Positions 1 to 64,000 of a stretch of 64,000 nt of DNA are shown in pieces; position 1 is the stretch's first letter, and each line of letters starts with the position of its first letter. The stretch is from Thermoplasmata archaeon (GTDB lineage Archaea > Thermoplasmatota > Thermoplasmata > Sysuiplasmatales > Sysuiplasmataceae). The notes below the pieces were generated by a model. That model had not been told where the DNA came from and made no database searches. It was given only the letters and a program-made list of their open reading frames with translations. The DNA is taken from assembly GCA_021806165.1 (NCBI GenBank), contig JAJZXY010000003.1, positions 1 to 64,000 on the forward strand, given 5' to 3'. A program made the translations under genes and the position numbers.

Positions 1-396
1 AGCCTCCTGCAGCTTGCATTGAGGTATGCCTTCACCAGGAGGCACGGCACAATGTCCCTCCTGGCTATTTCCGGCCTGCCGCTCCTCCTTTCCCAGTCAT
101 GCACCCGCACCCCTGAACTGTCCACAAGACCTCTCAGCACAGTGCATGCAGGCACAATCTCCCTGCACTGCCATTCGTTGTATCTGCTCCAGTCCCTCCT
201 CCTTTCATTGCACCTGCTTCAGCAACGTCTCCGTACACTGTTTGCACTATCTCTTCTCAAGCATTCCATCCCCTGTTTTGAGCCGCGTGCTCGTGCTAAG
301 CAGTGATGGGATGTCCACGATAAAATCAATTCACGAACACACTGGAATTACACTTTTTGTGCAGGGCCGCATTTTTGTAATTATACGTATGGCGGA
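1..396. other. No supported gene
   Basis: Pyrimidine-rich stretch. Two overlapping plus-strand reading frames cross it, but their translations are rich in Ser, Leu, Cys and Pro, show no domain, and have no promoter or ribosome-binding signal. The last 30 bases are AT-rich and contain the palindrome ATACGTAT at 383-390, close to the next gene. I see nothing else here. Confidence 0.5.
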
Positions 397-615
397 ATGA
401 TTTATCTGTCAGACGACTATGAAGACACCATAGCAACCACAGCGGAAAGAATAAGCGATTCAGAGGTTGAAATTCTTGACAGTATGATAAAAAGCAGGGG
501 TCTTGAGACCAGGTCAGAGTTAATCAGGATGGCCTGGGGCCTACAAGTCACTGAACGAAGAAGTTTCAAAGGGGAAAGTAATGTTGGCCGTGCCATACGA
601 GGAAATATAGGATGA
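397..615 (+). CDS. Small ribbon-helix-helix-like protein
   Basis: A 72-residue protein. Residues about 18-50 read as a short beta strand followed by two helices: a run of alternating charged and hydrophobic residues, then SRGLETRSELIRMAWGLQ, which resembles the 'G..SRSELIR.A' helix turn of CopG/Arc-type ribbon-helix-helix DNA-binding proteins. That resemblance is by eye. The C-terminal 20 residues are basic and probably disordered. The gene stands alone, with an AT-rich upstream region holding ATACGTAT; a second ATACGTAT lies downstream at 671-678, so it could bind its own flanks. It could also be the antitoxin half of a lost pair; no toxin is adjacent. Confidence 0.5.
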   Translation: MIYLSDDYEDTIATTAERISDSEVEILDSMIKSRGLETRSELIRMAWGLQVTERRSFKGESNVGRAIRGNIG

Positions 616-733
616 GCGCGTTCAGATACTTGTCTGACGAATGCCATCTTTCTCCCCAATTTTTTCAGTAATACGTATACTGGCGAAGCGTATTCGATTG
701 TTTCCAGTTACCAGCAGTGCGCAGATATGAATC

Positions 734-1828
734 TCACTTCGACATCTCGGCTATTCTCCTCCACCCTGGAAATTTGCGCTCTATATGCGCGTCAAGTGTG
801 TACGGATCTGATCCATGAACCGCATTGAGTGCCAGAAAGAGGAGGAAGATTATCGCCATTATAACTTGTCCTGCGTCGGTGTAGCCTGCACTTATAGGTC
901 CGCCAAAAGCCTTCAGCGTGGACCACTCCATGAGGGAATATATCATACCCCCAATGTAGGCAGTTTTCCTTGCGATGCCCAATATTAGTGAAACCGCCAA
1001 AAGCAATTCGACGGCAACGATGAGACCGTAATACAGCAATGGAACAGCGGTAACCTGAGCAATCCAGAAACTGTACCAGCCGGACAGGTAGGCAGGCTGA
1101 CCTGCAGATGCCCCTTCCAATGTGGAGCGTAGGGAGATCGGAGTGTTGAAGGCAATTGCAAGATATGTCTCAACAGCAAATACAATCCCCAATATTATAC
1201 CAGCACTCCTGCTCAGACCCATCTGATGTTTGGCGAAAAACTGCGCAACGCGGGCACGAGACATCCGGATCTCTGCAACAAGTCCCCACCTGCCGTATCT
1301 CTTCTCTATCAGTGAGTCCAGGGTCCATATGTCAGGGCCAAAGGTTGCATTCATCGCTATGAGTACGACAAAACTGAGCGCGTAGATATTCGCGGCTCCG
1401 GTGACGAGGGAACCGGGGCCGTACGGTCCTCCAAACCCTTCCGGGACTGCCCATATGAGGATGGCGAGCAATATGCCTCCGGCATATGCTATCTTTCTGG
1501 CAAAACCTGCGATCAATGCGACTCCCAGTGACAATTCAAGAATCCCGGTGCCCCAGGTGAAAAGCATCGGATTGGCACCGATCAATTGATACCAGAAACT
1601 GAACCACCCTGCGAGGAAGGCAGGTTGACCGACTCCTGCACCTTGTATTGCCGATGGCATGTATATATAGAGGTTATTCCAAAACTTGAAAAAGCCGTCA
1701 TACAGCCAGAGGCATCCGAAGACGATCGCTGAAAATCGCGCTAACTTCAACGATTTGGCTGAAGGCTCAAATGTGCTGCCCAGAACGGATGTATTAGTAT
1801 TCGCGCCTGATTCAACTGTTTCACCCAT
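734..1828 (-). CDS. Tandem-duplicated DoxX/DoxD-like membrane protein
   Basis: About 364 residues made of two homologous membrane halves. Half one (about residues 25-185) and half two (about 200-360) both carry the blocks GQPAxLxGWxSFW and GxARKxAYxGG and both end in a TLDxxIE block before a short basic tail. Each half has four likely membrane helices, like the DoxX/DoxD family (the DoxD subunit of archaeal thiosulfate:quinone oxidoreductase is a member). A role in quinone-linked redox chemistry is only family inference; no DoxA partner is present. I chose the ATG at 1828 because a TATA-like box (1861-1868) predicts transcription start near 1838, downstream of the alternative ATG at 1846. Transcribed alone, away from the RHH-like gene. 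Confidence 0.75.
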   Translation of the reverse strand: MGETVESGANTNTSVLGSTFEPSAKSLKLARFSAIVFGCLWLYDGFFKFWNNLYIYMPSAIQGAGVGQPAFLAGWFSFWYQLIGANPMLFTWGTGILELSLGVALIAGFARKIAYAGGILLAILIWAVPEGFGGPYGPGSLVTGAANIYALSFVVLIAMNATFGPDIWTLDSLIEKRYGRWGLVAEIRMSRARVAQFFAKHQMGLSRSAGIILGIVFAVETYLAIAFNTPISLRSTLEGASAGQPAYLSGWYSFWIAQVTAVPLLYYGLIVAVELLLAVSLILGIARKTAYIGGMIYSLMEWSTLKAFGGPISAGYTDAGQVIMAIIFLLFLALNAVHGSDPYTLDAHIERKFPGWRRIAEMSK

Positions 1829-1908
1829 TTTTCCACAGGTATGCATTTAAGAAACTTCGATATATTAATTCGAACCCACAGATATAAGGTGTGCGGCTTA
1901 TCTATTAT

Positions 1909-2187
1909 TTACCTGTTGCAGCTTCTGCTTTTCACATTTTCTGAAAACAGTCCTGGTAAACCGATTTTTGCTATCGTCTTCCTTGTGTCGGGCATCAGGT
2001 TGAGATACCACACCTTGCTTTCCCTGCCGATTGATATTTCAACCCTCTCCACTCTCGACAGCTTCCTCAGCAGTTCATCCATCGAGTCACATGCGTTCCC
2101 TTCCTCAGGCAGCGACATCTTCCAGTGCAGTGCCGATGCAATCCTGTATGACAGCACGAGAAGGAAGATGTGCGTCCTGTGCTGCAC
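1909..2187 (-). pseudogene. Transposase C-terminal remnant (IS1634/IS4-like)
   Basis: The 92-residue frame begins YNRVQHRTHIFL just after a stop codon, and continues with a hydrophobic 'LLVLSYRI' segment and a 'MDELLRKLSRVERVEI' helix. This is the order seen at the C terminus of IS1634/IS4-type transposases: the last catalytic-domain helix with HIF, then a short Glu/Leu-rich tail. The N-terminal two thirds, including the DDE residues, are missing, and I could not find them in the next 260 bp upstream. It is therefore a remnant, not an active element. I did not detect terminal inverted repeats or a target duplication. Confidence 0.55.
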
Positions 2188-2446
2188 CCGATTATATTTT
2201 CACACATGTGTCATGGAGTCTTTGAGCGGGGGTATAGGGGGCGAGTGAGCGTAGCGAACGAGCCTTTGCGCCTTGCGTACCTGTCGAAAAGCCGCCCGTT
2301 GTAGGCGAAAATACGCCTTGCCTGGGCCGGAGTCAGCAATTCTGATTTAGAAGAAACCGGACTGGCTGCCATGCCTTGCCCATAGCCCCTGAGAATGGAT
2401 ATCTGTTCCGGCTGAAGCGAACATGGGCAGCAGTTCCAGGCCGCAT

Positions 2447-3124
2447 TCAAGTGTTGCGCGTGAATCTCAGCTTAAGGAGGAACTTCAGGTTGTTCCAGCC
2501 GTCCTTCCATGTCCTCAGCTTCTTCTCCCCCTGCCTGAGGCTGAACTCAATCGGGATTTCCTTGAACCGCACGACCTTCGCTGCCTTGATCTTGATTTCC
2601 TCGGAGAACGGGAAGCCGTTGCTCCTGACATTGAGCCTTTCAAACACATCCTTCTTCAGTATCCACATTCCGCTCTGTGAATCGTGCAGCCTGACACCGA
2701 ATAGGAGGCGCGTGGCGGCGTTGAGAATCCAGTTTCCAAACCTGTGTGTCCTGCTCATAGCACCCTGGCGCAGCTGGCCGAACCTGTTGGCCGTTAGAAA
2801 CTCCAGCTGCTCATCCTGGAAGATGCGTAGGAGCTGCGGTATTGCCTCAGGGGGATAGGAGGCGTCCGCGTCAAGCGTGATGATTGTATCTCCACGCGCG
2901 CTGGTGAAACCTGTCTTGTAGGCCCGTCCGTACCCGCGTTCCGGCTCCCTGACGACCCTGCACCCCTTTTCCACCGCAATCTCTGCAGTCCTGTCCCTCG
3001 AATTGGTGTCCACAATGAGGATTTCATAATCACCCTTGACCGGGCCAAGCGCGGCCCTGAGCCTGTCGATGACCAGACCTATCGACTTCTCCTCATTGAT
3101 TGTAGGTATTACTACAGTGATCAA
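2447..3124 (-). CDS. Family 2 glycosyltransferase (dolichyl-phosphate sugar synthase-like)
   Basis: A 225-residue GT-A glycosyltransferase. It opens with the nucleotide-sugar-binding strand VVIPTINEE, has IVDTNSRDRT at 37-46, the metal-binding DxD-type motif LDADASY at 84-90, and DSQSGMW at 148-154. These are typical of DPM1-like enzymes that move a sugar from a nucleotide donor to a polyprenyl phosphate at the cytoplasmic face of the membrane. There are no C-terminal membrane helices, as in the soluble archaeal DPM1-type members. Donor sugar cannot be read from sequence. It lies downstream of the Gfo/Idh/MocA gene on the same strand (gap about 110 bp), which suggests a sugar-modifying context. 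Confidence 0.85.
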   Translation of the reverse strand: MITVVIPTINEEKSIGLVIDRLRAALGPVKGDYEILIVDTNSRDRTAEIAVEKGCRVVREPERGYGRAYKTGFTSARGDTIITLDADASYPPEAIPQLLRIFQDEQLEFLTANRFGQLRQGAMSRTHRFGNWILNAATRLLFGVRLHDSQSGMWILKKDVFERLNVRSNGFPFSEEIKIKAAKVVRFKEIPIEFSLRQGEKKLRTWKDGWNNLKFLLKLRFTRNT

Positions 3125-3236
3125 GGCACTTCAAAGGGATTGAATGGCAAGCTCCTAATAATCGTTGTCGGTCTCATTTCTGGCATACGCCATGCTGCCC
3201 CGGACGCAGGCGAAGGGCGGAATGGATGTGGGGGGC

Positions 3237-4211
3237 TCAGATGGAAACGATGACTCCTTCGCGGTCGGATTTCTCGGCCGCATTCACAATCCTGACCACA
3301 AGCTCGCCGTCCGAGCCGAGCGCTATGCTGCTCTCCCCTCCCTCCACGAGGGTTGCAAACCCGTCTATTTCCACCTCATACATGTTGCCCCCGCTGTAGT
3401 CGCGAACCTTCCTGCCGTCCCTGTAGAGGGAGGCGTCGACTGAAGTGGAGAAAAGTCCCCTTGCCTCCGCTGTGCCATTAGAGCCGTAGACCGTCATGCT
3501 GTTGGAGGAGCCGCTGTTGCACCTGGAGGATACCGCGATGCCGGCCACTCCGCCGTACCTCATGGTGATATGTTCGAAAAGCTCAATCCTCCTGCCCTCA
3601 GGGAGTCTGATGCCGCTCACTGAGACCGGCTGCTTTCCCAGGACGAAGTTGAGCGAATCTATCACATGGACTCCGGTGCCCATTACAGAACCGCCGCCTG
3701 CCTTGGCATCCTCCTGCCACCAGATGCTGTCCTGGTCGTACTGCCTGTTCAGTGTATTGTATGCCCACATCCCTGTTATGGATGTGATGTCGCCAAGTTC
3801 CCCAGACCGTATCAGCTCCCTCATGTCAGCGACAGCAGGGTGGAATCTGAGATGGAAGCCAACTGCGAGTTTCAACCGCCTTTCGGCTGCGAGCCTTACA
3901 AGGGTGGCGGCCTCGCCGCTGTCAAGTGTCATCTGTTTTTCAAGCAGCACGTGCTTGCCTGCCTCAAGAGCCCTCTTTGCATGTTCGTAGTGAAGGAAAT
4001 TGGGGGAGGATATGTAGGCAGCATCGAAATCCGACGCCAGGAAACTGTCCAGGTCCGTATGGGCCCTGGCGGAATACTTCCTCCCCGCCTCCCTCGCCTT
4101 TTCCGGATTTCTGCTCAGGACATCGCTTATCACATGCCCGGCGCCCACTATGGCCGGCATCGCCCTGTTCCGCGCATGGTTGCCCAGACTTATTATGCCG
4201 AATTTCATCAT
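3237..4211 (-). CDS. Gfo/Idh/MocA family oxidoreductase
   Basis: A 324-residue NAD(P)-dependent sugar dehydrogenase-like protein. The N-terminal Rossmann segment FGIISLGNHARNRAMPAI replaces the classic GxGxxG with GLGNHA-like spacing; HVLLEKQMTLDSGEA near residues 90-105 is the family's EKP region, here EKQ; the C-terminal alpha/beta domain (from about 125) carries GGGSVMGTGVHVIDSL, the GGG/H-D block that supplies active-site residues. Members oxidise or reduce hydroxyls on sugars, inositols or nucleotide sugars; the substrate is unknown here. Together with the GT2 gene downstream it may make or modify an activated sugar. Starts Met-Met; either could be used. Confidence 0.85.
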   Translation of the reverse strand: MMKFGIISLGNHARNRAMPAIVGAGHVISDVLSRNPEKAREAGRKYSARAHTDLDSFLASDFDAAYISSPNFLHYEHAKRALEAGKHVLLEKQMTLDSGEAATLVRLAAERRLKLAVGFHLRFHPAVADMRELIRSGELGDITSITGMWAYNTLNRQYDQDSIWWQEDAKAGGGSVMGTGVHVIDSLNFVLGKQPVSVSGIRLPEGRRIELFEHITMRYGGVAGIAVSSRCNSGSSNSMTVYGSNGTAEARGLFSTSVDASLYRDGRKVRDYSGGNMYEVEIDGFATLVEGGESSIALGSDGELVVRIVNAAEKSDREGVIVSI

Positions 4212-4391
4212 TATCGCGGAACACTACCGCATCATCTTTTATCTACCCTTCCCGCAGAGCGGCAGCGCCGGCAGGGCGGCGGGCCGGGGATGGCGAGGTG
4301 CTACGACAGCTCCGTCCGTTACGTATGCACGGCACACCTATGAAAGGCGTACAATGATTTGCAAATGTACGTCGGGAAGGGAGTGCATGTT

Positions 4392-4952
4392 ATGCAGCAG
4401 ACTGGTTACACTGACTGGTTCCAGAGGGTCACGAGGACGGCATACTACAGGGACAGGATGAAGAATTCCGAGAGGAGAGGCGAGGGGGCGGCCATTGTTG
4501 CCACCGCACTGGCAGTTTCATTCTTTCTGGCCCACCAGCTGTGGGGCACAGGATTCTTCATATCAGCATTCGGACCTTTCGAGATTGCGCTCTTCTATGC
4601 CGCCATCTCATTCGGATTTGTAGCCGCGGCCGCAAGGGCCTTGCAGGGGAGGAGAAACCGGGCAAGACCCCTGGAGGTTTCGGGCATACTGCTGGCTGTT
4701 CTGTTCAGCGCCTGGTTCTTCGCCGTCTTTCCTTTCGACTTCTCGGATTTCGGGGATGTTGTTCCGCTGTCCCTCGGATTCCTGATCTCATGGATTCCGG
4801 CGGGCGGGGTGAAGGTGCTGCTGGTGGCGGGTGCAGTCGGAGCAACTGCCGGCGCTGTCTATACCTCCATCCCTTTCTTCAGCGTCAGTTCGATGATCCG
4901 CAGGGAGGAGTCGGAGGAGCTCAGCCTGATGGATACGCCTTTCCATGAGTGA
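4392..4952 (+). CDS. Hypothetical multi-pass membrane protein
   Basis: About 186 residues if the ATG at 4392 is used (an upstream ATG at 4359 is also in frame). It has a charged N terminus of about 30 residues, then four or five hydrophobic segments separated by a basic loop (ALQGRRNRARPLE) and a short acidic tail EESEELSLMD. I do not recognise the family. The N-terminal basic stretch and acidic tail suggest both ends are cytoplasmic if there are four helices. The next gene downstream encodes a winged-helix protein on the same strand, but with its own TATA-like box between them, so co-transcription is not required. Confidence 0.6.
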   Translation: MQQTGYTDWFQRVTRTAYYRDRMKNSERRGEGAAIVATALAVSFFLAHQLWGTGFFISAFGPFEIALFYAAISFGFVAAAARALQGRRNRARPLEVSGILLAVLFSAWFFAVFPFDFSDFGDVVPLSLGFLISWIPAGGVKVLLVAGAVGATAGAVYTSIPFFSVSSMIRREESEELSLMDTPFHE

Positions 4953-5028
4953 CCGGTGAACGCGCTCACGCGATTCCACAACGATATATAGGCAGGCAGC
5001 CCTTTACGCTGGAGAACGGAACGGGCAG

Positions 5029-5640
5029 ATGCAGGGGAGCAGCAAGGAAGGAGTATCGGAAACGGTCGCGGGTCCGGGGGAGAGGGAATCCTCCGTAATC
5101 AGGGTTATAGGGGAAGAGGGTCTGCACGGTTTCACATTTGAAGGGCTGAAGAGAAAGCTCGGGGCGCATTCCGAAACACTTTCCAGGATTCTTGCCAGGC
5201 TCGAGGATCAGGGGGTCCTGCAGAAAACTGGTAACGGTTACATAGTCACAGAGATGGGCAGGGATATTGCCGTATCAAGGCACCTGGGTGCACAGAGGGC
5301 AGGGGTTGTCCTGCTCAGGACGCTCCTCCCGCCATACCAGGAAGGCAGGGTGAGGGCTTGGCTCATGGGCAGATGGTTCGGCCCGCTGAGGTGGCTCGGG
5401 TATTCCGCAGGTGCGGAAGGCACGACCATGAAATGGATTACAGAAAGCGGCCGTGCGCAGGTTGATGCAACCTTTTCCGGTGACGAGCTGCTGATTGAGG
5501 GAAGGGCGGAGGGGGAGGAGCTCTCTGAAGCCATAGCGGCGTCGCACCAGCTTGTCGGCCACATATCAAGGCTCTATGAAAGGGAGAGGCACATGCCGCC
5601 CTATTCCGAGGTGGGCCAGCCAGCCCCGTTTGAGAACTGA
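5029..5640 (+). CDS. Winged-helix transcriptional regulator
   Basis: A 203-residue protein. Residues about 22-75 form a winged helix: GLHGFTFEGLKRKLGAHSETLSRILARLEDQGVLQKTGNGYIVTEMG is a recognition helix followed by the beta-wing. The C-terminal part (about 80-190) is a mixed alpha/beta domain containing TTMKWITESG and DELLIEGRAEG strands, possibly a ligand-sensing or dimerisation domain; I do not recognise it. A TATA-like box ATATATA at 4984-4990 predicts transcription start near 5013, giving a short leader. Similar two-domain regulators are common in Thermoplasmata, but the target is unknown; flanking candidates are the membrane protein upstream and the protease downstream. Confidence 0.7.
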   Translation: MQGSSKEGVSETVAGPGERESSVIRVIGEEGLHGFTFEGLKRKLGAHSETLSRILARLEDQGVLQKTGNGYIVTEMGRDIAVSRHLGAQRAGVVLLRTLLPPYQEGRVRAWLMGRWFGPLRWLGYSAGAEGTTMKWITESGRAQVDATFSGDELLIEGRAEGEELSEAIAASHQLVGHISRLYERERHMPPYSEVGQPAPFEN

Positions 5641-5706
5641 TGTGATTGGTTACACCGATTCTCCGTCAACAAGTACAGTGGTCCCCATCCTGTATGCAGT
5701 GAGCAG

Positions 5707-6600
5707 ATGAGTGTTTCGGCATCGTTGATACTTCAGTCGATTTCTGACGGGATAGAGAGTGTGACGACAGAATGCAGTCGCTCCGTGGTGGCGGTGGGCA
5801 GCATGGGAAGGGCTGGCACCGGGATTGCATGGGATGAAAATCATGTCGTAACGGCAAATCATCTGGTGGCAGGATCCGGCAGGGTGGAGATTATTGCAGG
5901 GGGCAGGGAGATGGCGGGAAGTGTCGTCGGCAGGAAGGCGGGAAGGGATATTGCACTTGTGAAGGTTGAAGGCAGCCTGACACCCATCGGAATTTCTGCC
6001 GACTCTCCCCCCAGGGTGGGCCAGTTTGTACTTGCGCTTGCCAACCCGTACGGAGGCGGCGTGGGGGTTACATCCGGCATAATAGCAGGCACAGGTCAGC
6101 GGGTTGGAGGCTGGTGGAATTTCTCAGTTGACGATGCTATAGTGACAGACGCCAGGGTGAATCCTGGCTACTCCGGCGGCCCCCTTGTAAGCGCATCGGG
6201 CAAGCTGGTCGGCATGAATGTTGCACGCATCGCCTCCAGGGGGATTGCAATACCGTCAGGGATGATCGGGAAGGCAGTGGACAGGATTGAGTCTGGCAGG
6301 CGGGAGGAGCGTCCCTATCTGGGTCTGCTGCTGAACAGGGTGGAGATTGAATTCGACGGCAGGGAAAGGAGCGGATTTGTCATACTCTCGGTGGAGAAGG
6401 GCGGACCTGCGGATGCGGCGGGCCTGAAGGTCGGAGACATAATACTGTCTGCTGGCGAAAGAAGCGCGGGAGAAGTGCGCATGCCTGGAAGTCTTCTTCC
6501 CGACGGCTCGACAGGGAAGAAGCTGAGCCTTGGTCTCCTGAGGGGAGGCAGCTACACCGTGGTCGAAACTGTGCCCGGCGGCAGGGAGGTGGTTGATTGA
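5707..6600 (+). CDS. HtrA-like trypsin-fold serine protease with PDZ domain
   Basis: A 297-residue S1C-type protease. The chymotrypsin-fold domain (about 20-195) has the full triad: His52 in VVTANHLV, Asp81 in GRDIALVKV and Ser156 in NPGYSGGPL. A PDZ domain follows (about 203-290) with YLGLLLNRV at its start and the GGPADAAGLKVGDIILS block. There is no signal peptide or membrane anchor, so it is predicted to act in the cytoplasm, unlike most DegP/DegS proteins. It probably removes or handles misfolded proteins. The gene is preceded by a winged-helix regulator gene (gap 66 bp, same strand) that may control it. Confidence 0.9.
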   Translation: MSVSASLILQSISDGIESVTTECSRSVVAVGSMGRAGTGIAWDENHVVTANHLVAGSGRVEIIAGGREMAGSVVGRKAGRDIALVKVEGSLTPIGISADSPPRVGQFVLALANPYGGGVGVTSGIIAGTGQRVGGWWNFSVDDAIVTDARVNPGYSGGPLVSASGKLVGMNVARIASRGIAIPSGMIGKAVDRIESGRREERPYLGLLLNRVEIEFDGRERSGFVILSVEKGGPADAAGLKVGDIILSAGERSAGEVRMPGSLLPDGSTGKKLSLGLLRGGSYTVVETVPGGREVVD

Positions 6601-6859
6601 CTCCCGCCTTCGCAGTGGGCGAACCATTGAACATGCCGGGCGACCCATCGACGCCCGGCCCGGAGCCACTCGCACCAAAACCAATGCTCCCGGGGCACGG
6701 GCCCGACAGGAGATTTCCTGTGCCAGGGATGAGAGCCGGCTGAAGCCGGAAAGACGAACCACACCCCGGACACTGACCGCAGCCCGCTAGGGGACAAGGA
6801 ATATATGCTGCCTTGCTGACTGTTCCGCATGAGCCGCCTGCGGCGGCAGGGCAGGTAAC
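6601..6859. other. Intergenic region with GC hairpin and Nramp promoter
   Basis: No gene is supported. It contains a compact hairpin CCGGC-TGAA-GCCGG at 6736-6749 and a TATA-like box (AATATAT, about 6799-6805) that would place transcription start near 6828, about 30 nt before the Nramp start. Several plus and minus frames cross it but their translations are Arg/Pro-rich and look like shadows. Confidence 0.4.
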
Positions 6860-8113
6860 GTGGATGAGGCTGACGTCCGCACAAATGGCAGCAGGGGCAT
6901 AGGGGGAAGCGCGATTCCTTCAGGGAAGCTCTCAGCCATTCTGCGCGTTTTCGGCCCCGCCTGGCTGGTGATGATTGCCGATGTCGATGTTGCATCCATA
7001 ATCACAGGACTGCAGTCAGGCTCGTCCTGGGGATACAGGATGGTGTTCATAATGCTGGTCCTGACCATCCCGCTCTTCCTGATACAGGACGCTGCCGGCC
7101 GCCTGGGAGCGGCCGGAGGCATCGGCCTCGGAAGGGCCATACTGTCGCAGTACGGGAGGGGAACTGCAGTCATGGCGTCGCTGCCTATGGCAGTTTCCGA
7201 CTTCCTTGAATATGTGGCGGAATTCGCGGGAATAGCCATCGGGCTGACGCTTCTCGGCCTCCCGGTCATCCCCGGACTGGCAGTTGTCTACATCATTCAT
7301 GCAGCAGTGGTGGTGGGAAGGCAGTACAGGGAAGCGGAAGCACTTCTGATACCCGTGAGCTTTGTTCTGCTCGGTGCAATAGCAGCCTCTGCATTCCTCT
7401 TCCCTGTGGATGTGAACAGGCTCGTCCTGAATGGGCTGACACCGCTGCAGCCCTACGGCAACGGCAGCTTTGCCTACCTCATGGCCGCAAGCATAGGAGC
7501 CGTGATAATGCCATGGATGCTCTATTTCCAGTCGGGCGCAACATCAAGGAAGGGTGTGGGCGGAGGCAGCATGTCGGCAGTCGGTTGGGAGACGCTTGCA
7601 GGTGCGCTGGTGTCCGAGGTGCTGATGAGCATAATCGTGATAGACGGGACGAGGATATCGTCCTCCGGCGGATTCATTTCAGTTGGCGGCATTTCCAGCG
7701 CCATATCCGGCCTGGGTTCTGCCGCACCCCTTCTCATGGGCATTGGTTTCGTCGCTGCGGGCTTCCTCGCTCTTGTTGTAGTCTCCCTCGGTTCCGCCTG
7801 GGGGGTACTGGAGGGGCTCGACCTGAAGTCGCAGTCCTCGTTTGCGGCAGTCTACCTTGCCGAGAGCATACCCGCACTCCTCACAGTTCTGCTGATAACT
7901 GATTACATAATGCTCATGCTCGACCTGATGGTCATCTACACAATGGTGGTCATACCGTCCCTCTACTTCCTTGGAAGGAGCGTATCCAACCGCAGGATAA
8001 TGGAGGAGGGTGCCTACACCCGGGGCAGGATGGCATTCTACTGGGGTGCGTCAGTGCTGGTGGTCGCTGGCGGCATGCTTGGCGTCTACGCACTGCTTCA
8101 GTCCATCCTCTGA
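6860..8113 (+). CDS. Nramp-family metal transporter, divergent
   Basis: A 417-residue protein with about eleven membrane helices and the Nramp layout: FGPAWLVMIADVDVASIITG in helix 1 and SIGAVIMPWMLYFQ in helix 6. Nramp proteins co-transport divalent metal (Mn, Fe) with protons into the cytoplasm. The helix-1 metal motif DPGN is here DVAS (43-46): the Asp is kept but Asn becomes Ser. In helix 6 the coordinating Met217 is kept in MPW, where classical members have MPH. The substrate may therefore differ from Mn/Fe. The GTG start at 6860 sits shortly after a TATA-like box. It stands between a protease gene and acetoacetyl-CoA synthetase. Confidence 0.85.
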   Translation: MDEADVRTNGSRGIGGSAIPSGKLSAILRVFGPAWLVMIADVDVASIITGLQSGSSWGYRMVFIMLVLTIPLFLIQDAAGRLGAAGGIGLGRAILSQYGRGTAVMASLPMAVSDFLEYVAEFAGIAIGLTLLGLPVIPGLAVVYIIHAAVVVGRQYREAEALLIPVSFVLLGAIAASAFLFPVDVNRLVLNGLTPLQPYGNGSFAYLMAASIGAVIMPWMLYFQSGATSRKGVGGGSMSAVGWETLAGALVSEVLMSIIVIDGTRISSSGGFISVGGISSAISGLGSAAPLLMGIGFVAAGFLALVVVSLGSAWGVLEGLDLKSQSSFAAVYLAESIPALLTVLLITDYIMLMLDLMVIYTMVVIPSLYFLGRSVSNRRIMEEGAYTRGRMAFYWGASVLVVAGGMLGVYALLQSIL

Positions 8114-8162
8114 CGTGCGCACCGGCAAAGCTTAACTAAATCACACCCATTCTTTCGTGCGT

Positions 8163-10148
8163 ATGAAGGAAGAGGGGAAGGGGAAGGTGGCGGAGGGAAG
8201 CCTTCTGTGGACTCCAGGGCAGGAGATGATGCGCGAATCCAACATGAGGAAGTTCATGGACTGGGTCGACCGCACGAGGGGACTGGCCTTTGACGATTAC
8301 AGCACACTGTGGAAATGGTCTGTGGAGAACATTGACGGGTTCTGGAAGGCGGTGATGGAATACTTCGATGTCCTCCTCACCGGAAACGCGGTGAGGGCGC
8401 TGGAGTCCATGGATATGCCGCCGAAGGGCTGGTTCAGCGGGGTGAGACTGAACTATGCCGAAAACCTCTTCAGGGACAGGGAGGGGGGAACTGCGCTCCT
8501 CGTCAGGGGAGAGGAGGGACCTGTCACCGAAATCACATGGCACCGGCTGAGGAAGATGACTGCATCGATGGCACAATGCCTCAGGTCGGCCGGTGTCGGC
8601 AGGGGGGACAGGGTTGCAGGCTTTCTGCCCAACTCTGCGGAGGCTGTGGTGGCCTTTCTGGCGGCGGCGAGCATCGGTGCGGTATGGTCTGGCTGCTCTC
8701 CTGATCTGGGGAGCAGGAGCGTCATAGACCGTCTTGAGCAGATAGCACCGAAGGTGCTCGTGGCCGTTGATGGCTACTATTACGGAGGGAAATGGTTCGA
8801 CAGGACAGGCACCGTAAGGGATGTCATGGCAGCGGTGAAGCCGATAGGGCAGCTGATAATGGTGAAGCGCTCTGCGGGGGAAAGCGGAGTGGAGGGCGCG
8901 CTGGACTGGGACGAGTGCATGGGGCACGAAGCGGATCTCTCCTTCGAGCGCGTTCCATTCGACCACCCCCTCTGGATTCTCTACTCCTCCGGGACCACCG
9001 GACTGCCGAAGGCTATAGTCCAGAGCCACGGTGGGATACTTCTGGAGCATCTCAAACTGCTCTCCCTGCATGCCGACCTGAAGGAGGGAGACAGGTTCTT
9101 CTGGTACACGACAACGAGCTGGATGATGTGGAATGTCCTTGTCAGCGCGATGCTCGTGGGCGCCTCCAGCATACTCTATGACGGCAGCGCCTCCTATCCC
9201 GGACTGGATGCGCTGTGGAAGCTTGCCGAGGACACCTCCATGACGCTCTTCGGGACGAGCGCATCATTCATCAGTGCGTGCATGAAAGCCGGTCTGGAGC
9301 CGGGAAGCAAATACAACCTTTCAGCCCTGAAGTCCGTCTCATACACAGGCAGCCCCCTGTCACCCGAGGGATTCGCATGGGTGTACGGCAGCGTTGGGAA
9401 GGACGAGTGGGTGACAGGCATCAGCGGGGGAACTGATTTGTGCACTGCGTTCCTCTGCGGCTGCCCCCTTCTGCCTGTAAGGGCCGGAGAGCTGCAGTGC
9501 AGGGCGCTGGGTGCGGATGTCGCCTCCTTCTCAGAGGATGGTAGGGAGGTGGTGGGGGAGATGGGCGAGCTCGTGATAAGAAAGCCACTGCCCTCAATGC
9601 CCGTGTTCTTCTGGAATGATGGGGACAACAGGCGCTATACGGAAAGCTACTTCTCAATGTTCCCGGGCATCTGGAGGCACGGGGACTGGGTGAAGATAAC
9701 ACCCGGGGGAGGGGCGGTCATTTACGGCAGGTCGGACTCGACGCTCAAGAGGCACGGGGTAAGGATAGGCAGCAGCGAGATCTACAGGTGCGTGGAGTCG
9801 ATGCCTGAGATTGCAGACAGCCTGGTTGTGGGGGTGGAGGAGAGCGGGGGCGGCTACTACATGCCGCTATTTGTAGTGCCCTCCGCGGGAAACGTCCTGG
9901 ATGAGAGGCTCGTCGGTCTGATAAGGGATAGGATAAGAAGGGAACTCTCCCCCAGACACATTCCTGACGACATAATAGCAATAAGTGAGGTGCCCAGAAC
10001 GCTTAACGGCAAGAAGCTGGAGGTCCCTGTTAAGAGAATTCTGTCAGGGCGCGAAACGGCGGCGGTGGTGAACACCGGTTCGGTGTCCAACCCGGGAGCG
10101 CTGGAGTTCTTCGTGGAGTTCAGGAGAAGGGGCAGGAAAAATGGATGA
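8163..10148 (+). CDS. Acetoacetyl-CoA synthetase
   Basis: An adenylate-forming enzyme of about 661 residues. It has the AMP-binding signature LYSSGTTGLPKA at about 272-283, TSWMMWN and SYTGSPLSPEGF blocks, the YGRSDSTLKRHGVRIGSSEIY hinge, and the C-terminal catalytic lysine region LNGKKLEVPVK near 615. The N-terminal LLWTPGQEMMRESNM segment and the WKWSVENIDGFWKAV block are characteristic of acetoacetyl-CoA synthetase rather than acetyl-CoA synthetase. The reaction is acetoacetate + ATP + CoA to acetoacetyl-CoA, used in ketone or isoprenoid-precursor metabolism. I prefer the ATG at 8163 over the GTG at 8157 because a TTAACTAAAT box centred near 8137 predicts a leaderless start there. Confidence 0.9.
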   Translation: MKEEGKGKVAEGSLLWTPGQEMMRESNMRKFMDWVDRTRGLAFDDYSTLWKWSVENIDGFWKAVMEYFDVLLTGNAVRALESMDMPPKGWFSGVRLNYAENLFRDREGGTALLVRGEEGPVTEITWHRLRKMTASMAQCLRSAGVGRGDRVAGFLPNSAEAVVAFLAAASIGAVWSGCSPDLGSRSVIDRLEQIAPKVLVAVDGYYYGGKWFDRTGTVRDVMAAVKPIGQLIMVKRSAGESGVEGALDWDECMGHEADLSFERVPFDHPLWILYSSGTTGLPKAIVQSHGGILLEHLKLLSLHADLKEGDRFFWYTTTSWMMWNVLVSAMLVGASSILYDGSASYPGLDALWKLAEDTSMTLFGTSASFISACMKAGLEPGSKYNLSALKSVSYTGSPLSPEGFAWVYGSVGKDEWVTGISGGTDLCTAFLCGCPLLPVRAGELQCRALGADVASFSEDGREVVGEMGELVIRKPLPSMPVFFWNDGDNRRYTESYFSMFPGIWRHGDWVKITPGGGAVIYGRSDSTLKRHGVRIGSSEIYRCVESMPEIADSLVVGVEESGGGYYMPLFVVPSAGNVLDERLVGLIRDRIRRELSPRHIPDDIIAISEVPRTLNGKKLEVPVKRILSGRETAAVVNTGSVSNPGALEFFVEFRRRGRKNG

Positions 10149-10187
10149 ACCCGCGGCGGTGTACGGCAGGAAGGTGCATGCGTTCCC

Positions 10188-10373
10188 GTGACGAGAACTG
10201 TTGAATGCGGTATCTGCGGCCGTTCTTTTACATGCGGCGGCCTGTCGTTTCGTGGCCAATGCTGGTGCTCCGGGATTGTGCTGTCCGGAGAAGCGCGCGC
10301 CTCCATAGCCGCAATGGCTGACGACTGCATTTGCCCTGACTGCCTTGCATCATTTGCGGGGGATGGGACCTGA
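10188..10373 (+). CDS. Cysteine-rich CWC family protein
   Basis: A 61-residue protein with the CWC family pattern: CxxC at 7 and 10, C16, CWC at 25-27, and CIC-PDCL at 47-53. That makes eight cysteines, enough for one or two zinc or iron sites. The function of the family is not established. The start is a GTG at 10188. It ends five bases before the DUF389 gene, so the two are probably co-transcribed, and it follows the acetoacetyl-CoA synthetase gene by 39 bp. Confidence 0.75.
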   Translation: MTRTVECGICGRSFTCGGLSFRGQCWCSGIVLSGEARASIAAMADDCICPDCLASFAGDGT

Positions 10374-10378
10374 AGAAG

Positions 10379-11329
10379 GTGGTGGTGCACAGCAATGCCG
10401 AGGATTTCGACAGGATTATGCAGTGCTGCTCAAAGTTGGATGCGGCGCACTTCGTGGATGAGGAGTCGAGGACCGTCACCATCTACCTGCCGGATGCCGA
10501 TCTTGGCGCGACCATCGATGAAATCAGGATGTCCATGAATTCGTATGACAAGACAAACCTCATCGAGGTGACAACGCCTGATTTCGTCATATCCAGGACT
10601 CTTGAAAAGGAGGAGGAGAAGGAGGCAGGCAAGGAGGTGGAGCCTGTCGAGAAGCTCATGCAGGACACGCGCAAGTACGCTGTCCTGGAATGGAGCAAGG
10701 TGACGCTGACCACGGTGGCGGCGCTCATCGCCCTCTCAGGACTCTTCCTGGACAACATTGAGATCGTTGTTGGCGCCATGCTGCTCTCACCGCTGCTTGG
10801 CCCGGTTTACGGTTTTGCGATCAGCCTTGGTGTCGGCAAGGTGAAGAGTGCGGTAAGGAGCATTGTTGTCCTGGTGGTCCTGCTCCTCTTTTCAGTCGCA
10901 ATGGTGGCGGTGCTCACCTTTGCCACCTCACTGTTCATCCCGCTGACGCTCACCGCCCGGATTACTTCCAGGGAGGTGCTGAGCCCTCTCTATGTGCCAA
11001 TCGCCCTTCTGCTGGGCTTTGCATCCATGCTTGCAATGACAAAGGGCATTCCTGAGATCGCTGCAGGGGTGGCAATATCGGTGGCGCTTGTGCCGCCTGC
11101 CGCCGTGGCTGGAATACTGCTGGTTGTCAAACCTGCAATGGCCGCCTACCCCGCGATCATTGTTGCGCAGAATGTGCTCGGCCTGATGGCGGGAGCACTG
11201 ATTTCGGTCATGGTCCTGAACCTCGGTCCGAGAAGGTATTATGAGAAGGTTGTTGCACGGCGTCTGATGGTCAGGACGAGCATAATTGTCGCGGTCCTGA
11301 TAGGCATAACTCTGATCCCGTACTTCTGA
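10379..11329 (+). CDS. DUF389 (TIGR00341-type) membrane protein
   Basis: A 316-residue protein with an N-terminal soluble domain (about 1-95) ending in a charged EKEEEKEAGKEVEPVEKL linker, then six or so membrane helices. LDNIEIVVGAMLLSPLLGPVYGFAISLG is the signature region of DUF389, and PEIAAGVAISVALVPPAAVAGI is its conserved second block. Molecular role is unknown; members are sometimes discussed as transporters. The start is a GTG preceded by AGAAG, only five bases after the CWC gene stop. Confidence 0.85.
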   Translation: MVVHSNAEDFDRIMQCCSKLDAAHFVDEESRTVTIYLPDADLGATIDEIRMSMNSYDKTNLIEVTTPDFVISRTLEKEEEKEAGKEVEPVEKLMQDTRKYAVLEWSKVTLTTVAALIALSGLFLDNIEIVVGAMLLSPLLGPVYGFAISLGVGKVKSAVRSIVVLVVLLLFSVAMVAVLTFATSLFIPLTLTARITSREVLSPLYVPIALLLGFASMLAMTKGIPEIAAGVAISVALVPPAAVAGILLVVKPAMAAYPAIIVAQNVLGLMAGALISVMVLNLGPRRYYEKVVARRLMVRTSIIVAVLIGITLIPYF

Positions 11330-11434
11330 AATGCACGCCCCGTCGGACCGTATTGGAGCTTACATCGAATTTCGTAATGCGACTATCGAAATAGCAATGA
11401 ATAAATACTCGGGCACTTTAGCCGGACCGATAGC

Positions 11435-12472
11435 ATGTTGACTGGAACATATACTGCCCTGATTACGCCTTTCGGAAAGGACGGAAGGGTCGACCCGGAG
11501 GGGCTGGAAAGGCTGGTAGGCTACCAGAAGGAGAATGGTGCCGGGGGCCTGCTGGTTGCCGGGACGACGGGCGAGACACCGGCGCTTGGCCATGAGGAAT
11601 ATGAGCGCCTGCTGATGGAATTCATCGGTGCATGCGGATGCGGTGTCGGCACCGTTGCGAGCTGCGGAAAGAACAATTTCGATGACGCACTCCGGTCAAG
11701 CAAACTTGCCTCCGAACTTGGCTATGACTCAATACTGCTTGTGGACCCTTACTACAACGGGCCAAGCTCCATGGAGATCAGAAGGGAGTATATCGAGCCG
11801 ATTGCCGAAACGCTCCCTGGAATGAGGTTCGTCCCCTATGTCATACCCGGCAGGACAGGCACGCAGCTCCTGCCCCAGGACATTGCCATCCTCCACAGGG
11901 ACCATCAAAATGTGGACTCTGTAAAGGAGGCTACCGGAAACATGGATAACATGAAGCTGACAAGGAAGCTCTGCGGCAGCAGCTTCTCCATAATGTCTGG
12001 CGACGACTCTCTCACCCTGCGCATGATGGCTGACAGCACGATTGCAGCGAACGGCGTGATATCGGTGATGTCAAACATATTCCCCAGGCATGTTTCAGAA
12101 ATGGTCAGGGCCATGGCGGGTGGAAACAGGGAGAGGGCTGAGAAGCTGGGCTCCATGCTCAGTCCATGGTTCGAGGCGGTGACTATCAGGGTGGAGGAGG
12201 ACGGTCCGTTCGGCAGGACTGTGCAGAGATTCCGAAATCCTCAGGCCGTCAAGACGGCCATGAGCCTCTTCGGCATGCCCTCCGGCGGATGCAGGAGGCC
12301 GCTTGGAAGACTCAGCGCCGGAGCGCTGGAGAGGCTGATTTCAATTGCTAGGGAGACGCTGGAGGAGTCGCCCGAACTGTTGGAGCCGATTGAGGAGATG
12401 TTCGGTGTGGACATAGCTTCAAGGCTCGCGGACAGGGAGCTTCACAGGGGCCTCTGCTATGCAGCAGATTGA
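11435..12472 (+). CDS. dapA: 4-hydroxy-tetrahydrodipicolinate synthase
   Basis: Condenses pyruvate with aspartate semialdehyde, the first step of the diaminopimelate route to lysine. The 345-residue TIM barrel shows GTTGE at 43-47, the proton-relay Tyr135 in RFVPYVIPGRTG and the Schiff-base Lys164 in VDSVKEATGN. It is about 50 residues longer than typical DapA, mostly through a C-terminal extension after about 270. The assignment to DapA rather than another aldolase of the family rests on the downstream dapB, lysA and dapL genes. A TATA-like AATAAATA near 11400 gives a short leader. Its end overlaps dapB by 14 nt. Confidence 0.88.
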   Translation: MLTGTYTALITPFGKDGRVDPEGLERLVGYQKENGAGGLLVAGTTGETPALGHEEYERLLMEFIGACGCGVGTVASCGKNNFDDALRSSKLASELGYDSILLVDPYYNGPSSMEIRREYIEPIAETLPGMRFVPYVIPGRTGTQLLPQDIAILHRDHQNVDSVKEATGNMDNMKLTRKLCGSSFSIMSGDDSLTLRMMADSTIAANGVISVMSNIFPRHVSEMVRAMAGGNRERAEKLGSMLSPWFEAVTIRVEEDGPFGRTVQRFRNPQAVKTAMSLFGMPSGGCRRPLGRLSAGALERLISIARETLEESPELLEPIEEMFGVDIASRLADRELHRGLCYAAD

Positions 12473-13226
12473 ACTGGTGATTGTCGGCATCACAGGGAGG
12501 CTCGGAGGGGCAGTGGCGCGGGGCGCCTCCTCGCCGTTCACCGTGGCGGCAGGCATTGCGGGAAGGGAGGGTGAAGGCAGTGTGCTGGCAAGCGGAGGCG
12601 GGAATATTACCGTTCTTGGCCCGGATGTGGATGCGGGAGTGCTTGAGAGCAGGGTGGTGATTGACTGCTCCTCGCCGGAGGGGACGGCAGGCATAACGCC
12701 CAGGGCGGTGGAGGCATCATCACCCATGGTTGTTGCCACCACGGGCCATACGGCGCAGCAGCTGGCAGCGCTGAAGGAGGCATCGAAGAGCATTCCGGTC
12801 GTGCTGGAAAGCAATTTCTCCATAGGAATGGCGGTCATCAGGAAGATTGTTGACAGCATCTTCCCCCTGCCCGAAGGCTTCGACATATCCATTGTCGAGA
12901 GGCACAACGCACGGAAGCGGGACTCGCCCAGCGGCACTGCGCGCAGCCTCGCCGGAATGATATCATCCAGATATGGCGGGATGGACATCAAGCTGACACC
13001 GGGTCCAAGGGGTGAGAGGGACATTGAGGTCGCATCGGTGCGGGCGGGCAGCGGTGGCGGATCGGAGCACAGGATACTGCTGGAAGCGGAAAATGAAGAA
13101 ATAGAACTCAGGCATACGACAGCGGGAAGTCAGGCATATGTGGATGGCATCCTGAAGGCCGCCGCCTGGGTGAATGCACGCAGGGACAGGGGCGGGCTCT
13201 ACACGCTGTCCGACGTAATATCCTGA
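12459..13226 (+). CDS. dapB: 4-hydroxy-tetrahydrodipicolinate reductase
   Basis: Reduces the DapA product to tetrahydrodipicolinate with NAD(P)H. The 255-residue protein starts with the Rossmann segment ELVIVGITGRLGGAV; the central DSSPEG-like block is VVIDCSSPEGT; LESNFSIGMAV and the catalytic loop IVERHNARKRDSPSGTA follow. The loop keeps the first His and the Lys of the family HHxxKxDAPSGTA motif; the second His is Asn, and the Ala before Pro is Ser. It overlaps dapA by 14 nt and is followed after 6 nt by lysA, so translation is likely coupled. Confidence 0.9.
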   Translation: MQQIELVIVGITGRLGGAVARGASSPFTVAAGIAGREGEGSVLASGGGNITVLGPDVDAGVLESRVVIDCSSPEGTAGITPRAVEASSPMVVATTGHTAQQLAALKEASKSIPVVLESNFSIGMAVIRKIVDSIFPLPEGFDISIVERHNARKRDSPSGTARSLAGMISSRYGGMDIKLTPGPRGERDIEVASVRAGSGGGSEHRILLEAENEEIELRHTTAGSQAYVDGILKAAAWVNARRDRGGLYTLSDVIS

Positions 13227-13232
13227 ACGCAA

Positions 13233-14537
13233 ATGGTGCTGCCGATGTACATGCTGCATGACTACATGGAAGACAGGGACGGAGAGCTTTTCATCGACGG
13301 GATGGCTGTTGCGGAGGCTGCCGAAAGGTTCGGCACTCCGCTCTACCTATATTCCGAGAAGAGGATGAGGGAGAACTACAGACGCATACACAGGGCCTTC
13401 AGCAGCAGGAGAAGGAACTTCAAGGTGAATTTCGCCGTGAAGGCCAACAACAATCTTACCACCCTCAACATACTCAGGTCCGAGGGCTCGGGCGCGGACT
13501 GCTCCTGCCCTGCTGAGATCATGCTTGCCAAGATGGCCGGCTTCCGCGACGACCGGCTGCTTTATTCGGGCAATTACAACAGCGATGCCGAGCTTCGCTA
13601 CGGCCTTGAATCCGGCGCAATCGTCAATCTGGATGACGGGCCCCTCCTGGCGAGGATGCTGAAGTTCGGGAGACCGGAGGTCATCTCATTCAGGATTAAC
13701 CCTGGAAGGGGGCAGGGAAAATACGAGGGGCTTGTCTTTGCCGGCCCTGATGCCAAGTTCGGCATGATGGAGGAGGAGGCTCTCAAGGCATACAGGTTTG
13801 CCCGGGACTCGGGCATCGGCAGGTTCGGCCTGCACATGATGTCAGGGTCAAACGTCCTCGACCCCGAGTATTTCCCGGCCATCACTGAGAGGCTGATGGA
13901 GATAGCCTCCAACATTGCCAGCGAGCTGAAGATATCGTTCGACTTCATAGACATAGGCGGAGGGTTCGGCGTCCCCTACCAGCCGGAGGAGAGGGAGCTG
14001 CCGATAGAGGAGGTGGCTTCCGCGGTTGTGGACAGTTATGAGGAGAAGACAGGCGGCGCGCTGGGCGACCCTACGCTGTTCATTGAGCCTGGCAGATACC
14101 TGGTCTGTGACGCCGGAATACTGCTGGCAAGGGTGACGCATGTGAAGAGGGCGCAGAAGACATTCGTGGGCTGCGACGCCGGCATGAATACACTCCTCAG
14201 ACCGGCGCTGTACGGTGCCTACCACGAGATAGTGCCTGCACAGAGGCTCGGGGATGACAGGACGCTGGGAGCGAATGTAACAGGGCAGATATGCGAAAAC
14301 TCTGACATCATGGGCAGGGACAGGCACCTGCCCGACCTGGACGAGGGCGACCTGCTTGCATTCATGAACTGCGGTGCATACGGCTATTCAATGGCCAGCA
14401 ACTACAATACAAGGGTGATGCCGGCCGAGGCATTCATAGCAGGGGGAAGGCTGCAGCTGACCAGGGAGAGGGAGACAATGACCGACTTCTTAAGGAGACA
14501 GATAGTCCCGCCCGAACTGATGCGTGATGCGCAATGA
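13233..14537 (+). CDS. lysA: Diaminopimelate decarboxylase
   Basis: A 434-residue PLP-dependent fold-type III decarboxylase that converts meso-diaminopimelate to lysine, the last pathway step. The PLP lysine is Lys70 in VNFAVKANNN; the glycine-rich IDIGGGFGVPY binds PLP phosphate; EPGRYLVCDAG and the C-terminal MNCGAYGYSMASNYN block supply substrate-binding residues. A second in-frame Met (MLHDY, 13251) is also possible as the start. It shares an ATGA overlap with dapL. Confidence 0.92.
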   Translation: MVLPMYMLHDYMEDRDGELFIDGMAVAEAAERFGTPLYLYSEKRMRENYRRIHRAFSSRRRNFKVNFAVKANNNLTTLNILRSEGSGADCSCPAEIMLAKMAGFRDDRLLYSGNYNSDAELRYGLESGAIVNLDDGPLLARMLKFGRPEVISFRINPGRGQGKYEGLVFAGPDAKFGMMEEEALKAYRFARDSGIGRFGLHMMSGSNVLDPEYFPAITERLMEIASNIASELKISFDFIDIGGGFGVPYQPEERELPIEEVASAVVDSYEEKTGGALGDPTLFIEPGRYLVCDAGILLARVTHVKRAQKTFVGCDAGMNTLLRPALYGAYHEIVPAQRLGDDRTLGANVTGQICENSDIMGRDRHLPDLDEGDLLAFMNCGAYGYSMASNYNTRVMPAEAFIAGGRLQLTRERETMTDFLRRQIVPPELMRDAQ

Positions 14538-15712
14538 AGACGGCTGAGAGGATAGGAAGGCTGCCGCCATACGTGTTCTCGGACCTGGAGAGGCTGGAGG
14601 ATGAGAAGCGGAGGGAGGGCGTTGATGTCATATCACTAGGCATAGGCGACCCCGACCTGGGCCCCCCGCAATTCGTCACAGATGCGCTGGTGGAAGCGCT
14701 TGGCAGGGAGTCATTCCATCAGTACTCGTCAAGCCAGGGAGAGCGCTTCTACAGGGAGGCGGTTGCGGAGTGGTACGGGAAGAGGTTCGGCGTCAGAGTG
14801 GACCCTGACAGGGAAGTGTGCGCACTGATAGGATCGAAGGAGGGGCTTGCCAACATTGCCAGGGCCTTTGTCGACAGGGGAGACAGGGTCGGCGTGCCGG
14901 ACCCCGGCTATCCTGTATACTCTCAGGGCGCTGCCCTCCTTTCGGACGGGCTGCCTGTTGCGCTCAGGATGAATGACAGCTTCCTTCCCGAATACCCCTT
15001 CCCTGAGAATCTGGCGGCTGTCTACCTCAACTACCCCAACAATCCGACGGCTGCCTTTGCAGGCAGGGATGACATTGACAGGTTTGTGGAGGCTGCGCAT
15101 GACGGGGGAAGCATCCTCTGCTATGACAACGCCTATTCCGAGCAGTATTTCGGTGACAGTCGCCCCCCCTCCGTGCTCCAGACGAAGCACTCCATTGAAG
15201 GAGTGGTGGAATTCCATTCGCTCAGCAAGACGTTCAACATGACAGGCTTCAGGGCAGGCTTTGCAGTGGGCGATGAGAAGTTAATCGCAGGACTGAAGAA
15301 GGTGAAGTCGCAGATTGACTCCGGCATACCCAAATTCATACAGGCTGCGGGAGCGGCTGCGCTGGGAAGGTACAGCGGTGCAGGGAGGCCGGTGGAGCTC
15401 GAGGAGAATGCAGCTGAGCTGGAGGCCAGGATGGGATGTCTTGTGGACGGTCTGCGCAGGCTCGGATTCGAGGCAGCCATGCCCGGAGGCACATTCTACC
15501 TCTGGCTTCCGGTTGCTGGCGATGGGAGTGAAATGGTCCGGGCCATGATAGAAGTTGGCATCGTGGCAACGCCGGGGATGGCATTCGGGAGCGCAGGCAG
15601 GAGGTATGTCAGATTTGCTGTTACAGCCCCGAAGGAAAGGATTGAGGAGGCGCTGCGGAGAATGGGGTCCAGCGGCGGAGTGATGAGATTCGCCGGCGGC
15701 TCCGGGCAGTGA
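14534..15712 (+). CDS. dapL: LL-diaminopimelate aminotransferase
   Basis: A 392-residue class I/II aminotransferase. The PLP motif is SLSKTFNMTGFRAGF (Lys near residue 232), with LGIGDPDLGPP near the start and YLNYPNNPTAA in the middle. These match the DapL branch, which makes LL-diaminopimelate directly from tetrahydrodipicolinate and glutamate. Position with dapA, dapB and lysA makes this the most likely activity, though some family members act on other amino acids. The start ATG overlaps the lysA stop by 4 nt. A 7-bp hairpin (GCCATGC-tgt-GCATGGC, 15721-15737) lies just after the stop. Confidence 0.87.
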   Translation: MKTAERIGRLPPYVFSDLERLEDEKRREGVDVISLGIGDPDLGPPQFVTDALVEALGRESFHQYSSSQGERFYREAVAEWYGKRFGVRVDPDREVCALIGSKEGLANIARAFVDRGDRVGVPDPGYPVYSQGAALLSDGLPVALRMNDSFLPEYPFPENLAAVYLNYPNNPTAAFAGRDDIDRFVEAAHDGGSILCYDNAYSEQYFGDSRPPSVLQTKHSIEGVVEFHSLSKTFNMTGFRAGFAVGDEKLIAGLKKVKSQIDSGIPKFIQAAGAAALGRYSGAGRPVELEENAAELEARMGCLVDGLRRLGFEAAMPGGTFYLWLPVAGDGSEMVRAMIEVGIVATPGMAFGSAGRRYVRFAVTAPKERIEEALRRMGSSGGVMRFAGGSGQ

Positions 15713-15720
15713 GCCGGACA

Positions 15721-15737
15721 GCCATGCTGTGCATGGC
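15721..15737 (+). terminator. Hairpin after the dap cluster
   Basis: GCCATGC, TGT loop, GCATGGC: perfect 7-bp inverted repeat, 9 nt after the dapL stop. It could mark transcript end or mRNA stability. Archaeal termination usually depends on T tracts, and no strong T tract follows, so a terminator role is uncertain. Confidence 0.35.
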
Positions 15738-15751
15738 AGTGCATGCTTAAT

Positions 15752-15776
15752 ATACCAGATTTAAAAATCATACCAG
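15752..15776 (+). promoter_or_regulatory. Direct repeats around HxlR gene TATA box
   Basis: ATACCAG occurs at 15752-15758 and again at 15770-15776, on either side of an ATTTAAAAAT box (15759-15768). The box predicts transcription start near 15790, two bases before the TTG start codon at 15792. The repeats are 18 bp apart, just under two helical turns, so a dimeric regulator such as the encoded HxlR protein could cover the TATA box. Confidence 0.45.
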
Positions 15777-15791
15777 GTAAAGTGATTTAAC

Positions 15792-16178
15792 TTGAGCAGC
15801 GCGGGAACTGTCGACAGTGACACAATCAAGGAATGCACGCACGCCTCCAGGTTCTTCAACCAGATCAGCAAGAAATGGACAATGCCGGTAATCCATTCAA
15901 TGGGACTCGGGCGGCCGGTGAGATTCAACGAACTGAAGAGAATGATTGACGGGATAAGCGCCGCCTGCCTTTCGGACAGGCTCGGCGAGCTGGAGAAGGC
16001 GGGCATAATATCAAGGCGCGTCTATCCTGAAACGCCGCCCAGGGTGGAGTACAGCCTGACAGACAAGGGGCTCCAGCTCAGGACCCTGCTGGCCGGGCTC
16101 GTTGACTGGCTTCGCCAGAACAGCCCGGAGAGCGGCAGCAGGGACGGAGAGGACAGGTCCGTGTACGCAGTCACCTGA
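15792..16178 (+). CDS. HxlR-family transcriptional regulator
   Basis: A 128-residue winged-helix protein. CTHASRFFNQISKKWTMPVI matches the HxlR opening (conserved Cys, then the KW block), FNELKRMIDGISAACLSDRLGELEKAGIISR is the helix-turn-helix, and YPETPPRVEYSLTDKG is the wing. HxlR proteins respond to aldehydes or redox signals through the conserved Cys15, though no inducer is known here. The TTG start is leaderless by TATA position. It faces the Kef-type antiporter gene, convergent, so the antiporter is not an obvious target; autoregulation is suggested by the repeats at its promoter. Confidence 0.88.
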   Translation: MSSAGTVDSDTIKECTHASRFFNQISKKWTMPVIHSMGLGRPVRFNELKRMIDGISAACLSDRLGELEKAGIISRRVYPETPPRVEYSLTDKGLQLRTLLAGLVDWLRQNSPESGSRDGEDRSVYAVT

Positions 16179-16187
16179 TGCCCCCGG

Positions 16188-18104
16188 CTACTTCAGCTGC
16201 GGCGGATATATGCCGTCATGGAATTCCTTCGCCTTCTGCCCTTTCGGCTTCGCCCTGATGAATGCCACGTTGCCTGCTGGCCTCCCGGCTGCCTGCTGGC
16301 CCCTCCGGGCCTGGACGCCCCTCTCCGAGAATGTAGTGTGGAATGGTATCGTGGGGGCATCGCTCTGCTGCCTTCGCACATATGCGCCCTCCGCCCCTGG
16401 AGAGGCTGCAGGGTATGTCCGTGCGTATGAAGAGTAACGGCCCAGCGCGTTGTAGTTGGCCTTCATCGAGTGAAGCATGAACAGCACATAGAGGGCTATC
16501 GGTATCAGTGCGGCCGGGATGTAGATGCCTGAGATGGCGATGACTGCCACGGCTGTGACCATCAGCCCGGATACCAGTCTTATCACAAGATCCAGTATTT
16601 CGGGAACACCCTTGCTGTTGGGGACGCCTATGTTTGCATAGTTGATCAGGTTGATGGATGCATTAAGGTCCTTCCTCAGGACGAGCACAGCCATGTATGC
16701 GGAGACCAGGGCTGCGGCAATCGGGACCATCTTGAACGGGAATTCCAGGAATATGGCCACTGCGCAGGAGATTATGAATGACCACAGTGGAAGCGTTGAG
16801 CGCCTGGCGTCACCATAGAGCTTCAGTGTCTGAGGCATGACGAGCTTTGAGAATGTCCTTGAAATAAGCAGCGCGCTGAACCTGACGTACCTGGGCACGA
16901 ACTTGGACAGCTTGATCACAAGCCTTGAGGAGTTCTTGAGCACCGGCAGCGCAACAAGGTCCATGATGAGGGAGAAGGGTCCGGCAATCGCATACAGCTG
17001 CTCTGCGTATGATATTCCCAGGGAGCTTCCACCCACGCTCGCAAACAGCATGGACTCCGCACCCCTGAAAGCAGACGTGCTGCCGACAAAGAAGGCGTGG
17101 CGGGAGGGGAATCCTATGAGCATTGCGACGCTGGTGGTGACAATCAGGTCCGATATGAGCATCAGGGGGACTGCTGCCGCTATGAGAGGGAGAACCATCA
17201 CTATGACGGATGGATTGATCATCATGCCGAAGTAGACAAAGAATATCGCAACAAATGCATCCCTCATCGACATGAGCTTGGTCTTGAGCCTCTCGGTCAT
17301 TCTGGTCTCCGCGAAGACCATGCCTATGAAGAAGGCGCCTATGAGCGACTGCACATAGAGTGCGTCGGCGAGCGCGGCCGAAATGAACACTATGCCGAGG
17401 GCGAACAGTATGAACATTTCATCGCTCTTGATGACATCAAGGTGCTTGACCACCTTGGGTATGACGAATATCGCGAGCAGGATGAAGAAGAGGTAGAAGA
17501 TGCCTATGCCGGACACCAGCATCCAGAGGTTGGACGGGGCAGACCCCGAACTCATTGTCAGCCCCCCGGCAACAGTCAGGAGGAGCATCGCGATGAAGTC
17601 CTCGACAACGCTCATGCCAATTATGAAATCGGTCTCAGGCGCAGTCAGCTTGCCTATTTCCATCAGAGTCTTGGCGGCGACGGCTGACGAGCCCGTGCCT
17701 ATTATTGCAGCAAGGAAGAAGGAGTCCTCGATGGGCCACTTCATAAGGACGCCAAGCAGAATGCCGAGGAACATATCCACACCGAAATTGAACACGGCCA
17801 GTATGGTGGCCGCCGTCCTTGTCTTCTTGAGCTTGCTTATCGAGAACTCGAGCCCCACGAAGAACAGGAGGAGAATGAGTCCCATCCTAGCGAAGTACCC
17901 CAGCATTTCAGTGTTCTGGATAAGGCCGCTGTATGTGTGGCCGAACAGCGTGATGCTGATGTAAGGGCCAATGAGCGCGCCTACAGCTATGTAGCCGAGG
18001 ATTACGGACTGCCCCAGTTTCGCGGCCAGCCCGGCGCCTATGAATGCGAGCAGCATGATTATGCCAAACTGGAAGAAGAGGGTAGTATCGGAAATCAAGG
18101 GCAA
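16188..18104 (-). CDS. CPA2-type (Kef-like) cation:proton antiporter
   Basis: A 638-residue membrane protein. Residues about 1-385 form the Na+/H+ exchanger fold of the CPA2 family, with GTGSSAVAAKTLMEIGKL and MSVVEDFIAMLLL as the crossed-helix region, including the transport Asp in VVEDF. After it come further hydrophobic segments (about 425-560) and a basic, Pro- and Gly-rich tail. It lacks the TrkA-N nucleotide-binding domain seen in KefB/KefC. It probably exchanges K+ or Na+ for protons. The start is TTG (18104); a second in-frame TTG follows two codons later. The 18105-18339 gap separates it from the divergent riboflavin gene. Confidence 0.88.
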   Translation of the reverse strand: MPLISDTTLFFQFGIIMLLAFIGAGLAAKLGQSVILGYIAVGALIGPYISITLFGHTYSGLIQNTEMLGYFARMGLILLLFFVGLEFSISKLKKTRTAATILAVFNFGVDMFLGILLGVLMKWPIEDSFFLAAIIGTGSSAVAAKTLMEIGKLTAPETDFIIGMSVVEDFIAMLLLTVAGGLTMSSGSAPSNLWMLVSGIGIFYLFFILLAIFVIPKVVKHLDVIKSDEMFILFALGIVFISAALADALYVQSLIGAFFIGMVFAETRMTERLKTKLMSMRDAFVAIFFVYFGMMINPSVIVMVLPLIAAAVPLMLISDLIVTTSVAMLIGFPSRHAFFVGSTSAFRGAESMLFASVGGSSLGISYAEQLYAIAGPFSLIMDLVALPVLKNSSRLVIKLSKFVPRYVRFSALLISRTFSKLVMPQTLKLYGDARRSTLPLWSFIISCAVAIFLEFPFKMVPIAAALVSAYMAVLVLRKDLNASINLINYANIGVPNSKGVPEILDLVIRLVSGLMVTAVAVIAISGIYIPAALIPIALYVLFMLHSMKANYNALGRYSSYARTYPAASPGAEGAYVRRQQSDAPTIPFHTTFSERGVQARRGQQAAGRPAGNVAFIRAKPKGQKAKEFHDGIYPPQLK

Positions 18105-18339
18105 CAGCCCCTGATCCGCACCTGTCGAGCAGTGCGACCTAGCGGTAGTGTAACAGGTTGAAACAGCAAGTGCATCCCGCTCCCACTAATGCTGCTAATC
18201 TTACTTAAGCGTTGTCTAGAAAGCAGACAATCGTCTGACAGTTTCAGCGCCCGGGAAACCATGGGTGAGGACGGCAGGAATGCGGCTGCAGTGTCAACGG
18301 TTAAATCCATACCCCCTCCTTTACACGTACGGTGTTCGC
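18105..18339. other. Divergent promoter region, antiporter and riboflavin genes
   Basis: On the plus strand GGTTAAATCC (18299-18308) sits about 35 nt before the TTG at 18340. On the minus strand CTTAAGTAA (around 18201-18209) could drive the antiporter with a leader of roughly 75 nt. An inverted repeat CAGAC-AATC-GTCTG lies at 18224-18237. No gene is supported here. Confidence 0.4.
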
Positions 18340-19002
18340 TTGGAAAGGCCACACATAACTGTCAACTGCGCCGCATCAATAGACGGCAAGATCTCCACCA
18401 GCCGAAGGACCAGACTTGGCCTCTCCGATGAGAGTGACAGGACAAGGGTTGGTGAGCTGCGCAGTTCCTGTGATGCTGTGGCGGTGGGCATCAACACAGT
18501 TCTGTCGGACAACCCTTCGCTTGCAGTCTACGGGCGGGGGTCCGATGGGGCCCATCCTGCAAAGGTAGTCTTCGATTCGAAGGGTCGGACTCCTGCTGAT
18601 GCTCGCATCCTGGACGGGGGAGGGAAGGTGTACATTGTCACGGAGGAGTCGTGCAGCAGGAGCGTGCAGGGGGCTGCGATGCTCAGGTGCGGCAGGGGCA
18701 GGGTCGACATACCTGTTGCACTCTCGAAACTCAAGGAGGAGGGGATAGACAGCTTGCTTGTCGAGGGAGGAGGGGAGATCATTTTCGAGTTTGCGCGGCT
18801 CGGTCTGATAGACAGGATGTTCATCTACACCGCTCCGCTGATCGTTGGAGGACGGGGGGCGCCGACAGTTGCCGACGGCACAGGCATGGATGCGGAGTCG
18901 GGTTTCGCGCCTTTCAGGCTTGTTTCGGTGAGGGCCTTTGGAATGGGGGTGCTCGCCGAATACGTGAAGGGGGGAAAGTGGCGGGCCGATGGGGAACGTT
19001 GA
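18340..19002 (+). CDS. 2,5-diamino-6-ribosylaminopyrimidinone 5'-phosphate reductase
   Basis: About 220 residues of the RibD C-terminal (dihydrofolate reductase-like) family, the archaeal form that reduces the ribose of the GTP-derived pyrimidine in riboflavin synthesis. Key blocks are ITVNCAASIDGKIST, the substrate-binding AVAVGINTVLSDNPSL, and LLVEGGGEIIFEF, where the nicotinamide cofactor binds. A longer frame begins at 18265, but a TATA-like box at about 18299-18308 and family length favour the TTG at 18340 (MERPHITVNCAAS). It overlaps the next gene by 14 nt. Confidence 0.87.
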   Translation: MERPHITVNCAASIDGKISTSRRTRLGLSDESDRTRVGELRSSCDAVAVGINTVLSDNPSLAVYGRGSDGAHPAKVVFDSKGRTPADARILDGGGKVYIVTEESCSRSVQGAAMLRCGRGRVDIPVALSKLKEEGIDSLLVEGGGEIIFEFARLGLIDRMFIYTAPLIVGGRGAPTVADGTGMDAESGFAPFRLVSVRAFGMGVLAEYVKGGKWRADGER

Positions 19003-19471
19003 ACGGGAATCAGGAGGGGAAAGGAGGTTCATTGCGGACAACATGCTTGGAAGTCTGGCCCGGTGGCTGCGCATGATGGGCTATGACACAGTCTACATCA
19101 TGGAAGGCGGGGACGACGAGATTGTCGCCCTCTCAAAGGAGCAAGAGAGGGTCATTCTCACCAGGGACAGGGAGCTGACAAGGAGGAAGGGTGCAGACTC
19201 ATACTACGTCGCCGGTACCGGGATAGGGGAGCAGCTTGCAGATGTTGCGTCCTTCTTCCGGCTGCGGTTCAGGGAGGGTGAGATGCGATGCAGCGTGTGC
19301 AACGGACTCCTTGTGGTGGAGGGGAAGGGAGGAGCGGCCGGCCTCGTGCCTGAAGGTGTGCTCGAGAGGAATGAGATCTTCCGGAAGTGCTCAGGATGCG
19401 GCAAGTTGTACTGGAAGGGCACACACTGGAGAAGGATAATGGAAAGGATCGAGGGGGTGCTTCGTGGCTGA
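18989..19471 (+). CDS. Mut7-C RNase-domain protein
   Basis: A 160-residue Mut7-C protein, a PIN-like nuclease fold with a zinc ribbon. FIADNMLGSLARWLRMMGYDT (about 14-35) and VILTRDREL (about 54-62) carry the acidic residues of the fold; CSVC (about 97-100) and CSGC (about 129-132) form the zinc site. The family is named after the C terminus of the Mut7 exonuclease; the biological role in archaea is unknown. It overlaps the riboflavin gene by 14 nt and is followed by a DUF131 gene, so these three may be one operon. Confidence 0.82.
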   Translation: MGNVERESGGERRFIADNMLGSLARWLRMMGYDTVYIMEGGDDEIVALSKEQERVILTRDRELTRRKGADSYYVAGTGIGEQLADVASFFRLRFREGEMRCSVCNGLLVVEGKGGAAGLVPEGVLERNEIFRKCSGCGKLYWKGTHWRRIMERIEGVLRG

Positions 19472-19549
19472 AAGGCTTGCCTGCACCTTCCCGCTCCCGG
19501 AATGCCCGTGGCACCCGGAGTCGGGGTGCAGTGGAGGGAGGCGGCGGGC

Positions 19550-19963
19550 ATGAGCAGAAGGGCAGCCGTGACCAGGGGCCTGTCTGCAGCCCTCTTTGCC
19601 GCTGCCGCAGCCTTCCTTGTACAGGGTGTTGTGTCGGGAGGACTGCATGTTGCATTCATATTTGTGATACCGTTGGTTTACGGCAGCGGGTTTCAGGGCC
19701 TGGCTGCAGCTGCGCTCATTGTCACCGCATTCGTCATCCTGGCACTCTCCGGGCCCGTTCAGCCGCTGGGAGGGTATCGGGGCGCGGAGGGCGGCGAAGG
19801 GGGCGTGGCGGGTACCGGGAGGCGGAGCTTCGGTGGTGTGATTTTCATAGGACCGGTGCCCATAGTTTTTGGAAGCGGCAGGAAGGTTACAGCATGGATG
19901 GTGGTCGCGGGGATTGTGCTTTCGGTGCTTCTAATCCTCGCCTTCATCCTCTGGAACTTCTGA
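19550..19963 (+). CDS. DUF131 (TIGR00304-type) membrane protein
   Basis: About 137 residues with three membrane helices. The C-terminal half contains GGVIFIGPVPIVFGSGRK, the signature of the small DUF131/TIGR00304 archaeal membrane family of unknown function. I chose the ATG at 19550 (MSRRAAV) because the preceding codons of the longer frame (from 19502) encode no membrane segment; the longer start is possible. The gene ends inside the tail of the convergent small gene on the other strand (33-nt overlap). Confidence 0.7.
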   Translation: MSRRAAVTRGLSAALFAAAAAFLVQGVVSGGLHVAFIFVIPLVYGSGFQGLAAAALIVTAFVILALSGPVQPLGGYRGAEGGEGGVAGTGRRSFGGVIFIGPVPIVFGSGRKVTAWMVVAGIVLSVLLILAFILWNF

Positions 19964-20167
19964 GACAAGCCTTGATGCGGCCTCGTCCAGCGATATCCCC
20001 TCGCTGTAGGCCATCTCCCTGACCAGGCCCATTGCTGCAACGTAATCGGAGAAGGGGAGTTTGCGCCTCCGTATGACTTTGCCTAGCCCCCTTTCAAATG
20101 TCTCGTCCTTCCTGCGGGACGCGAGCGCCGCTGCTATGGCGGACCTTATCTCCTTCCTGACTTCCAT
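19931..20167 (-). CDS. Small hypothetical protein downstream of guaAA
   Basis: A 78-residue, mostly helical, charged protein: an N-terminal EIRSAIAAALASRRKDETF helix, a basic KVIRRRKLPF turn, and a C-terminal helix ending in an acidic EVPEDEGED tail. I do not recognise it. It overlaps the end of the GMP synthase amidotransferase gene by 22 nt, so it is translated from the same mRNA, and its 3' end overlaps the DUF131 gene on the opposite strand. Its retention in this overlap suggests it is real. Confidence 0.55.
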   Translation of the reverse strand: MEVRKEIRSAIAAALASRRKDETFERGLGKVIRRRKLPFSDYVAAMGLVREMAYSEGISLDEAASRLVSEVPEDEGED

Positions 20168-20754
20168 TCGGCCACCTTCCTCAGGAAGTTCCTGAATATC
20201 TCCACGCCGTACTCAGTCTCATCCACCTCAGGGTGAAACTGGAGGCTGTAGATGGGCCTGCTCTCTGACATCATGGCCTCCACGGGACAGTCCGCTGTCC
20301 TGGCAAGGACCCTGAAACCAGGCGGCGTCTCCCTGACTTCGTCATTGTGCGACTCCCAGACGCGGAAGCGGACGGGCAGCCCTTCTAGTATCCCTTCGGT
20401 GGAGGATACCTCAAGCTCCGCCTTCCCGAACTCTGAGCTTGCCCCCTTTCCAGTAAGCCCTCCGAAGTGATGTGCAATGAAATGATGGCCCACGCAAATT
20501 CCCAGGAAGGGGCGGTCGATGCTGTCCAGGTATTCGGAGGAGAGGCCCATCTTTTCCGGCTCGAGACCTACGCTGGGTGAGCCGCCGCTCAAAACAAGGC
20601 CGTCCGCATCAGACAGCGAGGAAAGGGGGGTGTCGTTGGGAACAATTGAAACCTTTGCCCCCAGATCCCTCAGGACGCGGTACTCGCGGTGCGTCCACTG
20701 GCCGCCGTTGTCAATGACATAAATCATCAGGCCGGAGAAATCATCTTCGCCCAT
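20146..20754 (-). CDS. guaAA: GMP synthase glutamine amidotransferase subunit
   Basis: The class I amidotransferase half of archaeal GMP synthase; it makes ammonia from glutamine for the ATP-pyrophosphatase subunit encoded at 25885. The nucleophile is Cys87 in GICVGHHF, and His174/Glu176 lie in LQFHPEVDETEYG. The protein is 202 residues. A palindromic TTAATTAA (20780-20787) lies about 29 nt before the ATG at 20754, so a leaderless start there is likely; the alternative start MIYVIDNGGQ at 20727 is what most relatives use. Split guaA genes, with the two parts apart, are typical of archaea. Confidence 0.9.
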   Translation of the reverse strand: MGEDDFSGLMIYVIDNGGQWTHREYRVLRDLGAKVSIVPNDTPLSSLSDADGLVLSGGSPSVGLEPEKMGLSSEYLDSIDRPFLGICVGHHFIAHHFGGLTGKGASSEFGKAELEVSSTEGILEGLPVRFRVWESHNDEVRETPPGFRVLARTADCPVEAMMSESRPIYSLQFHPEVDETEYGVEIFRNFLRKVAEWKSGRR

Positions 20755-20779
20755 TGCCTTGTTTGCATCATGGATACTC

Positions 20780-20787
20780 TTAATTAA
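20780..20787. promoter_or_regulatory. Shared palindromic TATA box, guaAA and next gene
   Basis: TTAATTAA is its own reverse complement and is the only strong AT-rich box between the divergent genes at 20754 (minus) and 20841 (plus). A 26-nt spacing predicts starts near 20757 and 20810 on the two strands. Bidirectional use is an inference. Confidence 0.45.
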
Positions 20788-20840
20788 CCTTCTGTCAGCT
20801 GCTTCGGCGGCATTGCGAGGCGAAGGCTGAAGTACACCAT

Positions 20841-21212
20841 ATGACCATTAGACGGCGTAGTGGTACCTTGCCCGAAGACATCATCTCGAAGATCAGCAGG
20901 GAGTCAGGCAAGCTGATAGACACCGAGGGCCTGTTCATCCAGGCTATGCAGGACATAGTGAAGGATGAGATAAAGAAGAAGGTGTATGCGAGGATAGACA
21001 GGGATCCGAAGGTTAAGGAGCAGATCAAGATTGCGGTCGAGGACCTTGTGGAAGCCAGGATCAAGGAGACATATGCGCTCATGAGGCTTGGCAAGATCGC
21101 AGCCAGGGTGGGGCTTGAACTCATTCCGGGCGACATGAAGGAGGACGTCGCCAAGGAATTCACTTCCATACTCGAAAGGGAGATTACAGAGATATTCCAG
21201 AAGATCTCCTGA
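20841..21212 (+). CDS. Hypothetical helical protein
   Basis: A 123-residue protein with no transmembrane segment. The predicted structure is nearly all helix: DIISKISRESGKLIDTEG, then a long charged helix over about 30-60 (many Lys, Asp and Glu), and a C-terminal EREITEIFQKIS. The mix of Lys/Arg/Asp/Glu and the absence of Cys suggest a soluble oligomer. I do not recognise the family, and I have not assigned a role. It is divergent from guaAA, sharing an AT-rich promoter, and SAH hydrolase follows after about 45 bp. Confidence 0.6.
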   Translation: MTIRRRSGTLPEDIISKISRESGKLIDTEGLFIQAMQDIVKDEIKKKVYARIDRDPKVKEQIKIAVEDLVEARIKETYALMRLGKIAARVGLELIPGDMKEDVAKEFTSILEREITEIFQKIS

Positions 21213-21229
21213 GCTGTGCCTTCAGGCAT

Positions 21230-21238
21230 TCTTTTATT
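21230..21238 (+). promoter_or_regulatory. TATA box of SAH hydrolase gene
   Basis: TCTTTTATTAC at 21230-21240 places a TATA centre near 21234. This is 24 nt before the ATT at 21258, the first codon that aligns with the N terminus of the SAH hydrolase family. It is the main support for that unusual start. Confidence 0.5.
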
Positions 21239-21257
21239 ACCCGCACCGGGTTAGTCA

Positions 21258-22526
21258 ATTGCGGATTGGAAGCTGCAGGGTGATCCCACGAACAAGGAAC
21301 TTGCTGAAAGAGGAAGGAGGAGGATAGAGTGGGCAAAGACGCACATGCCCGTCCTGGGTCTGGCCGCCCACAAACTGAAGAGAGGCGGCGGGTTGAAGGG
21401 GAAGAAGATCGGCATGGCTCTTCATGTCGAGGCGAAGACTGCCTGTCTCGCTCTCACACTGAGGGAGGCCGGGGCGGAGGTCAGGCTTGCAAGCTGCAAC
21501 CCCCTGTCCACGGATGATTCAGTAAGCGAGGCACTGAATTCTGTCTACGAGCTCCCCACCTTTGCGCGCAAGGGGCAGAGCGATGAGGAATATTATGCAA
21601 ACCTGGGAAGCGTCCTTGATGTGGGGCCAGACATAGTCATCGACGACGGGGCAGACCTCATAGCCCTGCTGCACATGGAGAGGAGGGATCTGCTCTCGAA
21701 AGTCATAGGCGGCAACGAGGAAACAACCACCGGGGTGATAAGGCTCAGGTCCATGGAAAAGGACGGCAAACTGGAATTTCCAGTGATAGCTGTCAACGAC
21801 TCATACATGAAATACCTCTTCGACAACAGGTACGGCACCGGGCAGTCGTCGCTTGACGGCATAATGACTGCAACCAACCTTCTTCTTGCAGGCAAGAGGA
21901 TTGTTGTGGCGGGATACGGCTGGTGCGGCCGCGGCATTGCGAGCAGGGCAAGGGGAATGGGTGGAATTGTGACTGTGACGGAGGTCGATCCTGTCAAGGC
22001 CATAGAGGCAATCATGGAAGGTTTCACAGTAAGCAGGATGGAGGATGCCATCAGGAGCGCAGACTTCGTCATTACGGCAACCGGGGACAGGGACATAGTG
22101 ACCTGGGAGACGGCGCACGCGGCGAAGGACGGCTGCGTCATGGCCAATGCAGGCCACTTCAATCTTGAGATCGATGTGGAGGGGCTGAGGAGCAGGTGCA
22201 GCGTGACCAGGGTCAGGGAGCATGTCGAGGAATTCAGGTTCCCGGACGGGAAGAGGATATACCTCCTTTCAGACGGCAGACTGGTAAACCTTGCCGCCGG
22301 CCAGGGGCATCCGGCGGAAATCATGGACATGAGTTTCGCCACACAGGCGCTGGCAGCCGACTACCTCGCAACGGAGGGTGCGAAGCTCAAGCCCGGTGTC
22401 CATCTGCTCCCCAGGAGGATGGACACGGAGATTGCGAGGATGAAGCTCAGGACGCTCGGGGCATCCATAGATGAGCTCACTGAAGCGCAGAAGGCATACC
22501 TCGCTTCATGGAACATGGGAACATGA
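21258..22526 (+). CDS. ahcY: S-adenosylhomocysteine hydrolase, likely ATT start
   Basis: Cleaves S-adenosylhomocysteine to adenosine and homocysteine. The NAD-binding block VVAGYGWCGRGIAS, the QSSLDGIMTATNLLLAG block and GHFNLEIDVEG are family signatures. The first in-frame ATG (21345) would remove a conserved N-terminal helix: reading upstream gives ADWKLQGD, then LAERGRRRIEWAKTHMPVL, which matches family N termini. Between that and the in-frame TAG at 21252 there is no ATG, GTG or TTG. The best candidate start is the ATT at 21258 (24 nt after a TATA box); CTG at 21273 is the other. Length from ATT is 422 residues, typical. It overlaps the PfkB gene by 19 nt. Confidence 0.9.
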   Translation: MADWKLQGDPTNKELAERGRRRIEWAKTHMPVLGLAAHKLKRGGGLKGKKIGMALHVEAKTACLALTLREAGAEVRLASCNPLSTDDSVSEALNSVYELPTFARKGQSDEEYYANLGSVLDVGPDIVIDDGADLIALLHMERRDLLSKVIGGNEETTTGVIRLRSMEKDGKLEFPVIAVNDSYMKYLFDNRYGTGQSSLDGIMTATNLLLAGKRIVVAGYGWCGRGIASRARGMGGIVTVTEVDPVKAIEAIMEGFTVSRMEDAIRSADFVITATGDRDIVTWETAHAAKDGCVMANAGHFNLEIDVEGLRSRCSVTRVREHVEEFRFPDGKRIYLLSDGRLVNLAAGQGHPAEIMDMSFATQALAADYLATEGAKLKPGVHLLPRRMDTEIARMKLRTLGASIDELTEAQKAYLASWNMGT

Positions 22527-23461
22527 AAAAGGGATGGAAGAGGCTGGCCCCTGGTCGCAGGAAGAACAACTTCCTGGCAGTGCTGGGGCATGTCAACATC
22601 GATGTTGTGTACGAGCTGCAGAAGTTCCCAGTAAAAGGGCAGTCGGTAAACACAGGCACCGTAAGGGAGATGTTCGGCGGGACTGCGGGCAACATAGCAC
22701 TCCACTCAGCTTCCCTGGGCGTAAGGACTGCAATAGGGTGCTATGTGGGAGAGGATTTTGGAAGCAGTTTCAGAGAGATGCTCCTTGAATCGGGCCTGGA
22801 CTGCCACGACGTCATCGTTGTGGAGGGGGAGAGGACGCCAAGATGTCATATTTTCAACACACCTGACGGGGAGCAGACATACATAATCGAGCAGGGGGCG
22901 ATGGCAAGCCCGGTGGAGCTGCCCCTCTGGGAATCGGCGATTTCAGGCAGCAGCACCATCCATGTGGCCACAGGCGACCCGGAAAGGTACATCAGGGCTG
23001 TTGGGGGAAGGGATTATGCATTCGACCCCGGGCAGGAGATAAGCTACAGGTACACACCGGGCAACTTCAGGAAGCTCCTGGACGGGGCGAACCTCTTCTT
23101 CACAAATGAGGTCGAGATGAAAATGGCGCTCAGGCTTTCTGGCAGCACTTCCGAAAGGAGGCTGGCTGCTCACTGCGGCACCATTGTAAAAACGCTCGGC
23201 GCAAAGGGCACGGAGGTTATAACAGCCGACGGCAGGACACTCGTCCCGCCGTGCAGAGTGAAGCGCTATGCGGACACCATCGGTGCCGGTGATGCTTTCA
23301 GGGCTGGATACTACGCCGCAATGCAGCGCGGACACGGGATGATCAGGTGCGTGGAATTCGGCAACGCGATGGCTTCGATAGCAATTGAGGGTGAGGGAGG
23401 CGTCGGCTCACTTGCAGATTTCGGCAGGCTCGAGGAGCGGTGGAGGAGCAGCTTCAGCTGA
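22508..23461 (+). CDS. PfkB-family kinase, probable adenosine/nucleoside kinase
   Basis: A 317-residue ribokinase-fold kinase. It has GHVNIDVVYELQKFP at the start, FGGTAGNIALHSASLG (substrate glycine motif), and the catalytic TIGAGDAFRAGY with its base Asp. The overlap of its start with the end of ahcY (19 nt) implies co-expression. As ahcY releases adenosine, the simplest role is phosphorylating adenosine to AMP; archaeal PfkB nucleoside kinases are known. The substrate is inferred from context, not from residues. Confidence 0.8.
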   Translation: MEHGNMKKGWKRLAPGRRKNNFLAVLGHVNIDVVYELQKFPVKGQSVNTGTVREMFGGTAGNIALHSASLGVRTAIGCYVGEDFGSSFREMLLESGLDCHDVIVVEGERTPRCHIFNTPDGEQTYIIEQGAMASPVELPLWESAISGSSTIHVATGDPERYIRAVGGRDYAFDPGQEISYRYTPGNFRKLLDGANLFFTNEVEMKMALRLSGSTSERRLAAHCGTIVKTLGAKGTEVITADGRTLVPPCRVKRYADTIGAGDAFRAGYYAAMQRGHGMIRCVEFGNAMASIAIEGEGGVGSLADFGRLEERWRSSFS

Positions 23462-23494
23462 TGTCCCTCCGGAAATGGCCCCGGGGCGCAACTT

Positions 23495-25102
23495 TCAGAG
23501 GACAATCCCCTCCCTTACTGACGCAAGGCTGCCGCCTGCCGTCCTCAGAAGCACGCGCACCTCGCACCGGGCACCCTCAGGAAGACCGGGGATGAGCTGC
23601 AGCAGACGCTCCCCGCCGAAGGAGCGTGAGCACAGCGGAGCCGCTCCCCCTTCCGACCATATTCCAGCTTCGCCCGACACAGCAGCGTCGCCTGCGCCCA
23701 CAAGCCTGACGGAAACGGACGGAGCGGCCTCCGTTGGTATGACCGATACCTCGATGCCGGGGGGAATGTCCGGGACCATGCACCTTTTCCCCCTGCGCCC
23801 GTACGGCGACACTGCCTTGCTTCCCCTGACTACGAAAGCAGCCCCTCCCCCCTCGAGCGGGGGCAGGGCCGCTTCTCCCGCCAAATCCATTGTCAGGGAT
23901 GTTCCGCCCGGAGGGCAACTGCGAGACGCTCCGTCCCTCCCGATCCAGTCAGCCGTCAGGTCCAGCCGCAGCATGGTACCTGAAGCGCTGAGCCCGCGCC
24001 TGCCGCCGGGAGGCAGGCCGAGACAGGAGCGTACTGTTTCCTCGGCCGGAAGGTCGCCGCCGTCAAGCGGTATGATGCCGCACATGAGCTTCATCACCCT
24101 CCTACTCCCATATGCCTCCGCTGTGCTGCCAAGCCTTTCGAGCGCCGTCCTGACAGCCACCTCGCTTATGTCGGCTGATATCCACCTCCTGCCGAGCGCC
24201 TGTGCTGCGATGGCTGTTGTGCCGCTTCCTCCGAAGAAATCAGCCACCGTGCTGTCCGCCGTAGACGAAGCCCTGACAACAGTCTGGAGCAATCTCAGCG
24301 GCTTCTGGGTCGGATAGCCTGTCCTCTCCCTGGCCTGGCTGTTGATGATCGGTATATCCCACACGTCCTCGGGAGCCTTGCCCCGCGAGTTGAGCCTCGT
24401 CGGCCTGCCGAAGGATATGGTTCCCCTTCTCCCCTGCTCGATAGTTCCGGGACTGTATTCCATCCTCACCTCGTCAATGTTGAATATGTGCTTCCCGGCA
24501 TGCCTTGCGTAGAACAGGATTGTATCGTGCTTCTTCTTGAATCTGTCCCTCACGGTTCCTGCTGGATCCCTGTAATGCCATATGATCTCATTGAGGAAAT
24601 TGCCATAGCCGAATATCCTGTCCATCATCGTCTTGACATAATGCGATGCATGCCAGTCCAGATGGACATAGATGCTGCCACGCATGCTGAGGAGGCGCCG
24701 CATCTCCACAATCCTGGGTTCAAGCCAGGAAAGGTATCCGTCCATGCCCTCGCTCCACACATCGCTGAACATTGGATTCTGCGTGCCGTCGTACAGGTGC
24801 GGAAACTCCCTGTTGGTGAAGAATGGCGGGTCGGCGTAAATCAGGTCCACCGAGCCTGCGGGAAGGGAGCGCATTGCATGGAGATTGTCACCCCATATCA
24901 TGAGATTGCAGCTGTCTGACAACCCCCCGGAAATGCTGCCGGCCTGCACAAGAGGGAGGGCATCGAAGGGGGAATGGCGCACACCCGTTACCGCCTTTCC
25001 TGTCTGACTCCTCACAGCTCCGGCCCTCCCCTGTTCATGCCGCCCGTATCGCCTTCCCCGCGGGTGCCTGATAACCACTGCATTCGGTTGATAGATGCAC
25101 AT
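23495..25102 (-). CDS. Orphan DNA methyltransferase (N4/N6-type) with long C-terminal extension
   Basis: Residues about 70-330 form a class-beta amino-methyltransferase: motif IV VDLIYADPPF (DPPF 91-94) precedes the SAM motif ADFFGGSGTT (288-296), and a GYPTQKP block sits at 262-268, the usual order in type III Mod-like and related enzymes. It should methylate exocyclic N of A or C in DNA. The C-terminal 200 residues (about 335-535) lie outside that fold: they are Gly/Ser/Ala/Pro-rich, low in Lys, and unrecognised. There is no restriction gene nearby, so it is an orphan enzyme, perhaps for self-marking or replication control. N terminus (1-65) is poorly defined. Confidence 0.85.
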   Translation of the reverse strand: MCIYQPNAVVIRHPRGRRYGRHEQGRAGAVRSQTGKAVTGVRHSPFDALPLVQAGSISGGLSDSCNLMIWGDNLHAMRSLPAGSVDLIYADPPFFTNREFPHLYDGTQNPMFSDVWSEGMDGYLSWLEPRIVEMRRLLSMRGSIYVHLDWHASHYVKTMMDRIFGYGNFLNEIIWHYRDPAGTVRDRFKKKHDTILFYARHAGKHIFNIDEVRMEYSPGTIEQGRRGTISFGRPTRLNSRGKAPEDVWDIPIINSQARERTGYPTQKPLRLLQTVVRASSTADSTVADFFGGSGTTAIAAQALGRRWISADISEVAVRTALERLGSTAEAYGSRRVMKLMCGIIPLDGGDLPAEETVRSCLGLPPGGRRGLSASGTMLRLDLTADWIGRDGASRSCPPGGTSLTMDLAGEAALPPLEGGGAAFVVRGSKAVSPYGRRGKRCMVPDIPPGIEVSVIPTEAAPSVSVRLVGAGDAAVSGEAGIWSEGGAAPLCSRSFGGERLLQLIPGLPEGARCEVRVLLRTAGGSLASVREGIVL

Positions 25103-25207
25103 TGATCTATTTTCGTTTTGAGATACTGCTCACCGCATCATGGGCCGGACCGCAACAGCGATATAATTAAGAACATAACAGCGGTTACACGAATTGAGGC
25201 GAAGTTG

Positions 25208-25441
25208 ATGGCAGTCGGGTTTGTCCTGATAAGCACCGCTCCCGCTAAGGAACATGAGGTTTACAACGAACTGCTCAAGGTCAAGGAGATTGTGGAACTG
25301 CACCCCCTGTTTGGAGAATATGACCTGATTGCAAAGATCGAGGCGGAGGATTTCAATCTCCTCGGCCAGGTCGTTGTTGACAGGGTGAGGGCAATACCCG
25401 GTGTGATAGACACGAAGACGCTGACCGGAATAAAGTTTTAA
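25208..25441 (+). CDS. Stand-alone RAM (Lrp/AsnC ligand-binding) domain protein
   Basis: A 77-residue protein equal to the ligand-binding domain of Lrp/AsnC regulators, without the helix-turn-helix. It has the RAM layout: AVGFVLISTAPAKEHEVYNEL, a loop EIVELHPLFGEYDLIAKIEA, and VVDRVRAIPGVIDTKTLTGIKF. Such proteins form dimers or larger rings and may sense amino acids or pair with full-length regulators. A longer frame from 25118 is possible, but a TATA-like ATATAATTAA near 25163-25172 places transcription start about 14 nt before the ATG at 25208. Confidence 0.85.
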   Translation: MAVGFVLISTAPAKEHEVYNELLKVKEIVELHPLFGEYDLIAKIEAEDFNLLGQVVVDRVRAIPGVIDTKTLTGIKF

Positions 25442-25473
25442 GTATTGATTGAGTTCAGGGAGTTTGGAAGTAA

Positions 25474-25818
25474 ATGATGCTAGAAGCGACAACGATTCTT
25501 TCCGCAGCCAACTCAATTCCGACCGAGAATGCTGGCAATTTCGTAACCATACTTCTGCTCACGTTCAGCATATTCATGATACTCGCAGGTGCATTCACCT
25601 CCTATTTCGGCACAGGAAAGAGCAGGGCTGTGGGTGCTGTCCTCCTCGTGGTGGGAATCATAGTTGCAATAGTCTGGCTGTTTGTCGCCAACTACTACAG
25701 CTACACAACACCTGGTCTCGCGGACGTCATCTGGGGGGCTTTCCTCAGCATTGTCGCGGCCATCATAGGAGCAGTTATTGCAGTACTTGTCTTCCTTCTT
25801 GCAATAATGAAGACCTGA
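25474..25818 (+). CDS. Small three-helix membrane protein
   Basis: A 114-residue hydrophobic protein with three likely membrane helices: about 25-45, 54-75 (AVLLVVGIIVAIVWLFVANYY) and 84-112. The first 20 residues are polar and the loops are short. It has no recognised domain. It follows the RAM gene by about 30 bp on the same strand and precedes the guaAB gene by about 65 bp, so it could be part of the same transcript. Function unknown. Confidence 0.6.
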   Translation: MMLEATTILSAANSIPTENAGNFVTILLLTFSIFMILAGAFTSYFGTGKSRAVGAVLLVVGIIVAIVWLFVANYYSYTTPGLADVIWGAFLSIVAAIIGAVIAVLVFLLAIMKT

Positions 25819-25884
25819 GGCCGGGGAGTTCATCGACAGCTATTTGTCGCTCCTCATGTTGAAGTCATCTGTCAGTGGTGCCAG

Positions 25885-26832
25885 ATGGATCCGGGCAGGT
25901 TTGTTGAAGAACAGGTAAGGTCTGTATCGTCCTCAGTCCAGGGAAGGGCCATTGTTGCACTTTCGGGAGGAGTTGACAGCACCGTCGCCGCAGTGATAGT
26001 CAACAGGGCAATCGGGGAACGGCTGCTCGCCGTGTATGTGGATACCGGGTTCATGCGCAAGGGGGAAACGGAGAGGCTCTCATCGATGTTCAGCGGCCTG
26101 GGCCTGAACCACAGGATTGTGCGTGCCTCCGACGAGTTCTTTGATGCGCTTGAAGGAGAGAGCGATGCTGAAAGGAAGAGGGTGATTATAGGGCGCAAGT
26201 TCATCGAACTCTTTGAAAAGGAGGCAGGGGAGTTTGATGCGGAATATCTTGTCCAGGGCACCATCGCACCCGACTGGATTGAGAGCGGCGGTTCACTCAG
26301 GGACAGGATAAAGTCCCACCACAATGTGGCGGGCCTTCCTAGGGAGATGAAGCTCAAACTGGTGGAGCCGCTGAGGGATCTCTACAAGGATGAGGTAAGA
26401 CTGGTCGCAAGATACCTGAACATAGCTGTCTCGGAGAGGCAGCCCTTTCCGGGCCCCGGACTGGCGGTAAGGGTTCTTGGGAGCGTCAGCAGGGAAGATG
26501 TCGGGATAGAGAGGGAGGCGTGTGCAATTGTTGAGGAGGAGATTGAGAAGGCACATGCGGAGGGGAAGATAGAGGCGCTCCCCTGGCAGTACTTTTCGGT
26601 GCTCATCCCTGTAAGGAGCGTCGGTGTGCAGGGCGATGTCAGGGCTTACGGCAGGACAATAGTGGTCAGGGCGGTGATGTCAAGGGATGCCATGACAGCA
26701 AGATTCTCTCATCTCCCTCCAGAAGTCCTTGAAAACATATCGACCAGGATAACAAACACGCTGGGGCGGTCTGTAACCAGAGTGGTGTATGACATAACAA
26801 ACAAGCCGCCCGGAACCATAGAGTGGGAATAG
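25885..26832 (+). CDS. guaAB: GMP synthase ATP-pyrophosphatase subunit
   Basis: Adenylates XMP and amidates it to GMP using ammonia from the glutaminase subunit encoded at 20146-20754. The P-loop of N-type PPases is SGGVDST at 27-33. The C-terminal dimerisation domain begins about residue 190 with QPFPGPGLAVRVLG and ends with the XMP-contact block ITNKPPGTIEWE. Length 315 is typical. The two subunit genes are 5 kb apart and in opposite orientation. Confidence 0.95.
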   Translation: MDPGRFVEEQVRSVSSSVQGRAIVALSGGVDSTVAAVIVNRAIGERLLAVYVDTGFMRKGETERLSSMFSGLGLNHRIVRASDEFFDALEGESDAERKRVIIGRKFIELFEKEAGEFDAEYLVQGTIAPDWIESGGSLRDRIKSHHNVAGLPREMKLKLVEPLRDLYKDEVRLVARYLNIAVSERQPFPGPGLAVRVLGSVSREDVGIEREACAIVEEEIEKAHAEGKIEALPWQYFSVLIPVRSVGVQGDVRAYGRTIVVRAVMSRDAMTARFSHLPPEVLENISTRITNTLGRSVTRVVYDITNKPPGTIEWE

Positions 26833-27531
26833 TCAGAGGTATCTCGACAGCTCTGAAAGTGCCCGGATTGGCACTGCGTCGGGCATGCCGCGCGGGGAGA
26901 GGTGTTCGGGTATGAACACGCCCCCGAATCCGAGCCTCTGCAGGATGGGCGTCTCCTCGGGCAGGCCTGTGAGAACCGAAGTGTCCGCCGGATTGACATT
27001 CATGTTGCTTATGGCGTAGCGGTAAGGGCGGGCATGGGGCCTAACGATGCCGTTCTCGGATGAGAATTGCACGTCATCCAGGTATTCCGTCAGTCCCGCT
27101 GCCTCGAGCCTCTCCCTGATGTACTGCGGCGGTATGCCCATAGGTGCATTGCAGACCAGGCCTATCCTGACTCCCGATTCCCTGAGTTCCGCCATGAATT
27201 CCATGCTCCCCTCGCTGACTGAGAATCTTGACATCACATCCTCAGACATCACCCTCACCAGCCTTGGGACAAGCGGTGGTGATTCTATCTCGAGGTCGTC
27301 CAGGACGAGCTCGACCAGGGAATCGAGGGATGTCTCGAGCCTCTTTTCAGAAATCCTCTTCTCCCTTGACTCCAGATGCCTGGCAAACAGGTAGGAGAGG
27401 CGCCCCTCGCCCTGGTCCAGCCCCTCTGCGCGAAGGACAGACAGCATCTCGGACATTGAACTGCCCGATATGGAAGCGTGGCTGTGCGGTCCCCTGAAGG
27501 CTATCTCATACCCGAGGATTAGCGCTTTCAC
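26833..27531 (-). CDS. HAD-fold protein lacking catalytic residues
   Basis: A 232-residue protein with the layout of a haloacid dehalogenase-like hydrolase: short N-terminal strand, helical cap (about 25-85), and FSSENG...RPYRYAISNMNVNP in the second half, as in the phosphoglycolate phosphatase branch. The key residues are missing. Motif I, normally DxDGT, is ILGYEIAF (no Asp); motif III, with a Lys, is VRPHARPY; motif IV, normally a GDSxxND-like acidic loop, is LTGLPEETP. It therefore cannot be a normal phosphatase and may bind a phosphorylated ligand or a protein. It is divergent from the GAF-array gene, and its promoter lies in the same intergenic region as the ORB-like element. Its end abuts the guaAB stop. 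Confidence 0.7.
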   Translation of the reverse strand: MKALILGYEIAFRGPHSHASISGSSMSEMLSVLRAEGLDQGEGRLSYLFARHLESREKRISEKRLETSLDSLVELVLDDLEIESPPLVPRLVRVMSEDVMSRFSVSEGSMEFMAELRESGVRIGLVCNAPMGIPPQYIRERLEAAGLTEYLDDVQFSSENGIVRPHARPYRYAISNMNVNPADTSVLTGLPEETPILQRLGFGGVFIPEHLSPRGMPDAVPIRALSELSRYL

Positions 27532-27566
27532 ATTCCTTTGATAGACGTAGGAAACTATTTCTCATT

Positions 27567-27577
27567 TTCCAGTGGAA
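27567..27577 (+). promoter_or_regulatory. ORB-like dyad, candidate replication origin element
   Basis: TTCCAGTGGAA in the context TTTTCCAGTGGAAGTGGAA. It matches the dyad core TTCCAGTGGAA of archaeal origin-recognition boxes, to which Orc1/Cdc6 binds. It lies in the intergenic region upstream of the GAF-array and orc1/cdc6 genes. I see one copy only; the G-rich arm of full ORBs is weak, so this is a mini-ORB at best. Confidence 0.5.
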
Positions 27578-27658
27578 GTGGAATAAGCATGCGCTCTTTG
27601 TGGCTTTTCGACGTAGGCAATGCAGGCGAGGATTTCGAAGGTGGTAATTGAAGGGGAA

Positions 27659-27667
27659 TTTATATAA
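27659..27667 (+). promoter_or_regulatory. TATA box of GAF-array gene
   Basis: TTTATATAA centred at 27663, predicting transcription start near 27689. That is two bases before the ATG at 27691 and after the ATG at 27682, so the shorter, leaderless start is favoured. Confidence 0.6.
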
Positions 27668-27690
27668 GACGTTTCAGGAGAATGAGATGC

Positions 27691-30600
27691 ATGACTGCGG
27701 GACGTGTGAGAACACTGCGTTCAGGGCAGTCAGATAGTCTTGTTCCGTCTTCAATCAGGCAGGGGCGATCGGAAGCGGCAAGGGTGGCCGGTGCACTGGA
27801 AGCGGCAAGGGTGGCCTCCGGAGGAAGCGAGGCGTGCCTCTACTCCGCTGAAGGCCGGTTACTGCGCCTCCTTGCGCACTCAACCGCATCTGCTGACAGG
27901 CCGCATGAATCTGTTGAAATCACATCCGACCATCCGCTTAACGACTGGTTGGAGGGTGCTGTGAACGGTGAGGACATAGCTTCTTACAGCTCCGGGGAGA
28001 TGAGCTGGGTGCCGCTCGGCCCAGCCACGAATTCCAGCGTGCTGTCCCTGCGGCGGCCTACTGCAGGGATCGACGAGATCAGGGGATTGGCGCGCCTCCT
28101 GAACACAGTCCTGTACGGCGAATGGACTGTTGCGGGAGACGGCATCCTCCTTTCCTCCCTGGAAAGATTCGCTGCCATGCACCACGCCGGCAGCAGACTC
28201 GGCGATATGGCGGCTGTCCTGAAGGAATCCTGCTCCCTCGCATCTATTCAGCTTTACTGCGGGGCCGGTGACGGTGTGCAGCCTGACTTTGAGGTGGGAG
28301 ATGCGGTGCCTGCAAGGAAGGAGGACATAGCGCAGGCAAGGCAGACAGGCATCCTGTCCACAAGGCTGAGAAGGGATGAGCAGCGGAATATCATGATGGC
28401 AAGGGTGCTTGTGCCTGTCGATGGCAGGAAGGATGACAGGATCGTAGCGCTGTACGAACTTGAGGCCGACAGGGCGGATATCGCGCAGGTCGAGGAGACA
28501 GTCCGCATTTCGCTCAGGATTGCACTAGGTGTATCCGAAGAGCAGGCTCTTGTATCCAGGGCCTGGGCGGAGGTGATATGCCTGGCAGACAGGTCCGCGG
28601 CAGATGCATCCAAAGTGGTGGATGCGTCGACACAGCTCATCATAGAGACAGTTCTGGAGAGTCTTAGGGACAGGCATTTCATATCCGGCTACGGGGTCAG
28701 GTCAGAGGAGTCGCTCAAGACTGACGGACATGGAACGGCTGCAGCGGAGGCAGGCTCCGACAGGAAGCTTGAGGCACTGATGCAGAGATGCATCAGCCGG
28801 AGCGAAACAGTTATCGACAGGGCGGAGGGTGTGATTGTCTTCCCGGTCACTGATGATGAGGACAGGAGGTGGGCCGTTTCAGTGACAATGCGGGCAAGGC
28901 CGCACATCAGGACTGAAATGGTCCTTTGGGAACAGTTCGGCCCTGCATTCGGGATACTGGTGAGATCGTCTGTCATGAAGGCAAAGAACAGGAGGCAGAT
29001 TTCGGAGATCAGGAGGCTGAGGAGTGGAGCATCCACCTTCCTGAATGTGATAGCTGCGATAGAGAATGCAGACGGAATGAAAAGGCTGATCGGCAGCTGT
29101 GCGGACGGCCTTTCTGCAATGACGCAGTGTGCATCCTTCGGTTTCATAATAGATGGGGAATCATACAGGCTGATTAGCCCTGAAGTAATGTCCCTCTCAA
29201 TACCCAGGGAGAGGATGTCTTCAATCCTTGCAGGTTCGAAGGAGCTGGCAAGGTATGTGCATCAGGTTTCATTCGACAATGCAGGCGTTGAACTTGGCGA
29301 CCTGACGGGAGGGGAAAAGGATGACATGCTCTACATGATGCCCGTGCTCTCCAGGAGGGGGGAGATGACAGGTGCGGTCTTCTGCCCCGCACAGGAAGGC
29401 TACTTCCTGAGGAGGACAAGGGAGGACACACTTTCAGCTGTCATGTCCATGACAAACCTGAGGGCTTCAGGAATGGAGTGGGCAGACGAGGCATCAACGG
29501 AAAGGAGCAAGAACAGGAAGGTCGAGGAAGTCATCTCAAGAATATGTCTTGCGGAGGGGGACAGCAGCATAGTGTCCTCCATAGTCGAGGCTGCCTCGGA
29601 TCTTACCGGTTCGGACATAGCTGCGCTTGCCATAATGGATGTCGAGAAGAAGCAGCTGATATCAGGGAGCACAACAGGCATCGAGGTCGGGCAGGAGCAC
29701 CTTCTGGACTGGCTCGGGAGCGGTGTAAGCGGCAGGATACTTAGGACGCTGGAACCCGAGATTGTCAATGACTACGGCAGCGACCCGGACATGATGGAGG
29801 ACGCGCTGCACAGGCTGAAATTCAAGAGGATTACAGGCGTGCCGGTGCGCATCGACATGAAGCACCGGGGCGTTCTCATTGCGGTCAACACAAAGGGCGG
29901 GGCGTATACAGGGGAGGATCTAAAGACGCTTGAACTGCTCTCCAACATGGCCTCGTATGCGATACGTGCGTCAAATGCCAGGTTAGAGAGGAGGAGGCTC
30001 GTGGATGACTTTGACAGCCTTCAGTCCGCAGAGCTGAAACTCTACTCCTCGAGGACATTCGAGGAGCTGATTGCGATGCTCGGAAATGAGGTGAAGAGCC
30101 TATTCCACGCATCCGCCGTGCTGATAGCAATGGATGTCAACAATGTCAAGAGGATCATGTATTCAACGGCGCAGGAGATAGAGGAGGGCGACGTGGTCTA
30201 CAACAGCGGCTCCATAGGGCTGCAGTTTGACGAGTTGCAGCACTCTGCCAGGGTAGTTGAAAGGGCGAGCCTCGAGGAGGAATGGTCGAGGACCCTGGAA
30301 ACAAACGAGCTGCTGCTTGTGAAGGCGGGCTTCCAGACAGAGGCCATAGTGATTGCAGCAGTCAACGGAGCATCCGCCCCGAAATTCGGCGCAGATGACA
30401 TTGAGAAGCTGGGGAAGCTGTCAAAGATAGCATCGACAGCGCTGGACAAGACCAGGCTGCTGAGCGGAATCAACCAGAAGCTGAAGCACATAGAGATAGT
30501 GCACACCATTATCGACGCGCTTGTTTACGGGAAAAAGGACTACGAGATATTCGACAGCGTCCTTCCCACACTTGTCGACATGTGCGGTGCGGATCTCGGC

Positions 30601-31023
30601 CTTCTCTGGAAATATGACAGGAAGAATGAGAAGCTCAAGATATCTGCGGAGCACTACAGGAACAGGGAGACGGAGCATCTCGTCGGCTATGAGGTGTCCT
30701 CAAAGAAGGGGATTGTCGGAAGCGTTGTTTCCAACAAGATGCCTGTGCTTATTGCAAACGCCGCCATAGACAACAAGGCTGTGCACATCAGCGGCACAAA
30801 TATGGAGAAGTTCGAAAGCGTCCTGGGAGTCCCCCTCATAGTAAGAAGAGAGCTGCTGGGGGTGCTGATGATTTACAGGGACAACCCGCCACCCTTCACA
30901 TCGGTGGAGCTTGATGTGCTTACAAGCGTGGCCAACGACATTTCACTGGTCATGGCAAAGCACAGCAGGGAGCCGGGCATTAGTGCGGAGGGCAGCGCAG
31001 CCGGGGGAGCGGGAAAGCAGTAG
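27691..31023 (+). CDS. Large multi-GAF-domain protein
   Basis: About 1,110 residues built almost entirely of GAF-like modules. The last three are clear: about 610-765 (VEEVISRICLAEGD..., ending LLSNMASYAIRASN), 770-930 and 935-1095 (ending GVPLIVRRELLGVLMIYRDN and a long C-terminal helix). Four weaker modules of similar length appear to precede them from about residue 15. There is no HTH, kinase, cyclase or other output domain, and no membrane segment. GAF domains bind small ligands or haem and form dimers; a scaffold or sensor role is inferred. Orc1/cdc6 follows after 60 nt on the same strand. Near the N terminus a 27-nt tandem repeat (27771-27816) encodes EAARVA twice. Confidence 0.75.
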   Translation: MTAGRVRTLRSGQSDSLVPSSIRQGRSEAARVAGALEAARVASGGSEACLYSAEGRLLRLLAHSTASADRPHESVEITSDHPLNDWLEGAVNGEDIASYSSGEMSWVPLGPATNSSVLSLRRPTAGIDEIRGLARLLNTVLYGEWTVAGDGILLSSLERFAAMHHAGSRLGDMAAVLKESCSLASIQLYCGAGDGVQPDFEVGDAVPARKEDIAQARQTGILSTRLRRDEQRNIMMARVLVPVDGRKDDRIVALYELEADRADIAQVEETVRISLRIALGVSEEQALVSRAWAEVICLADRSAADASKVVDASTQLIIETVLESLRDRHFISGYGVRSEESLKTDGHGTAAAEAGSDRKLEALMQRCISRSETVIDRAEGVIVFPVTDDEDRRWAVSVTMRARPHIRTEMVLWEQFGPAFGILVRSSVMKAKNRRQISEIRRLRSGASTFLNVIAAIENADGMKRLIGSCADGLSAMTQCASFGFIIDGESYRLISPEVMSLSIPRERMSSILAGSKELARYVHQVSFDNAGVELGDLTGGEKDDMLYMMPVLSRRGEMTGAVFCPAQEGYFLRRTREDTLSAVMSMTNLRASGMEWADEASTERSKNRKVEEVISRICLAEGDSSIVSSIVEAASDLTGSDIAALAIMDVEKKQLISGSTTGIEVGQEHLLDWLGSGVSGRILRTLEPEIVNDYGSDPDMMEDALHRLKFKRITGVPVRIDMKHRGVLIAVNTKGGAYTGEDLKTLELLSNMASYAIRASNARLERRRLVDDFDSLQSAELKLYSSRTFEELIAMLGNEVKSLFHASAVLIAMDVNNVKRIMYSTAQEIEEGDVVYNSGSIGLQFDELQHSARVVERASLEEEWSRTLETNELLLVKAGFQTEAIVIAAVNGASAPKFGADDIEKLGKLSKIASTALDKTRLLSGINQKLKHIEIVHTIIDALVYGKKDYEIFDSVLPTLVDMCGADLGLLWKYDRKNEKLKISAEHYRNRETEHLVGYEVSSKKGIVGSVVSNKMPVLIANAAIDNKAVHISGTNMEKFESVLGVPLIVRRELLGVLMIYRDNPPPFTSVELDVLTSVANDISLVMAKHSREPGISAEGSAAGGAGKQ
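27771..27816 (+). repeat. Short tandem direct repeat inside GAF-array gene
   Basis: GGAAGCGGCAAGGGTGGCC occurs at 27771-27789 and 27798-27816, a perfect 19-nt match with a 27-nt period. It is in frame and duplicates EAARVA plus three residues, so it is a small in-frame expansion in the N-terminal segment. Confidence 0.8.
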
Positions 31024-31083
31024 GTCGATGGCAACTGCAAAGATAATAAGAGATGCAAATGATAGCCCTGAACGGACATCAAC

Positions 31084-32256
31084 ATGCCTAGCGGAGTCTT
31101 CAGGGATATATCCAAGCTGTCGTTCGACTACGTTCCGGAAAAGCTGCTGCACAGGGAGGAGCAGTGGAGGAGGCTCGAGGTCATGTTCGATCCAGTGGCA
31201 CAGGGGGGCTACAGCCAGAATGTCCTGCTTGTGGGAAGCATTGGCACCGGCAAGACGGTCACATCCAAGCGGTTCTGCACGGAGCTCGCCTTCAATGCCA
31301 GAAGGCACGGAAGGAGCATCGAGTGGACAATTGTCAACTGCAGGCAGAGGAACAGCGAGGCATCCACGCTCCTCAAGATGATAAACTATTTCGACCCCAA
31401 CTTTCCAGACAGGGGTTTCTCATCCCAGGAGCTCAGAAAGGTGCTCAGGAAGCACATAGAGAAGAGGGGTGACCACTGCATCTTTGTCCTTGACGAGGTG
31501 GATGCGCTCTTCAGGAGCGGGGCCAGCGATCTCGTCTACTTCCTGAGCAGGCTTCCCGAGGAGTCGGACACGCTGAAGAACAAGGTATCCCTCATACTCA
31601 TCTCGCAGAGGCATGTGTTTGACATGCTCGACATGTCTGCCCTTTCCACATTCAAGAGGACGAACGTCATCGAGTTTGGCAAGTATACCAAGGAGCAGCT
31701 CTTCGACATCATATCCGCCAGGGCGGAGCTGGCACTGGTGAGCGGGACATACGATGACGAGATACTCGACCTGATAGCCGACATTGCCAGCGAGTGGGGT
31801 GATGCGAGGTTTGCGATAGAGATGCTTGAGAAGTCAGGCATGCTGGCAAACGAAAGGCTCGGCGAAGGCATAACAACAGAGGATGTGCGGGGTGCCAAGG
31901 CTGCAACCTATGCGTTTGTGACCGAGGAGAGGGTTGCGGGACTGAACCAGGACCAGATGCTAATCCTGCTGGCAACGGCAAGGATGCTGAGGAACAAGGC
32001 ATACGCCGAAACATCTGAGGTGGAGAAGAGCTACAGGATTGCATGCGAGGAGCATGATGTCAAGCCGAGAGCCCACACACAGTTCTATTCGCATGTCAAG
32101 GACCTGGCTGGTCTGGGGCTGCTCGACATCAGGTCGAAGAAGGGTAGCGTTGCAGGCATGACGAACATGATTACAATGCTGGACATACCGGCCGACGTGA
32201 TGTCGCAGCAGATTGAACAGCTGCTGCGATCGAAGAAAAGCAAAAAGAGGAGGTAG
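31084..32256 (+). CDS. Orc1/Cdc6 replication initiator
   Basis: A 390-residue AAA+ protein that recognises origins and loads the MCM helicase. Walker A is GSIGTGKT at 51-58, Walker B is FVLDEVDAL at about 134-142, and the winged-helix domain occupies about 290-385 (ARMLRNKAYAETSEVEKSY... QFYSHVKDLAGLGLLDI). It ends with a basic tail KSKKSKKRR. A TATA-like GATAATAAG near 31042-31050 gives it its own promoter inside the 60-nt gap after the GAF gene. Archaeal origins usually sit beside this gene; an ORB-like dyad is 3.5 kb upstream. It is followed after 12 bp by gcvT. Confidence 0.93.
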   Translation: MPSGVFRDISKLSFDYVPEKLLHREEQWRRLEVMFDPVAQGGYSQNVLLVGSIGTGKTVTSKRFCTELAFNARRHGRSIEWTIVNCRQRNSEASTLLKMINYFDPNFPDRGFSSQELRKVLRKHIEKRGDHCIFVLDEVDALFRSGASDLVYFLSRLPEESDTLKNKVSLILISQRHVFDMLDMSALSTFKRTNVIEFGKYTKEQLFDIISARAELALVSGTYDDEILDLIADIASEWGDARFAIEMLEKSGMLANERLGEGITTEDVRGAKAATYAFVTEERVAGLNQDQMLILLATARMLRNKAYAETSEVEKSYRIACEEHDVKPRAHTQFYSHVKDLAGLGLLDIRSKKGSVAGMTNMITMLDIPADVMSQQIEQLLRSKKSKKRR

Positions 32257-32268
32257 ACCGGTGGCGGC

Positions 32269-33396
32269 ATGGAGGATGCTGTATTGAAAAGGACTCCGCT
32301 TTACTCAGAGCATGTTGCCCTCGGAGGGCACATGGTGGATTTTGCGGGCTGGGAAATGCCGCTGCACTACGGCTCAATCATTGAGGAGCACATGGCTGTC
32401 CGCGAACGGGTCGGGCTGTTTGATGTTTCCCACATGGGTGAGCTTCTCTTCAGGGGTGACAGCGCCGCTTCCGGCCTCGACAGGCTCTCGACCAACAGCC
32501 TGGCCGGAAGGGAGGCAGGCACATGCACTTACACGCACCATCTTGACGGACGCGGCATGATCATCGATGACACAATCGCCACAAGGATATCGCGGGACGA
32601 ATTCCTCACCGTCCCCAACGCGTCCAAGACAGGAGAGATACTTGACTGGGTTGGAAGCAGGGCAGGATGCGAAGTGGAGGACGTTTCGGACAGCGTGTGC
32701 TGCCTTGCGCTCCAGGGGCCGCAGGCCATCAGCGTGGCCGAGAAGGTTGCACCGGAGGCTGCGGGGCTGGGAAGCTTCAGGGGGCTATTCACCGGAGAGG
32801 GAAGCGGAAACTTCATCGAAAGGCTTGGCGCCGGTGGGATGTACATATCCAGGACGGGCTACACGGGAGAGGACGGCTTCGAATTCTTTGTCCACAGCAG
32901 CCGGGGCGCGGCCCTGTGGAGCAGGCTGATGGCCGAAGGCGGCAGCCATGGCATCAGTCCCGTCGGACTGGGAGCGAGGGACTCACTCCGCCTGGAAAAG
33001 TGCTACCTGCTGTCGGGGACGGACTTTGACGGTTCACAGACGACGCTAGAAACGGGGTATAACTGGATTATCGACTGGAACCACGAATTTATAGGAAGGG
33101 AGGCGCTGGAAAGGCAGAGGGAGAAGGGGGCCTACCCGAGGCTTACCTCATTCCTGACTGACGGCAAGGTTATTCCAAGGCACGGTGATGCTGTCAGGGG
33201 GGATGGTGCAAGGGGGAATGTGACAAGCGGCGGCTACTCTCCTCTGCTGGGCAGGGCTGTCGCCATGGGCTACCTGGACGTTCCTGCGGAAGCCGGTTCC
33301 AGGGTAACGATAAGCGTAAGGGGCAGGGAAATAGGGGCGGCAGTCGTGAAGCCGCCCTTCGTCAGGGCCAGGAAGAAGTCAGGGGTAGATGCGTGA
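32269..33396 (+). CDS. gcvT: Aminomethyltransferase (glycine cleavage T protein)
   Basis: A 375-residue GcvT-like protein: FDVSHMGELLFRG, DDTIATRI, LALQGPQAI and the folate-binding SRTGYTGEDGFEFF are the family's blocks, in order. It transfers the methylene of the lipoyl-bound aminomethyl group to tetrahydrofolate. No other gcv gene (H, P, L) is in the window. It overlaps the end of the convergent asnS gene by 18 nt. Confidence 0.9.
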   Translation: MEDAVLKRTPLYSEHVALGGHMVDFAGWEMPLHYGSIIEEHMAVRERVGLFDVSHMGELLFRGDSAASGLDRLSTNSLAGREAGTCTYTHHLDGRGMIIDDTIATRISRDEFLTVPNASKTGEILDWVGSRAGCEVEDVSDSVCCLALQGPQAISVAEKVAPEAAGLGSFRGLFTGEGSGNFIERLGAGGMYISRTGYTGEDGFEFFVHSSRGAALWSRLMAEGGSHGISPVGLGARDSLRLEKCYLLSGTDFDGSQTTLETGYNWIIDWNHEFIGREALERQREKGAYPRLTSFLTDGKVIPRHGDAVRGDGARGNVTSGGYSPLLGRAVAMGYLDVPAEAGSRVTISVRGREIGAAVVKPPFVRARKKSGVDA

Positions 33397-34680
33397 CGGT
33401 GTTCTCGGGAAGGGTGTTGCATCCCTGATGTGCTCAAGCCTGCACAGCCACCTCACCACCCTCTCAATCCCCATGCCGAAGCCTGAGTGTGTGACTGAGC
33501 CGTACTTCCTCAGGTCAAGGTACCACCTGTAGGGCTCCATTGAAATGTTCTGCTCATTCATCCGCTGGACAAGCTTGTCATAGTCTGTTTCCCTCTCGCT
33601 CCCGCCTATAATCTCCCCGAAGCCCTCGGGGGCAAGCATGTCGGCGCACTTGTATGTCCTCGTGTCTTCCTCATTGTCCTTCATATAGAACGCCTTCAGC
33701 TGCTTCGGGTAGCTGGTTACGAAAAGGGGCTTTTCAAACTCCTCAGTCAGCAGCCTCTCCTCCTCGGTGCCCAGGTCATCACCCCATTCGAGCTCCTTCC
33801 CCTTTCCGTTCAGTATCTCCACCGCCCTGGTATAGGTGATGCGCTCAAATGGAGGCTCTATCGCCTTCAGCTCTCCGGCGCTCCTCCCGAGTATCTCCAG
33901 CTCCTGCTTCCTGCGGGATGCTACCGCGGACGCTATGGCGCTGACAAGCTCCTCCTGTATCTTCATATTCCCTGCGTTGTCGACCCATGCCTCCTCGGCC
34001 TCCATGTGCCAGTACTCGGTCAGGTGCCTTGGTGTCCTCGACTTCTCAGCCCTGAAGGAAGGGGTCAGCGCGAACACCTTCTCCAGGCTGACAGTCATTG
34101 CCTCGAGGTACATCTGGGCACTCTGGCTCAGGTATGCCTCCTGGCCGAAGTATTTCAGTGAGAAGAGCGTCGTTCCACCCTCGCAGGCGTTGGTGGTCAG
34201 TATGGGCGGGGTAACCTCGAAGAAGGCGTTGGCCCGGAACCATTCCCTGGCCCCCTGCAGCACGCTCTCCTTGATCTTCATGACCGCGGTCTGCTCCCGC
34301 GAGCGTATCCACAGATGCCTGTTGTCCAGCAGGAAAGGCTCGCTCTGGTTGGCTGTTATCGGAAAGGGGTCGGCAAAGGAGACGACACGGTAGTTCAGCA
34401 CCCTGAGTTCGAACCCGCCCGGGGCGCGCTCATCCCTCTTCAGCTCCCCTGTGCATTCCACCGACGACTCGATGAGAGCCTTCTGTGCCCCGGAAAACTC
34501 CTCCGCCGGCACATCCGACTTCTTGATGGTGCACTGTATGATGCCTGTCTGGTCCCTTATGACTGAAAAGACTATCGACCCGCTGCTCCTTGTCCTGTAT
34601 ATCCAGCCGCGGATTGAATATGTGGCGCCTTCACGGCCCGAAGTCAGTATCTCCTGTATATGCGTGTGACTATCTGGCAA
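33379..34680 (-). CDS. asnS: Asparaginyl-tRNA synthetase
   Basis: A 433-residue class IIb synthetase. The N-terminal OB-fold (about 17-110) binds the anticodon; motif 2 is FRAEKSRTPRHLTEYWHMEAEE, and motif 3 is GFGMGIERVVRWL followed by RDATPFPRTPSRIYP. The last block and the EIIGGSERE loop are those of AsnRS, not AspRS. The protein charges tRNA-Asn directly, so no amidotransferase route is needed for Asn. A TATA-like box lies near 34713-34721 on the minus strand. Confidence 0.93.
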   Translation of the reverse strand: MPDSHTHIQEILTSGREGATYSIRGWIYRTRSSGSIVFSVIRDQTGIIQCTIKKSDVPAEEFSGAQKALIESSVECTGELKRDERAPGGFELRVLNYRVVSFADPFPITANQSEPFLLDNRHLWIRSREQTAVMKIKESVLQGAREWFRANAFFEVTPPILTTNACEGGTTLFSLKYFGQEAYLSQSAQMYLEAMTVSLEKVFALTPSFRAEKSRTPRHLTEYWHMEAEEAWVDNAGNMKIQEELVSAIASAVASRRKQELEILGRSAGELKAIEPPFERITYTRAVEILNGKGKELEWGDDLGTEEERLLTEEFEKPLFVTSYPKQLKAFYMKDNEEDTRTYKCADMLAPEGFGEIIGGSERETDYDKLVQRMNEQNISMEPYRWYLDLRKYGSVTHSGFGMGIERVVRWLCRLEHIRDATPFPRTPSRIYP

Positions 34681-34771
34681 TACACTTCACTTGAATGTTT
34701 AGATGATGACCACCTAATAAAGCATAACCATGCGCCCCCTGCACTGCTCCGCCTGCGAAGGTTCAAGAAGT

Positions 34772-34779
34772 TTTATTAG
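34772..34779 (+). promoter_or_regulatory. TATA box of FKBP gene
   Basis: TTTTATTA at about 34772-34779 is centred 27 nt before the ATG at 34803 and 21 nt before the GTG at 34797. A leaderless transcript starting at the ATG fits best. Confidence 0.5.
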
Positions 34780-34802
34780 CAGGATGATTTTAGTCGGTGG
34801 CG

Positions 34803-35780
34803 ATGCAGGACCAGGGGTCAGGGAAGAGAAGGATATCGGCTTCGACTGTTGTCATAATAGCCCTGATTCTGATCGGGGCGGGCCTTATCAGCTACTCTTC
34901 ATACGGTTACTTCACCGCATCCAGGGCCAAGGCGCCGCTCACTGTCCAGTCCGGTGACCAGGTTTATGTGAACTACACCGGCCAGTACACCAACAACCTT
35001 GTGTTCGACACATCGATGCTGTCTGTGGCCCAGAACAACGCCACTTACCCGAAAGCTCCAGGTTTCACCTGGAGGGGGACAAGCGGCTACAAGGCACTGC
35101 AGATTACAAAAGTGGGAAGCGGTCAGGTGGTGGCAGGATTCGACCAGGGGCTCATAGGAATGGCTGTAAACCAGACCAAGACCATTGTGATCCCGCCTGA
35201 CCTCGGCTACGGCCCCCTCAACACATCACTTCTGAGCTACCTTCCACTCTACCAGAACATAACGATGGTCCACACGACCACCATAGCCACCTTCCAGAGC
35301 GATTTCGGCGAGGCGCCGTCGGTCGGGCTCGTGGTCCGCGATCCATTCTGGGGATGGAACATACAGGTGCTGAGCAGCGGCAACGGGACGGCAACATACC
35401 AGTACCAGCCTTCCGCTGGAATGACAGTCTACCCGTACAAACTGAACTCCACCACTGTCGCGGGCATGGGAGGCTTCCCGGTCAGGGTGATAAGCGTCAC
35501 CAGCTCGGCCAACAACGGCTCCGGTTTCATAGAGATACACAATGACATCACAAACGCCATGGTGAAGGCGCTCGGAGGCACATCCCCGACAGGTTCGCAT
35601 TTCCTCATCTGGGGTGTCAACTCAAACGGAACGGCGACGCTCAATTTCAACCAGCCAACTGTCGGACGGTACCTCTATTTCACCATCACGGTGACTTACA
35701 TAAGCAACCCGACAACCGGAAAGAGCGTGGGAATTCCCGGATATGATATCTACGCATCTGTTTCCAGGACTGACTTGTAG
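34803..35780 (+). CDS. Membrane-anchored FKBP-type peptidyl-prolyl isomerase
   Basis: About 325 residues. An N-terminal basic segment is followed by one membrane helix (about 17-38), then a FKBP domain starting LTVQSGDQVYVNYTGQY and including GQVVAGFDQGLIGMAVNQTKTIVIPPDLGYG, the active-site blocks of the family. An additional domain (about 170-320) rich in Asn, Ser and Thr follows. The domain is therefore exposed outside the cytoplasm and probably assists folding of surface proteins. Many NxS/T sequons are present in the outer part. The GTG at 34797 is also a possible start. Confidence 0.9.
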   Translation: MQDQGSGKRRISASTVVIIALILIGAGLISYSSYGYFTASRAKAPLTVQSGDQVYVNYTGQYTNNLVFDTSMLSVAQNNATYPKAPGFTWRGTSGYKALQITKVGSGQVVAGFDQGLIGMAVNQTKTIVIPPDLGYGPLNTSLLSYLPLYQNITMVHTTTIATFQSDFGEAPSVGLVVRDPFWGWNIQVLSSGNGTATYQYQPSAGMTVYPYKLNSTTVAGMGGFPVRVISVTSSANNGSGFIEIHNDITNAMVKALGGTSPTGSHFLIWGVNSNGTATLNFNQPTVGRYLYFTITVTYISNPTTGKSVGIPGYDIYASVSRTDL

Positions 35781-36805
35781 ACGCGCTCGGCATCCGCGGC
35801 AATCCTGTCCCATGAGAACAGTTCGGCCCGTCGCCTGCCCTCTGCACCGAGGGACTCTGCAAGGCCGCCGTCATTCCAAAGAGTTTTCATCGCGGCAGCC
35901 ATCGACGAGGCGTCACCCCTGTCTACCATGATGCCGCCACCTCCGACGACCTCTGGAATGCCCCCCACCCTTGATGCTATCACAGGCTTGGAGTGCTCCA
36001 TGGCCTCGAGGGCTACGAGCCCGAAAGCCTCCTGCAGGGACGGGAGGACAAGGAATGTGCAGCTTCTCAGGAGTTCCTCCTTCTCCTCATCGCTGACGCT
36101 TCCCAGAACCTCTATGCCGTCCCCTGCATGGCGTTTCAGGTAGGCGAGGAGGGGGCCGCTGCCCGCAATCTTCAGCGGGATGCGTGATTCCCCTGCCGCC
36201 CTCAGGGCATACTTGAGCCCCTTCGTCGATACCAGCCTCCCGATGAAGAGTGCAAAACGGCCATCGGCAATAGCCCGCTGGCGAATCTCTATTCCGTTGT
36301 AGGATGTTGAAATGAGCGAATCAGGGATACGCCTGGCGAGCTGGTGGCGGATAAAGTCAGATACAGCAAAGACATGGTCGACCCTCCTCAGCTTCCTGAC
36401 AAATGACAGGTCATTGGCATAGGAGAGCGCCTTCAGCAGCCCCGTCCCCTCGCCGAAATGGTTGTGGAAGGTCATGACCTTCCGGCTGCGGCTGCCGAAG
36501 AACGCCCTGTTGTAGGAGCCTGACCACCTGTAATGGTAGTCTATCAGGTCGGGGCCTATCGAGCTGATTGTCTCTTCAATCCCAGTGCTAGCCACGTAGG
36601 GCGGATTGTACTTCCCGAAATACCTGCTGGGAAGCCTGATGACCCTGGCCCCTGATATCCTCTCCTCCCCGTCCGTCCCGGGCAGCCTGGAGGTGACTAT
36701 AACCATCTCGTGCCTGCCGGAGAGCCTGGAGGAAATTGCGCTGATGCGCTTCTCGATTCCGCCATTGTAGGGGAGAAAGAACGGGTTCAGCTGAACAATT
36801 CTCAA
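35750..36805 (-). CDS. GT4-family glycosyltransferase
   Basis: A 351-residue GT-B enzyme of family 4. The N-terminal Rossmann half starts MRIVQLNPFFLPYNGGIEKR; the C-terminal half has FIGRLVSTKGL and the EX7E motif EAFGLVALE near residues 262-270, which holds the donor sugar nucleotide. It is the last of three genes on this strand with 4-nt overlaps, with the VTT-like protein and a second GT4. Its acceptor may be a lipid or polyprenyl phosphate. The 3' end overlaps the end of the convergent FKBP gene by 31 nt. Confidence 0.87.
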   Translation of the reverse strand: MRIVQLNPFFLPYNGGIEKRISAISSRLSGRHEMVIVTSRLPGTDGEERISGARVIRLPSRYFGKYNPPYVASTGIEETISSIGPDLIDYHYRWSGSYNRAFFGSRSRKVMTFHNHFGEGTGLLKALSYANDLSFVRKLRRVDHVFAVSDFIRHQLARRIPDSLISTSYNGIEIRQRAIADGRFALFIGRLVSTKGLKYALRAAGESRIPLKIAGSGPLLAYLKRHAGDGIEVLGSVSDEEKEELLRSCTFLVLPSLQEAFGLVALEAMEHSKPVIASRVGGIPEVVGGGGIMVDRGDASSMAAAMKTLWNDGGLAESLGAEGRRRAELFSWDRIAADAERVYKSVLETDA

Positions 36806-37410
36806 GCCGGCCCCCCTTCAGCGCCTTTCCTCATCCGCCTCCTCCTGACGGATGAGAGCATGAAGCTCACACCGATCAGGACCGCCACAGCAGCTATCGT
36901 GAAGAGTTCTGCCAGTGTGCCGTTTGAAAGGTAGTAGAGAAGGGTGGATGCCATTGCTATCAGCAGAGAGTACTTCGCGGCACCTCCCGCGAAATTGTAG
37001 AGGATGCTCCTGCCAAATGGCCAGTCGCAGGTCGCTATGAAGGCGCCGAGAAAGGGTATCACAGGCGCAACCCTGTTGAGAAGAATGGCCTTCTCATCCG
37101 GCACAATCAGGAACTTGGAATACCCGACTATCCTCTTCTTCATCCAGGCTGGCAGCCTGAAACGCGTGAACAGGAGGTAAAGGGTGGTTACGCCGCAGAA
37201 CTCAGCTACGCTGAGCGTTATGACCATGAGCACGGCAAACGAGGGAGTTGGCTGCGCCATGAAAATCACGACGGTGAAAAGCTCCGGCAGCGTCGGTATG
37301 AAGGTGGCATCGAAGTAGAATATCAGGAACAGTGTGAGCAGCAGTCCGCCGATGCCCAGAGGGCTGAAAAGCCCGTATACAAAGGAGCCGATGGAAAGCA
37401 TCCAGATCAT
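36802..37410 (-). CDS. VTT/DedA-like membrane protein
   Basis: A 202-residue protein with about five hydrophobic segments. The loop RVAPVIPFLGAFIATCDWPFGRSILYNFAGGAAKY resembles the conserved R-x-x-P...G block of VTT/DedA (SNARE-associated) proteins, and LPELFTVVIF resembles their N-terminal PELF/E motif. DedA-like proteins act in lipid scrambling or membrane homeostasis. The gene overlaps both neighbours by 4 nt, between two glycosyltransferases, consistent with a part in moving or making a glycolipid. A basic C-terminal tail follows the last helix. Confidence 0.55.
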   Translation of the reverse strand: MIWMLSIGSFVYGLFSPLGIGGLLLTLFLIFYFDATFIPTLPELFTVVIFMAQPTPSFAVLMVITLSVAEFCGVTTLYLLFTRFRLPAWMKKRIVGYSKFLIVPDEKAILLNRVAPVIPFLGAFIATCDWPFGRSILYNFAGGAAKYSLLIAMASTLLYYLSNGTLAELFTIAAVAVLIGVSFMLSSVRRRRMRKGAEGGPA

Positions 37411-38567
37411 TGCCCGTTGATGTGCATGTCCATAATCCTGAAATAGAGCTCGCTGAGCAGCTTGGCCGTCCTTTCCTTCGAGTACAGCTCGGCCGTTCTG
37501 CGTGCATTCCTCCTGATGTTCACGTCGGAGGAGAAGGCCCTGTCTATGGTTTCTGCCATGTTGTCCGAGAATTCATTGAAGAGGTAGCCGTTTTCACCGT
37601 CTACAATGTAGTCTGTCACAGCCCTGTAATTGATGCTTACCACAGGCTTTCCACAGGACATCGCCTCCAGCATGGAAAGGCCCTGCGTCTCGAATTTGGA
37701 GGCGCTGATGAATGCATCCGCCGCGGCATAATAGTCGGCAAGCCTGTTGTCAGGGACGAAGCCGGCGAATATGACCCTGTCGTCCAGCCTGAGCGAATGG
37801 ACAAGCTGCTCCAGGTGCTTCTTGGCAGGGCCGTCCCCGACTATCAGGAATTTGGAGGATCTGTCACCTATCCTGTCGATGTTCCTTATTATGGAATCTA
37901 TGTTCTTCTCGAAAGCGACCCTGCCGACATAGAGCAGCAGCGGGGAGCTGCCGATGCCATAAATCTCCCTCACCGGAGCTGCGGAGCTCATGGGCCTGAA
38001 TCTCTTTGTATCAACGCCCGTGGGGATTACCGCAGTGTACGGCATGCGCGGAGCCATCTTGACAAGCTCCTCCAGTATCGGCTTTGTGGGGACAACAACA
38101 GCGTCAAGCCTGTTGAGGAAGAAGCGCATGTAGCGCAGCGCCAGGTTGACAACGACGTTTGTGGGAACGGGGAGGGGATTGTAGTAGTCTGCCGCCTCGT
38201 GCATCATTGTGTGGTAGGTGGTCGCCACCGGGACACCGAAGTGCCTCCCAGCGGAGAGCCCCTTCATACCCATGAAGGTCATCCCGTGAGTGTGTATCAG
38301 GTCCACTCCAAGCTTCCTCAGTATCCTGTTCTTGTTTGATGGCAGGAATGCGCTCCTGTACTGAGGGTAGTGCTTGAACCTGAAGGAGCGGAAGAAGAAT
38401 GTTCCCCCCCTTGTTATATCCTGAACCTTCTCGCCGTTGGAAGGTTCGGGGGCGAATATGAAAACTTCGTGGCCGATGCGTTCGAGTTCCCTCGAAACAG
38501 TGGACAGCGAGGTGACGACTCCGTCAACGGCAGGGTAGTAGGAGTCTGTAAACATTGCTATCTTCAT
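37407..38567 (-). CDS. GT4-family glycosyltransferase, glycolipid type
   Basis: About 386 residues. MKIAMFTDSYYPAVDGVVTSL at the start, LIHTHGMTFMGMKGL and TTYHTMMHEAADYYN are typical of the GT4 enzymes that glycosylate diacylglycerol-type or archaeal lipids. LLYVGRVAFEKNIDSIIRNI and ISASKFETQGLSMLEAMSCGKPVV form the donor half. I chose the ATG at 38567 (MKIAMF) since residues of the longer frame upstream (from 38594) do not belong to the family. First of three overlapping genes. Confidence 0.87.
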   Translation of the reverse strand: MKIAMFTDSYYPAVDGVVTSLSTVSRELERIGHEVFIFAPEPSNGEKVQDITRGGTFFFRSFRFKHYPQYRSAFLPSNKNRILRKLGVDLIHTHGMTFMGMKGLSAGRHFGVPVATTYHTMMHEAADYYNPLPVPTNVVVNLALRYMRFFLNRLDAVVVPTKPILEELVKMAPRMPYTAVIPTGVDTKRFRPMSSAAPVREIYGIGSSPLLLYVGRVAFEKNIDSIIRNIDRIGDRSSKFLIVGDGPAKKHLEQLVHSLRLDDRVIFAGFVPDNRLADYYAAADAFISASKFETQGLSMLEAMSCGKPVVSINYRAVTDYIVDGENGYLFNEFSDNMAETIDRAFSSDVNIRRNARRTAELYSKERTAKLLSELYFRIMDMHINGQ

Positions 38568-39046
38568 TTGGACACATCTCTGCTTGTTATGCAACCTCGC
38601 GGTATCGCACGGGTGCGGCGTAAGCTGTCACATGTGAGACGGCCGCGGGTGAATGAAAAACGTTATGCGAGTGCCGGGCAGCCATGGTAAAGAGCAGGCA
38701 GCCGGTCTCCTCAGCTTCCAGTTCCGTATACTATTCCTCCGGACTTGATTCGATCGCGGTCTACTATCCTTTTCATGGTGCTCTCCCGGTACGCATCCCA
38801 TGAGGACGAGCATCTGAAAAGCCTGACCCGTGAAACGAGCCGCGGACGAGAAGATTTGGGCTGTCGTATTTTAAGCTGTCGCTGTGCTCATGAGGGGGTG
38901 TGAGGAACGGGTGAGGAGGTTTTCGGTCGTCCCTGATGCCGGTCCAGCATAACGGGCCGGCGAGGTATGGGAGGATTTACATGTTAACTTTTCACGTGCT
39001 ATTCTGATGCAATATGCGCACCTGAGAAGGGGGCCGGCCTGATTGG
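38568..39046. other. Intergenic region, no supported gene
   Basis: About 480 bp. A short AT-rich box CGTATTTTAAGC (38862-38873) is present, and small frames cross both strands, none with a recognisable product. No tRNA-like T-loop or anticodon stem was found. A structured RNA cannot be excluded. Confidence 0.35.
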
Positions 39047-39466
39047 ATGGCCGCAACCGCCGAAGAGATTAAATCGGTAGGATGGATGACTTCAGCCGTG
39101 AAGGCCGAGACAGGTCACATTGTGTTCGCCTCCGGGTTCAGGTTCAGGGCGCTCAAGGAGGTTTTTCCTGAGCTCATGACAGCATTCCTCCAGGAGACAG
39201 ACCAGATGCCGGAGGAGAATGAAATCCTCGAAATGTTCATAGAACTGAACATGAGGGACATAAGGTCCAACAGGAAGCCGGAGGGGTACAACAGGAAGGG
39301 GAGGATGAGGATGATTTTCCCGATAGGGAGGAAGGAGATGTATCTCGCAGGCAACTCATCCAGCACCGAAGTGGTCAGGGTGACTGAGAAGATCAGCAAA
39401 ATGCTTCAGAAGAAAGGGATCAGGAACAGCCTGGAATGGGATGATGGGATTTCGCAGCGTACCTAG
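39047..39466 (+). CDS. Hypothetical soluble protein
   Basis: A 139-residue protein. It has a basic central segment RSNRKPEGYNRKGRMRMIF and otherwise alternating helices and strands: VKAETGHIVFASGFRFRALKEVF and YLAGNSSSTEVVRVTEKISKML. No motif identifies an enzyme. Its 3' end touches that of the RNA phosphodiesterase gene (4-nt overlap, convergent). The codon pattern and length support a real gene. Confidence 0.6.
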   Translation: MAATAEEIKSVGWMTSAVKAETGHIVFASGFRFRALKEVFPELMTAFLQETDQMPEENEILEMFIELNMRDIRSNRKPEGYNRKGRMRMIFPIGRKEMYLAGNSSSTEVVRVTEKISKMLQKKGIRNSLEWDDGISQRT

Positions 39467-40014
39467 GTTCTGAGCGGCGCTTTGTGCAGCTGGGAATAGA
39501 CGGGGCCGGCTGGGGTGAGGTCGCTCCTTTTCAGGACAACCTCACGAACTTCCTGCCCTCCGAATTCAGCCTTTCCCCATGCTGAGAAGAAGCGGCTTAG
39601 CTCCCTTCCGTCCACACTGCACCTGACCCTGGCGAGTGTCACATGCGCATGAAATTCCCTCGACTCCATCCTCAGCCCCATAGGGCGGAAGCATTCGCCA
39701 AGTCTTCCGCTCAGCAGCCCTGTCTCTCCCGAATCTACAACTCCGGCCCAGATGACCGAGGGCCTGTCGACGGCGGGGAATGCACCTATGCCCTCAAATC
39801 TGACCTGGTAGCTCTCAACGCCGCCAGCGACCGAGTCGATTCCGGATGCAAGAATTTCATTGATGCCCGGATCCACATCCCCCAGGAAATTAAGCGTTAT
39901 ATGCAAACCCTCCCTCCGGGCAGGACGCACGCACCTTGAGCTGAACAAAGGATCGTGAAGTATCCCCGCAAAGATTGACCGGTCTTCCACATCGATTGCA
40001 GTAAATTCCCTCAT
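39463..40014 (-). CDS. thpR: RNA 2',3'-cyclic phosphodiesterase
   Basis: A 183-residue 2H phosphoesterase. The two catalytic H-x-T/S-L repeats are HITLNFLG near residues 37-44 and HVTLARVR near 122-129. The family opens 2',3'-cyclic phosphates at RNA ends. REFTAIDVED at the start and the YQVRFEGIGAFP strand match the family's N-terminal half. The 3' end is 4 nt inside the neighbour gene on the opposite strand. Confidence 0.88.
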   Translation of the reverse strand: MREFTAIDVEDRSIFAGILHDPLFSSRCVRPARREGLHITLNFLGDVDPGINEILASGIDSVAGGVESYQVRFEGIGAFPAVDRPSVIWAGVVDSGETGLLSGRLGECFRPMGLRMESREFHAHVTLARVRCSVDGRELSRFFSAWGKAEFGGQEVREVVLKRSDLTPAGPVYSQLHKAPLRT

Positions 40015-40133
40015 GGACCTGCGGCATGAGTATTGACTCCATGCTGATAAGGACTGTCACGCCGGGGCTGGACAGGGTGACTGGATTTTGCTGGAAAAGG
40101 AAGGGGGACGGGGAATTTGTAAACTTTAAGTAT

Positions 40134-40160
40134 TCTAATATACAAAAATATTAAATAGCT
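40134..40160 (+). promoter_or_regulatory. AT-rich promoter of TFB gene
   Basis: A run of AT-rich sequence including TTAAATA near 40151-40157 has a TATA centre near 40154, predicting transcription start near 40180. A start codon at 40198 would follow after 18 nt; a start at 40339 would leave a leader of about 160 nt. Confidence 0.5.
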
Positions 40161-40338
40161 GGGCGAATTATTGGGCGTTTGAGAAGCAAGACAGCATATG
40201 GCGGTTGTCCGCTGCAGGGCTATTGACCACGGGGCTGACCGCATTGATTGCAGGTTCGATGCGGCTTTGGCAGTGGTGTGTGATGGAGTAGCCGAAATCG
40301 AGCAGCCACCGTACACTGCCTCACAAGGATGTGAGAAA

Positions 40339-41286
40339 GTGGTTACACTGAACAAAACCAGGGAAAAGGTGGAGGTCGATGATGTCGAGTACTGTCCCGA
40401 ATGCAACAGTTCCCACCTTCAGGAGGACTACGAGAGAGGGGAACTTGTCTGTGCGGACTGCGGGCTGGTCATAAGTGAGAATCTGATAGACCCCGGACAG
40501 GAATGGAGAGGGTTTGACTCCGAGCAGAACGAGAGGAGGGCCAGGACTGGAGCGCCTGCAACCTACACTGTGCATGACAAGGGACTTTCGACCGAGATAT
40601 CGTGGAAGAACGTGGACATTTACGGCAAGAGCGTGCCCGCAAGGAACAAGCCCCAGCTATACAGGATGAGGAAGTGGCAGAAGAGGCTCAGGGCGGCAAA
40701 TGCAATCGAGAGGAATCTCATGGTCGCGCTTGCATCCATCGAGAGGATAAGTTCCAACATGGCCCTGCCCAAGAACGTAAGGGAGGAGGCTGCCGTGATC
40801 TACAGGAAGGCAGCATCGAGGGACCTGATACGGGGCAGGAGCATCGAGGGCGTTGTCGCGGCATCCATTTACGCGGCATCCAGGCAGCTCAACTTCCCGC
40901 GTGCAATAGAGGAGATTGCCAGATCAAGCAGGGTAGGGAGAAAGGAGATTGGCAGGAACTACAGGACGCTTGTCCGTGAACTCCGGCTTGCTCTTCTGCC
41001 CACAACCCCTCAGGATTACATTTCCAGGTTCTGCAGCGAGCTCAGCCTCGGGACCGAGGTGGAGGCAAAGGCGCTCGACATACTGAAGGAGGTGGAGGAG
41101 AACTCATCCACAGTGGGAAAGGGGCCGACAGGTATTGCCGCAGCGGCCATCTACATAGCCGCCATCCTGAACGGCAAGAAGAGGACGCAGGAGGAGATTG
41201 CCAACATATCCGGCGTTACCGAGGTGACGCTGCGCAACAGGTTCAAGGACATCACAAACACACTTCACCTGGGAACAGACTTCTGA
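40339..41286 (+). CDS. tfb: Transcription initiation factor TFB
   Basis: About 315 residues. Bridges TBP-TATA complexes and RNA polymerase. The zinc ribbon is CPECNS (about 17-22) with VCADCG later (about 37-42); the B-reader and linker WRGFDSEQNERRARTG follows; two cyclin-like repeats extend from about 115 to the end, the second with AAAAIYIAAILNG and VTEVTLRNRF. The GTG at 40339 gives family-like length. A longer in-frame start at the ATG 40198 adds 47 residues that do not resemble TFB but lies close to the predicted transcription start, so this choice is uncertain. Confidence 0.9.
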   Translation: MVTLNKTREKVEVDDVEYCPECNSSHLQEDYERGELVCADCGLVISENLIDPGQEWRGFDSEQNERRARTGAPATYTVHDKGLSTEISWKNVDIYGKSVPARNKPQLYRMRKWQKRLRAANAIERNLMVALASIERISSNMALPKNVREEAAVIYRKAASRDLIRGRSIEGVVAASIYAASRQLNFPRAIEEIARSSRVGRKEIGRNYRTLVRELRLALLPTTPQDYISRFCSELSLGTEVEAKALDILKEVEENSSTVGKGPTGIAAAAIYIAAILNGKKRTQEEIANISGVTEVTLRNRFKDITNTLHLGTDF

Positions 41287-42239
41287 GCCCCGAACCACTT
41301 TTCCATCGCTTTTTTTCTTTCAGCCAGCATTGCTCCAGCCTGCTCATTAGCAAATGCGAGCCGCCTGTCAGGCGGGTCGAGCCTCAGAAGTGACAGGGCG
41401 TATGCCGCCGTCCAGAAGTCTCCTGCACCGGTGGTGGATGGATAGGCTGCTGTGTCCACAGCCATCCTGGTGCAGACACCATCCCTGGCCTCCAGGGATT
41501 CGGACTGGGAGTGCAGTCCGACAACTGGACCCAAGCGGGACAGCTCAGAAGCGGATTCCACGGCAGTCAGTCCCTCCCCCAGCCCGAGCAGGCTGCAGGC
41601 TGCAATTCCCTCCTCCACGGAGGCTGAAATCGCGTCTGCGAGACCGATTGAGTCTGAAAGACCGTCGGGGTCTTTGAAGGGAGAGGATGCATCCGGGAGA
41701 TCCATGAGCTTCAGCCCTCCCAGCGAAGAGAAGGCCCGCTGAGCAAGCCTGGTTCCAAGGGTATTGTTTGTAAGATTGAAAACAGCCACCATGTCGAAAT
41801 GGTGCCCCGAAAGCTCATCTGGAATCATCTCCGGACCGGCCTCCTGCAGTGACCCGGGATGGTTGATGTTGACGGACCTGCCGCCGATTGCCTGCCTGAA
41901 CTCAAGCGCGACCGTCAGTGAGGGCTCGAAACCGGTCGTGACGTATTCAGTGGAAAAGTCAAGTCCGGCGGTTTCACGCAGCACAAGGTCGAGCAGGTAC
42001 CTGCTTGTTCTGGCAAGGAGAGCAACGGAGCATCCGAGCCGGGCGGCTGCGAACGCAAAGTTGTATGCATTGCCGCCAAGGGAGAGGTGCTGCGGCACCC
42101 TCATTCTGCTGCCGGCCGAAGCGGTGGCGAGTATCAGTCCGGCAAAATCATCCGGTGTTCCGGCAGCCATGTAGTGGTCGAGGAATATGTCAGGCATGGC
42201 CAGTATCCTGAACTTCCCGGTTTCCCCTTCCATGCCCAT
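41265..42239 (-). CDS. PfkB-family sugar or nucleoside kinase
   Basis: About 324 residues of the ribokinase fold. The substrate region QHLSLGGNAYNFAFAAARLG and the C-terminal ATP/catalytic block YPSTTGAGDFWTAAYALSLL (catalytic Asp in GAGD) are diagnostic. The upstream part of the longer frame (to 42593) lies in the divergent promoter region; a TATA-like ATTTATAGG (about 42254-42262, minus strand) predicts a leaderless start at the ATG at 42239. Substrate unknown; it is not related to adenosine by context here. Divergent from thrS, and its end overlaps the TFB gene end by 22 nt. Confidence 0.82.
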   Translation of the reverse strand: MGMEGETGKFRILAMPDIFLDHYMAAGTPDDFAGLILATASAGSRMRVPQHLSLGGNAYNFAFAAARLGCSVALLARTSRYLLDLVLRETAGLDFSTEYVTTGFEPSLTVALEFRQAIGGRSVNINHPGSLQEAGPEMIPDELSGHHFDMVAVFNLTNNTLGTRLAQRAFSSLGGLKLMDLPDASSPFKDPDGLSDSIGLADAISASVEEGIAACSLLGLGEGLTAVESASELSRLGPVVGLHSQSESLEARDGVCTRMAVDTAAYPSTTGAGDFWTAAYALSLLRLDPPDRRLAFANEQAGAMLAERKKAMEKWFGAQKSVPR

Positions 42240-42254
42240 GAAATGGATGCCGGG

Positions 42255-42262
42255 CCTATAAA
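42255..42262 (-). promoter_or_regulatory. TATA box of PfkB gene
   Basis: On the minus strand ATTTATAGG is centred 20-26 nt before the ATG at 42239 (the ATG at 42233 is also possible). It supports the short, leaderless start rather than the longer frame. Confidence 0.5.
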
Positions 42263-42347
42263 TGGTGCGGCAGGAAAGGGCTAGGGGACTGACGGTCCCG
42301 CAAAAGAATTTAAAACGATGCTCCCTAACCCTGAGCGGTGCTGACGA

Positions 42348-44189
42348 TTGAGGCTCCTGTTCATACATGCCGACAGTATGTCCTATGAGACCAAGTCCAG
42401 GACTAGGGCTGCCGAGGAAATCGGCGAGGAAGACAAGAAGGGTTCCATGGACGAGGTACTGGTCTGTTTCACAGCGGTGGAGAAGGGGGATGACGCGAAG
42501 GGCGGCAGGATCGTAGAGAAGGCCATGGAGAATATCAGGGAGGTAGCCTCGACTGTCAAGGCGCAGAACCTGATGATCTACCCGTATGCACACCTCTCAT
42601 CATCGCTCGCACCGCCCGACGAGGCTGTCAGGGTGCTGAAGGCCCTTGAAAATGCGGCCGGGAGTGAATTCAACACGAAACGGTCCCCCTTCGGGTGGTA
42701 CAAGTCATTCACCATAAAGTGCAAGGGACATCCCCTTTCCGAGCTGTCGAGGCAGGTTGTTGTCGAGGGTCAGGAGGCGAAGAAGCAGGGGGAGGACAGG
42801 TATTTCGTTCTCACGAAGGATGACAGGATTGTCGCCCCCGTCGAATACAGGACTGAGAACAGGTGCTTCGATGCCATGCTGCGGAAGGAGGCACTGAAGG
42901 AGCAGGTGGGCAGCAGTGAAGCTCCTGAATACCTCAAGCTGTGCAGAAAGTTCGGAATAGCATGGGAGAGGATGAGTGACATCGGGCACGAGGTCTACCA
43001 CCCCCCGGCAGCGCTGATCTTCGACCTGAGCGCAGACTACGCCAAGCAGGTTGTGACAGGATTTGGCCTTTCGGTCTTCTCTGTCAGGGGGACAAACATG
43101 TTCAACCTTGCCGAGCCTGCTGTAAAGGAGCATGCGGAGCTGTTCGGCGACAGGCTCTACACAATAGAATCGGACAACAAGGACTTCGTCCTGAGGTACG
43201 CTGCCTGCCACCAGCAGTTTTCAATGATGAGCGGCTGGAACATAAGCTACAGGCAGATGCCTGTATCTGCTTTCGAGATTGCAGACGCCTACCGGTATGA
43301 ACAGTCCGGGGAGACGATGCTGCTCTTCAGGCTCAGGAGGCTGAACATGCCCGACCTGCATGTCCTCTGCAGGGACATGGATGAGGCATACAGCTGGTTC
43401 GCAAAGATTCACGGCCAGGTTTACGATGAGGTATCTAAACTGGGCACCGACTACGAGATGCTTGTAAACGTCTCCTCAATGAGGGCGTTTGAGGAAAACA
43501 GGGAATTTATAATGTCACTGCTCCGGGGAAAGGGAAAGGACTGTCTTATACACATCTACCCCGAGGGAGCCAACTTCTACTGGACGGTAAACATAGAATA
43601 CCACCTTCTTGACCAGATGGGCAGGGCAAGGGAGGTCGGCACGGTGCAGATTGATACAGGCAATGCCAAGCGCTTCAACATCACATATGCCGACTCTGAA
43701 GGCAGGAAGCAGCATCCAGTGATACTCCACACGGCAATTGTCGGCACAATAGAGCGATTCATGTACTCAATATTCGACCGGGCACTCCAGCGAGCTGCAG
43801 ACAGCGGTAAACCAGGCTATCTTCCCTACTGGATTTCCCCCGAGCAGGTCAGGCTTCTGCCCATATCGGAAAGGCACAGAAGCAGGGCCGGGGAGCTTGC
43901 AGCACGGCTGAGAAAGCACAGCATACGCGTAGGTGTCGACGACAGGGAGCTGACAATTTCGAAGAAAGTCAGGGAGGCGAAACAGGACTGGGTCAGCTAC
44001 GTCATTGTTGTGGGCGACCGGGAGCTTGAGGGTGAGTCTTTCAGGATATACGACAGGGAGAAGGACGCAAATGTCGACGGGACGCTTCAATCCCTGGTTG
44101 AGGAGTGCGTGGAGAAGCAGTCAGGATACCCATTCAAGCAGATGTATATGCCCTATGAGCTCTCAAAGAGGGTTGATTTCTCCCTCTAG
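42348..44189 (+). CDS. thrS: Threonyl-tRNA synthetase, archaeal type
   Basis: A 613-residue class II synthetase. The N-terminal MRLLFIHADSMSYETKSRTR is the archaea-specific editing domain, homologous to D-aminoacyl-tRNA deacylase, which removes wrongly attached serine. The catalytic core (about 215-490) includes GTNMFNLAEPAVKEHAELFGDRLYT and RRLNMPDLHVLCRDM; the anticodon domain (about 505-610) ends the protein. The start is TTG at 42348. TTTAAA at about 42309-42314 is 34 nt upstream. Divergent from the PfkB gene. Confidence 0.92.
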   Translation: MRLLFIHADSMSYETKSRTRAAEEIGEEDKKGSMDEVLVCFTAVEKGDDAKGGRIVEKAMENIREVASTVKAQNLMIYPYAHLSSSLAPPDEAVRVLKALENAAGSEFNTKRSPFGWYKSFTIKCKGHPLSELSRQVVVEGQEAKKQGEDRYFVLTKDDRIVAPVEYRTENRCFDAMLRKEALKEQVGSSEAPEYLKLCRKFGIAWERMSDIGHEVYHPPAALIFDLSADYAKQVVTGFGLSVFSVRGTNMFNLAEPAVKEHAELFGDRLYTIESDNKDFVLRYAACHQQFSMMSGWNISYRQMPVSAFEIADAYRYEQSGETMLLFRLRRLNMPDLHVLCRDMDEAYSWFAKIHGQVYDEVSKLGTDYEMLVNVSSMRAFEENREFIMSLLRGKGKDCLIHIYPEGANFYWTVNIEYHLLDQMGRAREVGTVQIDTGNAKRFNITYADSEGRKQHPVILHTAIVGTIERFMYSIFDRALQRAADSGKPGYLPYWISPEQVRLLPISERHRSRAGELAARLRKHSIRVGVDDRELTISKKVREAKQDWVSYVIVVGDRELEGESFRIYDREKDANVDGTLQSLVEECVEKQSGYPFKQMYMPYELSKRVDFSL

Positions 44190-44218
44190 TCGGTGGAGGA
44201 ATGTGCCGCCTGAAACAC

Positions 44219-44939
44219 TCAGCGTGCACCGTTTATGCAGGATGCCTCATCGGAGGCAGGATACGAAACAGCAGATACTATATCCTCCGGCTGGCCAATC
44301 CTCCGCGAAGGGGTCTGGTCGGCCATTGCCTGCAGCTGCTCCCCGTCATACCTGTCAAGTATCCGGGTCATAACCGATCCGGGGCAACCGTGTTGACCGT
44401 TATGCCATAGCCGCCCGGCTCCATTGCGAGGGAGCGCGTCAGGCCTATCATGCCTGCCCTGGATGCGGCATAATGAGCGCCATGTCTTGAGCCCTTGAAG
44501 GCGAGCTGGGATGTCACATTGATGATGCGCCCCTCAGCCCCTTCCTCATCAGCGGCACGACCGCCCTTGTGCAGAGGAATGCACTGTCAAGATTGTTTGA
44601 GAGCGTTCTCCTCGACGCGGCGAAATCAATGTCCTCGAAAGGAGCCCTCTCGTGAATGCCTGCACTGCTGACCAGAATGCCGAGGCTGCCAAACCTGCCC
44701 TCCACCTCCCTGACCATTCAGGCAACCTGCGCCTCGCTGGAAAGGTCGCACCTGCGGATGAAGCCATGGCCGCCTGAAGCCTGTATGCCATCGAGCGCCT
44801 CCATTGCACCCCGGCTGTTCCCGCGGTAGTTAAGGCAGACAGAGAAACCGTCTGATGCGAGCCGTTCCGCCACAGCCCGTTCTATCCCCCTTGACGCCCC
44901 GGTAACCAGCGCAGTCCTTGGCACAGCCATTGCCGGCAT
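44219..44939 (-). pseudogene. SDR-family reductase pseudogene (FabG-like)
   Basis: Read from 44939, the sequence codes TALVTGASRGIERAVAERLAS (NAD(P)-binding TGxxxGI), an in-frame TGA at about 44715-44717, then RFGSLGILVSSAGIHERAPF, the frame slips by a lost G near 44541 so that INVTSQLAFKGSRHGAHYAAS needs frame change, and slips again near 44370 to regain GSVMTRILDRYDGEQ and QPEDIVSAVSY. The active-site Tyr-x-x-x-Lys reads YAASR, with Lys replaced by Arg. Three lesions plus the active-site change mark it as decaying. It lies beside a ThiI-like gene and thrS, with no sign of a mobile element. Confidence 0.8.
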
Positions 44940-44955
44940 GATTGCTGCTTCGCTA

Positions 44956-45699
44956 TTAAAGAGGGATGCCGGGAGCGTCCTGGCCGCGCATCACACTGCC
45001 GCTGCCGTCATATTCGACAATCTCCCTCTTCCTGACTGAATCCTCTATCAGCGAAGGAAGGTCGATCTTGCCTTCCTCCTTCTCAACTCTGGAAGGGTCT
45101 GTCCTGGTTGCCGGATTGCCTACTGCGAAAAGGGTGCAGCAGTCCTCATGCGGACGTATCGATATCTCGAATGTGCCAATCGCCTTTGCCACATCAATGA
45201 TCTCGGTCTTGTCAAAACCTATGAGGGGCCTGAGAACAGGTATGGCTACCGACTGTTCCACCGTGGAGATGTTGGGAAGTGTCTGCGAGGACACCTGGCC
45301 AAGGCTGTCTCCGGTGACAATGAAGGATGCGCCTGCCTCACCTGCGATCTTCTCCGCAATCCTGGCCATAGCTCTCCTGTACATTACAATCCTGAGGTTG
45401 TTTGGAGTATTCCTGAATATATTCTCCTGTATTTCGAGGAAGGGGACAAGGCTGAGCGTCCCCCCTCCCTGGTATGGCAGGAGGACAGAGGCAAGCTCCC
45501 TTGCCTTTGCAATGGCGGAGCTGCAGGAGAACGGGTAGCTGTGAAAATGCACAAGCTGCAGGCGCAGCCCCGATCGCATGGAAAGCCATGATGCCACGGG
45601 AGAATCGATGCCGCCCGAAAGGAGAGATATCGCGCCATAACCGTCTCCGCGGCCGCCCTTTCCGCCCGACCGGACATCCACATTCACGTAGTACTTCAT
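44956..45699 (-). CDS. ThiI-like PP-loop protein without THUMP domain
   Basis: A 247-residue protein equal to the PP-loop part of ThiI, the tRNA 4-thiouridine(8) synthase. The P-loop is SGGIDS at 28-33, and the segment SIRPHEDCCTLFAVGNPATR includes the Cys pair (187-188) of the family's archaeal form. The N-terminal ferredoxin-like and THUMP domains found in ordinary ThiI are absent; only a short YYVNVDVRSGG remnant of the end of THUMP precedes the P-loop. It has its own ATG and an AT-rich upstream region, so a stand-alone form is as likely as an N-terminal truncation. It is 16 bp from the SDR pseudogene. Confidence 0.8.
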   Translation of the reverse strand: MKYYVNVDVRSGGKGGRGDGYGAISLLSGGIDSPVASWLSMRSGLRLQLVHFHSYPFSCSSAIAKARELASVLLPYQGGGTLSLVPFLEIQENIFRNTPNNLRIVMYRRAMARIAEKIAGEAGASFIVTGDSLGQVSSQTLPNISTVEQSVAIPVLRPLIGFDKTEIIDVAKAIGTFEISIRPHEDCCTLFAVGNPATRTDPSRVEKEEGKIDLPSLIEDSVRKREIVEYDGSGSVMRGQDAPGIPL

Positions 45700-45865
45700 C
45701 TTCCTCTGACTTATCCAGTGATGAAGATTAATCTTTCGGTCGATTCAACAGTTAAATGGGGTTATCATCTGTCTGACAATTGGCGTACAAAGAGGCTGTT
45801 TTTTGTCCAGAATGTAGAAAGATTTATAACTTCAATTTGAGTTAAGGGGACTTAGGGATGCACTT

Positions 45866-47038
45866 ATGCCAAATTCTCTTGTTAGGGATGCATTAGGTCC
45901 GGATTTCAAGGTACCTGCCCAGCAGGTTGTGAGCACGCCTCCGGCGCAGGCTGGAGAGATTAGCAAGGACGACGAGGAGCTTGCAAGGATAGCCTCGTCG
46001 CTCGACGTCTGCATCAAGATAGTCGGATGCGGGGGCGGCGGAACCAATACGATCACAAGATGCCATGACTCTCAGATTCAGGGGGCGCAGATGTGCGCGC
46101 TCAACACGGACGCCAAGCATCTCCTTTCTGTCCACTCGCAGCGGAAGATACTGATTGGCAGGAGGCTTACACAGGGGCTGGGCGCAGGCGCAATACCTGA
46201 AGTCGGGGAAGAGGCGGCAAGAGAAGCTGATCCCGAAATAAGGGGATTCCTTCAAGGCTCGCAGATAGTCTTCGTTACCGCCGGAATGGGCGGTGGAACC
46301 GGAACTGGTTCGGCGCATTACGTCGCCAGGCTGGCCAAGGAGATGAAGGCTCTTACGATTGGTGTCGTGACACTTCCCTTCAGGGCCGAAGGGGAACTCA
46401 GGATGGAGAACGCAATGGCGGGGCTGGAAAAGCTGCGCCGCATCTGCGACACGACAATTGTAATCCCCAACGACAAGCTCCTTGACCTGGTACCGAAACT
46501 GCCTATTGAGGCTGCCTTCAAGGTGGCCGACGAAGTTCTCATGCAGACGCTCAAGGGACTGACGGAGATAGTCACAAAGCCTGGACTCGTGAACCTGGAT
46601 TATGCGGACATAATGACCGTCATGAATGAGGGCGGGGTTGCGTTTGTAGGCATAGGGGAGAGCGACTCTGAGGATGGAAGGATAGACGAGGCAGTAAGCG
46701 AGGCACTCAATTCTCCACTGCTCGGCGAGATAAACCTGGCCGATGCCGCGGGATGCCTGATAAGGGTGACCGGCGGACATGACCTTACTATTTCCGAGGC
46801 GCAGAAGGCAGCTGAAATAGTCAGTTCAACCATAAGCAGGAATGCACGCATCATATGGGGATGCTCCGTAGACGACAGTTCCGAAGGCACGGTAAAGGTG
46901 CTTCTCATCGTCACAGGCGCAAGGTCGAAGTACATGCTCGCCAAGGAGGACTCCATCCAGACCGTTCCAGAGGTCGGCAGGGCAGCTGCCACCGCGGTGA
47001 CTCAAGACTTTGATGACGGAATAGATGTCATCCGCTGA
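45866..47038 (+). CDS. ftsZ: Cell-division tubulin homologue FtsZ
   Basis: A 390-residue protein. The GTPase domain shows CGGGGTNT (55-62), the tubulin signature GGGTGTGSA (142-150) and the T7 loop [11 protein letters not shown] short N-terminal extension of about 45 residues (Pro/Gln-rich) precedes it and no long C-terminal tail follows. It polymerises with GTP at the division site. A TATA-like TTTATAA (about 45826-45832) predicts transcription start near 45855, ten bases before the ATG. Confidence 0.93.
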
Positions 47039-47124
47039 TTGGCTGCCATAACACGGCTCAAACACCTTACAACTACCTTTTTTCCTTCTTCATGGCGTTG
47101 CAGGCAGTAGGCACATGGTCCCGG

Positions 47125-48006
47125 TCAGCTCAATGTTACATTCCCATTGGTCGTCGAGGCCTGCAGCTCGGCACTGCCGGAACCCAGCACCCCGCTGAAG
47201 GATGTGGCACTGGAAGTCACGGATGAAAACCTGAGGTATGAAATGTGGATGAAGCCATTCACAGTGACTGCCGATACAGTTACATTCGACTGCGAATCTA
47301 TTCCGATGGCGATGTTGCCATTGTCTGAGTACAGCCGTATGCTTCCAGAGGATATCGCACCGCTGGTGGAGAAATAGACATTGCCGTTGATTGTGGATGC
47401 TGTGACATCAGAGCCGCCGGATACAGCAAGTTCGATGTTGCCGTTGACAGTGGTTAGGTTTGCACTGACGCTTGTCACAGTCGTGAGTATGAGGTTCCCA
47501 TTTGTGCTCTGCAGGTTTGCGTTCAGCAGTGGAATGGGGGCGGAATTCACAGTAATATAGCCGTTCAGGACGCTTATTGATAGATTTTGTGCGGTAAACT
47601 GAAGTGGCAGGTATAGGGTGGACAGAGAGCTCCTGACAGAGTTCGTAGGTGTGTCAACGGTGAAGGTAATGCTGTTCCCGGCTGCCTGTGATATTATCTG
47701 CACAGCCGGATGTGAGCCGAAAGGTGCTGCCGCCGTCACTGTTGTTGTCAGGAACACCGAACCGCTGTCTGAAGGCTGGACCACGACGCTGTTGTCAACA
47801 CCTTTCACACTGACGGCATAGAAGTCACCGACACTGTAGGGGCCGCTGTTCCGCGTTGTGGTAGAATCCACGATCCCGAGCGCACCGGAATACGCAAGGG
47901 AGAGGACCACGGCCGATATCACCACTGCGACACCGATCACCACGGCTGCAAATACTGCAATCCTGGAGGAGCCTCCACTGCTGCTCAATCGACCACCATT
48001 CGGCAA
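47125..48006 (-). CDS. Secreted or anchored DUF4097-like repeat protein
   Basis: A 293-residue protein with a single N-terminal membrane helix (about 16-42) after a Ser/Gly-rich, basic head. The rest is a repeated beta-strand pattern containing sTxNGNixls-type units (for example TTVNGNIELAVSGG, STINGNVYFSTSGAI, TVNGFIHISY), which is the layout of DUF4097-like right-handed beta-helix proteins. It is thus predicted to face outside. It is low in Lys and rich in Ser, Thr and Asn with many sequons. The winged-helix gene upstream (gap 40 nt, same strand) probably shares its transcript. Confidence 0.7.
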   Translation of the reverse strand: MPNGGRLSSSGGSSRIAVFAAVVIGVAVVISAVVLSLAYSGALGIVDSTTTRNSGPYSVGDFYAVSVKGVDNSVVVQPSDSGSVFLTTTVTAAAPFGSHPAVQIISQAAGNSITFTVDTPTNSVRSSLSTLYLPLQFTAQNLSISVLNGYITVNSAPIPLLNANLQSTNGNLILTTVTSVSANLTTVNGNIELAVSGGSDVTASTINGNVYFSTSGAISSGSIRLYSDNGNIAIGIDSQSNVTVSAVTVNGFIHISYLRFSSVTSSATSFSGVLGSGSAELQASTTNGNVTLS

Positions 48007-48046
48007 ATGCCCGGGGGGGCACCTGCCGTATTGGCGGCTGGGATAT

Positions 48047-48355
48047 TCATCCTTTTGTTACTTCTTTCACAATCCCTTCGGGGCTCAGAAGTATTTTGAA
48101 ATCCTTGAGAGTGTAGTAACGAAGCGCCCTGGCGCTGTTCCTGTTTGCAAGTTTTATCTTGCTGGAGACAAAACCCGAATCCTCGAGCTTTTTCATGTGA
48201 ATCTTGCACAGGCCCCTTGAGAGCCTGGTCTTCTTTGCTATTTCGGAAAGATACATCTCCTTGCCGCTGTTCTGCTTCAGTACTGAGATTATCTTCAGTC
48301 TGTGCACATGTGCCAGGCCATCAATCCTTTTTGCGAACTCTTTTACCTTAGCCAT
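48047..48355 (-). CDS. ArsR-like winged-helix regulator
   Basis: A 102-residue DNA-binding protein. The HTH is HRLKIISVLKQNSGKEMYLSEIAKKTRLSRGLCKIHMKKLEDSGFV, followed by a short wing. There is no obvious metal-binding motif of ArsR type (no CxC), so the signal it senses is unknown. It is upstream of the beta-helix surface protein on the same strand and may control the pair. The minus-strand TATATAA (about 48389-48395) predicts a start near 48366. Confidence 0.8.
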   Translation of the reverse strand: MAKVKEFAKRIDGLAHVHRLKIISVLKQNSGKEMYLSEIAKKTRLSRGLCKIHMKKLEDSGFVSSKIKLANRNSARALRYYTLKDFKILLSPEGIVKEVTKG

Positions 48356-48860
48356 TTTCCGTCATAAAAACCATACAAAGTAATCATGTATATAAGAGTC
48401 GTATTTACTATACTTATTTTGGGCATTATTCGGGCACAAACTGCCATACCAGTGGATGAATCATGCGAAATAATTTTATTGGAGTGGACAGAACACTGTA
48501 CCTAATTTCCAGCAATACACCTGTCTTCAAGAATTGTTTGACTCGAAGTACTTCTGCAGCTGCAGAACAGCCTGACCGCTGGGACTCCACCCTAATGCAT
48601 GCAAATTCGGGGGCGATGCGCCGATGTTCCCTGCGCAGATTGCGGTGAGAAAATGCAGGAGGCGGGTCAAAGGTGCACATACGTGTCAACAAGGGTCTGA
48701 CACGCATCGGCCTGCCTGAAACAGCGCAGAGTGGCGCGTCATTCAATAAACACCACCCCTGAAGCCCGATCGGCGTTGCAGGAATGCTGCCGCGCTGTAG
48801 AAGGGAGGAACAGGGCTGGTGCAGCAGCTCAACTGCGAGCAGCGGACGGGGCGCCGAAGC
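48356..48860. other. Intergenic region, no supported gene
   Basis: About 500 bp. The first 80 bases are AT-rich and hold the winged-helix gene promoter. The rest has no recognisable gene, tRNA or RNA motif. A short plus-strand frame near 48676-48763 reads like a fragment of a protein, but it has no start context. Confidence 0.35.
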
Positions 48861-49367
48861 TCACTCGTTCTTCTCTATCTGGACATAGCAGGGGGATGGC
48901 AGCTTGACAGAAGCCCTGTAAAGGGCGTCCTTGGCAGCATCGATATGGGCCTGGTTGACTGTGATTGTCAATACGACCTGGTCCCTCTTGACACGGGCAG
49001 CGGTTCCTATTGCCTTGCCGAATGCTGCACGCATTCCGTCTGAAACCCTGTCTGCGCCTGCACCAGTGGCAAGCTTGTTCTCCCTAAGAACATTGTGGGG
49101 GTAGACCCTGACCTTCATGTGAAAACCGGTCGGGCCGGCCTTCTTTGAGAGGGCCCTGTTTGCAGATATCCTGGCAGCCTCAAGTGCGGTGTGCCTGATC
49201 TGGCACTCCTCCTTGACGCGCAGTTTCAGTGTGAAAGGAAATTCCGACCTGAGGTCACCCTGGTCGAACTGGCCTATCCTGGGGGCTGGAACTCCACCCA
49301 TGTACTCCCTTCGTGTATAGGCCTGTCCGCGTATCCTCGAATACATCCTAGCTGGTTTTCTGGCCAT
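48861..49367 (-). CDS. rpl10e: Ribosomal protein L10e (uL16)
   Basis: A 168-residue large-subunit protein that lies near the tRNA-binding sites and the stalk. MARKPARMYSRIRGQAYTRREY at the start and RVYPHNVLRENKLATGAGADRVSDGMRAAFGKAIGTAARV in the body are the family's signature. It is encoded alone, not in a ribosomal operon, and its promoter is framed by a 10-bp inverted repeat (49375-49384 with 49420-49429), suggesting dedicated control. Confidence 0.95.
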   Translation of the reverse strand: MARKPARMYSRIRGQAYTRREYMGGVPAPRIGQFDQGDLRSEFPFTLKLRVKEECQIRHTALEAARISANRALSKKAGPTGFHMKVRVYPHNVLRENKLATGAGADRVSDGMRAAFGKAIGTAARVKRDQVVLTITVNQAHIDAAKDALYRASVKLPSPCYVQIEKNE

Positions 49368-49374
49368 GTAAGCA

Positions 49375-49429
49375 CCAACGCAAAGTGTTTTGGATTAGAA
49401 TGGTTGATTATTTAACAGTTTTGCGTTGG
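49375..49429. promoter_or_regulatory. Inverted repeat around L10e TATA box
   Basis: CCAACGCAAA (49375-49384) and TTTGCGTTGG (49420-49429) are perfect 10-bp arms, 35 nt apart. On the minus strand the TTAAATAAT box lies between them near 49407-49413, and predicted transcription start is about 49384, on the downstream arm. So a dimer or pair of proteins bound to both arms would cover the L10e promoter. The sequence is also upstream of the divergent gap gene. Confidence 0.55.
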
Positions 49430-49483
49430 GCAGAAGGGCAGGCCGCCGGATCCAGGGGCATGCGATGAGAAGGGACGCGCTAC

Positions 49484-49541
49484 ATTATTAAGAAAGACGG
49501 GCATCTTCAAAATGGCGGGATGTGCGCACACGCCGAATTGA
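49484..49541 (+). promoter_or_regulatory. gap promoter with small leaderless reading frame
   Basis: ATTATTAA near 49484-49491 predicts transcription start at about 49514. An ATG at 49512 opens a 9-codon frame ending at 49541, and a second ATG at 49520 is in frame with gap. The family-like gap start at 49592 is preceded by GGTGGAG. Thus either gap has a 24-residue extension, or a leader peptide precedes it. Confidence 0.4.
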
Positions 49542-49591
49542 GCGCAATGCGGAATCTTTCCGGCGCCAGACATCTGCAGATGGTGGAGGCA

Positions 49592-50611
49592 ATGGCGGCA
49601 AGAGTAGCAGTTAACGGGTTTGGAACCATTGGGAAGAGGGTGGCAAGAGCGGTCATGCTGCAGGATGACATGGAACTGGTGGGCGTGACCAAGACGCGCC
49701 CCACCTACGAAGCCAGGATCGCGAACAGGGAGGGTATGCCGCTCTATACCATCGACGACAAGCAGCTCTCCTTGTTCGAAAAGGAGGGGGTAAGGGTTGA
49801 CGGCGTACTGCAGGACCTTCTCACCAAGGTGGACATCGTGGTGGACTGCTCGCCAAACGGCATAGGGGAGGCAAACAAGAAGTTGTATGAGGAGGCGGGT
49901 GTCAAGGCGATATTCCAGGGAGGCGAGGAACATGAGCTCGCAGGCTTCTCCTTCAACGCCTTCTCTTCATATGACGAGGCACACGACAGGAAATGGGCAA
50001 GGGTCGTGAGCTGCAATACAACAGGCCTGATAAGGACGCTGTATCCTCTTGACAGGATGTTCAAGGTGGATGAAGCGTTTGCCGCGATAATCAGGCGGGG
50101 TGCGGACCCTGCTGAATCAAAGGGCAGCGCCCTGAATGCGGTGGAGCCTTCCCTGCATGTGCCGACGCACCACGGGGTAGATGTCAAGACTGTGCTTCCG
50201 TGGCTGAACATCAGCACAATGGCGGTGAAGGTGCCGACGACGAACATGCATGTCCACTGCATCCATGTCAAGCTGAGGAAGAACGGGGTGAAGACCTCCG
50301 ATGTGCTTTCCCTGTGGGATCAGATGCCAAGGATACGGTTTGTGAGCGGAAAGCATGGCATCAAGACAAGCGGCCAGATCATGGAGATAGCCAGGGATCT
50401 TGGAAGGCACAGCGGTGATTTTGCAGAGACTGTCATATGGGAGGACGGCACGCATGTGGACGACAACTCACTTTACTTCTACCAGGCTGTCCACCAGGAA
50501 AGCGATGTGATACCCGAAAACATAGACTGCATCCGTTCGATGATGGGACTTGAGAAGGATGCTTCGAGAAGCATAAGGAAAACGGACAGGTCAATGGGAA
50601 TCTCCAAGTGA
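49592..50611 (+). CDS. gap: Type II glyceraldehyde-3-phosphate dehydrogenase
   Basis: About 339 residues of the archaeal type II enzyme, acting in glycolysis and gluconeogenesis on glyceraldehyde 3-phosphate and 1,3-bisphosphoglycerate. VAVNGFGTIGKRVARAV is the NAD(P)-binding start, SCNTTGLIRTLYPL carries the catalytic Cys, and the core GADPAESKGSALNAVEP matches archaeal members. I chose the ATG at 49592 on family alignment; 49520 is an alternative. pgk follows after 4 nt, so they form an operon. Confidence 0.92.
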   Translation: MAARVAVNGFGTIGKRVARAVMLQDDMELVGVTKTRPTYEARIANREGMPLYTIDDKQLSLFEKEGVRVDGVLQDLLTKVDIVVDCSPNGIGEANKKLYEEAGVKAIFQGGEEHELAGFSFNAFSSYDEAHDRKWARVVSCNTTGLIRTLYPLDRMFKVDEAFAAIIRRGADPAESKGSALNAVEPSLHVPTHHGVDVKTVLPWLNISTMAVKVPTTNMHVHCIHVKLRKNGVKTSDVLSLWDQMPRIRFVSGKHGIKTSGQIMEIARDLGRHSGDFAETVIWEDGTHVDDNSLYFYQAVHQESDVIPENIDCIRSMMGLEKDASRSIRKTDRSMGISK

Positions 50612-50615
50612 TAGA

Positions 50616-51857
50616 ATGCTGCTGGAAGGGGTAAGAACGCTGGACTCCTTCAACCCGTCAGGGAAGAAGGTGCTGCTCAGGGTGGACATTAATTCCCCGG
50701 TTGACAGGAAGACCGGGAGGATCGAGAGCGACACGAAGATCAATGCTGCGACGCTGACACTGAACCAGCTGCTCAGGCGGGGTGCATCAGCGGTCCTCCT
50801 CGCCCATCAGGGCAGGCCCGGTGACTATGACTTCATTTCCCTCAGGCAGCACTGGAATATCCTGAGGAAGAGAGTCGAGGGCGAGATTGATTTTGTTCCA
50901 GACACCTGCGGGGAAGAGGCGGTTGACAGGATCTCGGGCCTGAGACCCGGACAGGCGCTTCTTCTGGAGAATGTAAGATATCTTGACTATGAACAGAAGA
51001 AGGGGACGGCGGAGGAGCATGCACGCACCGAACTTGTCACCAGGCTCTCTCCGCTCTTCGACTACTTTGTGAACGACGCCTTTGCAGCGGTGCACCGCGC
51101 GCACTGTTCGATGGTGGGCTTCACGGGCAGACTTCCCTCAGCCGCTGGAAGGCTCATGGAAAGCGAGCTATCACACCTGTCACCGCTGCTTGACAGACCT
51201 GAGAGACCTGTTGTCTATCTCTTCGGAGGGCGGAAATTCGCAGACTTCCTGCCTGTCCTCCGCGCGGTCGCCGCAAGGGAGGACGTGGACCATATACTGC
51301 TCTCAGGCTACCTGGCAATATCATTCCTAATGGCATCCGGCACAAAGGCTGACGATGCCACTGGAGAGGAGATAAGGAAGGAGGCGGACGATGCATTCTT
51401 TGAGGAGGCCAGGAAGCTGATTTCAGGCGGGGGAAAGATTGCGCTGCCCGTGGATATGGGATTCAGCGTTTCGGGCAGAAGAGCCGATATGGAAGTATCA
51501 GGCTGGCCTGCGGGCGCAAGGGCGTTGGACATAGGCCCCTCAACCATCGAGCATTTCAGCGAAGTGATTGCGGGGGCAAGGACTGTCTTCATTTCCGGTC
51601 CGCCCGGGGTGTATGAGAAGGAGGAGTTCTCCTCAGGTACGCGCAGGCTCTTTGAGGCTGCGTGCGGCAGCGGCATATACAGTGTGATAGGAGGGGGCCA
51701 CACATCTTCGGCCGCCCGGCAGCTCGGGTTTGAGGGGAAGGTCTCCTATGTAAGCACCGGGGGAGGGGCGCTTGAAGCGCTGATCACCGGAAAGGAGCTG
51801 CCTGTCCTGAAATATCTGAAGGAGAGCGGCCGGAAATTCTCCGGCAGCTTCACATGA
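50616..51857 (+). CDS. pgk: Phosphoglycerate kinase, archaeal type
   Basis: A 413-residue kinase joining 1,3-bisphosphoglycerate and ADP to 3-phosphoglycerate and ATP. VLLRVDINSPVD, LLLENVRYLDYE, DAFAAVHRAHCSM and the C-terminal VIGGGHTSSAARQLG are the substrate- and nucleotide-binding blocks, in order. It lacks the bacterial GGAKV form of the central block (FGGRKFAD here), as archaeal enzymes do. It follows gap after 4 nt. Its end is 12 bp from the convergent phosphoribosyltransferase gene. Confidence 0.94.
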   Translation: MLLEGVRTLDSFNPSGKKVLLRVDINSPVDRKTGRIESDTKINAATLTLNQLLRRGASAVLLAHQGRPGDYDFISLRQHWNILRKRVEGEIDFVPDTCGEEAVDRISGLRPGQALLLENVRYLDYEQKKGTAEEHARTELVTRLSPLFDYFVNDAFAAVHRAHCSMVGFTGRLPSAAGRLMESELSHLSPLLDRPERPVVYLFGGRKFADFLPVLRAVAAREDVDHILLSGYLAISFLMASGTKADDATGEEIRKEADDAFFEEARKLISGGGKIALPVDMGFSVSGRRADMEVSGWPAGARALDIGPSTIEHFSEVIAGARTVFISGPPGVYEKEEFSSGTRRLFEAACGSGIYSVIGGGHTSSAARQLGFEGKVSYVSTGGGALEALITGKELPVLKYLKESGRKFSGSFT

Positions 51858-51869
51858 AGGGTGGCCGAC

Positions 51870-52526
51870 TCACTCCGGTATGCTCCACTTGTCGCCTGCC
51901 TTCCTGATCATCCCGAGCATTTCAAGGCGGAGGAGAGTCCTCTCCAGTTTGCCTTCGAGCATCATAATGCCATGATTCTTCCTCAGCAGCGAGCCTATCT
52001 CCCTGTCAGAAAGCGGCCCCTCCCCCAGTATCTCCCTGACGAAGGAGCCTATATCCTCATAATAGTTCCATGGAAAGATGAACCATGTCCACTCCTCCTT
52101 GACAACCTCCCTGGCGAAGTAGTCGGGGACGAAGCCGGAATGGTTTATGTGAAGCATGGTTGCGGTCCTCACACTCCTGGGAGACATCGAAAGAGCGTGC
52201 TCCGACGCAAGCCTCAGGCTTTCGCCGGTGTCGGTTATGTCATCCACCACAAGCACATCCCTGCCCTTTATGTCCTCCTGAATGCTGCCTACCAGCCTTG
52301 CCTTTCCGTCCTTCGAGGCGGTGACGCCCCAGTGCTGTGTCTTCAGGGAAATAAGGCTTTTTGCGACAAGTTCGTCACAGACCAGGCGAGCTGGAACCCA
52401 TCCTCCCCTGGCCATACCGATAATCGAGTCTGGCCTGAAGCCGCTCTCAGCCACCATCCTGCCAAGGCTGGCGCACCAGTCTGCTATCTCATCCCATGTG
52501 ACTATCTTCGCCGGTATGGATCTCAT
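51870..52526 (-). CDS. Phosphoribosyltransferase with C-terminal winged-helix-like tail
   Basis: A 218-residue protein. Residues about 1-160 form a type I PRTase with the PRPP loop VLVVDDITDTGES (about 92-104) and GMARGGWVPARLV near 35-48. It probably makes a purine nucleotide from a free base (hypoxanthine/xanthine/guanine class). The tail (about 165-218: FVREILGEGPLSDREIGSLLRKNHGIMMLEGKLERTLLRLEMLGMIRK) resembles a winged helix, which is unusual for a plain PRTase and may indicate a regulatory function. Transcribed away from PRC-barrel, toward pgk. Confidence 0.8.
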   Translation of the reverse strand: MRSIPAKIVTWDEIADWCASLGRMVAESGFRPDSIIGMARGGWVPARLVCDELVAKSLISLKTQHWGVTASKDGKARLVGSIQEDIKGRDVLVVDDITDTGESLRLASEHALSMSPRSVRTATMLHINHSGFVPDYFAREVVKEEWTWFIFPWNYYEDIGSFVREILGEGPLSDREIGSLLRKNHGIMMLEGKLERTLLRLEMLGMIRKAGDKWSIPE

Positions 52527-52694
52527 GCATCTCTACCTGAACGGTAAGGCTTACAGCCGAACACGAACTTAAAGCATGCCCATGCGCGGGCCGTGCCGCG
52601 TCCTGCGCCGGCGCCCTCCCGTGCCGCCGGACAAATGATTAAATATGGTCCTGCGGCTATTGCCCAAGCAAGCGTTTTAAAAGAGGATAGCCAA

Positions 52695-52943
52695 ATGGAC
52701 TCGACAAGAAAGTTCATAACCGAGCTGAAGGGCAAAACGGTGATGACAGAGGATGGGCAGATACTCGGTCTCATTGACAATTTCATTATTGAGACGGCGA
52801 CAGGAGAAATCGAAAATGTTCTCGTGATCCCGGCCGAGGAGATAGAGCCGAGGCTCTTCAGGACCGATGATCAGGGAAGACTGGTCCTGCCGTTCAGCGA
52901 GATGAGGGCCGTCAGGGACGTAGTCGTCATGAACATGAAATAA
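52695..52943 (+). CDS. PRC-barrel domain protein
   Basis: An 82-residue single PRC-barrel: FITELKGKTVMTEDGQILGLIDNFIIETATGEIENVLVIP is the conserved beta-barrel core, ending in LPFSEMRAVRDVVVM. Stand-alone archaeal PRC-barrel proteins are small and may bind RNA or other proteins; function unknown. The ATG at 52695 is better than the upstream in-frame GTG at 52593, because the family begins there and GAGGATAG precedes it. Confidence 0.82.
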   Translation: MDSTRKFITELKGKTVMTEDGQILGLIDNFIIETATGEIENVLVIPAEEIEPRLFRTDDQGRLVLPFSEMRAVRDVVVMNMK

Positions 52944-52946
52944 GGT

Positions 52947-53573
52947 TCATCTGCGACCGCTGCCGCTTCCCCTGAATACCGAGACAAGCGTCATTTCCCC
53001 CTGGAAGCCGGCGATACGCCCGAAGTCCGAGGCAGGGAAGATGCTGTTGCCCGTCTCACAGAGAGGATTGTTTATCGATAGGGTGCTGCCGTCCAGGCCG
53101 GTGACAACCACCCAGTGGGGCGCCACGTCATCGCCAAGCTGGCTTGCGTCGGTGAGGATGATTGGAACGCCGCCCCTCTCCAGAGTTTCAATCGCGTCCG
53201 CAGCAGTGACTTCTACGGCGTGCCTCTCCATGAGACCCATCTGGAAGTCCCTTCGCTTCCTCTCGTCGTATAGCTCCACAAAGAGCGGGAAGTGCGCCTC
53301 CCCCACCCTCTGCCTCAGTCTGGGCATGAAATCTATGCCCTCCGAGTTTGTGACTATCTCAACACCATACCCCCGCTTGAGGAAGGGGAAGGAGATTCCA
53401 TACCTGCCCATGCCAAGTGCCAGGACCGATGTTGCCTCCCTCCAGATGTCGATCTCGGCATCCCTGTCAGCCGAAAAAGCCCTGTCGAAGTGGGAGAGGG
53501 TCATCAGTATGCATGCGCTGCCGCAGGTGAAATCGAGCGTCTGCCTGTAAAACTGCATCTCAAGAGCTGTCAC
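52947..53573 (-). CDS. C39-like peptidase (DUF3335-type)
   Basis: A 208-residue papain-fold protein. The nucleophile is Cys17 in DFTCGSACILMTLSHF; the catalytic His lies in PHWVVVTGLD near 152-158, followed by INNPL with the third residue. IWREATSVLALG and the YGVEIVTNSEG block match the C39-like DUF3335 family rather than C39 bacteriocin proteases. It has no membrane or leader domain, so it is a cytoplasmic peptidase or amidase of unknown substrate. It ends close to the PRC-barrel end (4 bp, convergent). Confidence 0.72.
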   Translation of the reverse strand: MTALEMQFYRQTLDFTCGSACILMTLSHFDRAFSADRDAEIDIWREATSVLALGMGRYGISFPFLKRGYGVEIVTNSEGIDFMPRLRQRVGEAHFPLFVELYDERKRRDFQMGLMERHAVEVTAADAIETLERGGVPIILTDASQLGDDVAPHWVVVTGLDGSTLSINNPLCETGNSIFPASDFGRIAGFQGEMTLVSVFRGSGSGRR

Positions 53574-53619
53574 GGCAGTGCACTATCATAATTCATGAGA
53601 TAAGCGTTGCCCAGAATTC

Positions 53620-54627
53620 TCAGGCCAACGCCTTGTCCGACAGCTCCTCTGCGAAATGGCAGGCCACGAGGTGGTCCCCTGAGAATGACCTCAGGCCTGG
53701 TTCCTCTGTCCTGCAAATGTCCTTCACGAACGGGCACCTGCCGGCGAACCTGCATCCAGGTGGAGGGGAGACGAGCGTCGGAATCTCCCCCTCAATCTTG
53801 AACCTGAACTTTCGCCTTCGTGGATCCGGGACGGGGACGGATATGAGCAGTGCCTTGGTGTACGGATGCAAAGGAGATTCCATCACCTCCCTCACGCTCC
53901 CGACCTCCATCACCTTGCCCAGGTACATGATGGCGACCGTATCGGAGATGTACCTCACTGCACCTATGTTGTGTGAAATGAAGAGATAGGTGAGCTTCCT
54001 CTCCTTCTGCAGTTCTATGAGCCTGTTGAGTATCTGTGCCTGCACTGCAACATCAAGTGCGCTGGTGGGTTCATCCAGAACTATCATCTCAGGGTCAAGC
54101 ACCAGAGCCCGGGCAAGGGATATCCTCTGCCTTCCGCCGCCGCTGAATTCGTGCGGATAGAGATTGACGCTCTTTTCCGGAAGGCCGACATCAAGGAGGA
54201 CTTCCTCCACCCTCCTGATGATTTCCTTCCTCTCCCGTATGCCGGCGGACATCAGCGGTTCACCCACAATTCTCCAGACCTTAAGCCTCGGGTTCAGGGA
54301 GGTTATGGGATCCTGGAAGACTATCTGCACGTGGTGCCGCCACCTCCTCAGCTCCTCACCCCTCAGGTTGGTGATATCAACGCCGTCGTAAAGCAGGGTT
54401 CCCGAGGTCGGGGCAAGAAGCCTGGCCGCAATCCACCCGAATGTTGTCTTTCCGGAGCCGCTTTCACCTATGAGTCCCATAACCTCGCCCTTCCTTATCT
54501 TGAGAGAGACACCGTCAACCGCGTGGACCCTCTTCGCCCCCTTGCGCCCGATGGACTCTGAAATACTCTTCTGGAGAACGAAATGCTTTACGACGTGGTT
54601 GTAGGAAAAGAGGACGCTGTCATCCAT
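53620..54627 (-). CDS. Peptide/nickel-type ABC transporter ATPase (OppF-like)
   Basis: A 335-residue ATPase. Walker A is GESGSGKTT, the signature is FSGGGRQRISLARAL, and Walker B is MIVLDEPTSALD. A C-terminal Opp/Dpp extension (about 270-330) carries four Cys in GCRFAGRCPFVKDIC and ACHFA. It would power uptake of peptides or similar small molecules with its partner OppD-like gene, whose stop codon (54628) directly precedes this ATG (54627). No permease or binding-protein gene is next to them. Confidence 0.88.
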   Translation of the reverse strand: MDDSVLFSYNHVVKHFVLQKSISESIGRKGAKRVHAVDGVSLKIRKGEVMGLIGESGSGKTTFGWIAARLLAPTSGTLLYDGVDITNLRGEELRRWRHHVQIVFQDPITSLNPRLKVWRIVGEPLMSAGIRERKEIIRRVEEVLLDVGLPEKSVNLYPHEFSGGGRQRISLARALVLDPEMIVLDEPTSALDVAVQAQILNRLIELQKERKLTYLFISHNIGAVRYISDTVAIMYLGKVMEVGSVREVMESPLHPYTKALLISVPVPDPRRRKFRFKIEGEIPTLVSPPPGCRFAGRCPFVKDICRTEEPGLRSFSGDHLVACHFAEELSDKALA

Positions 54628-55743
54628 TCAGGCACCATCCACGTAGAAGTAGCATGCGGCAAGATGCCCGCCGCCGGTGTCGGAATGGGGTGGCATGGCT
54701 GTGGAGCATACGTCCATAACCCTGTCGCACCTCGTCCTGAAGGGGCACCCCGAGGGTAGCTTCATGAGGTTGGGTACTGCGCCGCTGAGAGTTGGAAGCT
54801 TCCCCTCGGACTTGTAGCCGTGCGGGAACGATTTCAGGAGTGACTGGGTATACGGATGCTGCGGATTGTTGAAAACCTCATCTGCAGTCCCCACCTCGAC
54901 GAGGCTGCCTGCATACATTACGCCAATCCTGTCGGCAATCTCGGCCACAACGCCCAGGTCATGGCTTATGAAGAGAATTGATGTCCTGATTTCCTGTATC
55001 AGGTCCTTCATCAGTGAGAGGACCTGGGCCTGGATTGTGACATCCAGGGCGCTTGTAGGCTCGTCCGCAATCATCAGCTTTGGCCGTTCTGAAAGTGCTA
55101 TGGCTATCATGATTCGCTGCCTCATCCCTCCAGACAGCTCATGCGGATAGAGCCTCAATATCTGCTCGGGGTCGTTGATCCTCACCATTGAAAGGAAAGA
55201 GATGACTTCATCCCTGAGATCCTTCCTGTTGAAATCCACGTCCCCGAACCTGTTCCTCCTTGCGGTTCCGGTGGCCTCCCTCAGCGGATGGGGTATCTGA
55301 GGCTTCGGGTCACGGTAGTCATGAGGCTCGACCCTGACCTCAGTCTCGATACCGGCCTCCCTTGTCTTCCTGACCTTGATGGCCTCCACCACCTGGTCAA
55401 GTATCCTGTAGGATGGATTGAGCGAATTTATCGGCTCCTGGAAGATCATGGCTATGCCGGTGCCCCTGAAGAACTGGACCTTGTTCCTGGGAAGTGACAG
55501 CAGGTCTGTCCCGTCGAAGACTATGCTGCCTGCAGTGACCTTTGCCGGCGGATCAGGCAGGAGCCGCGGAATTGAATGGGCGAGGGTGCTCTTGCCGCAT
55601 CCGGTCTCACCAACAATGCCCAGAACCTCGCCCCTGTTGATTTCGAGGTTGACGCCGTTGACAGCCCTTACGGTGCCAGCAGGCGTGTTGTAGCATATTT
55701 GCAAGTCCCGTACGCTAAGCAAAGGTTCTTGCCCGGAATCCAT
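54628..55743 (-). CDS. Peptide/nickel-type ABC transporter ATPase (OppD-like), with insertion
   Basis: A 371-residue ATPase with Walker A GETGCGKSTL, Walker B LMIADEPTSALD, LSGGMRQRIM and the C-terminal four-Cys Opp block. Compared with OppD-like proteins it carries about 45 extra residues (roughly 125-170) between the Q-loop/Q helix and the signature, rich in Arg, Glu, Pro and Asp (PHDYRDPKPQIPHPLREATG). It is followed with no gap by the OppF-like gene. The minus-strand AATTAATATT near 55772 suggests a promoter 30 nt before the ATG. Confidence 0.87.
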   Translation of the reverse strand: MDSGQEPLLSVRDLQICYNTPAGTVRAVNGVNLEINRGEVLGIVGETGCGKSTLAHSIPRLLPDPPAKVTAGSIVFDGTDLLSLPRNKVQFFRGTGIAMIFQEPINSLNPSYRILDQVVEAIKVRKTREAGIETEVRVEPHDYRDPKPQIPHPLREATGTARRNRFGDVDFNRKDLRDEVISFLSMVRINDPEQILRLYPHELSGGMRQRIMIAIALSERPKLMIADEPTSALDVTIQAQVLSLMKDLIQEIRTSILFISHDLGVVAEIADRIGVMYAGSLVEVGTADEVFNNPQHPYTQSLLKSFPHGYKSEGKLPTLSGAVPNLMKLPSGCPFRTRCDRVMDVCSTAMPPHSDTGGGHLAACYFYVDGA

Positions 55744-56122
55744 AGCAAAGACTGCACAGACGATCAGCTTCCAATATTAATTGTATTGCCGGCCCCAGAC
55801 TGTTTCTCGGCCGGCGGCCGGATGCTTCCTTTTCATCAGGGCACATTACAAAGGCGCGATGCATGCCACAAGCATCTGCGGCCTGAATTTCTTTTCGACT
55901 GACCCTGCTCTCATCCATCACAGGTGCTCCCTCCCTGTCATGCGATCTGCTGACCCCTTGAGGAGAAAATGGCAGGGGCAAGGAAATGCGTGTTGGGGCA
56001 TGGCAAATGGTCCGGAAGGGCCCGCCATCTTGTCCGTGCCACCCCCACGTCCGGGTGTCAGGCAGCGAACGGCTCACTTGTGGATTACTTCAATTTCAAT
56101 AATCTTCTCGTTCAAGACCCAC
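55744..56122. other. Intergenic region, no supported gene
   Basis: About 380 bp containing the oppD-like promoter near 55772 and otherwise no gene. Frames on both strands are short or composition-biased. No tRNA-like motif was seen. Confidence 0.4.
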
Positions 56123-57805
56123 TCAAGGTGAAACATCGAAGAACAGTGAAGGCGTGTTCATCGTGTATGTACCGTCAGCCAAGGTGAGAGAGGTATTAGT
56201 GGAAGATTCGAGTTCATGGACATAAAGCGTGTTGCCACTGCCGGTATATGCCATGTTGGTGAGCCCGAGGAGTGTCGTGCTGAGCCCTATGTTCGCGGAG
56301 AAGCAGATGGAGGTGAATGCCGTAAGTATCGCCAGGCTCAATCCTGCTGCAGCAAGGGCAACATTGACATCATTCACGGCGTCGGCAACTGTACCGACAA
56401 CCGGGAGCGCACTGGCTGCAGTGGCTATCGCCATTGCCTGACCGACGACGCCGATGAATGTGCCGGCAGCGGTGACTGCCTGCGCTTCGGCGGAGGCAGC
56501 GTTTGTGTATGCGCTTACTGAATCAGTCATGTTGACTGAAGGGGGAGGAGCCTGGCTTGCAAGGACGGTATCGGTGCCGATTGGGAGGAAACCCATCGAA
56601 CCAAGCACATCTCCCCAGAACGGGGAGCTGCTTATCTGTGTCATGAACTCTACAGTCGCGTTATAGGTTGGGGAATCGACTACGGAGACTGAAGTGCTGT
56701 ATGATGTCCCGGTCAGTTCACAGTATGTCCCTGCGCAACAGGTGACATAATAGAATTTCGTACGAACAACCTGTATCTTGGCGGGTATTCCAAGCACTGA
56801 GACATTGTGACCTGTGGTGGGCACAGTGCTTGTCGACCCTCCAAATCCTGTCGTGTCACTTATGGCAGACTGCCACGAAGGACGTTCCGACATTGTGGGA
56901 TAGCCCACAATTTCGGACTCAAGCTTGGCGCTGCCGCTGTTGCTGTTGAATGAAAGAGAAAGTTTTCCTCCGATCTGGTAGGTTGAAATTGTCATTAGAG
57001 AATTCTCGCTGACGGTGGTGAGATTGTTCACCACGAGAGGGAGAACCGTATTGGAGATGTTTGTGTAAATGACACTTGAGGTATCCTTGCAGTTATTGCA
57101 GTTTCCGCCAATCTGACCGTTGCCCGTTGCGGCGTAAGCAGCGGCGCTGCTGTTGAGCGGATATGCAAACAACGGTTGCCTGCCGAGGTCGAAGTACAGC
57201 GGTATATTGAAACCGGAGAGCAGGTAAGCTACAGGATGCTGCAGTGAGGAGTTGAACGGATCGAACGGTATGTTGTTATAGAACTGGTAGACAAGCAGCT
57301 GGGAGGCGGAGACATACTGCAGGACTGCATACATTTCGAGTGACACTCCGGTGGTGACGGACATGTTGTTTGAAGACAGGACGCTTTCCCACTGGCTGAC
57401 TATGCTGTAGAATTCATCGGAAAGGTAGCCTGTGAAGACGCCTGTCTGGTTGGAAGTGCCGTTGTAGAGCTGCACCTCGTACGGATTGTCAGTCTGGTTC
57501 GCTGTCGACAGATTGTGCCCGCCACCCTGGGCAAGGCTGTCCGGCATGGGCGAGTAAATGAACAGCTGTGCCCTCACATCGCTGAACTGCTGAGTGAGCT
57601 GAGTGAAATTGGCCATGGAAGGCTGCTGGCTGCCCGATGCGCCCACAAGGTCAATGCCTGCCAGCAGCTTCGGGCCCTCGGACTGCCACCGGCTGGGACT
57701 CCTTTTCGGGCTGCTGCTGTAAAGGAAGACATAGGCACCTGCAGCAATTACAGCAAGGGAAAGCAATGCAACCGCAGCCACTCTGATTCTGCTGTCCACC
57801 CACAA
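56123..57805 (-). CDS. Large secreted/surface protein, unknown
   Basis: A 560-residue protein. It begins with a short basic start and a membrane-anchor helix (about 8-29: VAAVALLSLAVIAAGAYVFLY), then a long Ser/Thr/Asn-rich ectodomain with about 14 NxS/T sequons and four Cys near 235-245 (CNNC) and 355-365 (CCAGTYC), which may be disulfides. A hydrophobic stretch at about 440-510 (Ala/Val-rich) could be a second membrane segment. I do not recognise a domain. It may be a surface-layer or nutrient-capture protein. The start is a TTG (57805); a GTG at 57799 is another choice. It lies upstream of the Opp ATPases on the same strand, with a 380-bp gap. Confidence 0.6.
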   Translation of the reverse strand: MWVDSRIRVAAVALLSLAVIAAGAYVFLYSSSPKRSPSRWQSEGPKLLAGIDLVGASGSQQPSMANFTQLTQQFSDVRAQLFIYSPMPDSLAQGGGHNLSTANQTDNPYEVQLYNGTSNQTGVFTGYLSDEFYSIVSQWESVLSSNNMSVTTGVSLEMYAVLQYVSASQLLVYQFYNNIPFDPFNSSLQHPVAYLLSGFNIPLYFDLGRQPLFAYPLNSSAAAYAATGNGQIGGNCNNCKDTSSVIYTNISNTVLPLVVNNLTTVSENSLMTISTYQIGGKLSLSFNSNSGSAKLESEIVGYPTMSERPSWQSAISDTTGFGGSTSTVPTTGHNVSVLGIPAKIQVVRTKFYYVTCCAGTYCELTGTSYSTSVSVVDSPTYNATVEFMTQISSSPFWGDVLGSMGFLPIGTDTVLASQAPPPSVNMTDSVSAYTNAASAEAQAVTAAGTFIGVVGQAMAIATAASALPVVGTVADAVNDVNVALAAAGLSLAILTAFTSICFSANIGLSTTLLGLTNMAYTGSGNTLYVHELESSTNTSLTLADGTYTMNTPSLFFDVSP

Positions 57806-57988
57806 TTTCCTCCCGAGAAATTGGCTGGGTGGTTAGCGGATTCGTGGCTACTAATAGATTTGGGCCACTTCATGCAGGTCTGTTTCCAGCATGTTGCAGC
57901 CCTTCCGCTATTTCATGCTTCTATGCGGTGGCACACCTTTTTTTATCAAAAACAGGCAGGTTGCTGCCGCTGCCCGCAGACTAGCGGT

Positions 57989-57998
57989 TTCATATATT
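57989..57998 (+). promoter_or_regulatory. TATA box of methyltransferase gene
   Basis: TTCATATATT is centred near 57994, 26-31 nt before the ATG at 58025. It supports a leaderless start there rather than the much longer frame that runs through the preceding surface-protein region from 57515. Confidence 0.5.
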
Positions 57999-58024
57999 GG
58001 ATCGGCAAATCTTCAAAAACTGTT

Positions 58025-58792
58025 ATGGTCGGCAGGGCCGTTGACTTTGATGCGCTGTCAGGAAACTACGACTCACTCCGCGGAAGATCGAAGGAGAGGC
58101 TGCTTCCATGGGTTGCCAGCGTAGCTGAGTATGCGGATATTCGATCCAGTGATAAGGTAATAGACATTGGATGCGGGACAGGCAGGTACACTGAGCTGTT
58201 CTCCGGTTTCTGCGGGACTGTTGTTGGCATCGACGCATCCCAGGGGATGATAAGGCAGGCTTCAAATTCCCGGCGGCAGGGAGTGGATTACCTCATATCC
58301 GATGCGTTGTCAATGCCGTTCAGCCAATGTTCATTTGACTGCGCTGTGATGTTCATGGCAGTGCACCTTTTCACGCCGGAGCAGAGACGCCTCCTGTTCG
58401 AGTGTGTGTCCGGGATACTGAAGGGCGGCGGCAGATTTGTCATACTCACCGAGTCGCATGCCAGGATGAGGAGATCGCTCTGGAGGCATTTCCCGGGGCT
58501 GCTGGATATTGATCTGCACCGCTTCCCTGATCTGGCCACGCTTGCCGGGGAGCTCAAGGAGGCGGGATTCGTGACAGGGCGCAGGTTCGTAAGGAATGAC
58601 CTCGGGGAAGTACCGACGAAGAACTACCTTGCAAGGGTGGAGGGAAAAATGCTCTCGACGTTCTCGCTGATGACCGAAGAGGAGTTTCGCGAAGGGTTTG
58701 ATGCATTTTCAGGCAGAATCTGTGAGCTGTATCCGGAAACAGTCCCGGATTACCAGGAATTCGTGCTCGTCAGGGGAACCAGAAAAGTCTGA
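58025..58792 (+). CDS. SAM-dependent class I methyltransferase
   Basis: A 255-residue methyltransferase. Residues about 35-150 hold the SAM fold: KVIDIGCGTGRYTELF (motif I), VVGIDASQGMI (motif II) and ILKGGGRFVILTE (after the CDCAVMFMAVHLF strand). The rest forms a helical lid. Substrate unknown; the N-terminal FDALSGNYDSLRGRSKERL resembles small-molecule methyltransferases such as ubiquinone/menaquinone-type or lipid enzymes. The gene is convergent with VAT. Confidence 0.85.
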   Translation: MVGRAVDFDALSGNYDSLRGRSKERLLPWVASVAEYADIRSSDKVIDIGCGTGRYTELFSGFCGTVVGIDASQGMIRQASNSRRQGVDYLISDALSMPFSQCSFDCAVMFMAVHLFTPEQRRLLFECVSGILKGGGRFVILTESHARMRRSLWRHFPGLLDIDLHRFPDLATLAGELKEAGFVTGRRFVRNDLGEVPTKNYLARVEGKMLSTFSLMTEEEFREGFDAFSGRICELYPETVPDYQEFVLVRGTRKV

Positions 58793-58826
58793 GTTCCGCA
58801 CGGTAGGCGTCCGTGCGCCCCGCTCC

Positions 58827-61034
58827 CTACCTGTAATAGCCGAAGCCTGCGCTCTCGCCCTTCCTGACCAGTGCGGATTTCAGGTCCTGCCTGAACCGCT
58901 CGTAGAAGCGGACTGTTTCCTCATTCGTGGAGGGGTAGACTGCTGTCAGCGCCTTTTCAAAGTCTGCCATGCTGACCTCGTTTGCTTCGGGGTTGTTCCG
59001 AAGAGCATTCAGGCCCGCCTCCTTGCAGAGTGCTTCGATGTCCGCTCCGACGTAACCATCCGTCCTTTCTGCAATGTCATCTATGTCGACGTTCTTGAGT
59101 GGCATTCTGCCGGTGTGTACCTTGAGTATCTCAAGCCTTGTCTCCCTGTCAGGTACCGGGACAAGGACGATCTTGTCGAACCTTCCAGGGCGCAGCAGCG
59201 CCTTGTCGACTATATCCGGCCTGTTTGTTGCGGCAATCACTGTGACAGAACCTAGCGCCTCGAGTCCGTCAAGTGAGGTCAGTATCTGGTCCACGACCCT
59301 CTCGCTTGCACCCGAGTCATACCCCAGGCCCCTCTGGGGTGCTATGGCATCCAGTTCATCCAGGAAGACAATGCTCGGAGCAACCTGTTTTGCCTTCTTG
59401 AAAATGAGTCTTATGGCCCTCTCGCTTTCGCCAACCCATTTGCTCATGATCTCCGGGCCCTTGATTGCGATAAAGTTAGCCTTCGACTCGTTGGCGAGCG
59501 CTTTGGCCAGGAGCGTCTTCCCCGTGCCCGGGGGTCCGTAAAGAAGTATACCGCGGGGAGGCTCTATGCCCAGCCTCTTCAGTGAATCAGGGTCGCGCAG
59601 CGGAAGTTCTACAGCCTCAAACAGCTGCCTCTTGACAGGTTCGAGTCCGCCGACTTCTCCCCATGTTACGTTGGGGACCTCGACCTGCACCTCCCGCATC
59701 GCACTGGGCTCAATCTCCTTGAGTGCATTGACGAAATCGGCCTCGGTGACCTTCATCCTCTCGAGCATGTCAGCCGGTATTGGTTTATCCAAATCAATTT
59801 CAGGTATGTATCTGACCAGCGTTTTCATGGCAGCCTCTCTTGCAAGTGATGCCAGATCCGCACCAACAAAGCCGTAGGTGTATTCCACGAAACGATCCAG
59901 GTTGAATCCTTCCTCAAGAGGCATTCTCCTGGTATGAATGAGAAGTATCTCCTTCCTCCCCACCCTAGTGGGCACCCCTATCTCTATTTCACGGTCGAAC
60001 CTGCCCGGCCTCCTGAGGGCGGGGTCTATGGCGTCCTCCCTGTTGGTGGCGCCTATGACGATTACATGCCCTCTCTTGCTCAATCCGTCCATAAGTGTCA
60101 GAAGCTGGGCAACAACCCTCCTCTCAACCTCACCCTGCACATCCTCCCTTTTCGGCGCTATGGAGTCGAGTTCGTCTATGAATATTATAGAAGGGGCGTT
60201 CTTTTCGGCATCCTCGAACTTCTCCCTGAGCTTCTCCTCGCTCTGGCCGTAGTACTTGCTCATGATCTCCGGGCCCTGGATCGAGTAGAAGCTTGCGCCT
60301 GCCTCATTCGCCACGGCCCTTGCAATCAACGTCTTCCCCGTGCCCGGCGGACCGTAGAGGAGGACGCCCTTCGGGGGATCGATACCCAGCCTTTCAAAAA
60401 GTTCAGGGTGCTTGAGAGGCAGCTCGATCATCTCCCTGACCCTCTGGAGTTCATTTTCGAGCCCGCCTATGTCATCATATGTTATTGTGGAGGCCGTGAC
60501 ATCTACAACCTCGACAGCCTCGGTCTTGACAATCAGGTCCGAAGACTCGGCCACGAGAACAACACCGGACGGTGATGTGGAAATAACCACAAAAGGAAGA
60601 AAATCCCCTATGAGCGCTATATTGGGAATGATTATCTCATCCCCCTTTACCAGTGGCCTGTTCATCAGCCCCTTCTTGAAAAGATCCTCGACCCCCTGGC
60701 CAAATTTCACCTTCTTGCCCTGGGGTATCTTGGGTGCAACAACTATCTTCCCGGCCTTCTGTGCGTCCGACTTCTTTGCAACAACCTTCTCTCCGATGCT
60801 GACACCTGCGTTGCCCCTGATCATCCCGTCAATGCGGATTATCCCCTTGTTTTCATCTTCATGGGAGGCGCGGAAAACCTTGGCAGCTGTCCTGCGCTTT
60901 CCAATGATCTCGATGATATCGCCGACTTCCACACCCAGATCCTTTCTCGTGGCGGTATCAATCCTTGCCCTGCCAAGCCCCACTTCAGACTGGTGGTGGG
61001 CCCTGGCAACTTTGAGGGAAACGCCGTCGGTCAT
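58827..61034 (-). CDS. CDC48/VAT AAA+ ATPase
   Basis: A 735-residue unfoldase, an archaeal CDC48/p97 homologue. The N domain (about 1-185: double-psi barrel and 4-beta clam) precedes two AAA modules. D1 has [19 protein letters not shown] (near 225) and D2 has [18 protein letters not shown] (near 498); Walker B in each is [14 protein letters not shown] and [14 protein letters not shown]. It extracts and unfolds proteins for the proteasome. The C-terminal [13 protein letters not shown] tail is that of VAT. It is transcribed away from the AT-rich region at 61035-61441. Confidence 0.96.
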
Positions 61035-61441
61035 TGCATCTTATTTGTACATTAAATTAGTATTAGAAACTATGTTCGAGCCTCCACGCGACCGCCATTC
61101 AAGCCCCGTGATCCAACAAATGGGGATTTACCCCGGTGGCAGCTTCAGGAAGCGCAGCTGCAGGACGAAAGTATGCAATCGGCAATATGGCCGTTGAGGC
61201 ACGCCCGATAATTATTTTTCCTAAGATGCTGGCGATATGCTTAACATAGGATATGTGATTATAAATAATATTTAATGGATTTAAACCTGACATAAAATCC
61301 ATATGCTACATCTCTTCAGCGTCATACAAATCCAAGCTTATGTCATGCATTCGTCAGACATTTTTTATACTTGAATTGCGTTTCCTCATCTGGAAATGGG
61401 AATCATTCGATTTCCGTATTGACCCTTGCGGGTCAGAGAGG
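61035..61441. other. AT-rich intergenic region with two promoters
   Basis: Contains minus-strand TTAAATTAGTATTA near 61049-61062, likely the VAT promoter, and TTTTTTATAC (61361-61370) on the plus strand. The second predicts start near 61393; an ATG at 61396 opens an 8-codon frame (to 61422) before the family-sized start at 61442. No tRNA or other gene is seen. The 61210-61300 stretch is the most AT-rich in the region. Confidence 0.45.
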
Positions 61442-61921
61442 ATGGGAAAAATGTTCGGTAGACTAAGAAGTGTGTTTGGAAGGAGAAAGAGCCACGCAGC
61501 GGTTGCTGCGACCACGGCTACAGTTTCAGAGCCGTACGCAGGAACTCGGCCGCAGGGGCTTACCGCAGAGGATGAAATAGTGAGCGCACTCGCAAGCGCA
61601 TCGCAGCTGCCTTCGGAAACAATAGACCAGGAGACAAGCGATGCAATACAGAGGATTGCCACTCTCCTTGCCGAGGAACCGCCCAAGCTCAAGAGGGGCA
61701 ACCCTGGCGGACAGGAGTTCACCGTGAAGCTGACGTACAACCAGAAGGAATGGATCAACGGCGCCTACGAGGACTATGTCAACACCTACTCGCTTGCACC
61801 GTTCCAGAGGGTCATGCAGGTCTTTGTCGAGAAGTACATCAGCTCCGTTGAGGAGAGGGTTAACCAGCCTGCTGTTGAAATAACGCAGACGGAGTTCGAC
61901 ACAACAGCCTCGGAAGCATAA
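61442..61921 (+). CDS. Hypothetical protein with acidic helical core
   Basis: A 159-residue protein. It starts with a basic segment (MGKMFGRLRSVFGRRKSHAA), possibly membrane- or DNA-binding, then a Gly/Ala/Thr-rich linker, and ends with a core including EFTVKLTYNQKEWINGAYEDYVNTYS and RVMQVFVEKYISSVEE. The core has the length and pattern of a ribbon-helix-helix or similar small fold, but I cannot assign it. The start ATG at 61442 follows GAGAGG; an in-frame upstream ATG (61340) exists. Function unknown. Confidence 0.6.
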   Translation: MGKMFGRLRSVFGRRKSHAAVAATTATVSEPYAGTRPQGLTAEDEIVSALASASQLPSETIDQETSDAIQRIATLLAEEPPKLKRGNPGGQEFTVKLTYNQKEWINGAYEDYVNTYSLAPFQRVMQVFVEKYISSVEERVNQPAVEITQTEFDTTASEA

Positions 61922-62028
61922 ACGATAAAAGCAGCGGGATGCCGCACCTGGATGGGGCGGCGCCCGCGGCCCAGAAATCACTTAAACCATACATTTTGAG
62001 GAAAATGCTGCCTGCCCTGACAGGCGAG

Positions 62029-62286
62029 TCAGTGCTTTGCGCCTTTAGGCACCGCACCGGCCACTGACTTGTCCTTCTTGCGGGGCCTGCTGCATATTGC
62101 ATATTCATCCCCGTCAAAGAAAACATCAAGGTCAGGATGGGAGGACTGTATCTCCTTTATCTTCTTCAGGACATCCTTCAACGTGAGCCTGCTGTTCTTG
62201 TCAATCTTGATGTGGACCTGTTTTTCACCTTTTGGCACGGATGCATCAACACTCGCAGTCGGTTTGCTGTCTAATCGCTGTGTCAA
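62029..62286 (-). CDS. Small basic hypothetical protein
   Basis: About 85 residues if TTG (62286) is the start; GTG at 62238 is the other likely start. The core HIKIDKNSRLTLKDVLKKIKEIQSSHPDLDVFFDGDEYAIC has alternating strand and helix; the tail SRPRKKDKSVAGAVPKGAKH is basic. The order strand-helix-strand is like a small nucleic-acid binding or sugar-binding fold, but I do not recognise it. It is downstream of the SIS gene (47 nt after its stop) on the same strand. Confidence 0.5.
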   Translation of the reverse strand: MTQRLDSKPTASVDASVPKGEKQVHIKIDKNSRLTLKDVLKKIKEIQSSHPDLDVFFDGDEYAICSRPRKKDKSVAGAVPKGAKH

Positions 62287-62333
62287 GATATTATTCTTTT
62301 GTTTCAGGGAACTGCCCCCAGTCCAAGTGCTGA

Positions 62334-62909
62334 TCAGGAGAAGAGACCTGACTCGACAATGCCAGACAGTATGTGCCCAACGAGTATGTGGCATTCCTGG
62401 ATTCTCTGCGTGCTTCCTGACGGCACCCTTATCTGCACATCTGCCAGCCCTCCGGGAAAACCGTTCTGGCCTGTGAGCCCTATAGTGCACATTCCCATCT
62501 GCCTTGCCCTTTCTAGCGCCCTTATGACATTGACAGACTTTCCACTTGTGGAAATGCCCACCGCCACATCCCCAGCGGTGCACTGCGCTTCGAGCTGCCT
62601 GGCAAAGACGTCGTCGTACGAGTAGTCGTTGGCAACTGCCGTCAGAATCGATGTGTTTACGGTAAGTGCAAGTGCCGGCAACGCCTTCCGCTGGAGCTGA
62701 AACCTGCCTACAAGCTCCGCTGCAATGTGCTGCGCATCGGCCGCGCTGCCCCCATTGCCGAAAATCACCATCTTGTGACCATTCCTGTAGGCGTCGAGCA
62801 GCAGCTTCCCTGACGCCTCGATTGCTGGGACAAGACCGCTGAGGTTGCCATGAACAGTCGCCGCCTCCGCTATTTCCGAAACGATATAATCAGACGTTCC
62901 GCCGCCCAT
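62334..62909 (-). CDS. SIS-domain isomerase (GmhA-like)
   Basis: About 191 residues of the sedoheptulose-7-phosphate isomerase class. GNGGSAADAQHIAAELVGRF (near residues 51-70) is the family signature, with GISTSGKSVNVIRAL and LTGQNG as the phosphate-binding Ser/Thr loops. It would make a heptose phosphate for surface glycans. The start at 62909 (MGGGTSDYIV) is preferred because a minus-strand TTTATATTT near 62948-62955 predicts transcription start downstream of the alternative ATG at 62963. It is divergent from the sulfoquinovose synthase gene. Confidence 0.85.
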   Translation of the reverse strand: MGGGTSDYIVSEIAEAATVHGNLSGLVPAIEASGKLLLDAYRNGHKMVIFGNGGSAADAQHIAAELVGRFQLQRKALPALALTVNTSILTAVANDYSYDDVFARQLEAQCTAGDVAVGISTSGKSVNVIRALERARQMGMCTIGLTGQNGFPGGLADVQIRVPSGSTQRIQECHILVGHILSGIVESGLFS

Positions 62910-63034
62910 CTCTGCACATCCAGTATGGGAGGGGGTAGGACATTGGAAATATAAATCCAGCATGCCGGAGGGGGGCCTGCGAGGCCTGCGGAAGCGGAGA
63001 ACTTAGATATTATAATTCATAGAAAATATAACGA

Positions 63035-63046
63035 AAAATTTATTAG
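63035..63046 (+). promoter_or_regulatory. TATA box of sulfoquinovose synthase gene
   Basis: AAAAATTTATTA around 63035-63046 is centred near 63041. A start near 63067 would leave an 11-nt leader before the GTG at 63078. Confidence 0.45.
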
Positions 63047-63077
63047 GTCAACACATTTCTCCACTCAGTTCAAGCAG

Positions 63078-64000
63078 GTGCTCAACACGTCAACAACAAT
63101 TATCTTCGGGGCGGACGGGTACATAGGATGGCCGCTGGCACTCCACCTTGGGTCACGGGACAACGACAAGATCGTCCTTGTGGACAACCTGTCCACGCGA
63201 AAACTTGTCAAATCGGTGAAGTCCGATACACTCATACCGATTAAGTCCATGAAGGAGAGGCTGAGCGAATACTCACGCCAGACAGGCAAGAAGAATCTCA
63301 CCTATGTTGAAGCCGACGCCCAGGATCCCAAGACAGTCGACAGGATCATAGCCAAATACAAGCCGGATGACATTGTGCATCTGGCCCAGCAGAGATCTGC
63401 CCCCTTCAGCATGGTAGACCAGGAGCACATACTCTACACCGAGCTCAACAATGTTGCAACGAACCTGAACATACTTTTCTCCATGATAAGGCACGTCCCA
63501 AAAGCCCACCTCCTGAAGATGGGCAGCATGGGGGAATACGGAACACCGGGTGTTGAGATAACCGAGGGGGACCTGGAGATAACCAGGAAGGGTAAAAAGG
63601 CGAAGGTCATGTTCCCCAGGATGGGTGGCAGCTGGTACCACCTGAGCAAGATTTTCGATACATATAACGTCGCCGTGGCCAACAGGTTCTACAACATATC
63701 GGCAACAGACATCATGCAGGGCGTTGTCTACGGCAACAGGGTAGATGAAATCACCAACGATGCACTTGCAACCAGGTTCGACTTTGACTCTATCTGGGGC
63801 ACGGTAATCAACAAGTATGTTGTCCAGGCAGTCCTGCTCAACAAGCTGCTGATTTACGGCAAGGGAAAACAGACCAGGGGTTTCCTCTCCCTCTATGACA
63901 GCATAAACTGCCTTACACTTCTGCGCGACAACCCGGCCGATGCTGGTCAGTACAGGGTTGTCAACCAGATAGACGAGATATACGACACGCTGCAGCTCGC
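63078..64000 (+). CDS. UDP-sulfoquinovose synthase (SqdB/Agl3-like), partial
   Basis: An extended SDR enzyme that runs off the right end of the window; about 307 residues are visible. It begins STTIIFGADGYIGWPLALHL (NAD-binding GxxGYIG), has IVHLAQQRSAPFSM, a SMGEYGTPG block with the catalytic Ser/Thr, and SWYHLSKIFDTYNV with the YxxxK pair. These match the SQD1/SqdB/Agl3 branch, which makes UDP-sulfoquinovose from UDP-glucose and sulfite. Such sugars appear in archaeal N-glycans (Agl3) or sulfolipids. The start is a GTG at 63078. The gene is divergent from the SIS isomerase gene. Confidence 0.88.
   Translation, partial: MLNTSTTIIFGADGYIGWPLALHLGSRDNDKIVLVDNLSTRKLVKSVKSDTLIPIKSMKERLSEYSRQTGKKNLTYVEADAQDPKTVDRIIAKYKPDDIVHLAQQRSAPFSMVDQEHILYTELNNVATNLNILFSMIRHVPKAHLLKMGSMGEYGTPGVEITEGDLEITRKGKKAKVMFPRMGGSWYHLSKIFDTYNVAVANRFYNISATDIMQGVVYGNRVDEITNDALATRFDFDSIWGTVINKYVVQAVLLNKLLIYGKGKQTRGFLSLYDSINCLTLLRDNPADAGQYRVVNQIDEIYDTLQL

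Follow-up and report, generated by a model that had tools for sequence, protein, structure and literature searches.

A gene for a long protein built of GAF-like modules lies directly upstream of an orc1/cdc6 gene in the 64,000-nucleotide stretch of Thermoplasmata archaeon DNA that we analysed (the window). This raises the question of whether such a protein could pass metabolite state to the start of replication, as a preliminary description of the locus proposed, or whether the two genes are neighbours for other reasons. Our literature search returned no paper joining GAF domain, Cdc6, archaea and replication initiation.

The GAF-array gene

27691..31023, + strand: seven-GAF array protein, 1110 aa (open reading frame, Pfam GAF, AlphaFold2/Foldseek, purifying selection)
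27656..27669, + strand: TATA/BRE-like promoter GGGAATTTATATAA of the GAF gene (sequence; conserved box in relatives)

Two ATG codons, at 27682 and 27691, are both open as starts of the reading frame. We favour 27691 because a TATA-like box lies 23 nt before it, comparable to the 24 nt in the relative G056 and 23 nt in G020; the GGGAATTTATATA box recurs ahead of the gene in G056, G020 and G040. Comparison of the gene between G020 and G040, which belong to the same genus, gave a pN of 0.045 and a pS of 0.197. The reading frame is a genuine gene and is under purifying selection. Its product is soluble, and hydropathy analysis revealed no clear transmembrane segment.

Seven GAF-type modules are predicted

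27757..28131, + strand: GAF-like module 1, ~aa 23–147 (AlphaFold2 of modules 1–4; no Pfam match)
28138..28611, + strand: GAF-like module 2, ~aa 150–307 (AlphaFold2, full-length and modules 1–4; no Pfam match)
28618..29064, + strand: GAF-like module 3, ~aa 310–458 (AlphaFold2, full-length and modules 1–4; no Pfam match)
29068..29550, + strand: GAF-like module 4, ~aa 460–620 (AlphaFold2 of modules 1–4; poor in the full-length model)
29560..30045, + strand: GAF module 5, ~aa 624–785 (Pfam GAF_2, AlphaFold2)
30058..30525, + strand: GAF-like module 6, ~aa 790–945, holding the conserved segment aa 842–865 (AlphaFold2, conservation)
30538..30963, + strand: GAF module 7, ~aa 950–1091 (Pfam GAF/GAF_3, AlphaFold2, solved relatives)

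Pfam GAF profiles score above the curated cut-off only at ~aa 630–761 and ~955–1089, which correspond to modules 5 and 7, and the closest solved relatives of module 7 are the GAF domain of PtsP (3ci6) and a PDE (5w10). An internal profile-profile comparison matched module 5 strongly to module 7 and weakly to module 6, leaving the other modules unsupported as homologues. Because this comparison supports only the pair 5 and 7 and, in part, the pair 5 and 6, seven modules cannot be proven by sequence.

AlphaFold2, run on an alignment of eight orthologues, returned exactly seven repeats, each composed of a helix, strands, a second helix, further strands and a long linking helix, with a pitch of ~150 residues and the long helices joining one module to the next. 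Modules 1 and 4 gave good models only when excised; modelled alone, modules 1–4 reached a mean pLDDT of 72 and all four were ordered, and the full-length and modules 1–4 models together show seven modules. Foldseek matched the tandem GAF structures of PDE2A, PDE5A, PDE6 and a cyanobacterial adenylyl cyclase with E values of ~1e-9 to 1e-7 and, within the same range, phytochrome PAS-GAF-PHY structures. The Foldseek matches are pooled across modules and the model confidence is moderate as regards the fold of each module, but the two methods agree overall, and the protein is predicted to consist of seven GAF-type modules.

The array has no output domain

Pfam and NCBIfam detected no enzyme, receiver, kinase or DNA-binding output domain in the protein. 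In particular, Pfam gave no Response_reg match that would indicate a REC domain, and HisKA and HATPase_c were absent from the window protein and from the orthologues scanned. A hidden C-terminal output domain was considered and rejected, as the chain runs on for only ~20 disordered residues after the last module. The NKXnFX3DE (NKFDE) cyclic-nucleotide motif found no match in the window protein, nor did we find an invariant Cys or His that could mark a metal or bilin site, and therefore none of the known classes of GAF ligand can be attributed to it. Given the two AlphaFold2 models, the Foldseek matches and the missing output domain, the preliminary description, which had reported about seven GAF-like modules and no output domain, was right about the protein itself, and its reading as an output-less ligand-sensing scaffold is reasonable.

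The modules do not evolve alike. Between genera, identity is 0.11–0.20 in modules 1–4 compared to 0.35–0.44 in modules 5–7, a gradient in which the first four diverge fast and the last three are conserved. Among the most conserved parts of the whole protein is a segment of module 6, aa 842–865 (window 30214–30285, IGLQFDELQHSARVVERASLEEEW; aa 846–865 are FDELQHSARVVERASLEEEW), which AlphaFold2 modelled with low confidence. This segment may be a partner-binding site.

The neighbouring gene is an orc1/cdc6.2 paralogue

31084..32256, + strand: orc1/cdc6.2 paralogue, 390 aa, AAA+ plus winged helix (Pfam, solved structure, tree, arginines)
31031..31049, + strand: promoter element (TATA-like) ahead of orc1/cdc6.2, with the core AAAGATAATAA (conserved throughout the family)

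The gene that starts 60 bp downstream of the GAF gene belongs to the Orc1/Cdc6 family: its product matches Pfam Cdc6_lid and Cdc6_C, and the translation contains a Walker A (GSIGTGKT) and a Walker B (DEVD) motif. Its closest solved structure is P. aerophilum Cdc6 (1fnn). A second copy, on contig C30 of the same genome, matches S. solfataricus Cdc6-1 (E=5e-101). In a tree of 26 sequences, in which 1fnn forms a long branch, the window gene grouped with the second paralogues of Thermoplasmata and the C30 gene with Orc1-1 (100/100 for each). The C30 protein carries the recognition helix TQRR and the wing GRGGRTKEI; the aligned window protein reads TQFY and SKKGSVAGMTN, so that FY stands in place of RR and the GRxGRT/K motif of the wing is missing. 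Indeed, of the arginines that contact the ORB (R345, R346, R367 and R369 in A. pernix), the RR pair is missing in all eight Cdc6.2 orthologues. The preliminary description had placed the GAF gene beside the replication initiator gene; it does adjoin an orc1/cdc6 gene, but this is the Cdc6.2 paralogue and not the initiator-type Orc1-1. We conclude that the neighbour is probably a non-initiator copy. We rejected the adjacent Orc as the main initiator on the basis of the paralogue tree, the arginines and the distribution of ORBs described below.

Similar second copies are known from other archaea. In Methanomassiliicoccales, orc1/cdc6.1 lies near ORBs and was judged the main initiator, with cdc6.2 being an inactive or accessory copy (PMC4153887), and in Saccharolobus the second Orc paralogue is a DNA-damage transcription regulator (PMC9738581). 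The window gene resembles Methanomassiliicoccales cdc6.2 and Sulfolobus Orc1-2 in that it groups with other Thermoplasmata Cdc6.2, no ORB lies close to it, and its product is missing the ORB-contact arginines. This likeness is one of sequence, and the role in DNA damage and transcription is that of the other lineages.

Each of the two genes, the GAF gene and orc1/cdc6.2, is preceded by a conserved promoter element of its own. In the relative G031, where the locus is rearranged, the AAAGATAATAA element of orc1/cdc6.2 is slightly altered and still recognisable.

The probable origin lies on another contig

27566..27579, + strand: ORB-like site TTTCCAGTGGAAGT, two mismatches to the core (judged a chance match, outside the system)

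The ORB-like site that the preliminary description noted ahead of the GAF gene is present at 27566, but it does not stand out from chance, as the window contains 7 matches to the ORB core at ≤3 mismatches compared to 4.7 expected. It is absent in all seven relatives and lacks the ORB extension of the lineage; on these grounds we rejected it as an origin. Furthermore, no ORB elements occur within 700 bp upstream of orc1/cdc6.2 in any family member. In contrast, ORB-like sites lie upstream of Orc1-1 in 7/7 family genomes where this gene was located. They are generally paired, ~130–235 bp apart, and most are extended by roughly ATGGACTC. This extension recurs in Ca. Sysuiplasmatales, whereas the ORBs of Methanomassiliicoccales instead carry a G-rich AGGGGT. 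The extended ORB occurs once in the window's own genome, at C30:107197. Judged by these sequence features, the C30 Orc1-1 locus is the probable chromosomal origin, while the GAF/orc1/cdc6.2 locus lacks the paired ORBs near an initiator gene that are expected of oriC and has a single imperfect and unconserved site.

The C30 Orc1-1 gene itself occupies G000:C30:105829-106923 (L077:8758-10023), and the upstream region C30:107190-107360 comprises the pair of ORB-like sites, with the extended sequence TCTCCAGTGGAAACAATGGACTC, as well as a stretch rich in A+T.

Distribution and synteny of the pair

A full-length orthologue of the GAF array was present in all eight species searched of Ca. Sysuiplasmatales (Thermoplasmata), an order known from acid mine drainage, and, of the 200 class genomes covered, none beyond the order yielded a full-length relative. 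The named records among the relatives are Thermoplasmata MAGs, including Ca. Sysuiplasma superficiale. Searching for related loci with the single window protein as the query gave no match, and searching with the orthologue alignment recovered members of the order only. Elsewhere in the class, GAF matches cover short stretches at low identity; the ones inspected belong to PAS/GAF/histidine-kinase, PAS/GAF/REC or DUF835 proteins.

The GAF gene and orc1/cdc6.2 are adjacent and co-directional in seven of the eight species (the window, G056, G020, G040, G049, G008 and G064), with a gap of ~60–140 bp where measured; G064 is counted here because two contigs that break at the pair have overlapping ends. 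In the exception, G031, the end of the GAF gene adjoins an IS607-type-like (TnpB-like) sequence near the contig start, and the orc gene is found on a separate contig beside an IS66 transposase. The synteny thus holds within the order, but the whole ~19 kb block around the pair (window 21.3–40 kb) shares its gene order with the sister genus (G008, L070), and because this is true of every gene of the block, the adjacency is weak functional evidence. The pair is moreover broken in G031 and missing outside the order, where orc, often gcvT, and an aminoacyl-tRNA synthetase stay close without the GAF gene. The position of the GAF gene beside orc1/cdc6.2 is most simply explained as lineage synteny.

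Several other features of the region were observed. The break between the two genes in G031 coincides with transposase sequences (L071:11376-12812 and L072:1-1326). On the minus strand at window 23495-25102, the translation, which has a DPPF motif and a long extension at the C terminus, resembles an adenine-specific DNA methylase; this gene is poorly conserved relative to its neighbours. An FtsZ-family gene lies at window 45866-47038, ~14 kb downstream of orc1/cdc6.2. FtsZ homologues, often two in a row, are found ~5–9 kb upstream of orc1/cdc6.2 in other families of the class, and thus an ftsZ-cdc6.2-aaRS neighbourhood recurs.

What the GAF array may do

On balance we favour, with some confidence, the view that the protein is a soluble, output-less multi-GAF signal integrator, specific to the order, that acts by protein contacts of its conserved C-terminal modules. 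Long helices would carry its seven GAF-type modules, much as they do in the sensor arms of phytochromes and tandem-GAF proteins. We infer that the protein is elongated and dimerises along these helices, that the variable N-terminal modules read small-molecule or partner input, and that conformational change would be relayed to a partner protein by the conserved modules 5–7, including aa 842–865. In acting via protein contact it would be like the archaeal output-less REC-(PAS/GAF)n proteins.

Archaeal output-less PAS/GAF proteins have been described and are thought to act by protein-protein interaction (PMC5847659). The REC-(PAS/GAF)n proteins of that work share with the window protein a cytoplasmic array of ligand-sensing modules, the lack of an output domain and presumed protein contacts, whereas the window protein has neither a receiver nor PAS and is made of seven GAF-type modules only. 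The best structural matches, PDE2A, PDE5A, PDE6 and the cyanobacterial adenylyl cyclase (3ibj, 3lfv, 8ugs, 1ykd), similarly have serial GAFs with long connecting helices, but they combine two GAFs with a catalytic domain, and the window protein has no catalytic domain and no NKFDE motif. Also comparable are the PAS-GAFx3/4-HisKA-HATPase kinases of other Thermoplasmata (L073, L076), which are multi-GAF cytosolic sensors of similar length from the same class; these end in HisKA-HATPase, which the window protein lacks. The GAF array is unusual as a pure seven-GAF protein, yet akin in kind to known archaeal output-less PAS/GAF proteins.

The partner of the conserved C-terminal end could instead be a kinase or the Cdc6.2 protein. 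The array might be what remains of a multi-GAF histidine kinase, its sensory half, after loss of the kinase core, and might now either modulate a separate kinase or be decaying, since multi-GAF proteins elsewhere in the class end in HisKA-HATPase and the window protein stops ~20 residues past the last GAF helix. We regard this as unlikely, though not negligible: the low pN/pS speaks against decay, a kinase end is missing from every orthologue examined, so that any loss must be old, and in the kinases the GAF that matches best is not the final one of the series, which means that there is no collinear homology to them. Somewhat more doubtful is a dedicated regulator of Cdc6.2, in which the ligand state would cause the C-terminal modules to bind Cdc6.2 and alter its ATPase activity or DNA binding, tuning replication or, in the manner of Sulfolobus Orc1-2, transcription under stress. 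The co-directional adjacency at ~60–140 bp in seven of eight species fits such a regulator, as does the similar constraint on modules 6 and 7 (pN 0.008 and 0.014 between G020 and G040) and orc1/cdc6.2 (pN 0.008), and the second Orc paralogue of Saccharolobus provides a precedent as a DNA-damage transcription regulator (PMC9738581). However, all the neighbours in the block are equally conserved, the pair is split in G031, the rest of the class has Cdc6.2 without a neighbouring GAF array, the promoter elements are separate, and within the genus the GAF protein is 47–53% identical compared to 88–89% for Cdc6.2.

A link of the GAF array to Cdc6.2, as suggested by adjacency, has a low probability. 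The stronger claim, that this seven-GAF output-less sensor directly controls the Orc1/Cdc6.2 AAA+ protein as a metabolite-responsive switch on an ORC paralogue, in replication or in stress transcription, seems to us improbable. Least credible, indeed barely so, is the original proposal, in which a ligand-sensing scaffold would tie metabolite state to the start of replication at a local origin. It drew on the adjacency to an orc1/cdc6-family gene and on one ORB-like 14-mer at 27566, but that site is unconserved and at chance level, the conserved and generally paired ORBs precede Orc1-1, both on C30 and in the relatives, and never Cdc6.2, and Cdc6.2 is without the ORB-contact arginines. With a Cdc6.2 neighbour that has its own promoter, and an adjacency confined to one order, we do not retain this proposal, and return to the multi-GAF signal integrator as the preferred reading.

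Little is understood of GAF arrays that stand alone, with neither receiver, kinase nor transcriptional output, or of the ways in which output-less sensors of archaea relay their signals. The locus also advises caution: standing next to orc1/cdc6 does not make a gene a replication gene, and one must first establish which paralogue is present. If the array does act on Cdc6.2, it would constitute a ligand-sensing input to an ORC paralogue, and we know of no earlier one.
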